A stretch of 64,000 nt of DNA from Sipunculus nudus (lineage: Eukaryota; Annelida; Sipuncula; Golfingiida; Sipunculidae), in assembly GCA_026874595.1 (NCBI GenBank), contig CM049314.1, positions 51,567,812-51,631,811 of the forward strand, given 5' to 3'. This document shows positions 1-64,000 of the stretch, in pieces (within the stretch, counting starts at the first letter, position 1; the number at the start of each line of letters is the position of its first letter). A model generated the notes under the pieces. The model was not told the DNA's origin and did not search any database. It saw nothing but the letters and a program-made list of their open reading frames with translations. The translations under genes and the position numbers were made by a program.

Positions 1-240
1 AAACAAAAAAACAAACAGACAAATGCACATACGCAACTGACCAACATGCTTGCCGGAAATCTTCCGGCAAGCAAAAAACAAAAAAACAGACAAATGGACA
101 TACGCAACTGACCAACCAACTTGCCGAAATCGAAGATTTCCGGCAAGCAACAAACAAGATGACCAGAGGTCACGCGCTTGCCGGAAATGGAAATGATACA
201 GACAGATAGACAGAGAGTGCATGTAGAAACAGTCATATGA
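1..240. repeat. Hairpin array plus CAGA-rich tail (first copy, cut by window edge)
   Basis: CAAA/CAGA-rich spacer carries two inverted repeats, near 50-76 (GCTTGCCGGAA, short loop, TTCCGGCAAGC) and near 119-147 (CTTGCCGAAATC, loop GAA, GATTTCCGGCAAG). They are followed by GACCAGAGGTC and a GATACAGACAGATAGACAG tail. The same series recurs at 1961, 6391, 26990, 31555 and 35345. The order of hairpin, GACC-AGA-GGTC and microsatellite is constant, so this looks like the tail of a mobile unit and not random low-complexity DNA. No coding capacity is apparent. Confidence 0.7.
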
Positions 241-374
241 ATGAGCAACATTGTGGGGGCAGCAGAAATGGATAATATGTTTATTTATGCATGCTGACCT
301 TTAACAGCTGCATATCTTTCTAGTGTAAAAGGGACCAAGTTCAAAATTTTTTCATGAAATCCCGTTAATCTCGT
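236..374. repeat. Leader segment preceding a 148-bp array
   Basis: This segment starts near ATGAATGAGCAACATTGTGG and runs through TTAACAGCTGCATATCTTTC to the first array unit. Copies begin near 2213, 4656, 16920, 19072 and 29809, always directly downstream of the CAGA tail and upstream of a 148-bp-type array. It marks the junction between successive higher-order units. Confidence 0.65.
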
Positions 375-1630
375 TTGACAAGAAGCAGTGAGACGTTTTC
401 AGGTTTGTCATGTCAAGCTGGTCATATGAGACAAAATGCCAAAAACTAGAACTACTTTGATGTAAAAGGCGTTATAAGCATTTCAGTGACACTTCGTTTG
501 TTCACGTTGCACAAGATATGGTGCGAGATTTGGGCAGACTTATGGCTTTATCTAATCAAGCAGTTCATTCGGACAAAATGCCGAAAACTAGACCTTCGTA
601 CCTATAAAAATCGCCGAGTTAAAAGCATTTTGGTGAAATCTCGTGTTTTCTCGTTTGACGAGATACGGTGCGAGATTGTGCCTGATTTGGAGTTCTGTCA
701 TGTCAAGCGGGTCATGTGGAACTAAATGCTGAAAACTAGACCTGTCTAGCAGCAGTTCCGTGAAATGTCGTGTTTTCTCGTTTGACGGGATACGGTGCGA
801 GATTTTGCCTGACATGCATGTGTGTCGTGTCAAGCTGGTCTAGTGGAACAAAATGCCGAAAACCAGACGTGTCTAGCTGTAAAACTGGCCGAGTTATAAC
901 CAATGCCGTGAAATCTCATTTTTTCTCGTTTGACGAGATACGGTGCGACATTCGGCCTGACTTTCAGTTCTGTCATGTCCAGCAGGTCATGTGAAAGAAA
1001 ATGCCGAAAACTAGACCTGTCTAGCTGTAAAACTCGCCGAGTTATAAGCATTTCCGTGAAATCTCGTGTTTTCTCGTTTGACGAGATAGGGTGCGAGATT
1101 TGGCCTGACTTGCACATCTATCGTGTCAAGCTGATCATGTGGAAGGAAATGCCGGAAACCAGACGTGTCTAGCTGTAAAACTGGCCGAGTTATAAGCATT
1201 TCCGTGAAATTTCGTGTTTTCTCGTTTGACGAGATACGGTGCGAGATTTTGCCAGACTTGCATATCTGCCGTGTCAAGCTAGTCTAGTGGAACTAAATGC
1301 CGAAAACCAGACGTGTCTAGCTGTAAAACTGGCCCAGTTATAAGCATTTCCGTGACATCCCGTGTTTTCTCGTTTGACGAGATACGGTGCGAGATTTGGC
1401 CTGTCTTGTAGCTCTGTCGTGTCAAGCTTGTTTGGTGGAACGAAATGCCGAAAACCAGACCTGTCTAGCTGTAAAAGTCGCCGAGTTATAAGCATTTCCG
1501 CGAAGTCTCGTTTTTTCTCGTTTGACGAGATATGGCGCGAGATTTGGCGTGACTTTCAGTTCTGTCGTGTCAAGCTGGTCATGTGGAACAAAATGCCGAA
1601 AACTAGATCTGCCTAGCTTAAAAACTGACA
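375..1630. repeat. 148-bp tandem repeat array 1
   Basis: Imperfect tandem units of about 148 bp, some shortened. Each unit contains TCTCGTTTGACGAGA (6-bp stem, 3-nt loop) followed by GGTGCGAGATTTGGC, then TAGACCTGTCTAGCTGTAAA and GCCGAGTTATAAGCATTTCC. Short open frames occur on both strands at the same 148-bp spacing; they are by-products of the repeat and not genes. The array flows directly into module A at about 1631. Confidence 0.85.
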
Positions 1631-1960
1631 AAGTTACAAAAAAATGGTCGTGTTATTTCCAATTTCCATGATTTTTGCCCAAAAAATGTAACCATGGTAA
1701 CGGCAAATTTAAGTAAGCTACATATCAAAAGAAAGGCCAGGTGATGACGAAAAAAATGAGCTATTGCAGAAGTGGATAAGCCTATTTATGGCGAAGTTAT
1801 AGTGCAAAACCCGTTAACCACACCTGTCGTGACCTTGACCCTTGACCTTGGAGCAATGTTGACCAAAAACAATAGGGTTCCAGGGTGTTCGGTTGTCAAT
1901 CAACCCTGTAAGGGTCATGTCGATTGCTGCAAAATTGTGGCCAGGAGAGCGCAGACAAAC
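1631..1960. repeat. Module A copy (X-box plus TGACCT motif)
   Basis: A conserved segment of about 320 bp with AATGTAACCATGGTAACGGC near 1686, GCCTATTTATGGCGAAGTTA near 1780, GTGACCTTGACCCTTGACCT near 1828 and GTGGCCAGGAGAG near 1937. Similar copies are at 4231, 6056, 18650, 20810, 28055, 29322, 31260 and 35785. An open frame starting MDKPIYGEVIVQ persists in many copies, but so does an antisense frame, so I regard these as consequences of sequence conservation. Confidence 0.75.
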
Positions 1961-2212
1961 ACACAAAAAAACAAAAAAACAAAAAAACAAAAAAACAAAC
2001 AGACAAATGGACATACGCAACTGACCAACATGCTTGCCGGAAATCTTCCGGCAAGCAACAAATGGACATACGCAACTGACCAACCAACTTGCCGAAATCG
2101 AAGATTTCCGGCAAGCAATAAACAAACAAACAAGATGACCAGAGGTCACTCGCTTGCCGGAAATGGAAATGATACAGACAGATAGACAGAGAGTGCATGT
2201 AGAAACAGTCAT
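1961..2212. repeat. Hairpin array plus CAGA tail, second copy
   Basis: An A-rich CAAAAAAA stretch is followed by two CTTGCCGGAAATC-type inverted repeats (near 2030 and 2087), then AAACAAGATGACCAGAGGTCAC and the GATACAGACAGATAGACAG tail. The copy at 1-240 is closely similar. Confidence 0.7.
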
Positions 2213-3790
2213 ATGAATGAGCAACATTGTGGGGGCAGCAGAAACGGAAAATATTTTTATTTATGCATGCTGACCTTTAACAGCTGCATATCTTTCTAGT
2301 GTAAAAGGGACCAAGTTCAAAATTTTTTCATGAAATCCCGTTAATCTCGTTTGACAAGAAGCAGTGAGACGTTTTTCAGGTTTGTCATGTCAAGCTGGCC
2401 AAATGATATGATATGCCGAAAACTAGACCTATCTAGCTATAAAAGCCGCTGAGTTATAAGCATTTGCATGAAATCTCGTGTTTTCTCGTTTGACGGGAAA
2501 TGGTGCGAGCTTTGGCGAGATTTCCAGTTTTGTCATGTCAGGTTTGTCAAATATTACAAAATGCCAGAAACTAGACCTGTCTAGCTGCAAAAGTCGCCGT
2601 GTTATCAGCATTTACGAGAAATCATGTTTTTTTCTCGCTTGACGAGATATAGTACGAGATTTGGCAAGACGAGCAGTTTTATTATGTCAAGACGGCCAAA
2701 CGTTACGAAATGGCGAAAACTAGATCCGTCTAGCTGTAAAAGTCGCCGAGTTATAAGCATTTCCGTGTACTCTCGTGCTTTCTCGTTTGACGATATATGG
2801 TGCAGGATTTGGCCAGTCTTGTAGATTTGTCATATCAAACTCTCTGAATGTTATGAAATGGCGAAAACTACATCTGTCTAGCTGTAAAAGTCGCCGAGTT
2901 ATTAGCATTTCTGTGAAATCTCCTTTTTTTATCATTTGACGAGATATGGTGCGAGATTTGGCCAGTCTTGCAGGTTTGTCATGTCAAGCGGGTCATGTGG
3001 AACTAAATGCCGAAAACTAGACCTGTCTAGCTGTAAAACTCGCCGAGTTATAACCAATGCCGTGAAATCTCATGTTTTCTCGTTTGACGAGATACGGTGC
3101 GACATTCGGCCTGACTTTCAGTTCTGTCATGTCCAGCAGGTCATGTGAAAGAAAATGCCGAAAACTAGACCTGTCTAGCTGTAAAACTCGCCGAGTTATA
3201 AGCATTTCCGTGAAATCTCGTGTTTTCTCGTTTGACGAGATAGGGTGCGAGATTTGGCCTGACTTGCACATCTATCGTGTCAAGCTGGTCATGTGGCAGG
3301 AAATGCCGGAAACCAGACGTGTCTAGCTGTAAAACTGGCCGAGTTATAAGCATTTCCTTGAAATTTCGTGTTTTCTCGTTTGACGAGATACGGTGCGAGA
3401 TTTTGCCAGACTTGCATATCTGTCGTGTCAAGCTGGTCTAGTGGAACTAAATGCCGAAAACCAGACGTGTCTAACTGTAAAATTGGCCCAGTTATAAGCA
3501 TTTCCGTGAAATCCCGTGTTTTCTCGTTTGACGAGATACGGTGCGAGATTTGGCCTGTCTTGCAGCTCTGTCGTGTCAAGCTTGTTTGGTGGAACGAAAT
3601 GCCGAAAACCAGACCTGTCTAGCTGTAAAAGTCGCCGAGTTATAAGCATTTCCGCGAAGTCTCGTTTTTTCTCGTTTGACGAGATATGGCGCGAGATTTG
3701 GCGTGACTTTCAGTTCTTTCGTGTCAAGCTGGTCATGTGGAACAAAATGCCGAAAACTAGATCTGCCTAGCTTAAAAACTGACAAAGTTA
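2213..3790. repeat. Leader plus 148-bp tandem array 2
   Basis: Leader 2213-2340, then about ten units of about 148 bp. The first units (2400-2930) are a divergent subfamily with GCTGAGTTATAAGCATTTGC; the later ones match array 1. Part of the distal array (about 3430-3790) is repeated about 448 bp further on. Confidence 0.85.
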
Positions 3791-4230
3791 CAAAAAATGG
3801 TCGTGTTATTTCCAATTTCCATTATTTTTGCCCAAAAAATGTAACCATGGTAACGGCACTTGCATATCTGTCGTGTCAAGCTGGTCTAGTGGAACTAAAT
3901 GCCGAAAACCAGACGTGTCTAGCTGTAAAACTGGCCCAGTTATAAGAATTTCCGTGAAATCCCGTGTTTTCTCGTTTGACGAGATACGGTGCGAGATTTG
4001 GCCTGTCTTGCAGCTCTGTCGTGTCAAGCTTGTTTGGTGGAACGAAATGCCGAAAACCAGACCTGTCTAGCTGTAAAAGTCGCCGAGTTATAAGCATTTC
4101 CGCGAAGTCTCGTTTTTTCTCGTTTGACGAGATATGGCGCGAGATTTGGCGTGACTTTCAGTTCTGTCGTGTCAAGCTGGTCATGTGGAACAAAATGCCG
4201 AAAACTAGATCTGCCTAGCTTAAAAACTGA
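3791..4230. repeat. Truncated module A fused to a repeated block of array 2
   Basis: Module A starts normally (TGGTCGTGTTATTTCC, ATGTAACCATGGTAACGGCA) but breaks at about 3859 straight into mid-unit 148-bp sequence (CTTGCATATCTGTCGTG). The sequence that follows (3870-4230) duplicates 3422-3782. The join looks like an unequal-recombination junction. Confidence 0.7.
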
Positions 4231-4655
4231 CAAAGTTACAAAAAATGGTCGTGTTATTTCCAATTCCCATGAATTTTGCCGAAAAAAATGTAACCATGGT
4301 AACGGCAAATTTAAGTAAGCTACATATCAAAAGAAAGGCCAGGTGATGACGAAAAAAATTAGCTATTGCAGAAATGGATAAGCCTATTTATGGCGAAGTT
4401 ATAGTGCAAAAACCGTTAACCACACCTATCGTGACCTTGACCCTTGACCTTGGTGCAATGTTGACCAAAAACAATAGGGTTCCAGGGTGTTCGGTTGTCA
4501 ATCAACCCTGTAAGGGTCATGTCGATTGCTGCAGAATTATGGCCAGGAGAGCGCAGACAAACACACAAAAAAACAAACAAGATGACCAGAGGTCACGCGC
4601 TTGCCGGAAATGGAAATGATACAGACAGATAGACAGAGAGTGCATGTAGAAACAG
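4231..4655. repeat. Module A copy with a short tail lacking hairpins
   Basis: Module A with CCATGGTAACGG near 4291 and TGACCTTGACCCTTGACCTT near 4431. The tail goes from CACACAAAAAAACAAACAAG directly to GATGACCAGAGGTCAC without any of the CTTGCCGG hairpins present at the other copies, which shows that the hairpin units are variable in number. Confidence 0.75.
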
Positions 4656-6055
4656 TCATATGAATGAGCAACATTGTGGGGGCAGCAGAAACGGATAATA
4701 TGTTTATTTATGCATGCTGACCTTTAACAGCTGCATATCTTTCTAGTGTAAAAGGGACCAAGTTCAAAATTTTTTCATGAAATCCCGTTAATCTCGTTTG
4801 ACAAGAAGCAGTGAGACGTTTTCAGGTTTGTCATGTCAAGCTGGTCATATGTGACAAAATGCCGAAAACTAGAACTACTTTGTTGTAAAAGGCGCCGAGT
4901 TATAAGCATTTCAGTGACATCTCGTTTGTTCACGTTGCACAAGATATGGTGCGAGATTTGGGCAGACTTATGGCTTTATCTAATCAAGCAGTTCATATGT
5001 GACACAATGCCGAAAACTAGACCTTCGTACCTGTAAAAATCGCCGAGTTAAAAGCATTTTGGTGAAATCTCGTGTTTTCTCGTTTGACGAGATACGGTGC
5101 AAGATTGTGCCTGACTTGGAGTTCTGTCATGTCAAGCGGGTCATGTGGAACTAAATGCCGAAAACTAGACCTGTCTAGCTGCAGTTCCGTGAAATGTCGT
5201 GTTTTCTCGTTTGACGGGATACGGTGCGAGATTTTGCCTGACATGCATGTCTGTCGTGTCAAGCTGGTCTAGTGGAACAAAATGCCGAAAACCAGACGTG
5301 TCTATCTGTAAAACTCGCCGAGTTATAACCAATGCCGTGAAATCTCATGTTTTCTCGTTTGACGAGATACGGTGCGACATTCGGCCTGACTTTCAGTTCT
5401 GTCATGTCCAGCAGGTCATGTGAAAGAAAATGCCGAAAACTAGACCTGTCTAGCTGTAAAACTCGCCGAGTTATAAGCATTTCCGTGAAATCTCGTGTTT
5501 TCTCGTTTGACGAGATAGGGTGCGAGATTTGGCCTGACTTGCACATTTTTCGTGTCAAGCTGGTCATGTGGAAGGAAATGCCGGAAACCAGACGTGTCTA
5601 GCTGTAAAACTGGCCGAGTTATAAGCATTTCCGTGAAATTTCGTGTTTTCTCGTTTGACGAGATACGGTGCGAGATTTTGCCAGACTTGCATATCTGTCG
5701 TGTCAAGCTGGTCTAGTGGAACTAAATGCCGAAAACCACACGTGTCTAGCTGTAAAACTAGCCTAGTTATAAGCATTTCCGTGAAATCCCGTGTTTTCTC
5801 GTTTGACGAGATACGGTGCGAGATTTGGCCTGTCTTGCAGCTCTGTCGTGTTAAGCTTGTTTGGTGGAACGAAATGCCGAAAACCAGACCTGTCTAGCTG
5901 TAAAAGTCGCCGAGTTATAAGCATTTCCGCGAAGTCTCGTTTTTTCTCGTTTGACGAGATATGGCGCGAGATTTGGCGTAACTTTCAGTTCTGTCGTGTA
6001 AAGCTGGTCATGTGAAACAAAATGCCGAAAACTAGATCTGCCTAGCTAAAAAACT
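4656..6055. repeat. Leader plus 148-bp tandem array 3
   Basis: Same order and unit types as arrays 1 and 2; the sequence 4790-6055 follows 360-1625 closely, unit by unit. Together 1-6690 forms about three higher-order units of 2.0-2.4 kb. Confidence 0.85.
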
Positions 6056-6390
6056 GACAAAGTTACAAAAAAATGGTCGTGTTATTTCCAATTCCCATGA
6101 ATTTTGCCCAAAAAATGTAACCATGGTAACGGCAAATTTAAGTAAGCTACATATCAAAAGAAAGGCCAGGTGATGACGAAAAAAATGAGCAATTGCAGAA
6201 GTGGATAAGCCTATTTATGGCGAAGTTATAGTGCAAAAACCGTTAACCACACCTGTCGTGACCTTGACCCTTGACCTTGGAGCAATGTTGACCAAAAACA
6301 ATAGGGTTCCAGGGTGTTCGGTTGTCAATCAACCCTGTAAGGGTCATGTCGATTGCCGCAAAATTGTGGCCAGGAGAGCGCAGACAAACA
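6056..6390. repeat. Module A copy
   Basis: Contains CCATGGTAACGG near 6121, GCGAAGTTATAGTGCAAAAA near 6222 and TGACCTTGACCCTTGACCTT near 6258. Nearly identical to 1631-1960. Confidence 0.75.
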
Positions 6391-6690
6391 CACAAAAAAA
6401 CAAACAAAAAAACAAAAAAACAAAAAAACAAACAGACAAATGGACATACGCAACTGACCAACATGCTTGCCGGAAATCTTCCGGCAAGCAAAAAACAAAA
6501 AAACAGACAAATGGACATACGCAACTGACCAACCAACTTGCCGAAATCGAAGATTTCCGGCAAGCAACAAATGGACATACGCAACTGACCAACCAACTTG
6601 CCGAAATCGAAGATTTCCGGCAAGCAACAAACATACGGAACTGACCAACATACTTGCGAAAATCGAAGATTTCCGGCAAGTAACGAGATA
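6391..6690. repeat. Four-unit hairpin array
   Basis: Units of about 55-67 bp, each with an inverted repeat: near 6468, 6535, 6595 and 6651. The spacer reads ACATACGCAACTGACCAAC or a close variant. The last unit has TACTTGCGAAAATCGAAGAT and marks the end of the regular higher-order structure. Confidence 0.75.
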
Positions 6691-6855
6691 TACACTTATA
6701 TAACTCAAAACGAGTCAAAAGCTTCTGGAATAATAAAGCAGTAGTGGCGTCAATTTTACTTCAAGGGTGCGGGGGACTCGCATTCGTGTGTATGTGTGTG
6801 TGTGGGGGGGGGGTCAAAGTTCGGACCTATCAAATAGAACGATTCTATAAACATG

Positions 6856-6914
<59 letters not shown>

Positions 6915-7340
6915 GTCAATCCAAACTAGGTTTAGGTAAATAGTATTTTATCTTAAACTCATGAATGGAACCAAATTCTGTAATTCTAATGATTAATATA
7001 TATTATTTCTAATTAATAAATATTATTCTCTTGATATCAGAGGGGGATAATTATATTCACCATCCCCGTCTAAATAAAGGGGGATATATACCCCCATCCC
7101 CCTAGATATTGACGCCCCAGTAAAACAGTACACACCTCTTGCATCAAAATGACCCAGATACAGGCTGTTGTCCGAAATATCAAATATTCTCATTTGGTCG
7201 GAAAAGTTTCGCAATCTCAAGCTTTTAAACTACTACAAAATACCGAAGACCAGACCTGTCTAGGCCGTCGCTGAGTCGCTGAGTTATAAGCGTTTCTATG
7301 AATTCTCGTATTCTTGTCACAAGTTAGGTACGTAGTTGGT
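6691..7340. other. Low-copy spacer with a TA microsatellite
   Basis: TA dinucleotide run at about 6857-6911, preceded by a G9 run (6804-6814). Sequence 6950-7210 has no match to the surrounding modules that I can see. I find no gene. Confidence 0.6.
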
Positions 7341-7540
7341 GTCAGGGCCAGTGCAGTTAGTTGGTGCTTTTCACCAGGTGGTTGGCGCGGGTCTGTGAAG
7401 CTTTTGAACCAACAGTCAAAAGAAGACAATAACACACAATAGAAGTCTTCTTCAAGGACCACTGAACACGCTGAGCACATGTTCGCAAATGCCACAAATG
7501 CCTGTAATAACATTGCCGACACTTGTGGTCACGATAATTT
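7340..7540. repeat. Module E variant
   Basis: CCAGGTGGTTGGCGCGGGTC followed by GAAGACAATAACACACAATA and ACTTGTGGTCACG. The same order occurs at 25445-25650. It is related to the 260-bp module E copies at 9775, 12205, 15195 and 33835 through the shared ending (CCACTTGTG-TCACGGCAAT). Confidence 0.55.
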
Positions 7541-7559
7541 GATGTAATTTCGTCATTTT

Positions 7560-8150
7560 TTTCAACGACGCGATGTATGAAGAGAATAACAATATAATCA
7601 TATAATGTTGCTGAGAGCGTCAGCCGCTGTCAAATGCTGAAAACTATATGTCTGTAGTTTAAAAAAATGACAGCATTATAGGCATTTGTTTTAATGGTCC
7701 ACTGTTCTCTTTTGACGACAAATGGTACGAGATATAACGAGATATGCACTTATATCACTTAACACTAGTCAAATGGTTCTTGAACATTAGAAAAATAAAA
7801 TCACTAGCATTAAAACGACCGAGATATAGACATTTGTTCGAAATCTCGAATATTCTCATTTGGCGGGAGATGATACGAGATGTTGCGAGAGGTGTGATAT
7901 TATCATGTTAAGCTTCCAAAACGCCTCAAAAATGCTGAAACTGCTCCTATTTAGCTTAAAGGTGATCAGGTTATAAGCATTTCTGTGAAATCTCGTTATT
8001 TCTCGTTTGACGAAAAACCGAGCGAGATTTGACGAGATTTGCAACTGAATGACTTAGAACCAAGGAAAAGCTGCCTTATGCAAAAAACTAGACCCTTTAA
8101 GCATAAATATTAACAGAGATAAAAGCCAAAAACATCATGTTTTCAGATTG
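7560..8150. repeat. Diverged 148-bp-type units
   Basis: Units retain TTCTCGTTTGACGA, GGTGCGAGAT, CTAGACCC and GTTATAAGCATTTCTG but are clearly older and more variable than arrays 1-3. Similar stretches are at 10050-10640, 12490-12940, 15480-16080, 25650-26260 and 34130-34735. Confidence 0.6.
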
Positions 8151-8345
8151 TCAAGTTTTACCCTAAAATTTGGTAACCATGGTAACGGCGGCAAAAGGCT
8201 ATATGTACAAAGGAATAAGGCAATGATCCTAGTTTAAGATGCGACAAAAAAATTTGTTATATGCTTAATATTTTTTTAGATATTTCGGAAAAATGAAATG
8301 TTGTAGTGTTTCCGGTACCACGCCCCCTGGTGGCTATTTTCGCAA
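8150..8345. repeat. Module C copy (X-box then CTCF-like core)
   Basis: CCCTAAAATTTGGTAACCAT at about 8160 leads into a GGTAACCATGGTAAC palindrome; then ACCACGCCCCCTGGTGGCTA at about 8318. The spacing between the two motifs is about 150 bp in every copy (10640, 12940, 16080, 18235, 20395, 26260, 27630, 28895, 30530, 34735). Confidence 0.7.
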
Positions 8346-8539
8346 AATGAAAAAACAAGTTCGAGATAATACAGAACAACAAAAAATATTTCACTTTCAG
8401 AACCGTAGCTGTAAAACTGCGACCTCTAAATCGTATTTAATGAAATCTCGAAAAGTCTCATTTGACGACAAATGGCACGAGATTTTGCGAGACTTCCATT
8501 AATTTCCCATAGAGCATATTAAATGCTACACAATGCAAA

Positions 8540-9000
8540 AAACTAGACCTCTCTAACTTAAAAAATTGGAAATTTGGAGTGAAATTTTTTAATTTTCTGA
8601 TTTTCCCCAAAAAATACGTTACCATGGTAACCATTGACCGAAAAAATTTGCTAGCACTTGGAAAGCTTACATAAAGAGGAATAAAATGAGCTAGAGATTA
8701 TGCGACTACGATTATTATTGACGAAGATATGAAGAAAGTAAAAATTTTAGGTTTTTTGGTGACGCTGACCTTGACCTTTGACCGATCATGACCAAAAACA
8801 ATAGGCTCCGAGGAGAACCGATCTTACACTATATCTATAAGTTTCAGAGCGATTGGTGAAAAATTGTGGCCTGTAGAGCACAGACAGACAGACAAACAAA
8901 CAGACAAACAGACTAGACGACCAGAGGTCGAAAGCTTGCCGGAAATGGCCGGTAATAAGACAGCGAAACAGACGGACAGTTACTAGGCAGACAGACAGGG
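8540..9000. repeat. Module B copy with CAGA tail
   Basis: ACGTTACCATGGTAACCATT at about 8624, TGACCTTGACCTTTGACCGA at about 8767, ACCAAAAACAATAGGCTCCG, then ATTGTGGCCTGTAGAGCACA and a CAGACAAACAAACAGAC tail. Other copies are at 11030, 13320, 16480, 26640 and 35020. It parallels module A in design, with an X-box, then TGACCT repeats, then GTGGCC and a microsatellite. Confidence 0.7.
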
Positions 9001-9770
9001 AACGTATAACACTGTCTATAGTTTTGGAGATATGGCACAATGATGATTGCTGCAGCGCAATCTGGCGGCTATTTCTAAAAGGACAAAAAATAAGTTTCGA
9101 GATATATTTTTTTTTATTATATATATTTGATGTATAATTAAAATTTAACCCCCGCAGAATACGACAGAGTCCCCACGAGGTTAAATGCATTAAATCTAGT
9201 TCCGGAAATGGCCGGAAATAAGACAGCAAAACAGACGGACAGTTACTAGGCAGACAGACAGGGAACGTTTGGATCTGATCAAATTAACAACCCCTATCAT
9301 GGTTAAAATGGAAGCACATTTTTATGTGATTTCGCTGATTTTCAATAGCCACAAATGAGTAGACAGACAGACGGAAAATAACTCCATGTGTAGGCAATGT
9401 ACTCCTGTCATGGAGAATAGAAAGCATGAATAAAATAAGCCACAGTCTATAGGAATAAATCTCCATATTTTGAATTTCAAGAATTGTAACCTATATTAGG
9501 TCACCATGGTAATGGAAGAATATGACAATCCTCACGCGGATAAACGCATTAAGTCTAGTTTCACATGCTGCAATCGATGTTGTGACACTGTCTATAGTGT
9601 TTGAGATATGGCACTATAATTATTGCTGCAGCGCCATCTGGTGGCTATTTTCTAAAAGGAAAAAAAAATAAGTTTCGAGATATTTTATTTTTATTATATA
9701 TATTTTGATGTAAAATTAAAATTTAACTCCTGCCCCCCAACTGCTAAACCAGGATCCGCCCATATTTTGA
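9000..9770. repeat. Modules D, F, D in series
   Basis: Module D (AACACTGTCTATAGTTTTGG, GCAATCTGGCGGCTATTTCT, TTGATGTATAATTAAAATTT) at 9000-9150. Module F (GGAAATAAGACAGC, ATCATGGTTAAAATGGAAGC, TACTCCTGTCATGGAG) at 9200-9440. A second D copy at 9540-9725 has GCGCCATCTGGTGGC. Confidence 0.65.
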
Positions 9771-9774
9771 CACC

Positions 9775-10045
9775 CCCAACTACAAAATCGTGGATCCGTC
9801 CCTGGTTTGAAAGATTTCCCAGTGATTCCTGGCAACACAAGTGGCCGGACAAGGGGACACAATAAAAATCACAGGTGTGTTCCCTCCACATTTAGCGGCT
9901 TCTGTCCTCTATTCAATGCTGCTTTGTGAGATTCATGGACGACCGCGCACGCCAACATGCAATTGTAATAGCCTTGCCGGCACTTACCGGTCAACCCTGA
10001 AGCCACTTGTGCCCACGGCATATCATTTGAAGAAAAAAGAGGCAA
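9775..10045. repeat. Module E copy 1, carrying a recurring open frame
   Basis: About 260 bp starting GGATCCGTCCCTGGTTTGAA. A frame on + (9841) begins MAGQGDTIKITGVFPPHLAA and continues through a stretch with paired cysteines and GRPRTP. Equivalent frames occur in the copies at 12287, 15271 and 33850. I do not recognise the product. Frame persistence may only reflect recent copying; no start context, splice sites or flanking exons support a gene. Confidence 0.55.
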
Positions 10046-10830
10046 GATTTGACGAGAATTGCAATATAATCACATGATGTGACTGAGAGTGTCAGACGCT
10101 GTCAAATGCTGAAAACTATATGTCTGTAGTGTACAAAATGACAGCATTATAGGCATTTGTTTAAATGGTCCACTGTTCTCGTTTGACGAAAAATGGTGCG
10201 AGATATAACGAAATATGCACTTATATCACTTGTATCACTAGTCAAATGATTGTTGAACAATACAAAAATAAAATCTCTAGCATAAAAATGACAGAGATAT
10301 AGACATTTGTTGAATATTTTGTCAAAATATCGAATATTCTCGTTTGGCGGGAGATGATGTGAGATTTGGCGAGATTTGCAGTTTTATCATGTTAAGCTTC
10401 CGAAAGGCTACCAGAGGGTGAAAACCTATACTGTTTAACCTAAAACGTGATCGAGTTATCAGCATTTCTGATAAATCTCGTAATTTCTCGTTTGACGGAA
10501 AACAGAGCGAGATTCTGCGAGACTTGGAATGGACTGCATTAGAGCCAAAGGAATGCTACCTAACGCAGAAAACTAGACCCTTGTAGTATAAATAACAACG
10601 GAGATAGAAGCAAAAAACTTATTATTTTCAGATTGCCAAGTTTTACCCCAAAATTTGATTACCATGGTAACAGCGGCACAAAGCTACATGTACGCAGGAA
10701 TAAGCCAATGATCCTAGTTTCAGATAAGACAATAAACATTGTGTCATGTTAAATATTTTTTGAGATATTGCAGAAAAATGATATGTTACAGTGTTTCAGG
10801 TACCACGCCCCCTGGTGGCTATTTCCAAAA
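10045..10830. repeat. Diverged 148-bp-type units then module C
   Basis: Units with ATGTCTGTAGTG, TTCTCGTTTGACGA and CCGAAAGGCTACCAGAG lead into module C, which has GATTACCATGGTAACAG at about 10658 and CCACGCCCCCTGGTGGCT at about 10803. Confidence 0.6.
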
Positions 10831-11029
10831 AATGAAAAATTGATTTCGAGATATTTATAAATAACACAAAATATGTCATTTTCAAAGCAATAGTTAAAAA
10901 AATGGCGACCTCAAGGTCATATTTACTGAAATCTCGAAAAATCTCATTTGACGAGAATTCGGACGAGATTCTACGACACTTGGTACTTTATGATAAACCC
11001 CTGATTAAACACTTCCTGATGCAAAAAAA

Positions 11030-11400
11030 CCAGACGTCTCTAGCTCTAAAAATGGAAAAGTTAGAAAAAAATCAAATTTTTTGACTTTTTCTCCAAAAAT
11101 ACATTACCATTGTAACCATTGATCGGGACATTTTGCTAGCATGTGGGAAGGCAACAAAATGGGGAATTAAATGAGCCATAGATTAAGCGCATACGATTAT
11201 TATTGACAAAGATATGAAGGAAAAACCGTTTTAAGGTTTTTCAGTGACCCTGACCTTGACCTTTGACCGATCAACACCAAAAACAATAGGCTCCGAGGAG
11301 AACCAATTATACACTAAATGTATAAGTTTCAGATCTATTGCTTAAAAATTGTGACCTGTAGAGCACAGACAGACAGACAAACAGACAAACAGACTAGACG
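11030..11400. repeat. Module B copy
   Basis: A degraded X-box (ACATTACCATTGTAACCATT) at about 11099, TGACCTTGACCTTTGACCGA at about 11250 and a CAGACAGACAAACAGAC tail before ACTAGACGACCAG. Confidence 0.65.
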
Positions 11401-12200
11401 ACCAGTGGTCGAACGCTTGCCGGAAGCGGAAATAAGAAAGTCAAACTAGGAGACAACATACAGAAGACAGTCAGGTTATATTTGGAACTGTTCAAATGAA
11501 GTACCCCAATTATGGCGGAAACAGAAGCACAATTTTGTGTGGTTATGCTGATTTTCAAAAGTCGCAGATGAGTAGACAGACAAACAGACAGACAGACGGA
11601 AAAAAACTCCATGTGAAGGCCATGTACTCCTGTCATGGAGAATGGAAAACCGTCTATTAGAATAAAACTCCATATTTTGAATTTTAATAAAAAGAAGAAT
11701 ATAATTGTAACGTATATTAGGTCCCCATGGTAATGGAAGAATATGACAGAGTCCCCACGAGGATAAACGCATTAAATCTTGTTTCAGATGCTACAATCAA
11801 TGTTGTGACACTGTCTATAGTTTTCGAGATATGGCACAATAATGATTGCTGCAGCACCATCTGGCGGCTATTTTCTAAAAGGGAAAAAAATAAGTTCCCA
11901 GATATTTTTTATTATATATATTTGATTGATAATTAAAATTTAACCCCTGTAGAATATGACAGAGTCCCCAGGAGGATAAACGCATTAAATCCAGAATCAG
12001 ATTCTGCAATCAATGTTGTGACAGTGTGTATAGTTTTGGAGATATGGCACAATAATGATTGCTGCAGCGCCATCTGGCGGCTATTTTCTAAAAGAAAAAA
12101 ATAAGTTTCGAAATACTATATTTTTTATGATAAATATTTGATGTATAATTAAAATTTAACCCCCTGCCCCCCCCCCCCCCCCCAACTGCTAAACCAGGGA
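11400..12200. repeat. Module F followed by two module D copies
   Basis: Module F at about 11400-11640 (GACCAGTGGTCGAACGCTTG, ACTCCTGTCATGGAGAATGG). Module D at 11775-11945 (GCACCATCTGGCGG) and 11985-12165 (GCGCCATCTGGCGG). A long C run at 12165-12183 ends the second. Confidence 0.6.
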
Positions 12201-12204
12201 TCCG

Positions 12205-12940
12205 CCCATATTTTGACACACCCAACTTCAAAATCGGAGATCCGTCCCTGGTTTGAAAGATTTGCCAGTGGTTCCTGGCAACACAAGTGGCACCACAAGG
12301 GGACACAATGAAAATAACAGGTGTGTTCAATTCAAATTTAGCGGCTTTTGTCCTCTATTCAATGTTGCTTTGTGAAATTCATGGACGACCGCGCACGCCA
12401 ACTTGCAACTGTAATTGCCTTGCCGGCACTTACCGGTCAACCCTGAAGCCACTTGTGCTCACGGCAATTGGGTGTATCTTCATCATTTGATAAAAAATGA
12501 GGCGAGATTTAACGAGAATTACTATATAATCACATAATATGACTGAGAGTGTCAGACCCTGTCACATGCTGAAAACTATATGTCTGTAGTGTAAAATATA
12601 ACAGCATTATAGGCATTTGTTTAAATGGTCCCCTGTTCTCGTTTGACGACAAATGGTGCGAGATTTGACGAGATATTCACTTGTGTCACTTTAATCTACT
12701 AAAAAATCCTAGAACAATAAAAACTAGACCCTTGTAGCATTAAAATAGCCGAGATACAGATATTTGTTTAAAATCTCGTAATTTCTCGTTTGATGAAAAA
12801 CCGAGCGAGATTTGACGAGATTTGCAATTGAATGACTTAGAACAAAGGGAATGCTGCCTAATGCAAAAAACTAGACCCTTGTAGCATAAATATTAACAAA
12901 GATAAAAGCCCAAGACATCATGTTTTTAGATTGTCAAGTT
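12205..12940. repeat. Module E copy 2 plus diverged 148-bp-type units
   Basis: Module E at 12205-12490 with the open frame starting at 12287 (MAPQGDTMKITGVF). Then units with TCGTTTGACGACAAATGGTG and ACTAGACCCTTGTAGCAT. Confidence 0.6.
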
Positions 12941-13800
12941 TTATCCCAAAATTTGGTAACCATGGTAACCACAGCATAAGGCTATATGTACGAAGGAATA
13001 AGGCAATGATCCTAGTTTTAGATGCGACAAAAAAAAATTGTTATAATCTAAATTTTTTTTTAGATATTGCGTAAAAATGATAAGATGTAGTGTTTCCAGT
13101 ACCACGCCCCCTGGTGGCTATTTTCGAAAAATGAAAAAACAAGTTGGAGATAATATAGAAAAACAGAAAATATGTCACTTTCAGAACCTTAGCTGTAAAA
13201 TGCCACCTCTAAATCGTATTTAATGAAATCTCGAAAAGTCTCATTTGACGACAAATGGCACGAGATTTTGCAAGACTTGCAATAATTTTGCATAGAGCAT
13301 GTCAAATGCTACACAATGCAAAAAACTAGACCTCTCTAACTTAAAAAATAAGAAATTTGTGGGGAAATTTTCGAATTTTCTGAATTTCCCCCCAAAATAC
13401 GTCACCATGGTAACCATTGACCGAAAAAATTTGCTAGCACTTGGAAAGCTAACATAAAGAGGAAAAAAATGAGCTACAGATTATGCGTCTACGATTATTA
13501 TTGACGAAGATATGAAGAAAATAAAGAGTTTAGGTTTTTCGGTGACCCTGACCTTGACCTTTGACCGATCATGACCAAAAACAATAGGCTCCGTGGAGAA
13601 CCGATCTTACACTTTACCTATAAGTTTCATGACGATTCGTGCAAAATTGTGGCCTGTAGAGCACAGACAGACAGACAAACAAACAGACAAACAGACAAAC
13701 AGACAAACTAGACGACCAGAGGTCGAACACTTGCCGGAAATGGCCGGTAATAAGACAGCGAAACAGACAGACAGTTACTAGGCAGACAGACAGGGAACGT
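12940..13800. repeat. Modules C and B with CAGA tail
   Basis: Module C: GGTAACCATGGTAACC at about 12955 and CGCCCCCTGGTGG at 13105-13117. Module B: GTCACCATGGTAACCATTGA at about 13400 and TGACCTTGACCTTTGACCGA at about 13550. The tail is CAGACAGACAAACAAACAGA. Confidence 0.7.
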
Positions 13801-15190
13801 ATAACACTGTCTATAGTTTTGGAGATATGGCACAATGATGATTGCTGCAGCGCCATCTGGCGGCTATTTCTAAAAGGGCAAAAAATGTTTCGAGACATTT
13901 TATTTTTTTATTATATATATTTGATGTATAATTAAAATTTAACCCCCGCAGAATACGACAGAGTCCCCACAAGGTTAAAGGCATTAAATCTAGTTCCGGA
14001 AATGGCCGGAAATAAGACAGCAAAACAGACGGACAGTTACTAGTCAGGCAGACAGGGAACGTTTGGATTTGATCAAATGAACAACCGCTATCATGGTTAA
14101 AATGGAAGTACATTTTTATGTGATTTCGCTGATTTTCAATAGCCACAAATGAGTAGACAGACAGACGGAAAATAACTCCATGTGTAGGCAATGTACTCCT
14201 GTCATGGAGAATGGAAAGCATGAATAAAATAAGCGTCAGTCAATTAGAATAAATCTTCATATTTTGAATTTCAGGAAAAAGAAGAATTTAATTGTAACCT
14301 ATATTAGGCCCCCATGGTAACGGAAGAATATGACAGAGTCTTCACGAGGATCAACCCATTAAATCTAGTTTCAGATGCTGCAATCAATGTTGTGACACTA
14401 TCTCTAGTTTTATAGATATGGCAAAAAAATGATTGCTGCAGTGCCATCTGGCGGCTTTTATTAAAAGGACAAAAAGTATGTTTCGAGATATTTTATTTTT
14501 TTATAATAAATATTTGATGTATAATTAAATTTAAACTTCTGCTGAATATGACAATGTCCCCACGAGGAAAACGCATTAAATCTAGGTTCAGAAGCTGCAA
14601 TCAATGTTGTGACACCGTCTATAGTTTTGGAGATATGGCACAATAATGATTACTGCAGCGCCATCTGAAAGGAAAAAAAATAATTTCGAGATATTTTATT
14701 TTTAATTATATATATTTTATGTATAATTAAACTTTAACCCCCGCGGAATACGACAGTCCCCACGAGGTTAAACGCTTTAAATCTAGTTTCAGAAGCTGCA
14801 ATCAATGTTGTGACACTGTCTATAGTTTTGGAGATATGGCACAATAATGATTGCTGCAGCGCCATCTGAAAGGGAAAAAAATAGTTTCGCGATATTTTAA
14901 TTTTTATTATATATATTTTATGTATAATTAAAATTTAACCCCCACAGAATACGACAGAGTCCCAACGAGGTTAAACGCATTAAATATAGTTTCAGAAGCT
15001 GCAATCAATGTTGTGACACTGTCTATAGTTTTGGAGATATGGCACAATAATGATTGCTGCAGCGCCATCTGGGGGCTATTTTCTAAAAGGAAAAAAATTA
15101 AAAATTTCCAGATATTTTATTTTAATATATATGTTTGATGTATAATTAAAATTTTACTCCTGCCCCCAACTGCTTAACCAGGGATCAGCC
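13800..15190. repeat. Series of module D copies with one module F
   Basis: D-type copies at 13800-13945, 14330-14530, 14570-14725, 14760-14940 and 14985-15155; F at 14000-14225. Some D copies keep GCGCCATCTGGCGGC. Others (14657 and 14858) have lost the second half after GCGCCATCTG, a deletion shared by neighbouring copies and so probably spread by local duplication. Confidence 0.7.
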
Positions 15191-15194
15191 CATA

Positions 15195-16080
15195 TTTTGA
15201 CACCCCCAACTACAAAATCGGGGATCCGTCCCTGGTTTCAAAGATTTGCCAGTGGTTCCTGGCAACACAAGTGGCCGCACAAGGGGACACAATAAAAATC
15301 ACAGGTGTGTTCCCTCCACATTTAGCGGCTTTTGTCCTCCATTCAATGCTGCTTTGTGAGATTCATGGACGACCGCGCACGCCAACATGCAACTGTAATA
15401 GCCTTGCCGGCACTTACCGGTCAACCCTGAAGCCACTTGTGCTCACGGCAATTGGATGTATTTTCATCATTTGATGAAAAACGAGGCAAGATTTGACGAG
15501 AATTGCAATAAAATCACATGATGTGAATGAGAGTGTCAGACGCTGTCAAATGCTAAAAACTATATGTCTGTAGGGTATAAAATGACAGCATAATAGGCAT
15601 TTGTTTAAATGGTCCACTGTTCTCGTTTGACGACAAATGGTGCGAGATATAACGAGATATTCATTTATATCACTTAACACTAATCAAATGATTGTTGAAC
15701 AGTAGAAAAATAAAATCTCTAGCATAAAATTGAAAGAGATAAAGACATTTGTTTAATATTTTGTTCAAAATATCGAATATTCTCGTTTGGCGGTAGATGA
15801 TGCGAGATTTGGCGAGATTTGCAGTTTTATCATGTTAAGCTTCCGAAAGGCTACCAGAGGCTGAAACCGTATACTCTTTAACCTAAAACGTGATCGAGTT
15901 ATCAGCATTTCTGCGAAATCTCGTAATTTATCGTTTGACGGAAAAACAGATCGAGATTCTACGAGACTTGCAATTGACTGGATTGGAGCCAAAGGAATGC
16001 TACCTCATGCAGAAAACTAGACCCTTGAAGTATAAATATCAACAGAGATAGAAGCAAAAAACTAATTATTTTCAGATTGT
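15195..16080. repeat. Module E copy 3 plus diverged 148-bp-type units
   Basis: Module E with an open frame from 15271 (MAAQGDTIKITGVFPPHLAA). It is closest to the copy at 33835. Followed by units with TCTCGTTTGACGACAAATGG and TATCAGCATTTCTGCG. Confidence 0.6.
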
Positions 16081-16920
16081 CAAGTTTTACCCCAAAATTT
16101 GGTTACCATGGTAACGGCAGCACAAAGCTACATGTACCCAGGAATAAGCCAATGATCCTAGTCTTAGATGCGACAAAAGAAATTGTTATATGCTTAATAT
16201 TTTTTAAGATGTTGTGCAAAAATGATAAGTTGTAGTGTTACCAGTACCACGCCCCCTGGTGGCTTTTTTAAAAAAATGAAAAAACAATTTCGAGATATTT
16301 ATAAATAACACAAAATACATTAATTTCAAAGCCATTGTTAATAAAATGCAACCTGCAGGTCATATTTAATGAAATCTCGAAAACTCTCGTTTGACGAGAA
16401 ATAGTGCGAGGTTTTGCGGGATTAACAATTCTATCATAAACAGCTCATGAAATACTACCTGATGCAGAAAACTAGAACTCTCTAGCTTTAAAAATGAAAA
16501 ATTTAGAAAGAAAATATCGAATTCTATCATTTCTTCCCAAAAATACGTTACTATGGTAACGAATGATCAGAGATATTTGCTAGCATGTGGAAAGGTAACA
16601 TGATGAGGAATAAAATGAGCTAAAGATTAAGCCGCTACGATTATTTTTTACAAAGATATGAAGGAAAATCCGTTTTAAGGTTTTTCAGGAACCCTGACCT
16701 TGACCTTGAACCGTTCAAGGCCCAAAACAATAGGCACCCAGGGTTTTCGATTTTACACTTTTTCTATAAGTTTCAGGGCGATTGCTTCAGAATTGTGGCC
16801 TGTAGAGCACCGACAAACAAACAGACAGACAAACAAACTAGACGACCAGAGGTCGAGCGCTTGCCGGAAATGGAAATGATACAGACAGATAGACAGAGAG
16901 TGCATGTAGAAACAGTCATA
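16080..16920. repeat. Modules C and B, joining back to the array type of 1-6690
   Basis: Module C: GGTTACCATGGTAACGG at about 16102 and CGCCCCCTGGTGG at 16250-16262. Module B: GTTACTATGGTAACGA at about 16546 and TGACCTTGACCTTGAACCGT at about 16696. The tail joins GACGACCAGAGGTCGAGCGC to TGCCGGAAATGGAAATGATA, fusing a B-type tail to the tail used by module A. Confidence 0.65.
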
Positions 16921-18110
16921 TGAATGAGCATCATTGTGGGGGCAGCAGAAACGGATAATATGTTTATTTATGCATGCTGACCTTTAACAGCTGCATATCT
17001 TTCTAGTGTAAAAGGGACCTAGTTCAAATTTTTTTCATGAAATCCCGTTAATCTCGTTTGACAAGAAGCAGTGAGACGTTTTCAGGTTTGTCATGTCAAG
17101 CTGGCCAAATGATATGAAATGCCGAAAACTAGACCTGTCTAGCTATAAAAGCCGCTGAGTGATAAGCATTTGCATGAAATCTCGTGTTTTCTCGTTTGAC
17201 GGGAAATGGTGCGAGCTTTGGCGAGATTTCCAGTTTTGTCATGTCAGGTTTGTCAAATATTACAAAATGCCGGAAACTTGACCTGTCTAGCTGCAAAAGT
17301 CGCCGTGTTATCAGCATTTACGTGAAATCATTTTTTTTTTTCTCGCTTGACGAGATATAGTACGAGATTTGGCAAGACGAGCAGTTTTATTATGTCAAGA
17401 CGGCCAAACGTTACGAAATAGCGAAAACTAGATCCGTCTAGCTGTAAAAGTCGCCGAGTTATAAGCATTTCCGTGTACTCTCGTGTTTTCTCGTTTGACG
17501 AGATATGGTGCAGGATTTGGCCAGTCTTGTAGATTTGTCATATCAAACTCTCTAAATGTTATGAAATGGCGAAAACTACATCTGTCTAGCTGTAAAAGTC
17601 GCCGAGTTATTAGCATTTCTGTGAAATCTCCTTTTTTATCGTTTGACGAGATATGGTGCGAGATTTGGCCAGTCTTGCAGGTTTGTCATGTCAAGCCGTC
17701 CAAATGTTAATGAATGCCAAAAACTAGACCTGTCTAGCCGTGAAAGTCGCCGACTTATATGCATTTCTGTGAAATCTTGTTTTTCCACATTTGACCAGAT
17801 ATAGTGCGAGATTTCGCCAAGTATCGCAGTTTTACTATGTCAAGTTGGCCAAATGTTACCAAATGCCAAATCTAGACCTGAGTAGCTGTAAAAGTCGCCT
17901 AGTTACAAGCATTTCCATGATATCTCGTTTTTTCTCGCTTGACGAGATATGGTGCGAGATTTGGCCTGATTTCTTTTCTGGCGTGTCAAGCTGGTCATAT
18001 GTTATGAAATGCCGAAAACTAGACCTGTGTAGCTGTAAAAGTCGCCGAGTTATAAGCATTTCCGTGAAATCTCGTTTTTTCTCGTTTGACGATAAACCGA
18101 GCGAAATTTG
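16920..18110. repeat. Leader plus 148-bp array 4 (first half of a 2.15-kb tandem duplication)
   Basis: Leader 16920-17045, then seven units to 18110, including GACCAGATATAGTGCGAGAT variants. The whole stretch, extended to about 18970, is repeated at 19072-21120 with an offset of about 2150 bp and a low percentage of differences. Confidence 0.8.
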
Positions 18111-19072
18111 ACGAGACTTGCAATTGAATGACTTAGAATCAAGGGGAAGCAGCCTTATGCAAAAAACTAGACCCTAGAAACATAAATATTAACCGAGATA
18201 GAAGCCAAAAACTGCATATTTTCAGATCGTCAAGTTTAACCCACAAATTTGGTAACCATGGTAACGGCAGCACAAAGCTACATGTGCGGAGGAATAAGCC
18301 AATGTTCCTAGTTTAAGATACAACGATAAAAATTGTGCCATGTTTAAAATTATTTTAGATATTGCAGAAAAATGATATGTTACAGTGTTTCAGGTACCAC
18401 GCCCCCTGGTGGCTATTTCCAAAAAATGAAAAACTGATTTCGAGATATTTATAAATAACACAAAATATATCAATTTCAAAGCCATTGTTAAAAAAATGCA
18501 ACCTGTAGGTCATATTTAATGAAATCTCGAAGACTCTCGTTTGACGAGAAATGGTGCGAGATTTGGCGAGACTTTTAGTTTTATCATGTCTAGCTGCCTA
18601 TAAGGTACATAATGACCAAAACCAGACGTCTGTAGCTTAAAAATTGACAAAGTTACAAAAAATGGTCGTGTTATTTCCAATTTCCATGATTTTTGCCCAA
18701 AAAATGTAACCATGGTAACGGCAAATTTAAGTAAACTACATGTCAAAAGAAAGGCCAGGTGATGACGAAAAAAATGAGCTATTGCAGAAGTGGATAAGGC
18801 TATTTATGGCGAAGTTATAGTGCAAAAACCGTTAACCACACCTGTCGTGACCTTGACCCTTGACCTTGGAGCAATGTTGACCAAAAACAATAGGGTTCCA
18901 GGGTGTTCGGTTGTCAATCAACCCTGTAAGGGTCATGTCGATTGCTGCAAAATTGTGGCCAGGAGACTGGTGACAAACAAACAAACAAACAAGATGACCA
19001 GAGGTCACGCGCTTGCCGGAAATGGAAATGATACAGACAGATAGACAGAGAGTGCATGTAGAAACAGTCATA
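18110..19072. repeat. Modules C and A with short tail
   Basis: Module C: GGTAACCATGGTAACGGCAG at about 18249 and CGCCCCCTGGTGG at 18400-18412. Module A: TGTAACCATGGTAACGGC at about 18705 and GTGACCTTGACCCTTGACCT at about 18847. The tail has no CTTGCCGG hairpin array. Confidence 0.7.
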
Positions 19073-20265
19073 TGAATGAGCAACATTGTGGGGGCAGCAG
19101 AAACGGATAATATGTTTATTTATGCATGCTGACCTTTAACAGCTGCATATCTTTCTAGTGTAAAAGGGACCAAGTTCAAATTTTTTTCATGAAATCCCGT
19201 TAATCTCGTTTGACAAGAAGCAGTGAGACTTTTTCAGGTTTGTCATGTCAAGCTGGCCAAATGATATGAAATGCCGAAAACTAGACCTGTCTAGCTATAA
19301 AAGCCACTGAGTTATAAGCATTTGCATGAAATCTCGTGTTTTCTCGTTTGACGTGAAATGGTGCGAGCTTTGGCAAGATTTCCAGTTTTCTCATGTCAGG
19401 TTTGTCAAATATTACAAAATGCCGGAAACTAGACCTGTCTAGCTGCAAAAGTCGCCGTGTTATCAGCATTTACGTGAAATCATGTTTTTTTCTCGCTTGA
19501 CGAGATATAGTACGAGATTTGGCAAGACGAACAGTTTTATTATGTCAAGACGGCCAAACGTTACGAAATGGCGAAAACTAGATCCGTCTAGCTGTAAAAG
19601 TCGCCGAGTTATAAGCATTTCCGTGTACTCTCGTGTTTTCTCGTTTGACGAGATATGGTGCAGGATTTGGCCAGTCTTGTAGATTTGTCATATCAAACTC
19701 TCTAAATGTTATGAATTGGCGAAAACTACATCTGTCTAGCTGTAAAAGTCGCCGAGTTATTAGCATTTCTGTGAAATCTCCTTTTTTATCGTTTGACGAG
19801 ATATGGTGCGAGATTTGGCCAGTCTTGCAGGTTTGTCATGTCAAGCCGTCCAAATGTTAATGAATGCCAAAAACTAGACCTGTCTAGCCGTGAAAGTCGC
19901 CGACTTATATGCATTTTTGGGAAATCTCGTTTTTTCACATTTGACCAGATATAGTGCGAGATTTCGCCAAGTATCGCAGTTTTACTATGTCAAGTTGGCC
20001 AAATGTTACCAAATGCCAAAAACTAGACCTGAGTAGCTGTAAAAGTCGCCTAGTTATAAGCATTTCCATGATATCTCGTTTTTTTCTCGCTTGACGAGAT
20101 ATGGTGCGAGATTTGGCCTGATTTCTTTTCTGGCGTGTCAAGCTGGTCATATGTTATGAAATGCCAAAAACTAGACCTGTGTAGCTGTAAAAGTCGCCGA
20201 GTTATAAGCATTTCTGTGAAATCTCGTTTTTTCTCGTTTGACGGTAAACCGAGCGAAATTTGACG
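19072..20265. repeat. Leader plus 148-bp array 5 (second half of the duplication)
   Basis: Repeats 16920-18110 in the same order, with scattered single-base differences. Confidence 0.8.
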
Positions 20266-21370
20266 AGACTTTCAATTGAATGACTTAGAACCAAGGGGAA
20301 GCAGCCTTATGCAAAAAACTAGACCCTTGAAACATAAATATTAACCGAGATAGAAGCAAAAAACTGCATATTTTCGGATCGTCAAGTTTAACCCACAAAT
20401 TTGGTAACCATCGTAACGGCAGTACAAAGCTACATGTGCGGAGGAATAAGCCAATGTTCCTAGTTTCAGATACCACAAAAAAAATGGTGTCACGTTTAAT
20501 ATTTTTTTAGATATTGCAGAAAAATGATATGTTACAGTGTTTCATGTACCACGCCCCCTGGTGGGTATTTCCAAAAAATGAAAAAATGATTTCGAGATAT
20601 TTATAAATGACAGAAAATATATCAATTTCAAAGCCACTGTTAAAAAATTGCGACCTGTAGGTCATATTTAATGAAATCTCGGAAACTCTTGTTTGGCGAG
20701 AAATGGTGCGAGATTTGGCGAGACTTTCAGTTTTATCATGTCAAGCTGTCCATAAGGTACATAATGACCAAAACCAGACGTCTGTAGCTTAAAAATTGAC
20801 AAAGTTACAAAAAATGGTTGTGTTATTTCAAATTTCCATGATTTTTGCCGAAAAAATGTAACCATGGTAACGGCAAATTTAAGTAAGCTACATGTCAAAA
20901 GAAAGGCCAGGTGATGACGAAAAAAATGAGCTATTGCAGATGTGGATAAGCCTATTTATGGCGAAGTTATAGTGCAAAAACCGTTAACCATACCTGTCGT
21001 GACCTTGACCCTTGACCTTGGAGCAATGTTGACCAAAAACAATAGGGCACCTAGAAATCGGTTTGTCAATCAAGCCTGTAAGTTTCAAGTGGATTGATGC
21101 AAAAATGTGACCTGGAGAGTCGTGACAAACAAACAAACAAACAAACAAACAAACTAGACGACCAGAGGTCGAACGCTTGCCGGAAGCGGAAATAAGAAAG
21201 TCAAACTAGGAAACAACATACAGCAGGCAGGCAGTTTACATTTGGAACTGGTCAAATGAATTACCCCAATTAGGGCGGAAACAGAAGCCCACTTTTGTGT
21301 GGTTATGCTGATTTTCAAAAGTCGCAGATAAGTAGACAGACAAACAGACAGACAGACAGCTAGACAGACA
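20265..21370. repeat. Modules C, A and F, end of the first mosaic block
   Basis: Module C has a mutated palindrome (GGTAACCATCGTAACGG, about 20402) and CGCCCCCTGGTGG at 20552-20564. Module A: TGTAACCATGGTAACGGC at about 20858 and GACCTTGACCCTTGACCTTG at about 21001. Then an (AAAC)n run, GACGACCAGAGGTCG, module F and a long CAGA tract ending near 21395. Confidence 0.65.
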
Positions 21371-21394
21371 GATAGGCAGACAGATGGAGAGAGA

Positions 21395-22400
21395 CATTAT
21401 TAGTGTTATTATTTGTAGCTATCCTATACAGGACAATCCATTTTTGACAGAAATAAAAAATAATACAAGTCCAACTGAATCCTTGGCAGTTCTTTTATTC
21501 TTGAGTGCTGGAAATAAGAAAAAGCGATGAAAATGAAACTTGAAGAGTTGGAAGTCCAGAATGCCGAAACGCAAGCGGAGCGGCGTTCGTGTAAGACAGA
21601 GACCCGACCTCTAGGTAACAGAGACGTGACCTTTCATTCCTGGACAAAGAGGTCGGCCTGAGGACATCTTCAAGTCTGATGATGGCTTAAATTAGGGCTG
21701 TCCTTAAAGAAAAAAGGCAGCGGGTCAGCCTGCGTCCGGGAATTATAAAATTCCAAGAAGTCCTGCCCATCACGGATTAACTGTAATGTCCCCTTGGTGT
21801 AAGTTATCTGTAATGTGAAATTTAATATATGTTAAAAATTGGAATCTTTGGTTAAAAAAGGAAAGCAGGGATATTTAAGGAGTCTGAAGTGGTAAGTAAC
21901 CCGATAAAAAATTGTGAGGCCCTAGTTCCGTGGTGGGTTAGGACTTTATATATAAAACTATTTACTGGCATGAGAAAGGGGTGCTGTCAAATTTTTTGGC
22001 GCCTGCCGCACGTTTGTGAATAAAAACGGTACACTTGACACGGGCGCGATGGAAGTTTAAGAGGAACCGTGATAATTCCAAGCCGTAGTTGAATTGTTTT
22101 GACCCCAGAGTATGCAGTCCTAGCTTAAATAGGCATGGGACGGGCTCTTTTTTATACCCGGAACGCCAGAAAAGGCTGGAGATTGAATGAAGGATTGGGC
22201 CATTTTTCATCCAAAAAACCTGGGAATTGGCAATTTAAAAAAATGACAGGGACCTTCTTAGCCCGTTCCAGCTCAGGGAACGGTCATTAGAATATTGTCG
22301 GGAATCCATATTATCCTACCTGTGGGCTGGGATGGTCCAGAAAACCGCAATTATACGGGTATCAATAAAATTGTATGTCAATTATTGTCATTAATAAATA
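21395..22400. other. Gene-free stretch outside the mosaic
   Basis: Higher GC than its surroundings, with no array units, no X-box module and no convincing coding region. The segment GGGACGGGCTCTTTTTTATA near 22138 has a diverged copy at 22974 (GGGACGGGCTCTTTCTTATT). The two blocks of about 100 bp, roughly 840 bp apart, are related in the same orientation. Confidence 0.45.
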
Positions 22401-22404
22401 CATA

Positions 22405-22835
22405 TATATCTATAACGCGGACAGCTGGAGAATTCGCGGAGAATTCATCATGATGATATCATTAAATGTGAGCAAAGGTACAATTTGTTTTGTATCATAT
22501 TTCCTTAAGAACCTGTAAATTTGATATCCTGCAGGGTTTTGTTACGGTTTGCACAGTAAACTGTTGAAACAATATATAGTGTTTAGCGTTTTCGTCTTAT
22601 GTTAGGTCGGTAGTCAATGTTAGCTGCTAGCTGGAGATCCAGATTGGTGTTAGTGGCAGTCCCACATTGTTTGCGCTGGTTATTATTCCGGTAATTTAAC
22701 AGTTTATAAATGTCTTAAGAGTAATATAGTGGTAGATTTTAAATGATTTTAACGTGTAATTAAAAGTATCATTGCATATAAAAACTCTCCGGAAAATCTC
22801 CGGGAATTCCCCGCGTTTACATATAAACGCATTAT
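22405..22835. mobile_element. Possible small inverted-repeat element
   Basis: The left edge ATAACGCGGACAGCTGGAGA, followed by GCGGAGAATTC, faces the right edge CTCTCCGGAAAATCTCCGGG, followed by AATTCCCCGCGTTTA. The edges are imperfect inverted repeats of about 35 bp enclosing about 350 bp without an open frame. No target duplication is obvious, so the call is tentative. Confidence 0.3.
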
Positions 22836-23394
22836 CAGCCGTATGAAAGTTTTGCCCGCTTTCATGATGTTTTGCCGTGCCCTGGACACAAATTTATGAC
22901 GAGATGGACTTAACCCCGCCCCGGTAGGATAGTTTGGACTCTGAAGAAACGAACCCTCGCAGGAAATGCGGTGGGACGGGCTCTTTCTTATTCGATGAAC
23001 GCTCGAACAGGGTGGTGAATGATTGAAAAAATAGGGTCATTTTCACTGTCATCTTGAATACCAGAATAAATATTTTTTTAAAATTCATAGAGACTTGGTC
23101 ATCCAATAACAGCAGGAAAAATGTTCATTCAAATGTGGTCTGGTGTCCATTGTACCCTTGCTCACCGCCGGGATCCAAAGAGAAGCCTTGATTTTACTGC
23201 CAAAACACAACCCCCCCCCCCCAAAAAAAAAAAATTTATTCATTTTATTTTTATTTTTATGTTGGATGTAGTTGAATATCATGGTTTATTTATGAAAAAA
23301 TAAGATGCAATTCATTGGATGAAAACAGATTTTATTAAATATATTGATACATGTTTATAACAGTTTGATTTTTGTTTTTTTTTTTTTTTTAAAT

Positions 23395-25230
23395 TATAGA
23401 CAGACAATTTGTTACCTCAAATCTGTACTGATTACAGGTCCAACATACATGATTTTGGTGTCCTTAGGCCCATTTTAGGGTGTATATCCAGGATAACAAG
23501 ATAATATTACCCAGCTCCCACCAGCAAACATTTCAAGCCCCCAGAAACCTGATTTCAGGCCAGTTTATGCTTATACACAGTCAATTAGGTTTTTGCCCCC
23601 TTCATATCCAAAAAAAAACTCAACACACACACCTGGTTTGGGTAACATTGCAATCCATTTACACCCACAGGCTGGGATCTCAAAGCATTTGGCTCAACTC
23701 CCTCAGAAAAATAAATTAGGGCCAGTTTGAAATTTCAAAATATGATCATAGCACTGTACTTGGTATATGCAGTCATCCAAATTTTGGACCTAAAATTTAA
23801 ACTAATGGTCCTACAAACATGGTTCTGGTGTCATTTGGCCCAGTTTAGGGTGTATATACAGGGAAACGAGATAATATTACCCTGCTCCCACAAACAAAAA
23901 TTTCAAGCCCCCAAAAACCTGATTTCAGGGCATTTTTTGCTTATACACAGTCAAATAGGTTCTGGCCCCCCTCATCTCCACAAAACTCAACACACACACC
24001 TGGTTTGGGTATCATTGCAATCCATTTACACCCACTGGCTGGGATCCCAAAGCATTTGGCTCAACTCCCTCAGAAAAAAAATTAGGACCAGTTTGAATTT
24101 CCAAATCTGGACACAGTGAACATAGTGATATACAGACAAAATCCACATTTTTTTACCTCAAATCTGTACTGATGGTCCCACAAACAATGTTTAGGTGTCA
24201 TTAGGTCCAATTCAGGGTGTATATACAGGGAAACAAGATAATATTAACCTGCAGACACAAACAAAAATTTCAAGCCCCCAGAAACCTGATTTCAGGCCAG
24301 TTTATGCTTATACACAGTCAAATAGGTTCTGGCCCCCCTCATCTCCACAAAACTCAACACACACACCTGGTTTGGGTATCATTGCAATCCATTCACACCC
24401 ACTGGCTGGAATCTCAAAGCATTTGGCTCAACTCCCTCAGAAAAAAATTTAGTACCATTTTGAAATTTTAAAATGTGGTCATAGCACTTTACTTGATATA
24501 TGCAGTCATCCATATTTTTTACCTCAAATCTGTAATGATGGTCCCACAAACCTGGTTTTGGTGTCATTAGGCCCAATTCAGGGTGTATATACAGGGAACC
24601 AAGATAATATTACCCTGCTGACACAAACAAAAATTTCAAGCCCCCAGAAACCTGATTTCAGGCCAGTTTATGCTTATACACAGTCAAATAGGTTCTGGAG
24701 CCCCTCATCTCCACAAAACTCAACACACACACCTGGTTTGGGTATCATTGCAATCCATTTACACCCACTGGCTGGAAACTCAAAGCATTTGGCTAAACTC
24801 ACTCATAAAAAAATTAGGACCAGTTTGAATTTCCAAATCTGGACACAGTGAACATAGTGATATACAGGGAAAATCCACATTTTTTTTACCTCAAATCTGT
24901 ACTGATGGTCCCACAAACCTGGTTTTGGTGTCATTAGGCCCAGTTTAGGGTGTATATACAGGGAAACAAGATAATATTACCCTGCTGAAACAAACAAAAA
25001 TTTCAAGCCCCCAGAAACCTGATTTCAGGCCAGTTTATGCTTATACACAGTCAAATAGGTTTTGGACCCCTTCATCTCCAACAGTCTCTTCTCACACACC
25101 TGGTTTGGGTTTCATTGCAGTCCATTCACACCCACTGCCTGGCATCTCCAAGCATATAGCTCAACTTCTTCAGAAAAAATATAGACCACTTTAAAGTTTT
25201 TCAAATCTGGTCATAGTGGTTTATGCAGAA
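23395..25230. repeat. Five-copy tandem satellite, unit about 367 bp
   Basis: The landmark TGTATAT, following AGGG, recurs at 23481, 23851, 24218, 24584 and 24951, spacings of 370, 367, 366 and 367 bp. Units share TTTCAAGCCCCCA, CCTGATTTCAGG, TTATACACAGTCAA and CACACACCTGGTTTGGGT. Outer copies are more diverged than inner ones. Open frames in the units start MYIQGN or MYIQDN but shift or end differently between copies. There is no similarity to the mosaic modules. Confidence 0.85.
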
Positions 25231-25439
25231 ATCAATTGTTCTGATCTCAACTCTGAAATAGTGGGCATAGAACATTGGTTGGTTTTTGTATGATTTTATT
25301 CAATTTACAATCAATATGCAGGAAAACATGACATTTTATTTTACTTCAATACACCAACAATAAACAATCTGAGGACAAGTGAACAGGCTACCATACATAT
25401 CTTAGGTAAAGGAAAACAGCAAGGGTTGTTTATATTGAG

Positions 25440-26260
25440 GACACGTGGCAACCAGGTGGTTGGCGCTGGTCTGTGAAGCTTACGAAGCAACAACCAAAGG
25501 AAGACAATAACAACTCAATAGAAGTCTTCTTCGTTGGCCATCGCACACCCATAGAACATGGCTCCAGCTGTCAAATGTAATGCCCCTGCCGACATTTACT
25601 ATCACATACTGCCGCCACTTATGGTCACGGCAATGGGATGTACTTTTTTTATTTGAGTAAAAAACGATGCGAGATTTGACGAGAATTGCAATATAATCAC
25701 ATAATGTCACTGAGAGTGTCAGATGCTGTCAAATGCTGAAAACTATATGTCTGCAGTGTAAAAAATTACAGCATAATACGCATTTCTTTAAATGGGGCAC
25801 TGTTCTCGTTTGACGTCAAACGGTGCGAGATATAACGAGATATGCACTTATATCACTTAACACTAGTCAAATGATTCTTGAACAATAGAAAAATAAAATC
25901 CCTAGCATTAAAATGACCGAGATCTAGACATTTGTTCGAAATCTCGAATATTCTCGTTTGGCGGGAGATGATACTAGATGTGGCTAGATGTGTGTTTTTA
26001 TCATGTTAAGCTTCCAAAACGCAAGACATTGCTGAAAACCGCTCCTCTTTAGCCGAAAAGGTGACCAAGTTATAAGCATTTCTGTGAAATCTCGTAATTT
26101 CTCGTTTGACGATAAACCGAGCGAGATTTGACGGGATTTGCAATTGAATGACTTAGAACTAAGGGAATGTTGCCTTACGCAAAAAAACTAGACCCTTGTA
26201 GCACAAATATTAACAGAGATAATAGAAGAAAACTCCATATTTTCAGATTGCCAAGTTTTA
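25440..26260. repeat. Module E variant plus diverged 148-bp-type units
   Basis: CCAGGTGGTTGGCGCTGGTC at about 25453, ending in CCGCCACTTATGGTCACGGC at about 25611. Then older array units with TTCTCGTTTGACGTC and TCGTTTGGCGGGAGATG. This marks the return of the mosaic after the 367-bp satellite. Confidence 0.55.
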
Positions 26261-26990
26261 CCCCAAAATTTGGTTACCATGGTAACAGCAGCACAAGGCT
26301 TAATGTACGAAGGAATAAGGCAATGATCCCAGTTTTAGATGCGACAAAAAAAATTGTTATATGCTTAATATTTTTTTCAGATATTGCGGAAAAATGATAA
26401 GTTGTAGTGTTTCCAGTACCACGCCCCCTGGTGGCTATTTCCAAAAAATGAAAAAACAAGTTCGAGATAATACAGAACAACAGAAAATATGTCACTTTCA
26501 GAACCTTAGCTGTAAAACTGCCACCTGTAAATCGTATTTAATGAAATCTCGGAAAGTCTCATTTGACGACGAATGGCGCGAGATTTTGCGAGACTTACAT
26601 TTATTTCGCATAGAGCATATTAAATGCTACGCATTGCAAAAAACTAGACCTCTCTAACTTAAAAAATGAGAAATTTGGAGGGAAATTTTCGAATTTTCTG
26701 ATTTCCCCCCAAATATACGTTACCATGGTAACCATTGACCGGAAAAAATTGCCAGCACTTGGAAAGCTAACATTAAGAGGAATAAAATGAGCTACAGATT
26801 ATGCGGCTACGATTAATATTGACGAAGATATGAAGACAATAAAGATTTTAGGTTTTTAGGTGACCCTGACCTTGACCTTTGACCGATCATGACCAAAAAC
26901 AATAGGCTCCGAGGAGAACAGATCTTACAGTTTATGTATAAGTTTCAGAGCGATTGCTTAAAAACTGTGGCCTCTAGCGCGTGTACATAC
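26260..26990. repeat. Modules C and B
   Basis: Module C: GGTTACCATGGTAACAGCAG at about 26272 and CGCCCCCTGGTGG at 26422-26434. Module B: CGTTACCATGGTAACCATTG at about 26718 and TGACCTTGACCTTTGACCGA at about 26864. Closely parallels 8150-8900. Confidence 0.7.
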
Positions 26991-27200
26991 AGACAAACAG
27001 ACAGACAAACAAACAAACAAACGTACGCGGGTGATCAACATGCTTGCGAAAATCGAAGATTTCCGGCAAGCAACAAACATACGCGGGTGATCAACATGCT
27101 TGCGAAAATCGAAGATTTCCGGCAAGCAACAAACAGACATACGCAACTGACCAATATGCTTGCGGAAATCGAAGATTTCCGGCAAGCAATAAAGTATGGA
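26990..27200. repeat. Three-unit hairpin array
   Basis: Units of 57-60 bp with hairpins near 27042, 27099 and 27159 (CTTGCGAAAATCGAAGATTT followed by CCGGCAAG). The spacer differs: ACGCGGGTGATCAACATG in the first two, ACGCAACTGACCAATATG in the third. The third unit is also the breakpoint of the 1267-bp duplication. Confidence 0.75.
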
Positions 27201-28399
27201 CTGTGCCTCCAACATGTATGATCATAGATGGGGCCCGGAGAGGCCGTCACGGACCGCTGCACACGCCGGCCGCCCACCGTAAGGACCCTGCCGCCACTTG
27301 CGGCGACGGCGAGTGTCTTCGTGGTATGGGGAAAAACGGCGCGAGATTTGACGAGACTAACAATGTGACCCCTGAATGTGACTGCGAGTGTCAGCCGCTA
27401 TCCAGCGCTGCAAACCATGTGTCTGTAGCGTGAAAAATGACAGAATTATAGGCATTTCTTTGAATGGTCACGTGTTCTCGTTTCACGAGAAACGGTGCGA
27501 GATATGACGAGACTTGCGATTGAACGGCTTAGAACTAGAGGGATGCTGTCTAACGCCAAAAACCAGACCTTTCTATCGCAAATATCAACAGAGATAGAAT
27601 CTGGAAAACTCCGAATTTTCAGATTGTCAAGTTTTACCCCAAAATTTGGTAACCATGGTAACGGCAGCACAAAGCAACATGTGCGAAGAGATAAGCCAAT
27701 GTTCCTAGTTTCAGATACGACCAAAAAAAATGGTGTCACGTTTAATATTTTTTGAGATATTGCAGAAAAATGACATGTTACAGTGTTTCATGTACCACGC
27801 CCCCTGGTGGCTATTTCCAAAAAATGGAAAACTGATTTCGAGATATTTATAAATAACACAAAATATATCAATTTCAAAGCCATTGTTAAAAAAATGCAAC
27901 CTGTAGGTCATATTTAATGAAATCTCGAAGACTCTCGTTTGACGAGAAATGGTGCGAGATTTGGCGAGACTTTCAGTTTTATCCTGTCAAGCTGCCCATA
28001 AGGTACATAATGACCAAAACCAGACGTCTGTAGCTTAAAAATTGACAAAGTTACAAAAAATGGTCGTGTTATTTCCAATTTCCATGATTTTTGCCCAAAA
28101 AATGTAACCATGGTAACGGCAAATTTAAGTAAGCTACATGTCAAAAGAAAGGCCAGGTGATGACGAAAAAAATGAGCTATTGCAGAAGTGGATAAGCCTA
28201 TTTATGGCGAAGTTATAGTGCAAAAACCGTTAACCATACCTGTCGTGACCTTGACCCTTGACCTTGGAGCAATGTTGACCAAAAACAATAGGGCACCTAG
28301 AAATACCGTTTTCGAACATCCCTGTAAGTTTCAAGGTTATTGTGGCAAAATTGTGGCCAGGAGAGTGGTGACAAACAAACAAACAAACAGACAGACAAA
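27133..28399. repeat. 1267-bp tandem duplication, copy 1
   Basis: Runs from inside one CAGACATACGCAACTGACCA hairpin unit to the next. Contents in order: hairpin, GC-rich module E relative (27220-27370), array-type unit, module C (CGCCCCCTGGTGG at 27798-27810), array-type unit, module A (TGTAACCATGGTAACGGC at about 28104), microsatellite. Corresponding points in copy 2 lie 1266 or 1267 bp further on. Confidence 0.85.
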
Positions 28400-29666
28400 C
28401 AGACATACGCAACTGACCAATATGCTTGCGGAAATCGAAGATTTCCGGCAAGCAATAAAGTATGGACTGTGCCTCCAACATGTATGATCATAGATGGGGC
28501 CCGGAGAGGCCGTCACGGACCGCTGCACACGCCGGCCGCCCACCGTAAGGACCCTGCCGCCACTTGCGGCGACGGCGAGTGTCTTCGTGGTATGGCGAAA
28601 AACGGCGCGAGATTTGACGAGACTAACAATGTGACCCCTGAATGTGACTGCGAGTGTCAGCCGCTATCCAGCGCTGCAAACCATGTGTCTGTAGCGTGAA
28701 AAATGACAGAATTATAGGCATTTCTTTGAATGGTCACGTGTTCTCGTTTCACGAGAAACGGTGCGAGATATGACGAGACTTGCGATTGAACGGCTTAGAA
28801 CTAGAGGGATGCTGTCTAACGCCAAAAACCAGACCTTTCTATCGCAAAATATCAACAGAGATAGAATCTGGAAAACTCCGAATTTTCAGATTGTCAAGTT
28901 TTACCCCAAAATTTGGTAACCATGGTAACGGCAGCACAAAGCAACATGTGCGAAGAGATAAGCCAATGTTCCTAGTTTCAGATACGACCAAAAAAAATGG
29001 TGTCACGTTTAATATTTTTTGAGATATTGCAGAAAAATGACATGTTACAGTGTTTCATGTACCACGCCCCCTGGTGGCTATTTCCAAAAAATGGAAAACT
29101 GATTTCGAGATATTTATAAATAACACAAAATATATCAATTTCAAAGCCATTGTTAAAAAAATGCAACCTGTAGGTCATATTTAATGAAATCTCGAAGACT
29201 CTCGTTTGACGAGAAATGGTGCGAGATTTGGCGAGACTTTCAGTTTTATCCTGTCAAGCTGCCCATAAGGTACATAATGACCAAAACCAGACGTCTGTAG
29301 CTTAAAAATTGACAAAGTTACAAAAAATGGTCGTGTTATTTCCAATTTCCATGATTTTTGCCCAAAAAATGTAACCATGGTAACGGCAAATTTAAGTAAG
29401 CTACATGTCAAAAGAAAGGCCAGGTGATGACGAAAAAAATGAGCTATTGCAGAAGTGGATAAGCCTATTTATGGCGAAGTTATAGTGCAAAAACCGTTAA
29501 CCATACCTGTCGTGACCTTGACCCTTGACCTTGGAGCAATGTTGACCAAAAACAATAGGGCACCTAGAAATACCGTTTTCGAACATCCCTGTAAGTTTCA
29601 AGGTTATTGTGGCAAAATTGTGGCCAGGAGAGTGGTGACAAACAAACAAACAAACAGACAGACAAA
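28400..29666. repeat. 1267-bp tandem duplication, copy 2
   Basis: Nearly identical to copy 1. Differences noticed are one added A near 28846 and one G-to-C near 28595. The copy ends in the hairpin unit at 29663-29720, after which the sequence changes to the AAACAAGATGACCAGAGGTC tail. Module C core at 29065-29077. Confidence 0.85.
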
Positions 29667-30525
29667 CAGACATACGCAACTGACCAATATGCTTGCGGAA
29701 ATCGAAGATTTCCGGCAAGCAACAAACAAGATGACCAGAGGTCACGCGCTTGCCGGAAATGGAAATGATACAGACAGATAGACAGAGAGTGCATGTAGAA
29801 ATAGTCATATGAATGAGCAACATTGTGGGGGCAGCAGAAACGGATAATATGTTTATTTATGCATGCTGAACTTTAACAGCTGCATATCTTTCTAGTGTAA
29901 AAGGGACCAAGTTCAAAATTTTTTCATGAAATCCCGTTTATCTCTAAACAAGAAGCAGTGAGACGTTTTCAGGTTTGTCATGTCAAGCTGGCCAAATGAT
30001 ATGAAATGCCGAAAACTAGACCTGTCTAGCTATAAAAGCCGCCGAGTTATAAGCATTTGCATGAAATCTCGTGTTTTCTCGTTTGATGGGAAATGGTGCG
30101 AGCTTTGGTGAGATTTCCAGTTTTGTCATGTCAGGTTTGTCAAATATTACAAAATGCCGGAAACTAGACCTGTCTAGCTGCAAAAGTCGCCGTGTTATCA
30201 GCATTTACGTGAAATCATGTTTTTTTCTCGCTTGACGAGATATAGTACGAGGTTTGGCCTGATTTCTTTTCTGGCGTGTCAAGCTGGTCATATGTTATGA
30301 AATGCCGGAAACTAGACCTGTGTAGCTGTAAAAGTCGCCGAGTTATAAGCATTTCCGTGAAATCTTGTTTTTTCTCGTTTGACGATAAACCAAGCGAAAT
30401 TTGACGAGACTTGCAATTGAATGACTTAGAACCAAGGGGAAGCAGCCTTATGCAAAAAACTAGACCCTTGAAACATAAATATTAACCGAGATAGAAGCCA
30501 AAAACTGCATATTTTCAGATCGTCA
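29666..30525. repeat. Hairpin, tail, leader and shortened 148-bp array 6
   Basis: Hairpin near 29691, then the tail and a leader at 29809. The array starts like arrays 4 and 5, but after TATAGTACGAGGTTTGGC (about 30240) it jumps to CTGATTTCTTTTCTGGCGTG, which lies several units further on in those arrays. About four units have been lost. Confidence 0.75.
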
Positions 30526-31555
30526 AGTTTAACCCACAAATTTGGTAACCATGGTAACAGCAGCACAAAGCTACATGTGCGGAGGAATTAGCCAATGTTC
30601 CTAGTTTAAGATACAACGATAAAAATTGTGCCATGTTTAAAATTATTTTAGATATTGCAGAAAAATGATATGTTACAGTGTTTCAGGTACCACGCCCCCT
30701 GGTGGCTATTTCCAAAAAATGAAAAACTGATTTCGAGATATTTATAAATAACACAAAATATATTAATTTCAAAGCCATTGTTAAAAAAATGCAACCTGTA
30801 GGTCATATTTAATGAAATCTCGAAGACTCTCGTTTGACGAGAAACGGTGCGAGATTTTGCAAGATTTATGATTGGATCACCGAGAGCTCACCAAGGGCTA
30901 CAAGATGCAAAAAAATTGACCTCTCCAGCATAAAAACTGACAGAGTTAGAAGCTGAAAACTGCATATTTTCAAAATTCAAAAGTTTTACCCCAAAAATAG
31001 AGAAATCTGGCAATAGCGCACTTTGGCACCTATGCGCAAAAATAAGCCCATGGACCCCAGTTGAAGGGGCTGTGATGGAAATGGCCCAATGTTTAATAGT
31101 TCTGGAGGTATAGCACCAAAACAAATTTTCATGTTTTTTCATCTGCAACGCCCCCTGGCGGCCATTTCCAAAATCTGAAAAAACAATTTCGAGATATTCT
31201 TGTGTTACATAAAATATCTCAGAATCAGTACGATTGCTGCAAATTTGAAAAATATCAGGAAATTCCATGATTTCTCCCCAAAATTGCGTAACCATGGTAA
31301 TAGCAAATTTAAATAAGCTACATGTCAAAAGAAAGGCCAGGTGATGACGAAAAAAATGAGCTATTGCAGAAGTGGATAAGCCTATTTATGGCGAAGTGAT
31401 AGTGCAAAAACCGTTAACCATACCTGTCGTGACCTTGACCTTGACCTTTGACCTATTTTAACCAAAAACAATAGGGCACCTAGAAATTATGTTTTTCATC
31501 ATTCCTGTAAGTTTCAAGGTGATTGTGGCAAAATTGTGGCCAGGAGAGTGCAGAC
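30525..31555. repeat. Module C, a diverged module C relative, and module A
   Basis: CCATGGTAACAGCAGCAC at about 30549 and CGCCCCCTGGTGG at 30693-30705. A more distant relative follows with GCAACGCCCCCTGGCGGCCA at about 31145 and GTAACCATGGTAATAGC at about 31288. Then GACCTTGACCTTGACCTTTG at about 31434. Confidence 0.65.
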
Positions 31556-31845
31556 AAACAAACAGACAAACAGACAAACAGACATACGCAACTGAGCAAT
31601 ATGCTTGCCGAAATCTTTGATTCCGGCAAGCAACAAACAAACATACGGAACTGACCAACATACTTGCGAAAATCGAAGATTTCCGGCAAGTAACAAACAT
31701 ACGCAAGTGATCAACATGCTTGCCGAATCTTTGATTCCGGCAAGCAACAAACTAGACGACCAGAGGTCGAAAGCTTGCCGGAAATGGCCTGTAATAAGAC
31801 AGCGAAACAGACGGACAGTTACTAGGCAGACAGACAGGGAACGTA
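31555..31845. repeat. Three-unit hairpin array with mixed hairpin types
   Basis: Hairpins near 31601 (CTTGCCGAAATCTTTGATTC type), 31661 (CTTGCGAAAATCGAAGATTT type) and 31719 (CTTGCCGAATCTTTGATTCC type), followed by ACTAGACGACCAGAGGTCGA. Confidence 0.7.
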
Positions 31846-33830
31846 TAACACTGTCTATAGTTTTGGAGATATGGCACAATAATGATTGCTGCAGCGCCAT
31901 CTGGCGGCTATTTCTAAAAGGACAAAAAATAAGTTTCGAGATATTTTATTTTTTTATTACATTTATTTGATGTATAATTAAAGTTTAACCCCCGCAGAAT
32001 ACGACAGAGTCCCCACGAGGTAAAATGCATTAAATCTAGTTCCGGAAATGGCCGGAAATAAGACAGCGAAACAGACGGACAGTTACCAGGCAGACAGACA
32101 GGGAACGTTTGGATCTGATCAAATGAACAACCGCTATCATGGTTAAAATGGAAGCACATTTTTATGTGATTTCGCTGATTTTCAATAGCCACGAATGAGT
32201 AGACAGATAGACGGAAAATAACTCCATGTTTAGGCAATGTACACCTGTCATGGAGAATGGAAAGCATGAATAAAATAAGCGTCAGTGAATTAGAATAAAT
32301 CTTCATATTTTGAATTTCAGGAAAAAGAAGAATTTAATTGTAACCTATATTAGGCCCCTATGGTAACGGAAGAATATGACAGAGTCTTCACGAGGATAAA
32401 CCCATTAAATCTAGTTTCAGATGCTGCAATCAATGTTGTGACACTATCTATAGTTTTATAGATATGGCAAAATAATTATTGCTGCAGCGCCATCTGGCGG
32501 CTATTATTAAAAGGACAAAAAATAAGTTTCGAGATATTTTATTTTTTTATAATTAATATTTGATGTATAATTAAATTTAAACTTCTGCAGAATATGACAA
32601 TGTCCCCACGAGCAAAACGCATTAAATCTTGGTTCAAAAGCTGCAATCAATGTTGTGACACCGTCTATAGTTTTGGAGATATGGCACAATAATGATTGCT
32701 GCAGCGCCATCTGGCGGCTATTTCTAAAAGGACAAAAAATAAGTTTCGAGATATTTTATTTTTTTATTATATATATTTGATGTATAATTAAAGTTTAACC
32801 CCCGCAGAATACGACAGAGTCCCCACGAGGTAAAATGCATTAAATCTAGTTCCGGAAATGGCCGGAAATAAGACAGCGAAACAGACGGACAGTTACTAGG
32901 CAGACAGACAGGGAACGTTTGGATCTGATCAAATGACCAACCGCTATCATGGTTAAAATGGAAGCACATTTTTATGTGATTTCGCTGATTTTCAATAGCC
33001 ACAAATGAGAAGACAGATAGACGGAAAATAACTCCATGTGTAAACAATGTACTCCTGTCATGGAGAATGGAAAGCATGAATAAAATAAGCGTCAGTCAAT
33101 TAGAATAAATCTTCATATTTTGAATTTCAGGAAAAAGAAGAATTTAATTGTAACCTAGATTAGGCCCCCATGGTAACGGAAGAATATAACAGAGTCTTCT
33201 CGAGGATAAACCCATTAAATCTAGTTTCAGATGCTGCAATCAATGTTGTGACACTATCTATAGTTTTATAGATATGGCAAAATAATTATTGCTGCAGCGC
33301 CATCTGGCGGCTATTATTAAAAGGACAAAAAATAAGTTTCGAGATATTTTATTTTTTTATAATTAATATTTGATGTATAATTAAATTTAAACTTCTGCAG
33401 AATATGACAATGTCCCCACGAGCAAAACGCATTAAATCTTGGTTCAAAAGCTGCAATCAATGGTGTGACACCGTCTATAGTTTTGGAGATATGGCACAAT
33501 AATGATTACTGCAGCGCCATCTGAAAGGAAAAAAAAAATTGTTTCGAGATATTTTATTTTTAATTATATATATATTATGTATAATTAAAATTTAACCCCC
33601 GCGGAATACGACAGAGTCCCCACGAGGTTAAACGCTTTAAATCTAGTTTCAGAAGCTGCAATCAATGTTGTGACACTGTCTATAGTTTTGGAGATATGGC
33701 ACAATAATGATTGCTGTAGCGCCATCTGGGGGCTCTTTTCTAAAAGGAAAAAATAAGTTTCCAGATATTTTATTTTAATATATATATTTGATGTATAATT
33801 AAAATTTTACCCCTGCCCCCAACTGCTAAA
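31845..33830. repeat. Modules D and F with an 810-bp tandem duplication
   Basis: D copies near 31845, 32395, 32630, 33200, 33430 and 33640; F copies near 32040 and 32860. The landmarks GGATCTGATCAAATGA (32111 and 32921) and GGAAAAAGAAGAATTTAATT (32320 and 33130) are both offset by 810 bp. The same series occurs once at 13790-14650. Confidence 0.8.
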
Positions 33831-33834
33831 CCAG

Positions 33835-34735
33835 GGATCAGCCCATATTTTGACACACCCAACTACAAAATCGGGGATATCCCTGGTTTCAAAGATTTGC
33901 CAGTGGTTCCTGGCAACACAAGTGTTCGCACAAGGGGACACAATAAAAATCACAGGTGTGTTCCCTCCACATTTAGCGGCTTTTGTCCACTATTCAATGC
34001 TGCTTTGTGAGATTCATCGACGACCGCACACGCCAACATGCAACAGTAATAGCCTTGCCGGCACTTACCGGTCAACCCTGAAGCCACTTGTGCTCACGGC
34101 AATTGGATGTATTTTCATCATTTGATGAAAAAAGAGGCAGGATTTGACGAGAATTGCAATAAAATCACATGATGTGATTGAGAGTGTCAGACGCTGTCAA
34201 ATGCTGAAAACTATATGTCTGTAGGGTATAAAATGACAGCATAATAGGCATTTGTTTAAATGGTCCACTGTTCTCGTTTGACGACAAATGGTGCGAGATA
34301 TATCGAGATATTCACTTATATCACTTAACACTAATCAAATGATTGTTGAACAGTAGAAAAATAAAATCTCTAGCATAAAATTGAAAGAGATATAGACATT
34401 TGTTGAATATTTTGTTCAAAATATCGAATATTCTCGTTTGGCGGGAGATGATGCGAGATTTGGCGAGATTTGCAGTTTTATCATGTTAAGCTTCTGAAAG
34501 GCTACCAGAGGCTGAAACCCTATACTCTTTAACCTAAAACATGATCGAGTTATCAGCATTTCTGCGAAATCTCGTAATTTCTCGTTTGACGGAAAAACAG
34601 ATCGAGATTCTACGAGACTTCCAATTGACTGGATTAGAGCCAAGGGAATGCTACCTCATGCAGAAAACTAGACCCTTGTAGTATAAATATCAACAGAGAT
34701 AGAAGCAAAAAACTAATTATTTTCAGATTGTCAAG
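33835..34735. repeat. Module E copy 4 plus diverged 148-bp-type units
   Basis: Module E with an open frame containing GDTIKITGVFPPHLAA. Follows 15195-16080 closely, so the pair descends from one long segment. Confidence 0.6.
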
Positions 34736-35345
34736 TTTTACCCCAAAATTTGGTTACCATGGTAACAGCAGCACAAAGCTACATGTACGCAGGAATAAGC
34801 CAATGATCCTAGTTTCAGATAAGATAATAAACATTGTGTTACGTTTAATATTTTTTGAGATATTGCAGAAAAATGATATGTTACAGTGTTTCAGGTTCCA
34901 CGCCCCCTAGTGGCTATTTCCAAAAAATAAAAAATTGATTTCGAGATATTTATTTTACTTGAATGATAAAAAGCTTATTTAGTACTATCTGATGCAAAAA
35001 ACTAGAACTCTCTAGCTTTAAAAATGACAAAGTTAAAAAAAATAGTCCATTGATTTTCGATTTTCATCACTTTTACCCGAAAATAAGTAACCATGGTGAC
35101 AACAAATTTGATTCAGCTACACACCAGATGAAAGGACTTGGAATGACAATTAAAATGAGCTACAGTTGAAGTAGATACGCTTTATAGAAAAAAAGATATG
35201 AAGAAAAAACCATTTTGAGAACTTTTGATGTCCTTGACCTTGACCTTTGACCGATCATGACCAAAAACAATAGGCTCCGAGGAGAACCGATTATACACTT
35301 TATCTGTAAGTTTTAGAGCGATTGGTGAAAAACTGTGGCCTGTAG
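34735..35345. repeat. Modules C and B, rearranged
   Basis: Module C: GGTTACCATGGTAACAGC at about 34752 and CGCCCCCTAGTGG at 34901-34913. A deletion then joins it to module B, which has GTAACCATGGTGACAAC at about 35087 and GACCTTGACCTTTGACCGAT at about 35236. Confidence 0.65.
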
Positions 35346-35356
35346 AGCGTGGATAT

Positions 35357-35395
<39 letters not shown>

Positions 35396-35630
35396 AACAT
35401 ACGCGGGTGATCAACATGCTTGCGAAAATCGAAGATTTCCGGCAAGCAACAAACATACGCGAGTGATCAACATGCTAGCTGAATCTTTGATTCCGGCAAG
35501 CAACAATCAGACATCCGCGACTGACCAACCAGCTTGCGAAAATCGAAGATTTCCGGCACGCAACAAACAGACATACGCAACTGAGCAATATGCTTGCCGA
35601 AATCTTTGATTCCGGCAAGCAAAAAAAAAA
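35345..35630. repeat. Four-unit hairpin array
   Basis: (CAGA)n then hairpins near 35419, 35476, 35533 and 35591 at 57-58 bp spacing. Both hairpin families (ATCGAAGAT and ATCTTTGAT centres) alternate. Confidence 0.75.
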
Positions 35631-36260
35631 AGAAATTTATATGCATAATACGGTAGAAATGACTTCTAAATTACAGAAGCATACATCTCACAAAAATGAA
35701 CTTGTACTGAAATATCAACAGACCCTAACAGCTGACTCTTTCTCATGCAAGACGGATATGGGGTATATCTCCTAATATAAACCCCTGTGCAAAGGCCAGG
35801 TGATGACGAAAAAAATGAGCTATTGCAGAAGTGGATAAGCCTATTTATGGCGAAGTTATAGTGCAAAAACCGTTAACCATACCTGTCGTGACCTTGACCT
35901 TGACCTTTGACCTATTTTAACCAAAAACAATAGGGCACCTAGAAATTATGTTTTTCATCATCCCTGTAAGTTTCAAGGTGATTGTGGCAAAATTGTGGCC
36001 AGGAGAGTGCAGACAAACAAACAAACAGACAAACAGACATACGCAACTGAGCAATATGCTTGCCGAAATATTTGATTCCGGCAAGCAAAAAAAAAGAAAT
36101 TTATATGCATAATACGGTAGAAATGACTTCTAAATTACAGAAGCATACATCTCACAAAAATGAACTTGTACTGAAATATCAACAGACCCTAACAGCTGAC
36201 TTTTTCTCATGCAAGACGGATATGGGGTATATCTCCTAAAATAAACCCCTGTGCAAAGAA
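35570..36260. repeat. 464-bp tandem duplication, last part of the mosaic
   Basis: The hairpin plus ATGCATAATACGGTAGAAAT through AAACCCCTGTGCAAAG occurs at about 35590-35792 and again at about 36053-36258. Between them is one module A (35785-36010) with GACCTTGACCTTGACCTTTG at about 35889; its X-box end is missing. Confidence 0.8.
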
Positions 36261-36652
36261 ATAATTTAAATCTTAGAAACACTATCTCAAGTGAAGCTCA
36301 ATGGATTCTCCTATCATACACAAACTGATGAACCTTAAGAACATACTAATTCTCCACAAATACCTGAATTGCGTTAGGAAAATAAACAGGCGCTTTACAG
36401 CAGTAAAAGATGCCGTATGCAACCAGTGACGCCATCTATCGGGCACATGTACAAAAGTCAAGATCCGGTAATTGCCCTGATACACGGTGTTAAATTTGGG
36501 CCTAGATCAAAAGAGGTTACTAAACATCTAATCTCACAGGATAATACAGGTTTTCTATCATACGCGTCATAATTCTGGGTAACTGACGAGTAAGATGTTA
36601 TAAAGTACATCATATCTGCATGGTCTCCGATCAACGCGGGCTCATCTGAGCT

Positions 36653-36697
36653 TTGTCTCGTCCCAAGACGCTTTATTCCGATTCGCTCTGCTCCTCT
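36653..36697 (+). repeat. Left arm of a distant inverted repeat
   Basis: Begins with TTGTCTCGTCCCAAGACG, whose exact reverse complement is at 39422-39439. The match continues with a few differences through ATTCCGATTCGCTCTGCTCC. GAGCT also precedes this arm and has a counterpart outside the other arm. Confidence 0.7.
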
Positions 36698-39394
36698 TAT
36701 CACAGTTGTGGATTCTGCAACAAATTTGAGCTCTGACTAGGTAGACTAAACTCATGCCCATGATTTATATGGAGATACAACTAATCAGAAGACTACAGAA
36801 AAAATACCTAGACGAAACTCTGCATTGCGCTACACATATCATCAACTATAACGTCGATAAATCAACTTAGCAGTGTGCGGTCCCAGCTCCATACAAGTAG
36901 ACCATAAAACATGGTGGATGTCGTGGCTCTTGTTGCGGATCACAGTTGTGGGAATGGCCTGTACAGTTAGGCCTTGTAAAGGTGAAATGGTAGACACTGG
37001 TAGAAGGCACCAAAAAACTCTTTAAACTACTAAATATACACACCAAAATGCATCCGTTAGTGTCATTGGTAGTAAATGGGTCTTTCTGGCAACTTTACCA
37101 CGTTCTTACCTTAATATATTAATGAAACATTATCCCTAACAATCCTTGTAAGCCCGCTGTGATTTAAACATAACAATATTCAGGAATTTGTAATGAGCGG
37201 ACGTTGATCGACTGGTACCCTCCACCAACATCTATTATCGCCCGCTTTTTCCAGTTCAAACAGCGATAAGATTAGAGCGTGTTCCCAGTTCAAATCCCGT
37301 TGCAAAGGACTGTGGGTCGCTTAATGTAATCATGGCGGCTTGTTCTCTATATAAACACATTAGTCAGGGGGTCAAGCTCTGTACTGTGCAAAAATAAGGT
37401 TGTACCTTACAGCCTCAGATATAAAATTTTACAACCTTTACATGTTTAGAAGATCCATCCTAGGGGTTGAAAAGTAATGTTGGCAATCTCATTACTCTTG
37501 CAAAAGTACTTTTAGTATTGCTTTTGTTTCAGAAGGTTAAGTAATTTTATGACTTTTTTGTCACCTGCTTCTGATCCATTTTTAAATCACAGCTGCTACT
37601 TGCTTGTATATATTTTTACATATATGGTACCATTGATTAGCTAAAAACTAGGGCTTCGACATATAGTAGGATTTTTTTTTTTTGGACAGTGCTTGTATGT
37701 CAGCGATTGTGAGACCTATAACCTACCACAACCCCTTTCCAAAATTCAAGAATTTTTTCCTTTAACGTACATTTGTTTCAGCTAGGATTTAATTTTAGAT
37801 TATTATACAATTGCCAGGGTTTTTTTATCAAATGCATGTCTATTCTTACTGAAATCTTCATGTTTTCTCCAATTTTGCTTCAAATAAGAAAAATTGTTTA
37901 TTCGATTGTAATTTTCAGCACGTCAGCGCCTTTGCTGGTTATATTCAAGATAACCTCTACAGAAACACACATACAGAAAGCACAGATACAGAAAAAGTGG
38001 TTTTGATTCTCTCGACAGTCTCAGGCAATACATGTATGCATTGACAAAGCCAGACCTCCGCTAGCTAGAGCACTACCTCTCACAGATGATGCGTTCAGAT
38101 TTCATGTTCTCATGTACTATATATCTATAGCACTTTACAAAGGGGCACAAGTCACCCAGATCTGCCACCGCAAATAGAGTTTGGCCGGACCATAGATAAA
38201 GGAAAACTTTTACTAGTAATGATGTCCAAACAAGTAAAGCCAGACATTATAAAAACTGTGTCCTGTAAATGTAGGACACAAAAAGCTTAAAAGGATGTTC
38301 TTGCGTTCGTGAAACGGAAACTGTACACTAAACAAAGATTTTATATATATATATATTACTGCATGTAAAAAAAAGAAAATGCAAGAACAAATTGAAGTAT
38401 ATAAACAATTTTAACATGAACCACGTTCTAGTTTTTCTCATCCATTGGTTGGTTTTAGCACATCTCCGCTCAGATATAGTTGCATTTAAATCAATTTAAA
38501 AGGAAAAACTGATTTTGGTAGAGTGATTCTGATTTGTTCATTAGTTATATTTATGCTTACAAAATTAGGAAGTTTCGTATGAATATATTTCTAAGTAAAG
38601 ATTCTCGTTGTCTGCCGTTTCCTGTTTTAGCGATCATTTTCATGAATAAGGGGGTAGGGGTACAAAAGGCATTGCTACATATTTGACTTTCACCTCAGCA
38701 ACTAATGCATGTAACTAAAAGAAAGAGGAATAATCTCTTATTAATAAAATCTTAATGCTTTAAAAAGGTCTTTGTGTAAAAGCATACAGAAACTGTGTTC
38801 ACTTAAGTGAGATTGCTCGAAAAAAATTTGGTTATATTTTGATTCTTGTAAGCCATAATTGTTCACATATATGAATGAAGGTTTGTTTTTTAAATCAACT
38901 GTGTGTATCTTATAATGTTTGTGCATATAAAAACCAACACTTTAAGAAATAACTTTTTAATTCATTAGAGGACAGAGAGAGCCAAATTGGGCTTATCACA
39001 CAAAAATGTATACAGCTCGTACAAAAAATGCTCCTTGCAATGCTCCTGCAAGAGTATCTTGATTGCCAACATTGGTTTTCTGATACCCAAGATGTCTACT
39101 TCTATGAAAAATAAAGTGAAAATTTTATATCAGCCCGGGCATTTTTTTCAAAATTATTTCTTTGGCCCCCTGACTACATCAGCTCTTGGCAAAATTATGG
39201 ATGAGTAGGGCAATTGAGCATTATTTTGGTGCCACTACTTTGCAGATGTTTCATAAAACATCCAAAGACAACAAAAAGGTAATTATTTTATGTTGACACC
39301 GCTTGAAATGTCAATTATACGATTCCAAGGGGTCTCTTATTTGGAACCTTACGAGGCGTTTTCCTAAGAGTCGATCCCAAGACGTTGTTGACGG

Positions 39395-39439
39395 AGAGGA
39401 GCAGAGCGGATCGGAATCACACGTCTTGGGACGAGACAA
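39395..39439 (-). repeat. Right arm of the distant inverted repeat
   Basis: AGAGGAGCAGAGCGGATCGG through CGTCTTGGGACGAGACAA, inverted relative to 36653-36697. The arms enclose about 2.7 kb. No clear flanking target duplication is visible, so a transposon reading is only one possibility. Confidence 0.7.
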
Positions 39440-39904
39440 TCGTAGCTCGTGCGTTGCATGCAACTGTCGTCAGGACTAGTAAAAAAACGTACTTAACCCA
39501 AATAATGTTAAAACACTTTAAATTAGGTACCGACATCGTCCTGTTACACTAGCTTCAGCTATTCCTGAGAAATTATGGGTTAATGTATTTATGACCGATG
39601 ACCCTGGTACAGGACCTTCTTCACCTTATATAATTTCGGAGCTCAAATCAGTCGGGGACACGGGGGCCTTTATGGAAATCGATGCCTGTTCGAAGAACTT
39701 GGTTTTAAGTAACGATTTTTGGCCAAAAGGTGTTTCAATTCACTCATGGTGGCCAAAGCGTGCACTAGGGATATAAGGAACACGTGTTTGTTTTCAAATC
39801 AAGACGAGTGAGCATTGGGACTGGACCCTGTGTGACATAAGCGTAGGCCTACACTAGATACTAAGAGTAGAATTTTTCATTCCGTAGCCTTTGACTATTT
39901 TTTG

Positions 39905-42900
39905 TTTCATCAATTATGTTTGAACATTGCTTGCTTTAATGTTAGAGGCATTATGCCATGTGCAGCTTATCTGAGTAACTTCCTCGATATAAATAATGTT
40001 GATATCTTGGGTATCTGGGTTCAAACCGGTCTCTATTCGATCATATATTAGTATTAAGAGAAAAATTACATTTAGTACGTTCTTGTAGTATAATTGATGA
40101 TCACGAATTGAACACATCAGACCATCTTCCGGTTGTAGCATCAGTAAACATATTTTCGCTTAATCCAAAGACATCGAATAACAAGCAATTATATCTGCAT
40201 TGGAAAAAAAGTTGATGAATCGGTGATATTTCAAAATTATACTTTGCCCCTGTCTTATAATCTACGAAGTGTCTGTGTACCGGATTAATATTGTCGTTCC
40301 GAAAGTTCTGCTGACAATCACAAATTCTATGATAGACTTGTAAAACTGTCGATAGAAACGTATGATAAAGCGATACCACTAAGAAAATACTGTAAATACT
40401 TAAAACAAAATTGGAATGTACTACTGAAACCTCTTCACAGAGAAATGAGATTAAAACGCAAGGTCTGGATTGCAGCAGGCCGTCAAAGGGACTCTGAACA
40501 TGTGATTTATATATACAGCCTGTAAAGAGTCCAAACGAAATTTCAGGAAGAGTATGAGAGCATACCATGCTAACAACGGAAGATCTCTTTATGAACAAAT
40601 AGACCAGTTTTGGGAGTTAGATGTCAGTACATTTGGGCTGCGAGCTTAAGCAAGGCGGAAAAATGGTAACGACGTGCAGAGTGAAATGAAATTTTCTGAT
40701 CTCGGTATTGTAAGTGATCCGTCGGATATTGCCAATGGATGGAGGACATACTTCAAAAAGTAAGACACCCCTCTAGAAAATTCAAATTTTAACGTAGAAC
40801 ATAATACTGACATAGAAAAATATTCAATGTGTATCTAAGTCTTATGAAAACTACTGTCCAAGATCTGACAGAATGCTATCATTTTATGAGTTGAACAAAG
40901 AATTAGTAAACTGAAGAAAGGTGAAGCTGATAAGTAATGAACACCCCCGATATGGGGGCACTGAACTTGTTAGGCATTTTACTAATCTCTTATCTATAGA
41001 ACTGAGAAAATCCTCCTAGCAAAGAAGAAGGGGATAATCGTTACAACTCCCAAATGAGGACTCCGATCAGGCTCTGATCCAAATGAGTACAGGCGCATCA
41101 TCCTTCTTCCATCTTTGTATATGTCATTCGAAAAGCTAATTCTTTCGGGAATAACGATATACTTACCTTGCTGGGTCAAACCTTTCCCAATCCTCTTCAA
41201 CATGCTTTTCAAAAGAATAAATCATCCTTGCATGCTTTTCAAAAGAACAAATCATCCTTGCATGCGTCATTATTAGTTCTAGAAACTGTATAACATTATA
41301 TAGAGAATATTTCCAAACTTTATGCATGTTTTCTGGATAGCCAAAAGGCTTTTGATGTCGTGTGACACAAGGGATTATTTTTAAATTGTTTGCGTTAAGC
41401 ATCTCAGGGACTGTTTGGAAAGTCATCTATGAAGCCTATCACAATGCTCAGAGCGATGTGTTATATGAAGGTCACCTTAGTGACTGGTTTCCCGTCGGGC
41501 AATCAGTGAGGCAGGGCGGAGTCTTATCACCCATGTTTTTCCTAATATTCATAAATCCCCTTCTTCGTGAATTGTGAAAACGGGGCTCCTTTGCGGATTC
41601 CACTTTTACTTGGTGCCCTATACGCAAGCGGATAATATCGGTTTATTGTCACTTCACCTCGGTGATTGCAAAAAAATGATTGATATTTGCTGGAATTACT
41701 GTTGTAATTGTAGGTTTTATTTTAATCTTGCAAAAACAATAGTTGAAGTTTTTGGGTAAGGGGTAGGAAATTTGCAGAGATTTCCAAACTAAGACAATGC
41801 AGATAAGGAGATAATCGGATCGAGGAAAAGTCACGGATAACACATTTAGGTATATGTCTCCAAGGAAACCTTAAGCTAACCGACCGTACTGAGGATGCCT
41901 GCAGAAGAGGCAAGGGTTCCTTATTCTGTTGGGAGTTGGGGTGCGGCCTAAGGGATTGAATCCTTTGACGTGTGCAAGTCTTTATAAGTCGGTAGTCCTT
42001 CCGCAAGCTCTATATGGAGCTAAATTGTGGTCTTACCTAAACAGGTCTCAAGTGTTAAGCCTTGAACGAATGCACAGGTTTTCATCCGCGTACCAGGTCT
42101 GACCTGGTTTTATCCTTACTTGGGATATCTCGCATCCTGTCGTTTGTTGTAATGCTAAGTTACTAAGAAATATATTGATGTTTCCGGGCGCAAATGTATG
42201 CAAGTTAATCATCATCTACCGGCTAATGTTCAACAGGCTTCAGCCCAGAACATGCCAGCTTAGTTTTGTTCCGGATGTGTGTTTTACTAGAGAACTAAAA
42301 TTAATCGAGCATATAGATATTTTGATTGGTTTAGGGGCACAGCGAAAAACCTTGGGAAGACCTGATCGGAAGAAGTTAATAATGATCGGGTATAACGGCT
42401 TATGAATATGCCTCTTACTCCGACAGAACAGCCATTGATTCAAAATTTTGTTAATAGTGCGAATCCTTACTGTGTCAGTCCTTCAGTGTTATGGGACGCG
42501 GCTAAATCTATATCTTTGCACTATTTCAGCTGGATGGTTAAAATATTGGTATTGATTGGTCACCAAGACCAAGTTCCGCTCCTATATCATTTTATTGGTA
42601 CATTATTCACCTGTCCGTATAGATTTGTTGTTGGACTTTATTATAAATGTGTGCTGTGTAGAACATTCCGTATTTTTGTTTAATTTAAATAATGAATATT
42701 TTCTTAAATTCATGTTTGGCATGCACTTAATAGGTCTTGGGCAGTTGATTATTGGTGTATTATGCTCCACAGGTTTGGTAGCTTTATTTATGAATGTCGA
42801 AAAACAGTTTTTGGAACTAATATCGAGTTAGATTCACCTGACTTGGATTTTCAAAAGACTATGATTTTACAGCTTTACAATGTATAAATAAAGACCCGCT
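39905..42900 (+). pseudogene. Decayed APE-type LINE (endonuclease and reverse transcriptase relic)
   Basis: Read on +, fragments appear in the order expected for ORF2 of a non-LTR retrotransposon. An endonuclease start (LNIACFNVRGI, then NNVDILGI) lies at 39917-40020. The endonuclease end (ELNTSDHLPVVASVN) is at about 40105-40150, so the middle of the domain is deleted. A reverse-transcriptase entry block (PNEYRRIILLPSLYMSFEKL) is at about 41078-41140 and SVRQGGVLSPMFF at about 41505-41543. An altered catalytic box (YTQADNIGLL in place of a Y-x-DD motif) is at about 41619. SVVLPQALYGA lies near 41990. Multiple stops and frame changes make it non-functional. A 30-bp direct repeat at 41202-41262 interrupts the fingers region. 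The clade is not assigned. Confidence 0.8.
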
Positions 42901-43650
42901 GACCCTATGTGTACGTAACAATATAATTTTGACATAGCCATTGTACACTTTTGTATGCACACCTATTAATATCTATGTTATGCACATGATTTCTTTGTGA
43001 ATCTTCAGCAATTGAGGAAATAATGTCCAGGACATCTATCTATCATGTGACCAATGTTTGCATAAAATTTGGTGAAGATCGCTCCAGTCTTTTCTGATAT
43101 CGTAATTTTAGTATCCATTTTGGGCGAATGACTATGTTCAGCTTCCTGTAACTCGGCCAAAATTCACCGAACTGGTATTCGAAGAAACTTGAGAGAGATT
43201 GCTTTAGAGATTATTCCTGTGAAATATTGAACAATTTGGCTGGGTAGTTTCGCAGAAGAAGATGTATGGATTTTTTTTTAGCTTTTTCCCTATAAAATCT
43301 AAGTAAATGCAGATAGCAGAAAAATATTAAGCAAAACTCGATAGAGTTTTATAGATGACTAATTTTTTTCATAAAATTTTGTAATGAAAGCTCCTGTCGA
43401 TAGACCGATTAAGTTCGTATTGGTTACCGTAAGGAAGACGGACGACGCCACACCATTGCATAAGCTCACAGGTTCGGTAATGATAATGCAATATTATATC
43501 TATAGTTTTGGTTCCTATATTCCTGCCGTGAACGCTCTTGGCTTTAGCGTGGACGTGCACGTTACGTGGTGAAGTCCCCCAGCCCCATCGAGAGGAGAAG
43601 GTTGTATGAGGGCTAATCGGTAGGAGGCATGTTTAACATAACGAGTTTGC
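42900..43650. other. Gene-free spacer
   Basis: Contains AAATTTGGTGAAGATCGCTC and AACTCGGCCAAAATTCACCG, phrases reminiscent of dispersed invertebrate repeats. No coding region and no second copy within the window. Confidence 0.35.
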
Positions 43651-43653
43651 CTG

Positions 43654-43727
43654 CATTCGGAATTCCTCGGCCGAAACCGTTGGCTTCTAGCTAGAACCCA
43701 ACGGATTCGGCCGAAGAGTTCCGAATG
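43654..43727. repeat. 74-bp near-perfect palindrome
   Basis: Arms of 37 bp meet at TTCTAGCTAGAA (centre 43690/43691) with about four mismatched pairs. The outer arms are CATTCGGAA...CGGCCGAA...CCGTTGG and its complement. GTTTGCCTGCA immediately flanks both sides as a direct repeat, followed by a partial continuation (ATCGGAAC) on the right. No coding frame. Confidence 0.85.
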
Positions 43728-44328
43728 GTTTGCCTGCAATCGGAACATCTCCTCTCATCTCGCGAGACACTCGATGCTGAGCAGTTCCGAGTGGTTTAGG
43801 CCCCACTCGAGAGTGTGAAACTGGTTTCGGTTCAGCGAAACCATTCACTTACTGTAAAGGTACAGAGGACGTGTTTTTTTTTTAAATGAACTGAAATGTT
43901 CGCTAAAATTTTAGAGGCGACTGGAGATTTTTTGGAGAATCTAGACCTAAGGTGACAGAAGCCTCTTACTTCAACCCACATAATTATAAGACTATATATA
44001 AGATTTTATATTTAGCTAAAACTTTATTCTATTGATTTACTTTTTAGTTAGCTATATAAATATTAAAATGTCTATGTACATAAATCATAATATTACTGCT
44101 CTGGTATGGAATCTTGCCATCCATAACTATATACTTCATTATAATTAATACCCAGTCAATTAAAACCCCATCCCTATTAACCTGGTAAGTTACAGGCCTG
44201 AGTCACTGCAGGTGTCATAAGGTAATGCCTTGGAACGTAGGCTACTGTTTGGACAGGGTTATGAGCCACAATATAATACGAATTTTAAATAACAAATAGT
44301 TAAATACAGAAAATAAAGATATTATATA

Positions 44329-44334
<6 letters not shown>

Positions 44335-44375
<41 letters not shown>
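44335..44375. repeat. TA microsatellite
   Basis: Uninterrupted TA dinucleotides within very AT-rich DNA (44270-44560). Confidence 0.9.
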
Positions 44376-44379
<4 letters not shown>

Positions 44380-44539
44380 CACATACATGCACCATTTATA
44401 TATATATATATTTATATTTTATATAAATATTCACATAAATATAAAATATTTATTTATAATTTTATTTATACATGTATATCCTATATAAAATTATACATAT
44501 ACATTATCATATACTAATTTATATACATATTATAGAAAT

Positions 44540-44960
44540 GGTTTTGAAAAGCAATTAACGTACGGATATCTTTACACAAAAATAAAAGTTAGGAAATTTC
44601 TTATGAAAATAAAAAAAAATACATATATACCTATAATGAGTCATTATGTTTCACTACTTCACGTAAGGCAGGTTGAATGAAGGGTTTTAAATCAACATTG
44701 TGTCGTGTTATAATCGTGTTTAAAATATAGAACGCACAATTTAAACGCAAAAATAAAAAACTTTAGAAGGATGTAAAAAAATTATACATATTGTGACGAT
44801 TATATGATGCATAAAGTATGAAGAATCCAAGGGCTATTCAATGTTTAATAAATATAGGATATTTAGTTATCTATTGATATTATGGCCTAGAGACAGGTAC
44901 TTTTTAATTGTAACATCTTTCCCTGCAATGATTTCAACTTTAACCTTTAAGTGATCAAGG
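44540..44960 (+). repeat. Diverged relative of the foldback-element interior
   Basis: Collinear with about 58640-59095. Shared landmarks include TTTAAACGCAAAA, GGATGTAAA, a GGGCTAT block, ATTATGGC followed by GACAGGTA, and CTTTTTAATTG against AATTTTTAATG near the end. Identity is patchy. It lacks the GCTGATCAGC arms seen at 56607-60333, so either the interior moved separately or this is an old internal remnant. Confidence 0.55.
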
Positions 44961-45173
44961 GGCGGGGCATCCATCACCTGTCAGTTCACGAATGGGGTCT
45001 CTTGTCACTTCAGTCAGTCACAAGGCAGTGGGTATTTTACCCTGAACAAATACGATTAAATATATCAGAAAAGTAAATCACGCTAACATGCAGTTAAACA
45101 TTTGCACTTATAGGATGTTATGAAATATAGGAACATGAATGTTTTATGATTTGTGTCGTTTTCTGTAGACTGA

Positions 45174-45176
<3 letters not shown>

Positions 45177-45212
<36 letters not shown>
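45177..45212. repeat. TA microsatellite
   Basis: Dinucleotide run. Confidence 0.9.
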
Positions 45213-45216
<4 letters not shown>

Positions 45217-45334
45217 TTACAATAGGCCTTAAAGTTAATATATTCGGTAGCCTGTGATTAGTATTTAATACAGTTATAAAATTTCTTTTAGATATAATGG
45301 TGACTTGTATTTTAGTTTAAAAAATCAATTTATT

Positions 45335-45338
<4 letters not shown>

Positions 45339-45368
<30 letters not shown>
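45339..45368. repeat. TA microsatellite
   Basis: Dinucleotide run. Confidence 0.9.
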
Positions 45369-45370
<2 letters not shown>

Positions 45371-45599
45371 ATATTTTATCGATATCTGATTAATATAACA
45401 TTCATCTTGATACCAGTTTTGGGATTGAGCACGAGCATAGCTCATCAGTCGCTCTTTCCCTGTACATTTCATATAGGTAAACATGATCAGATAATTGAGA
45501 ATGAAAATAATGTATCATGAACCTTGTAACATTGAGTATAGATGCCAATTCTGGAAAAAAGAGTCGATTATGTGAAGGGTTAGCCGTGACAACCCGTCT

Positions 45600-45682
45600 A
45601 AGTAGGCAATCGGATAATTTGGCTTGCGAGCCTACCCGGCTCAGTAGGCAATCGGATAATTCGGCTGGCAAGCCTACTCAAG
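45600..45682. repeat. Two tandem 41-bp repeats, each an inverted repeat
   Basis: AGTAGGCAATCGGATAATT starts at 45601 and 45642. Each copy begins with GTAGGC and ends with GCCTAC, so each can fold into a stem. Confidence 0.75.
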
Positions 45683-46599
45683 CCTTGATATTAGTAATAT
45701 GGAGGAATGTATCGCAGTGGTCTTGCATCAGGTTGCATTCATATTGTGGTAAACGGCCCATAGTCTCAATATTAAGCAAAGAATGATGAATATACACAAT
45801 AGTATACATGTGAGCTCACAACCCAAATTGAAACACCGTCTCCATGGACACGGGTCATTTCCTGTATCGCCTGCAATCTGCGTGTGTCCTGTAACCCGTG
45901 CGAGCCATGCTTGTGTTCATGCGGTCATAATTCAACAAACATGCCGAGGGGTTTACCAATGTGCTGGGTTAAAAAGGAATTTTTCTCGCTCATATTTGGT
46001 ATTATTAGAAAGTACATAAAAAGGCTAACGATTGGTCTGGTTCATTTTGATTGACAATGTACCTATAGGCCATGAAGCGTTGTCAGAAATGACGAAAACA
46101 TTTGCATCTTCATAAGGCCTTAAATTGCGTTCCTCAGACTTAGATGTAATGACACCCTGGCCCCGTAATCTGGTCGTAATGACAGAGGGTCGATATGACG
46201 CCAGTGAAGGGTATACACATTATACGCTCTGAACACATGCAGCGCGTGACCTCCCGGCCCAGTGACCTTCAACTCACACGCTGTGAGATATAGCAGAATG
46301 TTTCAGGTTTGACAAAACCCAGTCAGTTTGCTTTGGATAAAGTAAAATCTGATTGGCTCTGCGTTTAAACAAATCTGCAGAACTGGCAGAAGATGTTACA
46401 GTTTTATTGTGAGCTGTTGACATGTCTCTTTCGTTGTGTGCTGTTCGAATTCTGATTCGTGTATGGCTCAAGCCCTGGCGTTGCTATGCTACGGCGTTCC
46501 TTGTTCTGGCTGGCCGGGTGCGGCCCGCGTGTAAATATAGGGTCGCCTGACCGAGCCGGGCCGGCTCACGTGTGAACCCTGGTATATAGAGACACAGCG

Positions 46600-47250
46600 A
46601 TGTTGTTCTAGATGTTTCCTGTAACGTGTTTGTACTGTGTATCATGTTAGGTTCTTCTCGATTGTTCGTGAAAGGGAATTTTCTAGAATTTTCGGATGAA
46701 AGGTTATAAATAGGGGCTATGTTTTAGAGCCGAGAGAGAGGTGAGAGAATATTCCAGCGGACACAGAAGCGTGTAAATCAGTTTGTGAGACCTATTCCGA
46801 TAAGTGCGGCAATTATAGATTTTGTTCTGGATTTGTGACGGATCTTATATAGTCTTCATTTTACTTTCGGGATTATGACAGGAACTTCACTTTGGGATTA
46901 CGGCGGATTGATTTTGTGAATGAACTGGACTGTTATTCTCTGAGAAGATTTGTGTGAACTGTTCATCTGAATTATGTGCTTTAACGGACTTGTCGCTGTG
47001 GCAGTGGTGGTATCCAGGAACTGTGCACTTTGTTTATTTTACTGTGTGATTGTATTGATTTGCTGTTATACTGCTGTTATACTGTGTGGTTTTATTGATT
47101 TAGAGTGTTGTAATGTTGGGGTTGTTTTAAGAATAAATATTTTGGTTATTTGTTAACAAAAAACACTGACTTCTTTATTCGTTCCCCTTGACATTTCACG
47201 CTTCCTAGTGTTGCGGAATCTGATTTTTTTTATCTCCACGGCAAGGTTTG
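46600..47250 (+). promoter_or_regulatory. Promoter/LTR-like segment with TATA box and polyadenylation signal
   Basis: TATAAATAGGGG lies at about 46705 and AATAAA at 47132. TTTGGGCTCGTC near 47246 resembles the start of a tRNA-Pro-type primer-binding site, which would fit a solo or truncated gypsy-type 5' LTR. No matching second LTR and no clear TG...CA ends were found. A hydrophobic 60-residue frame at 46974 is probably not a gene. A host promoter is the alternative. Confidence 0.3.
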
Positions 47251-47789
47251 GGCTCGTCTCGACTGCGTGATCTGTTGATATTAGGTTCCGTAACAAAGAA
47301 ATCTGATTGGCTTAGCGCGCGTGTAAACAAACATAGCTATGCGGGGAAAGCTCGTGCGGCACGCAATACAGGAAATATACAGACAGTGGGGGATAACTGA
47401 CCTCAGGCAAGTCAGTATACGGACTGTGTTGAAAGCTGACGATTGCATCGTGTGTATTATGATGGGGGTGAAAAAAAGTCTGTGATACCAAGCGCTTTCC
47501 ACAGCAGTGTAAAGTGACCGGTACCTCGAGGACATCCGTTTGTGCTGGTGATACCTGCAATGTGTTTGGTTAAATATAACACAGGGGGAATTCCATAGAG
47601 ACAGCCCCGTTTGGTGGCCAAACCTGACCAGCGGTTTAATGCAGCGGGTAGTGTAGCGAATAGTTGAGCGTAGCGTAGCCGCTGCTTATGGAGCGTAGGT
47701 ACACATGGAATGTAAAGAAGAAGTGGAAAGGCCGGGTAATATGGATGGTTGGAGGTTATGATAAAACATGCAGGTGTTGATTTATTTTT

Positions 47790-48600
47790 TTCACAGTCAT
47801 GCTCAGATCAATTGGAACGTATTGTACCTTCAATATAATTTTGAAGGTACACGAATAATTTCTTATTGAATGAGTAATCTCTACTTGGGTCGCCATACAG
47901 AATTAACTGGGTATTGAGAGTTATGTCCAAATCTTGTTCTAGGTTGTGAAGATCTTTCATTTTTACATGATATAAATCACACTCGAGGATATAATTACAG
48001 GCGTCTTCTGTCATGGATCCACATCTACATGCAGGAAGGATTGTCAAAGATGTGACGCTGTGTTAGGTGGTGATTTAATTAGATTGCTACATTTAACTCT
48101 TAAACTTTTATGGTACTAGTATTTGACATTTTCTTTACCCAATAAAATAGTACATAGGTGGTTTCAGGTTTGTTAATAAATTAACGTCTTTAAAGTGCAT
48201 GTACACTGTTACTATTTTGAATTACAATATTAAGGTTATTTCACTTAGTGATAGCATCAGGTAAGAATGATTTTTGATATAGTGATGTGTTGGCGTGATT
48301 TGTGTATATCTCTTCTCATATAGTCATCTACTGCATTGGTACGTGTTGATAAGATTGCTTAAGTAGATTGGAGCTTCATTTTAAAACATTTTGTACAATA
48401 AAATTATTTGCTGGGGTTACCCCTTATTTGTAGAGTATCATAACATATTTCTTGATATAATAAGCTGTGACTGGTACCTTTTACACCTCCAGTGATGATT
48501 CTTGCTGCCTCTAATTGGACTTTCTTGAGTTTGTCCAACAGCTCCTCACTACAGTTATTCCATATAATATATCAGTGTCAAATCAAACTCTTTTGATTTA
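47790..48600 (-). pseudogene. LINE 3' end, C-terminal ORF2 fragment
   Basis: On the - strand, conceptual reading from about 48590 gives a post-RT segment (EELLDKLKKVQLEAARIITG, then GTSHSLLYQEICYDTLQIRG), then frameshifts. It ends in an intact stretch down to 47808 with CRCGSMTEDACNYILECDLY and a LLYGDPS-like block. This Cys/His pattern with the ECDLYH motif is typical of the C-terminus of CR1-like and other APE LINEs. The element is 5'-truncated, as expected from incomplete reverse transcription. Its sequence differs from the relic at 39905-42900, so it is a separate family or subfamily. Confidence 0.8.
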
Positions 48601-48959
48601 AGCATTACCTATTAGTAATTTAGTATATATGGAATCAGAGTTTTATAGTTGTTGGAATTTAAACTGGCCACTTCTGTCACCGTAGGATAAGATTCTCCAG
48701 GAATTCTATAATTATTTCCAAAATTTTAGTAAACATGCCGGTCTTCTTGGTCGTTTCAAAACAAATCGTCCTCTTTACCTTAACAGACCAATGATTTGGC
48801 CAGGAAAAGACAGAAACGGAAAGATTAATACATATTCGATTAATTTGTTAAGTATTTAAACCACCTAAATCGGTTGCCAGTTGTAGGAAATGCATAAACT
48901 TTTATGATGAGATTTCTCGGAAATTCCGCGGATATTCCTGATTTTACCGAGTGCCGGAC

Positions 48960-49265
48960 ACAAATGGCGGCTGTGTGTAAAACTCGGAAGTCAGTAGCCG
49001 GAAGTCGGAAGCCAAGGCTTTTTCATAAATATAAAGTGCTAAAACATGCACAAGTTACCTCTAGATCAACACCATTTTAATATCTATTGATAGAATAAAG
49101 TCTGTTCTATCATTCCATGAAGAATCATTTGTTATCCATTTTGTAATCTGAAAGTTATAGACGATTTTGTGCTCGGAAGCCACTCGGAAGCGCCGGGATG
49201 CGGTCCAATTAAATGTGTAAAACTCGAAAGTCACGGAGACGCACTGGTCAACATATGGTCAGTTT
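48960..49265 (+). mobile_element. Short repeat with GTGTGTAAAACTCGG edge
   Basis: Begins GGCGGCTGTGTGTAAAACTC and ends near AATGTGTAAAACTCGAAAGT and GCACTGGTCAAC. The reverse complement of 61120-62350, excluding the 61190-62113 insert, aligns along its whole length (shared CTTCCGACTTCCGG, ACTTTCAGATTA and GAATGATAGAACA on that strand). It has no open frame and is non-autonomous if mobile. Confidence 0.65.
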
Positions 49266-50911
49266 AGAGCCACATGGCAAATGCAGTTTCATTGCATGCA
49301 TATATTTAAAGTGCTTATGATTGTGCTTGTAATGAGTATATAATACAATACATTGTACATACTAAAATATGATAAAAGAAATCCGAATACGACTTTAAAA
49401 ATACATTTATAAATTACGATATCATTAATATTAAAACAGTTTTCTTATATTTTCCTTATGAGAGCAAATACCCAATATATTTAATATTATCATAATATAT
49501 TGGAAATTCAATATATCCTGATAGGACAACGCTGGAACAGCAACAAACATATGTGTACCGAATAAGACGTAATTACATTAAATGTGTTTTATAACGTGAG
49601 AATTCTACGATATTTTTTTTAAATTAAGATATATCATAGTAAGGGATACAATAGAACAAGTCATATATTACATACTTATACATGTGTGATTATAAAATCT
49701 AATATGTTTTTATGGTTAAGCATAAAGTTGGTTTTAAACAATAAATAAAATATTTTCAACCTTTTCTTTCATACTTATTCAACCATGATATTTATTTTCT
49801 ATTTATATATTTTTATTTTTCTTGATATTTTTACAACATTATTAAAATAATTTAACTTCAAATAAATTGATATTTCAGAAAATTTGAAAATATTTTTATA
49901 ATTCATGTCACTCTCAGACGTTATGTGCGTAATAAGGGCATCTAAAAACAGAATGTGTTCCTAGCTTCAATTAAGGAACTGCACAGAGTGACGATTACAA
50001 CGATCTCGATAAAGAAATTCCTATTTTGTGTTAGGAGGAGATCGTTGAATGTCAAATCTTAGATAAATAATCTCATAAATAGGATCTTATTGACACATAA
50101 GACATGGGAGGCTTCAAGTAAAAGTCTGTATGTTTGGAGGTTAATTGGTACACGTGCCTTAAAGAAGCTACGGATATAGGCATTTTTATCCAACCGGTTG
50201 CTTAGCTAAGATTCATACCTTGAAATTCCATGCATAAAAACTGTTCACGTCATACAATAATGAAATGAATCCTTTCCGATGATTTTTCGACAAATACCGA
50301 TCAAATCAATTACTGTGGAAAATCTGGTTTAATATTTACCGCCAAGATAAAAATGTCAATGATAAATATCAATTATTCCCATTCTTCTTTGATAAAATAG
50401 CAAGTAAACGTCTTTATAAAAAAATCCTTTTCATGCACATGAATATTATCTATACACTCGATCACAATCTTTATTTGATACTTATATATTTACCCTTTTC
50501 GTAATTAAATTGACAAAAAAAAAACAAGTTAACAGGAAGCTTATTCTTAGGCCTGCATGGTAATCACTGAACAATAGTCGGAATTCTATGAAGTAGTGCC
50601 GTTCGTTTTCGGACCGGACTCCCTTCGGACCTCATAGTTGCTTGTATCAGGTTCTGTTATAAAACTGATTATTTAATATCTATAAGAGACTGCTCAACAA
50701 AGCCGTTTTACTCTGTTACGGTTTATTTTCAAACATTTACTGAATCATTTTTGCCAAGCTAAATGTTTTGTTGATGTTTTATTGATTTGTTGTTGAATTT
50801 TATTTCTGTTGGCGCGATTTACATTATGTATATAAAAAGTATTAATGTTTGTGCCGTCTGGTTTTTTTATAAATTTCGGAACATTAATTTTCCGAACATT
50901 GTACATTACAG
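49265..50911. other. AT-rich spacer, no gene seen
   Basis: No open frame above 60 codons, no recognised repeat. It ends in the TACAG target duplication of the LTR element (50907-50911). Confidence 0.5.
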
Positions 50912-51082
50912 TGTGATGTACTCTGCTTGAAGAACGAGCTTAACACTTGTATGCCCAAGACTGTGTTTTTATTGTGCCGCACATAAGCGACAAGCGGGAT
51001 ACCTTTTTTGACCATGACCGATCACTTACACGGGCCGCTTAGCTCAGTAACAATATATGTAAACACGGTACAATACATTACA
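50912..51082 (-). repeat. 3' LTR of the retrotransposon
   Basis: 171 bp, TG...CA ends, uninterrupted. It differs from the reconstituted other LTR at one position in GTGCCGC-A/G-CATAAGCG and two in GGGA-TA/CC-CC. Confidence 0.95.
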
Positions 51083-51095
51083 TCTCCCCTCTTCA
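51083..51095 (-). other. Polypurine tract
   Basis: On the - strand, GAAGAGGGGAGA directly abuts the 3' LTR, the expected primer site for plus-strand DNA synthesis. Confidence 0.85.
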
Positions 51096-51391
51096 GATAA
51101 AGTGAGATATGAACACAATACATGAAGTATACTTAAAGGTAAATTGCAGTAAGTCCTGAAACACTTAATGATTGTCCGGTTATATCATTGGGTGGGTATA
51201 GATTTAGTAGCAAGTACAAGTTATCAAACTTAGGCATGTATTAATTGAATAAGCCTGTTTACTGAAATTTAGGGCAATTAGTTAAACTTAACACTACACA
51301 AGGAAGGAGAGGTTACCAGCACATCACTTCCGCAGGTGACTTTACCTCACCTGTCCCTAACTAACGATATGCGAGTTACTGATCTTAAATT

Positions 51392-54300
51392 CTATAAGTT
51401 CAGTCTGTCTGGTGGCTTTACGACCCTTCCATATCTGGTGGTTCTTTGAGAGTTTCGAGGTGATGGCGGTGCGGCTGTGACACTTGGTGTTACTTGCGCT
51501 GAGGAAGGTTCTGGTGATGTGGCTGTTTCCTCATTGTCATACCAATTATGATCAGGAAGCTGATGACGCGACTGGTTAGCAACTGCAGTGCTGGAACGAA
51601 GATCCTGTCTGGTGCGACGGAACAGCTGCTCACCGTTGTTAACAACATAAGAACGTGGAGAACTGTGTGGTTCCACAACAACTCCGGGGGTCCATGTATG
51701 ATGACCAGGATAAGGTGCCATTCTAATTTCCTCTCCAGGTTTAAGTGATGTGCGGGGCTCACTTGCTCTTTTGCGATCATAATAATATTTCTGGTTAGCT
51801 TTATCACTGTCTAAAAGCTGTTCGACTTTCTCTGTGCTATGCCCTGTTGGCATCAGAAGCGTACTAGCTGCTGGTAACAAGTTACGTGGTCTTCTGCCCA
51901 TAAGTAACTGTGCTGGTGACAAACCTACTGACTCTAGGGGGGTTGTCCTATAATCTAATAAGGCAAGGTGTTTGTCTGTAGCCTTTTTCCACAGTTTCTT
52001 GACTGTCTGCACAGCCCTTTCTGCTTCACCATTGGAGTGAGGTGTGTGGGGTGATGACGTCTTATGTATAATGTTGTAGGTCTTGCAGAAAATACTAAAC
52101 TCTTCTGAAGCATACTGGGGACCATTGTCAGTCCGAAGAATGGTAGGTATGCCATGCCTGCTGAACTGTGACTTAAGTGATTCAATAGTTGCGCGACTAC
52201 ACAAGTTCTTGAGTTCATCAACTTCTACAAATTTTGAATAGTAGTCCACTAATAACAAATAATGCTTACCTTCAAGTTCAAAAAGGTCAGAGGCTACTTC
52301 TTGAAATGGAAGCGTTGGAGTCTTTGTTGGTTTCATCGGTTCTCTTGGTAGTCTGTTTTGAAAGTCTGCACATTTGGAACAGTTTTTAACTAGCTCTTCT
52401 ATAGCTGAATTCATCCCAGGCCAGTAGAGTACTTCTCTGGCACGTTGTTTACTCTTGACTATGCCTAGGTGCGACTGGTGCACTAACTTCAGCATATCTG
52501 CATGCATACTGGGAGGAATCACGATACGCATTCCTTTGTATACGATACCATCAAGTATGCTAAGTTGACTTCTAGAGTCCCAATATGGACGTATTGATAT
52601 GGGTACTTCTTTCCTGAAGTCTGGCCATCCTGATTTGATTATTTGTAGCAAGTCACTAAGCTCTGCTGTTGTAAGCTCTTTGATATCAGTGTATTTCTGG
52701 TCACTGACTGATATAAAACTTAGCATGGAGATGGATTCCAGGCTTTCCATCTCTGGTTCACTTTCAGTTAGTTGAGCTCTTGACAAGGTATCAGGCAATT
52801 CCATGTCCTTGCCCCGTCTATACTTAACAGTAAGATCATGCCACTGTAGACGTAGACGCATCCGTTGTAAGCGCATTGGGGTTTCTAGCAATGGTTTCTT
52901 GTATATATCCTCCAGTGGCTTATGGTCATTGTAAACAGTGACGTGTTTACCAAATATATACTGGTGAAACTTTGTACAAGCATGCACAATAGATAACATT
53001 TCCTTTTCAATCTGTGCATACCGTGTTTCAACATCAGTTAATGATCTTGACGAGTATGCGACAGGCTTGTTATCTTGGAGAATAACAGCTCCTAGTCCTG
53101 AGCTACTAGCATCACAAAATATTTCCACTGGCCTTGAAGCATCAAAAAACTGTAGCACTGGCGGGTTGCTGCAAAGTTCCTTAAGCTTGTCATATGCTAC
53201 CTGCTGAGCTGGTTGCCAAGTGAACTCAACATCTGCTTTGAGAAGCTGACAAAGTGGTGCATCTACTTCACTGAGGTTTGGAATGAATTTTGAGAGGTAG
53301 GTGACAAATCCTAAAAAGCGACGGACACCATCTTTGTCTCTGGGCGGCGGCATGCTCTTGACTGCCTGGACTTTAGCTGGGTCTGGTTTGAGACCTTCAC
53401 CTGTGAGTAGATGTCCTACGTAAGGTACACATGATTGTCTGATGTGACACTTAGTGAAGTTCAGCTTCAGATTGTATGATGTAGCTCTTTCTACTACTTT
53501 CCTTAGTACAGCATCATGTTCTTCCATGGATGGAGTGGCAATGAGAATATCGTCCATTATAGCTGTTGCCCCATTTATGCCTTCGAGCATTTCATCCATT
53601 ATGCGCTGAAATAATTCTGGCGCACATTTCAGTCCGAATGGAAGTCTGAGCCAACGAAATCTGCCGATAGGCGTATTGAAGGTTGTCAATATTGATGAGG
53701 CTTCATCAAGTTCAATTTGTAGAAATCCCGATTTTGCATCCAGTACGGACAAAACCTTTGCATTTGGCATCGATGATACAACCTCTTCAATAGTGCGGAG
53801 GGGATAGTGCGCCCGTTTGATTACTTTATTCAAATCACCAGGATCAATACAGATCCGTATCTTGTTGTTTCGTAGAACTGCAACCATGGAACTTACCCAT
53901 TCGGTGGGCTGGTCTACTTTGGCGATGTAGCCATTGTCCACCATTTCTTTTAACTTTTCGATAATTCTAGGCTTCAATGCTGCCGGCTGTCGTCTCACTG
54001 GATGTACCACACCCTTTGCGTCTGGATCTATTTTGATTGTGTATTTGCCTGGCAAAGTACCTGTTGTACGTGCAAGATCTGGAAAGCAGTCGAGGCCTGG
54101 TGGAGTTTCGGGTTTGTTAGTTGCATGGCTGCTAGTGGCGCCATCTATGGCTTGCAGGCGAGCAATCAGACCTAGTTGTTCTGCAGCGGCTCCACTGATT
54201 ATGTTTTCCTGTGAAATGTCCACAATTTCAAACTCAGCCATTGTCTCACAGTGTTTATGCTTGAGGGAGAGATCAACTGCAGCTACTGGTTTAATCCTGT

Positions 54301-55171
54301 GGTTTGAGTATGTACGTAGCACTTTGTTAGATTTCTTAAGCTGACCTTCATGCAGGAGTTGCTGATAACTATCAACAGTTATTGTGTTGCAATGTGCTCC
54401 TGTATCTATGCGGAACTGAACTTTCTGTGACAGAATTTCTATGGACTCTGTCCACTTGTCAGACTCTGTCAGTTCACCGGTTTGTGTCAATTTAATGTCA
54501 AGGACTTCTAGGTCATCAAAAAATTCATCCGGAGCTGGGTCTGGCTCAACATCAATCAATCGGATCAATCGTTTACGACACACAGCTGCCCAGTGATTAG
54601 GCTTTTTGCAGAATGAACAAGATGATCCTTTGGCTGGACATATGCCTGAGTTCCATCTGTGGCGAGAATCTTTGCCACAGTGTGTACATTTACTTTGATC
54701 ATGCTGAGAGCTTAATGTGCGCTTACCAGCTGACTGCTGCTCAGACGGAGCTTTAGACTGTATCTGACCACAATGTGTTTGTGAATGCCGATAGATAGTT
54801 TGCTGACTGTTGAGATCATGAACATTCTTTCTAGGTCCTGTATAATGCTGTTTTGGTCTACCTTTAGGTTTAACAGACAATGAAACTGCTGACAAATGAG
54901 AACCCTCATCTCTAACAATTTTCATTTGTTTCTGTGACATTTCAAACTGCTGGGGTATTTCTATGGCTTTAGCCAAGGTCAATTCCTCACCTTTATCAAG
55001 CAGTCTTTCTTGTACACGTTTTTCACGGACTCCAGCAATGATTGCATCAATAAGCATGTCATCTGGATCACTGTATTCGCAGTCCATTAAAATCAGACGC
55101 AAATCTTTGACAAATCGATCAAAACTTTCTGTTTGTCCTTGTTTACGCTGTTTAAATCTGTGGCGGGGCAA
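51392..55171 (-). CDS. gag-pol: Gag (C-terminal part)-Pol polyprotein of a Mag-like Ty3/gypsy retrotransposon
   Basis: 1259 residues on the - strand. Residues 1-90 continue a retrotransposon Gag domain. Zinc-knuckle cysteines are at 162/165/178 (atypical spacing) and a regular CX2CX4HX4C at 185-198. Aspartic protease: FRIDTGAH with Asp256. Reverse transcriptase spans about 390-580, with Asp478 in VLDAKSG and the catalytic pair in IMDD (540-541). RNase H: Asp687, Glu722 and Asp749 in NDHKPL. Integrase: zinc-binding His898, His901, Cys931, Cys934, and a DD35E set at Asp962, Asp1015, Glu1051. A GPY/F-like C-terminal region is near 1144-1170; no chromodomain follows. All catalytic residues appear present and the frame is open throughout. 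The listed Met is unlikely to be the natural start, because the Gag N-terminus is upstream in another frame (55152-55448). The product would assemble particles and copy and integrate the element's RNA. Confidence 0.95.
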   Translation of the reverse strand: MPRHRFKQRKQGQTESFDRFVKDLRLILMDCEYSDPDDMLIDAIIAGVREKRVQERLLDKGEELTLAKAIEIPQQFEMSQKQMKIVRDEGSHLSAVSLSVKPKGRPKQHYTGPRKNVHDLNSQQTIYRHSQTHCGQIQSKAPSEQQSAGKRTLSSQHDQSKCTHCGKDSRHRWNSGICPAKGSSCSFCKKPNHWAAVCRKRLIRLIDVEPDPAPDEFFDDLEVLDIKLTQTGELTESDKWTESIEILSQKVQFRIDTGAHCNTITVDSYQQLLHEGQLKKSNKVLRTYSNHRIKPVAAVDLSLKHKHCETMAEFEIVDISQENIISGAAAEQLGLIARLQAIDGATSSHATNKPETPPGLDCFPDLARTTGTLPGKYTIKIDPDAKGVVHPVRRQPAALKPRIIEKLKEMVDNGYIAKVDQPTEWVSSMVAVLRNNKIRICIDPGDLNKVIKRAHYPLRTIEEVVSSMPNAKVLSVLDAKSGFLQIELDEASSILTTFNTPIGRFRWLRLPFGLKCAPELFQRIMDEMLEGINGATAIMDDILIATPSMEEHDAVLRKVVERATSYNLKLNFTKCHIRQSCVPYVGHLLTGEGLKPDPAKVQAVKSMPPPRDKDGVRRFLGFVTYLSKFIPNLSEVDAPLCQLLKADVEFTWQPAQQVAYDKLKELCSNPPVLQFFDASRPVEIFCDASSSGLGAVILQDNKPVAYSSRSLTDVETRYAQIEKEMLSIVHACTKFHQYIFGKHVTVYNDHKPLEDIYKKPLLETPMRLQRMRLRLQWHDLTVKYRRGKDMELPDTLSRAQLTESEPEMESLESISMLSFISVSDQKYTDIKELTTAELSDLLQIIKSGWPDFRKEVPISIRPYWDSRSQLSILDGIVYKGMRIVIPPSMHADMLKLVHQSHLGIVKSKQRAREVLYWPGMNSAIEELVKNCSKCADFQNRLPREPMKPTKTPTLPFQEVASDLFELEGKHYLLLVDYYSKFVEVDELKNLCSRATIESLKSQFSRHGIPTILRTDNGPQYASEEFSIFCKTYNIIHKTSSPHTPHSNGEAERAVQTVKKLWKKATDKHLALLDYRTTPLESVGLSPAQLLMGRRPRNLLPAASTLLMPTGHSTEKVEQLLDSDKANQKYYYDRKRASEPRTSLKPGEEIRMAPYPGHHTWTPGVVVEPHSSPRSYVVNNGEQLFRRTRQDLRSSTAVANQSRHQLPDHNWYDNEETATSPEPSSAQVTPSVTAAPPSPRNSQRTTRYGRVVKPPDRLNL

Positions 55172-55448
55172 TGCGTTTGTTTTTTCTAGGACGGATATAA
55201 TTCATGAATTTGTCCAGTACTTTAGAGGGATCCTCCTTTTCACCATCCTGCCAGTCTAGAGTTTTATAAATTTCCCTACCTTGTTCGCCTAGCCATGTGC
55301 CGAGCCACCCTGCCTGCTGCTTGGCCGTCTGACCGGAAAGGGGGCCATTAAGTACAAAGTCAACATGGTTTCGAAATCTGTCGAACTCCTGGTACAAATC
55401 TGGCGAGTCCCAGTCGATGTTTGGGTGTTCGAACTGCGCAGTTGCCAT
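55152..55448 (-). pseudogene. gag: Gag N-terminal fragment, separated from Gag-Pol by a frameshift
   Basis: 98 residues beginning MATAQFEHPNIDWDSPDLYQ, 74 bp inside the 5' LTR, the normal place for a Gag start. The frame leaves the Gag register at RPRKNKRIA, where a run of four C lies on the - strand; the overlapping downstream frame resumes the expected Gag sequence at once. One extra C explains this. The site is inside Gag and not at the gag/pol boundary, so programmed frameshifting is unlikely; a mutation or a base-calling error is more probable. Confidence 0.85.
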
Positions 55449-55502
55449 ATTCCTGTGCCTGACAGTTTAAACTGGCTTTTTAGTTCAGGGTTTGTAGAAA
55501 AT

Positions 55503-55522
55503 TATCCCATTATCTGACACCA
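55503..55522 (-). other. Primer-binding site, tRNA-Leu type
   Basis: On the - strand, TGGTGTCAGATAATGGGAT starts immediately after the LTR. It pairs with the 3' end of metazoan tRNA-Leu (…CCCACTTCTGACACCA) except at a couple of internal bases. Family attribution is from memory of tRNA-Leu sequence. Confidence 0.8.
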
Positions 55523-55632
55523 TGTGATGTACTCTGCTTGAAGAACGAGCTTAACACTTGTATGCCCAAGACTGTGTTTTTATTGTGCCGCGCATAAGCG
55601 ACAAGCGGGACCCCTTTTTTGACCATGACCGA
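55523..55632 (-). repeat. 5' LTR, internal-side fragment
   Basis: 110 bp of the LTR next to the coding region. It ends with the 9-bp duplication CATGACCGA (55624-55632) made by the foldback-type insertion. Confidence 0.95.
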
Positions 55633-55648
55633 GGGAGGGTATAAATTC

Positions 55649-56606
55649 GGCAGTGTGTAAAACCCGGACCCCACGGATCCCGGACCCCCAAAACCTATTT
55701 CCACACTGTCGATTTTATATACAGATAAAAGCACCCCTGTTGCTGATATAAGAACAAAGTAAAGTCACCTAATGTTAAAACTTTGTAAATAACCATTTCA
55801 ATGAAAGATTTAAGTATACAAAATATTTTGCTGGAGACGGACCCCAACTGCTTGACTAAGGTGAATGTTACATTTTGACGGACCCTAGTAAACGCCGCTC
55901 ATATTTTCATTTATGACTCCATGAGAAAGAATAAACACTCGTGTCAAACATTAAATATGATTATTTGTTATTTTACGTGAAAATATTATATAGTGCAGGC
56001 ACACTCGGAGAGATTTATTTTAAGTGCGCCAGCGGTCATTGCATGCGGACCTGAGACTGATAGGTTTCGTGTTCCATTCATGAACAACCATCCGATTTAA
56101 AGTTGGTAATAACATAATTACCCAAAGGAATGGTTGATTACTTGCATTGTAAGAAACTCCAGGTACAAACATAATGATTTTATAAATGTTCTTATTATTT
56201 TGTTATTACGATAAACATGAAACAAATAGCAAATATAAGAATATGAAGAAAAAGTAAGACAACATGAAAATATATAAAGAAATAAAAACAGAATAACTTA
56301 ATCACATGGGTGTTATGCCTAAACGTGATGTTAAAATATGTACTAAAGAAATGGTAAAACAACGAGTAAAAGCAAGGGGTCCTTGGGATCCGTGAGGTCA
56401 GTGCGCCAGGGTCCGTAAGTGTTAATTATAAATTTTATGCAAAACTTGCCATTTTTATGGATTTTTAACACACATAATATAAAATACGTCTTTAGATACC
56501 ATTCTGCTAATTATCTCGACAAATTACCTTGAAAGTTTTAAGAATTATAAATTTTTCTTGGGGTCCGGGATCCGGGGTCCGTGGGGTCCGGGTTTTACAC
56601 ACTGCC
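55649..56606 (+). mobile_element. 958-bp inverted-repeat element nested in the foldback arm
   Basis: Ends GGCAGTGTGTAAAACCCGGA...TCCGGGTTTTACACACTGCC, with GC-rich GGATCCCGGACCCC subterminal stretches and an AT-rich centre. TATAAATT to its left and TATAATT to its right look like a 7-8-bp target duplication of the foldback terminus with one base change. A second copy is at 61190-62113 in the opposite orientation. No open frame, so non-autonomous. A 7-8-bp duplication would suit hAT-type transposition, but the superfamily is not established. Confidence 0.8.
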
Positions 56607-57415
56607 GTATAATTCGCTGATCAGCGCGCTGATCAGCGGTCTGCAGTATAAAACGCTGATCAGCGCGCTGATCAGCGACCTTTCAATTAAAGCATTAATT
56701 TCAGGCAAATTAGCCCCCATAAAGCAACCTTCGACTAGTTTGTGATTAAATATGATTAAACGCACCTTTTCTATCAATGTTTCGTATTATCAAACATATG
56801 CATATATTTTATTGTGTTAATTATTATACATGAAACGCAACCTACCTGCCAGTGACTATTTCGCTGATCAGCAGCGCTGATCATCGACCTTTCAATCCAA
56901 GCATTAATTTCAGGCAAATTAGCCCCAATATAACAATCTCTATGACTATTATGTGATTAAGTGTGATCTGAAGACACATGTTCTATAAGTATTTCGTATT
57001 TACAAACACACGAATACATTTTTAATGTATTACTTATTATGCATGAAACCTTTCTACCACCTATTATTACGCTGATCAGCAAACTGCGCAATCGCTTGAC
57101 GATGATCAAGTGCTCATCGGCAACGATTTACGTATTTCTTGACTATGATAACTGTCATAGTAATTCTCTATAATGGTAACATAGAGGACTCCCAGTTGTT
57201 TTACCTATTTCCTGTGAAAACGGAATGATTGCCAATACATCGTACCACATACAATTTACAAATATCCGTTCCCCACCGACCACTCGGAGATATTAGCTGA
57301 CAGTAGGGGGCGCTGCAGTAATTTGTTGGTAGGTGTTAACCGGCCAGATGATAGAAAAAGCTGAGATATATACTAAATTAGTTTGAATGTATTTAAAAAT
57401 TTGAATTTATTTACA
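56607..57415 (+). repeat. Left long inverted repeat of the foldback element
   Basis: Pairs with 59520-60333. Two internal direct copies of a subrepeat of about 240 bp (starting near 56617 and 56870). Contains CAGTAGGGGGCGCTGC at about 57303, which fits the CTCF core consensus closely. Confidence 0.85.
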
Positions 57416-59519
57416 ATATCATGCACTATTTTTTTAGTGAAAATGCCACTAATGAACCCACAGCAATATATTGTCGACTGTGGATTTTTTTTTTTTGGCA
57501 ATCGCTAATATTGTTTAATATTGTTTCAATAAATTTGAAAGTAGGCCTATAAGAACAGGTAAAACAACATGTATTTTTATCAGACAAAAGTGAGAGCGCA
57601 TTAACTTAATTGTTAAGAAGAAGACATATTTAATCAATTTCCAATAAGAAACCGTAATAGGATTTACAATTAAATGAAAGGGTCTTTCTAAGAAAAACTA
57701 TAGGTTTCAACAAGTACAGCATCTGAAAAATAACATCTTAATATTTATTTTATAGAGTCTAACTAGCAATAAAAATGTAAACCATATAAAATTATTTTCA
57801 GCAGAGCAGGCTGTTTCATGAAAAGTTATAGTTTTGGATAATTTAATGCATTAGTGTATTATCAATTTCAACACCGTTTCAGACTTAAAGCAATGGTTGG
57901 AAATTATATTTATGAAAGATTGAGCTGGAGACTAGTATTTTCATGCGAATTTCACGGTCCCACATAATTAATTGAGAAAAAATAAGAAGGGTACACTTGT
58001 GCAATGTACTTTATAATAAAAAAAATATATTTTAACCTTGGAAATTGCGTATTTTTAATTGTATGTGTTACGTTTAGATCCAGAAACAAAATACAACTGC
58101 AAACCACAGAAGGTATAATGCAATAAATAGAAGGAAAATATAGCAATCTTTCTCGGTCAATAAAACTGTTGGTGATAAAAATATTTTCTAATATGTCTCT
58201 AAGTCATTTTTTTGTTCTTAAATAAATGAATATTTTCAATATATAACGGTGCTGAAGAAGGAGAACGGTGTTGAATTAATATAAATGAAATCATTGGCAA
58301 AATTATTACTTAAAGCATGCAGACTTCTTTTATAATAAATATTTTAAAAGTTCAATATTTAAAAGTACATATCACATTGATCCCTATAAAATCGATGAAA
58401 TTCTGAATAACAATGCTAGTTTGTAGAATTTAGATGTTACATCTATCCTTTTTTTGTTTCAACATCGTTCATCGACATTCACTTCCGTTAAAAGTTAAAA
58501 ATAACGGTGATGATTTACAATGGTTTTGAAAAAAAGTTATGATATTCATTAAAAAAGATTAATTACTCCTAAAACCTTTCTATAGAGTACTCAGTAAATT
58601 CATATGTTGATAGTGTGAGCTGTATCCCAAAACAATGAAAAGCATTCCTACTTCAATCATTTTGGAGTAATATATAAGTAACGGTGTAAGAGCAATAAAT
58701 ATACGGAAATTTTTACACAATTATGGAAACTTCCGGTTGTAAATGAAAAAAATACATACCGATAATGATGGTTTTATGGAGTCATTTTGTGACGTTATTT
58801 CAACTTCTACTTCAACTTCAACTTTATCGTCTCTATAACGGTGTTGAAAAAAACGTTCTGGCGACCCACATTTTAAACGCAAAAGAGTGGGAAAATAAGA
58901 GGGATGTAAAGAAACTTGTGGAAGTTTTTAAGGAACGATTATATTAAACATGAAGAGTGAAAAAATCCTCGGGCTATATACGTACCATTCTTAATAAAAA
59001 TAAGAGGATGTCATTTATATATCTTTTTATATGTCTTTTATTATGGCAAGGGACAGGTAATTTTTAATGACCTTTGAACCATTAAGTATAAATTTTAAGC
59101 ATGTAAGGTATTATTTCGCTAAATAAATAAGCTCAAATTAAGCAGAAAATATGGTACTGCAATTCAATCCCGAAAGCAAAATGACAGATTATATATATAT
59201 ATAATTTAAAATTATATGTATAATATATGGAGTTGGCATTGGTATGTCATGCGTGTGCTTTTTTTATACTGCAATATATTTTCTGTGATACTTTAAATAA
59301 ATCTTCACTCATTCTATTTGAGACACTGATGAGTGGCTTGTGAAATGGTCTGTCAGTTTTCATTTGTGTGAAAAAAATTTACTATTCTCATGGGGAAAAC
59401 TGAATAAATGCACTGGCTCTTTGGGAAAGAAGTATAGTGTATAGGTCAATTGCATACTTAATAAATTTCATTAAAATCAAAGGTACTCATTTTAGAGCTT
59501 TGCGATATACATTTAACAT
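57416..59519. other. Foldback element interior
   Basis: AT-rich, with no intact transposase. A 60-residue frame on + at 58765-58947 ends EWENKRDVKKLVEVFKERLY; it falls in the segment that also matches 44540-44960 and might be the tail of a lost coding region. I do not recognise it. Confidence 0.5.
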
Positions 59520-60333
59520 ATTTTATTTTAATAAATTGAAATTTTATATACATTCAAACCAAGTGTATATCTCAGCTATTTTTATCACCTGGCCGGTGAA
59601 CACCTACCAACAAATTACTGCAGCGCCCCCTACTGTCAGCTAATATCTCCGAGTGGTCGGTGGGGAACGGATATTAGTAAATTGTATGAGGTACGATGTA
59701 TTGGCAATCATTCCGTTTTCACAGGAAATAAGTAAAACAACTGGGAGTCCTCTATGTTACCATTATAGAGAATTACTATGACAGTTATCTTAGTCAAGAA
59801 ATACGTAAATCGTTGCCGATGAGCACTTGATCATCGTCAAGCGATTGCGCAGTTTGCTGATCAGCGTAATAATAGGTGGTAGAAAGGTTTCATGCATAAT
59901 AAGTAATACATTAAAAATGTATTCGTGTGTTTGTAAATACGAAATACTTATAGAACATGTGTCTTCAGATCACTCTTAATCACATAATAGTCGGAGATTG
60001 TTATATTGGGGCTAATTTGCCTGAAATTAATGCTTATGTTGAAAGGTCGATGATCAGCGCTGCTGATCAGCGAAATAGTCACTGGCAGGTAGGTTTCGTT
60101 TCATGTATAATAATTAACACAATAAAATATATGCATATGTTTGATAATACGAAACATTGATAGAAAAGGTGCGTTTAATCATATTTAATCACAAACTAGT
60201 CGAATGTTGCTTTATGGGGGCTAATTTGCCTGAAATTAATGCTTTAATTGAAAGGTCGCTGATCAGCGCGCTGATCAGCGTTTTATACTACTGACCGCTG
60301 ATCAGCGCGCTGATCAGCGAATTATACCCTCCC
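59520..60333 (-). repeat. Right long inverted repeat of the foldback element
   Basis: Inverted copy of the left arm, uninterrupted to the terminus, with a few substitutions. Ends in two CGCTGATCAGCGCGCTGATC-type palindromes before TTATACCCTCCC. Confidence 0.85.
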
Positions 60334-60342
60334 CATGACCGA

Positions 60343-60403
60343 TCACTTACACGGGCCGCTTAGCTCAGTAACAATATATGTAAACACGGTACAATACATT
60401 ACA
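60343..60403 (-). repeat. 5' LTR, outer fragment
   Basis: The remaining 61 bp of the split LTR, ending ACATTACA and followed by the TACAG duplication. Confidence 0.95.
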
Positions 60404-60408
60404 TACAG

Positions 60409-61120
60409 CATTAAAATACCGAGGAAATATCAAATCGTTCTGCAAAAACAGAAACAATTTTATTTTATATGAACGTTAATGTTACAATCGGCATCATATC
60501 TATTAACAAATGTATTGTGTATTTATTTCTGTCAAGGTTTTGTTTATGTTTGTTTTTCTTTTTTTAAAGTTGTCCAATACATCTGATGAATCATTATCAA
60601 ACAATTCAATGTGAAATATTATGCATATTATGCTGTCTATTTTGGCAACATTTTAAAACTTGAATTGAAAAGGGTCTCATTTTACAGCATGAACATATCG
60701 GGGAAAAAATCACACTTTGAATTTGTAAAATGTGCATTCTGATCATGAAATATAAAATATATTTTGGAATCAATTAAATATTACATAATAGATTTTTGAG
60801 TCAAGAGATACATAATCCTGATGACAATTTTTATCAATGGAACATGAAAAGGTTTGTCAATTTATACATGAAACATAAAACATTTTATCGAAACAACCTT
60901 TAGAAACATTTCCAGGACGTCGTGTTTCTGTCAAATTTTAATTCTATTTATCATTTTAATTAATCAATTATTACTATGTTGTTTTACAAAATGAAAAAAA
61001 ATATATTACCACAAAATATTATTTTAAGAAAACAGCATCATGAATGTTACACAACAGATTGAATTATAAAAAATGAGTCATTTGGAAGATATTGAAAATG
61101 CTTGACACGCATGCTGACCA
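60409..61120. other. AT-rich spacer, no gene seen
   Basis: Flank of the LTR insertion. No open frame or repeat recognised. Confidence 0.5.
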
Positions 61121-62355
61121 TTTGATGACCAGTGCATGGCCGTGGCTTCCGAGTTTTACACATTTGGACTACTACCCGGCTCTTCCGAGGGCAGTGTGTA
61201 AAACCCGGACCCCGGACCCCGGATCCCGGACCCCAAGAAAAAACCTATAATTATTAAAACTCTCATATGGTAATTTGTCGAGATATTTTGCAGAATAGTA
61301 TCTTAAGACGTTTTTTACATTATGTGGGTTAAAAAACATAAAAAGTGGTCTGTTTTGCAACAAAAGTTGATAAATTACCCTACGGACCGTGGCGCACTGA
61401 TCTCACGGATCCCATGGACCCCTTTTACCATTTCTTTTGTACATATTTAAACATCCCATTTAGGCATAACAACCATATGATTTAGTTATTGTGTTTTTGT
61501 ATCTATATTATTTTCATTTTGTCTTATTTTTTCTTCATGTTCTTATATTTGCTATTTGTTTCATGTTTAGCGAAATAAAAAGTATATATAATAAGAACAT
61601 TTACAAAATCATTATGTTTTTACCTGTCGTTTCTTGAAATGCAAGTCATCAACAATTTCTTTGGGTAATTATATTGTTACCAACAGTAAATTGCATTGAT
61701 GTTCATGAATGGAACACAAAACCCTGCATGCATTGACCGCTGGCGCACTTCAGTGTGCGTGCACTATAATATTTTCACTTGAAATATCAAATAATCATAT
61801 TTAATGTTTGACATGAGTGCTTATTCTTTCTCATGGAGTCATAAATGAAAATATGAGCGGGGTTTCCAGGGTCCTTTAAAAATGGAATAGTCATCAAAGT
61901 CGAGCAGTTTGGGTCCATCTTCAGCAAAATATTTTGTATACTTAAAATGTTCATTGAAATGGTTATTTACAAAGCTTCAACACTGAGGGACTTTACTTTG
62001 TTCTTATATCAGCATCAGGGGTGTTTTTATCTGTATATATAATCGACAGTGTGGAAATTGGTTTCTGGGGTCCGGGGTCCGGGATTCGTGGGGTCCGGGT
62101 TTTACACACTGCCCGCGGGCACTTCCGAGTGACTTCCGAGATGGCTTCCGAGCACAGAATCTACTATAACTTTCAGATTATTGAATTAATAACTATGATT
62201 ATTCACAGAATGATAGAACAACCCCTAGTGTATCGATAAAAATCGAAATAGTATTGATGTAATGGCATTTTGTATATGCCGCTTTATTGTTTTGTTTCTA
62301 CAAAAATCCTTGGCTTCCGACTTCCGGCTTCCGAGTTTTACACACAGCCACAAAT
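61120..62355 (-). mobile_element. Second copy of the 48960 repeat, split by a 924-bp insertion
   Basis: The outer parts (61120-61189 and 62114-62355) align in reverse complement to 48960-49265, sharing CTTCCGAG, ACTTTCAGATTA, AATGATAGAACA and GAGTTTTACACACAGCC. The inner part is the element at 61190-62113. Confidence 0.7.
61190..62113 (-). mobile_element. 924-bp inverted-repeat element, second copy
   Basis: Same ends as 55649-56606 (GGCAGTGTGTAAAACCCGGA...) in opposite orientation; the interior matches through segments such as TTTACTTTGTTCTTATATCA. CTTCCGAG precedes it and occurs again 8 bp beyond its right end, so the exact right boundary or target duplication is ambiguous. Confidence 0.8.
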
Positions 62356-63020
62356 GGCTTGGTAAAACCCGGACTCGGACTCCGGACTCGGTGCAAATAA
62401 TCGCCGGACCCCGAAACAACCGCCTATAAATAATGTTTGGGATGTTGTTTCATTAAATATTTACTTGTGTTTGAAGCTTTGCTATTTATTCTTTCAGTTT
62501 TGAAAATTGCTGTGTCTTAAATCATCTGTAACATCCACTCTGAACGTTTTATTTTACTGGACTCCATCTCGGACTCAAACAAAGGCATATGCTGTAAGCC
62601 AGGCAACTGGTGCATACTTAACGGGAACATCTGTCGCCGTTTCCAAGGAATAAAACTCAGAGGTGGACTGTCAGATATTGGAAAATCAAACTCAGTTGTG
62701 CACCTACTACATAAATAACAGTTACCATTGTATGAAACATCCCATGAATACAGAAAGTGTGTTTGTCATTAGTATTTATAGTAGCCTATCTAAAAACTCA
62801 ATATGTGAAATTACCTAATTACCCTAATTACACCATAAATCATACCACATATACATTTATATTATTGGTTATTATATATAAATATATATAAAAAAGCATT
62901 ATTAAATTTTATAAATAAAAATATATTAATAACCATACGCAAGTTTAATTATTTATACAACATTCATACATGTTACTGTTATGGGGTGACATAAAAGCCG
63001 ACCGAATCACTCATTAGTCA
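62356..63020. other. AT-rich spacer, no gene seen
   Basis: Starts with GGTAAAACCCGGACTCGGAC, another variant of the AAAACCCGGA edge motif, without a partner. No coding region. Confidence 0.4.
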
Positions 63021-63021
63021 A

Positions 63022-63099
63022 GCTTGCTTAGCTGGCTCAGTGGTTGCTGCGTCGAACTTTAACGCCGGCTACCTGGGTTCGAATCCCGAATCAGCCCAG
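63022..63099 (+). repeat. tRNA-like sequence, probably a SINE head or tRNA pseudogene
   Basis: Pol III box A-like TAGCTGGCTCAGTGGTTG and a perfect box B GGGTTCGAATCCC at 63075-63087 are correctly spaced. The acceptor strands (around GCTTGCT and ATCAGCC) do not pair and the anticodon loop lacks the usual T33, so a working tRNA is unlikely. Confidence 0.45.
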
Positions 63100-63364
63100 G
63101 ATTTTCCGCTGAATAATTTCTCTTCTTAACATTATAATTCCATCATATTTGTATTATATATTTTGTCAGTAGTGTTTGATTAAAATATTTCATATCTTAT
63201 TATACATTATGATATGTTATTAAACAATAAATAAAAAATATTATTAAATATATTTAAATACATAAAAAATACGATTGACCAATTTATTATATTATACAAA
63301 ATTTATATTTTATATTTTAACCCGCGAAACACGGAATTCCTAAATTATGTACCTGTAAGAAGCA

Positions 63365-64000
63365 TCCCTTGTCGCTTTACTATCATCATATACAGCTGGG
63401 CTTCAGATGCCTGGCTTAAATGCCTGCTAGAAGCAAGGCATCCCATGTCGCTTTACTATCATTCTATACAGACAGTCCTCAGATGCCTAGCTTAAATACC
63501 TGCTAGAAGCCAGGCATCCCATGACGCTTTACTATCGTTTTATACAGACGGGCCTCAGATGCCTGGCTTAATTAAATACCTGCTAGAAGCCAGGCATCCC
63601 ATGTCGCTTTACTGTCGTTTTATATACAGACGGGCTTCAGATGCCTGGCTTAAATACCTGCTACAAGCCAGGCATCCCATGTCGCTTTACTATCGTTATA
63701 TATAGACGGGCTTCAGATGCCTGGCTTAAATACCTGCTACAAGCCAGGCATCCTATGTCGATTTACTATCGGTATATACAGACGGGCTTCAGATGCCTAG
63801 CTTAAATACCTGCTACAAGCCAGGCATCCCATGTCGCTTTACTATCGTTATATATAGACGGGCTTCAGATGCCTGGCTTAAATATCTGCTAGAAGCCAGG
63901 TATCCCATGTCCCTTTACTATCGTTATATACAGACGGGCTTCAGATGCCTGGCTTAAATACCTGCTAGAAGCCAGGCATCCCATGTCGCTTTACTATCGT
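63365..64000. repeat. 76-bp tandem satellite, runs off the window
   Basis: GTCGCTTTACTATC (or a close variant) recurs at 63371, 63447, 63523, 63603, 63681, 63757, 63833, 63909 and 63985, spacing 76 bp with two longer units (80 and 78). Every unit contains GCCTGGCTT...AAGCCAGGC, a 9-bp stem around a loop of about 13 nt, with minor variants. Confidence 0.9.

Follow-up and report, generated by a model that had tools for sequence, protein, structure and literature searches.

Four nested transposable elements with readable target duplications in the genome of Sipunculus nudus

The order of reverse transcriptase (RT), RNase H and integrase domains is the defining feature of Gypsy (Ty3-type) retrotransposons, which also leave a short target duplication of fixed length, and non-autonomous MITEs of the Mutator type are characterized by short inverted ends and 9-bp duplications. 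In bivalves, this domain order is found in Steamer and the Steamer-like elements of the Gypsy C-clade (PMC8905726, PMC11046912). According to the first of these studies, Steamer-like elements have LTRs of 153–219 bp and a total length of 4.54–4.97 kb, the 12-bp primer binding site of Steamer, TGGTGTCAGAAG, varies by one or two changes in its last three bases, and the single gag-pol ORF is intact in only some sub-families (PMC8905726). Among foldback elements, Tetris of Drosophila virilis is described with long inverted arms containing direct repeats of about 200 bp, a non-coding and variable middle and duplications of 8–10 bp, with no autonomous copy found (PMC4079207). The Tm1 Mutator/Foldback family has foldback-type ends, non-autonomous members, duplications of most commonly 9 bp and a copy with a Phantom-type transposase (PMC3169594). 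Both sources also state that foldback structures arise in other superfamilies (PMC3169594, PMC4079207).

Here, we analyzed a window of 64,000 nucleotides, that is, the whole stretch of Sipunculus nudus DNA under study, and found a nest of four levels, in which an outer inverted-repeat DNA element holds a Gypsy-type LTR retrotransposon, the retrotransposon a foldback element and the foldback a 958-bp element. A first-pass annotation had described a three-level stack at this locus. Its nesting, its element types and its coordinates, which match the sequence almost to the base, stood up to the analysis, but its depth did not: the DNA flanking the LTR element belongs to a further element, which has a perfect 9-bp duplication of its own and adds a fourth level on the outside. 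The nest almost certainly arose by successive, independent transpositions, a joint best explanation built on observed boundaries, duplications, uninterrupted paralogue sites and dispersed families. Other copies of all four families are present in the same 1.43-Gb genome, and the duplications are not due to chance because the LTR, foldback and 958-bp families each show the same duplication length again elsewhere (for random 9-mers taken from the window, the frequency of a match at 8/9 or better is 3.7e-4 per register, nine registers being tried). In kind, the nest is ordinary genomic debris.

The outer element (48969–62349) has the ends GGCTGTGTGTAAAACTCGGAAG in inverted orientation and is flanked by the 9-bp target duplication ACAAATGGC at 48960–48968, with an identical copy at 62350–62358. 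After subtraction of the LTR nest and of a further 958-family copy that it contains, its net length is about 2.95 kb; the identity of its inverted arms is about 70% across some 320 bp. A search with the right flank of the LTR element (60404–60900) returned 39 other matches with 85–96% identity over at least 428 of 497 bases (517 candidates, 40 scored including this locus; one 33-bp fragment was not counted), and the left flank (50001–50820) gave 434 candidates, of which 40 were scored. Of the 40 right-flank places, 32 have the left flank matched no more than 20 kb away on the same strand; the other 8 have no such match among those scored. At 29 of the 31 other paired places, the flanks are separated by 84–94 bp, where 91 bp would be expected without an insertion, compared to 9583 bp at this locus; the remaining two show 1.7 and 2.7 kb. 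Not all of the 29 empty places need be independent: some may have been copied from others, for example two mirrored places on C6. For one paralogue (L075), a base-by-base alignment showed the empty site directly. The outer-family duplication in L075, the single other copy looked at in this respect, is imperfect, and its left end is short. L075 also lacks the segment 50001–50820, and we considered this segment as a further insertion; this was rejected because the segment recurs at many places in the genome and because 29 right-flank places have it on the same strand at a distance of 84–94 bp. It is therefore a part of the outer family that has been deleted in L075. The outer element and the 958-bp family have similar ends (GGC, T or A, GTGTGTAAAAC), so both may use a shared or related transposase.

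The retrotransposon inside this element (50912–60403, minus strand) was recognized by its LTRs and its RT, RNase H and integrase domains and measures 4782 bp, not counting the foldback and one copy of its duplication. It is bracketed by TACAG at 50907–50911 and 60404–60408, as had been proposed, and this 5-bp duplication lies within outer-family sequence. All parts of the element are on the minus strand: the intact 3' LTR of 171 bp (50912–51082), an open frame of 1269 codons with most of gag-pol (51392–55201), the first part of gag in a different frame (55152–55466), the inner 110 bp of the 5' LTR (55523–55632, ending in CATGACCGA) and its outer 61 bp (60343–60403). The three domains, for which the frame was searched in pieces, lie in the order named between the LTRs. 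The reading frame is broken where the gag part and the gag-pol frame overlap, and the right-hand 5' LTR is interrupted by the foldback after LTR nucleotide 70, between a TATA-like motif (nucleotide 26) and AATAAA (nucleotide 110); we infer from this split and the broken gag frame that this copy is now inert. The gag-pol frame is likewise interrupted in 4/4 other copies, judged on their first 1.5 kb. The genome search yielded 16 LTR-family matches from 16 candidates, three of which are pieces of this element. A 5-bp duplication was seen by eye at 4/4 other insertions with both outer flanks seen, namely two paired copies (C15, C3) and two solo LTRs.

The foldback element (55633–60333; 4.7 kb, ends GGGAGGGTATAATTC) is located inside the 5' LTR between two copies of CATGACCGA (55624–55632, which is LTR sequence, and 60334–60342), and its removal restores an LTR of 171 bp, equal in length to its partner; both points had been made in the first-pass annotation and were confirmed. 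It shows two features of Foldback elements of the Mutator type, namely inverted arms with internal direct repeats and a duplication in the range of 8–10 bp. The inverted arms of about 0.78 kb (56608–57391 and 59549–60326) are 96.8% identical over 784 bp and contain direct repeats spaced 208–209 bp; the middle has no ORF of at least 90 aa. The partner LTR contains the target of the foldback, TGACCATGACCGATCA, without interruption, as do 8/9 other LTR copies; the ninth has one substitution. Empty sites, which had been proposed as a check, were found for both the LTR element (29/31) and the foldback. In the foldback family (349 candidates, 40 scored), an exact 9-bp duplication was found by eye in 11/13 other copies with both flanks seen: 9/10 other foldback pairs carry it, as do 2/3 long copies, the third matching at 7 of 9. 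At up to 2 mismatches, the genome contains 283 uninterrupted foldback ends (control: 0). The 100 ends listed out of these 283 comprise 34 facing pairs (median 3225 bp) and 32 ends for which no partner is listed within 15 kb; close pairs in any other arrangement were not seen.

The tenth foldback pair, on C10 (C10:6852048-6855912), lies at the exact centre of inverted flanks, which stand in place of the direct 9-bp duplication; over 1355 bp, of which 28 belong to the foldback end, these flanks are 99.85% identical. Similarly, the foldback end pair C6:54626603-54638633 has outer-family matches 5.2 kb away on either side, placed symmetrically in opposite orientation and with equal scores. That the foldback family seeds large palindromes appears doubtful, though conceivable; if true, foldback hairpins in the genome would nucleate the inverted duplication of neighbouring host DNA.

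The innermost element (55649–56606, ends GGCAGTGTGTAAAACCCGGACC) lies between GTATAAATTC at 55639–55648, which contains one extra A, and GTATAATTC at 56607–56615. The element and its length agree with the earlier description, which had given TATAA(A)TT as the bracketing sequence; this is only the core of a full duplication of 9 bp, GTATAA(A)TTC. The extra A is most simply explained by one later base insertion. Like the foldback middle, the element has no ORF of at least 90 aa. Its family comprises 804 candidates, 40 of which were scored, and most of the 30 retrieved copies start with GGCAGTGTGTAAAACCCGG at both ends. One retrieved locus had no clear end and one was this copy; among the 28 others, a duplication at 8 of 9 positions or better was present in 24 and missing in 4, using an ungapped 9-bp register with a one-base shift allowed on either side. 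Due to its extra A, the present copy reaches a score of only 7 in the same test. Three of the 24 (L059–L061) carry identical duplication bases and probably represent one event that was then copied. The second copy in the nest (61190–62113) is located in opposite orientation in the right arm of the outer element; it is 82.6% identical to the first, and its duplication, C(T/A)CTTCCGAG, is imperfect, a few additional bases being present at its right end.

A transposase source was not found for any DNA element of the nest. MULE domains matched 131 times in the genome (150 of 252 candidates scored), and a comparison of the 66 matches on the compared stretches with the 100 listed of 283 foldback ends revealed none within 85 kb. 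Three long foldbacks (L071–L073) were considered as transposase-coding copies and rejected: their ORFs of 80–90 aa or more, inspected by eye with introns disregarded, include no transposase-like frame, and by eye and BLAST they are foldbacks with other DNA inside. A Phantom-like MULE with FLYWCH and MULE domains (L074) was rejected as foldback transposase as well, since the 4 kb read contain no matching ends; the same 4 kb, in which its own ends were not located, show one partial internal match to the 958-family ends at up to 4 substitutions.

With respect to the course of events, the 2.95-kb inverted-repeat DNA element would have inserted first, creating a 9-bp duplication, and the Gypsy-type retrotransposon would then have integrated into it by means of its integrase, with a 5-bp duplication. 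A 958-family element would have entered elsewhere in the outer element, an insertion that cannot be ordered against the LTR element. Subsequently, the non-autonomous foldback would have inserted into the 5' LTR of the retrotransposon with a 9-bp duplication, and finally another 958-family element into the left end of the foldback, using foldback bases 7–15 as its target and again duplicating 9 bp. Based on the 9-bp duplications and the foldback structure, the DNA elements may have been moved by Mutator-type transposases supplied in trans. The order of outer element, LTR element and foldback is fixed: the outer element came before the LTR element because the paralogue site is uninterrupted and the 5-bp duplication falls within outer-family sequence, and the LTR element came before the foldback because the foldback duplicated LTR sequence, which runs without a break in the partner and in 8/9 other LTRs.

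The first-pass annotation had regarded the order of its three insertions as fixed, which holds for the LTR element and the foldback; that the foldback preceded the 958-bp element is likely, but not formally fixed by the duplication alone, since a single cut-and-paste of a loaded foldback leaves the same picture. In that case, the foldback would have entered the LTR already carrying the 958-bp element, and levels two and three would be one event. A search of the 1.43 Gb that allowed up to 3 mismatches finds the right junction between the two elements a single time (reversed-pattern control: 0), which is compatible with such an event, as cut-and-paste leaves no second copy. However, no other foldback end has the same right junction at this threshold, and the 958-bp insertion cuts the 15 terminal bp of the foldback off from the remaining arm, which would probably destroy the transposase site; we therefore hold a joint arrival to be very improbable and favour the foldback-first order. 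A mis-joining of repeats during assembly, creating part of the nest, is hardly credible at all. Every part is indeed a repeat with other copies, and inverted repeats are hard to assemble, but four sets of duplications coincide with element ends, which a random mis-join would not yield, and the duplication lengths are typical of their families wherever tested.

The three differences between the LTRs had also been offered as a clock for the oldest insertion. Aligning 50912–51082 with 55523–55632 joined to 60343–60403 compares 171 with 171 bp, of which 168 are identical; the 5' LTR accounts for one difference and the 3' LTR for the other two, which are adjacent. In 9 other LTR copies, none of these three states was seen, nor were two further states that this element has in both of its LTRs, so the differences most simply represent post-insertion changes in two or three events. 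A template switch or conversion, which would leave no clock at all, might be argued from there being just three differences, two of them adjacent; it is nevertheless quite improbable given the absence of the three states elsewhere, and the two shared private states fit a single template followed by mutation. Even as private post-insertion changes, the differences are too few, with two of them adjacent, and too coarse for dating: the Poisson range for three events, about 0.6 to 9, spans more than tenfold, and therefore no useful date results. The divergence of the foldback arms was tried as a second clock and rejected, as part of it probably predates the insertion. In the well-aligned part (alignment columns below 750), the two arms differ by 13 substitutions (over the whole arm by 26/782 aligned positions, the inner end aligning poorly). 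For 6 of the 13, each of the two states is seen in one or more of 27 other arms (of 30 retrieved loci, two belong to this copy, and L032 was excluded as it has no terminus), and these probably predate the insertion; for the other 7, this copy alone has one of the two states. Private differences amount to about 0.5% per foldback arm site versus 0.9% per LTR site, which agrees with, but does not demonstrate, the insertion of the LTR element before the foldback.

Nested insertions with intact duplications provide relative ages without a calibrated clock, here an element with a 9-bp duplication, then a Steamer-like retrotransposon, then a foldback. A title-level search of open-licence papers on bivalve foldbacks, nested insertions in molluscs and Phantom or foldback elements gave no title describing these families. 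They are usable as repeat-library entries, and their wider significance is modest. With inverted ends, 9-bp duplications and hundreds of candidate copies, the 958-bp family resembles the non-autonomous Mutator-type MITEs and is probably one of them.

The retrotransposon has the same RT, RNase H and integrase order as Steamer and the Steamer-like elements (PMC8905726, PMC11046912), and its LTRs of 171 bp and total of 4.78 kb fit the published ranges (PMC8905726). Its low copy number, in a genome of over 1 Gb, also fits the description of Steamer, and TGGTGTCAGATA, adjoining the 5' LTR, agrees with the primer binding site described for Steamer, which a relative (L009) has as TGGTGTCAGAAG. In contrast, the LTRs start with TGTAATG instead of the TGTAACA given for Steamer; they end with ATCACA. 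The element is thus of the Gypsy type and appears Steamer-like by published description, but it was not filed as Steamer because the start motif differs. The foldback has the long inverted arms with direct repeats of about 200 bp, the non-coding middle and the duplication length described for Tetris, and likewise no autonomous copy was found, although the host is different and the likeness is one of description (PMC4079207). With Tm1, it shares foldback-type ends, the non-autonomous state and a 9-bp duplication, but the Phantom-type transposase copy of Tm1 has no counterpart linked to the foldback family of the nest (PMC3169594). Since foldbacks arise in other superfamilies as well, its Mutator-type assignment is a probable one. 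Among the published systems compared here, those that come nearest to this foldback are Tm1 and Tetris (PMC3169594, PMC4079207).

A foldback copy on contig C10 of the same assembly (G000:C10:6852048-6855912, loci L022 and L013) lies at the centre of inverted flanks. These flanks match each other in inverted orientation at 99.85% across 1355 bp, including 28 bp of the foldback end, and the outermost 16 bp of the foldback are present again on each side. Reading of both flanks showed no direct 9-bp duplication around this copy. On C6 (G000:C6:54619980-54645253), foldback ends were found at 54626603 and 54638633, with matches to the outer inverted-repeat family on both sides. The latter lie symmetrically at approximately 5.2 kb from the pair of foldback ends on each side; they score equally and are oriented in opposite directions. 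Judged by the match positions, this arrangement suggests a second foldback-centred palindrome.

At L046 (G000:C6:54164058-54165110), some 25 bp separate another 958-family element from an apparently truncated foldback end, a second close association between the two families. The foldback copy at L071 is 9.3 kb long and appears, from a reverse transcriptase-like ORF recognized by eye, to contain an inserted reverse-transcriptase element.

Within the window, the gag frame of the Gypsy-type LTR element is broken at 55152-55201; in two other copies of this element (L002 and L004), the frame is open at the equivalent point and interrupted elsewhere. Directly past the outer duplication, window 62359-62400 reads TTGGTAAAACCCGGACTCGG and resembles the ends of elements with 9-bp duplications. 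Based on this sequence, the outer element may lie beside or within another element of this type.

Across the genome, 150 of 252 candidates were scored for Mutator-type transposase (MULE) domains, and among the resulting 131 matches there are 43 whose open frame is 607 codons long and whose scores are almost identical. These 43 are spread over 16 of the contigs C1-C17; frame length, score and spread together suggest a recent burst of MULE copies. At L074, the single MULE locus that was read (features at 532-2331 (+) and 2829-3929 (-)), the MULE gene is Phantom-like, with FLYWCH and MULE domains, and has a 366-aa C-type lectin ORF next to it.
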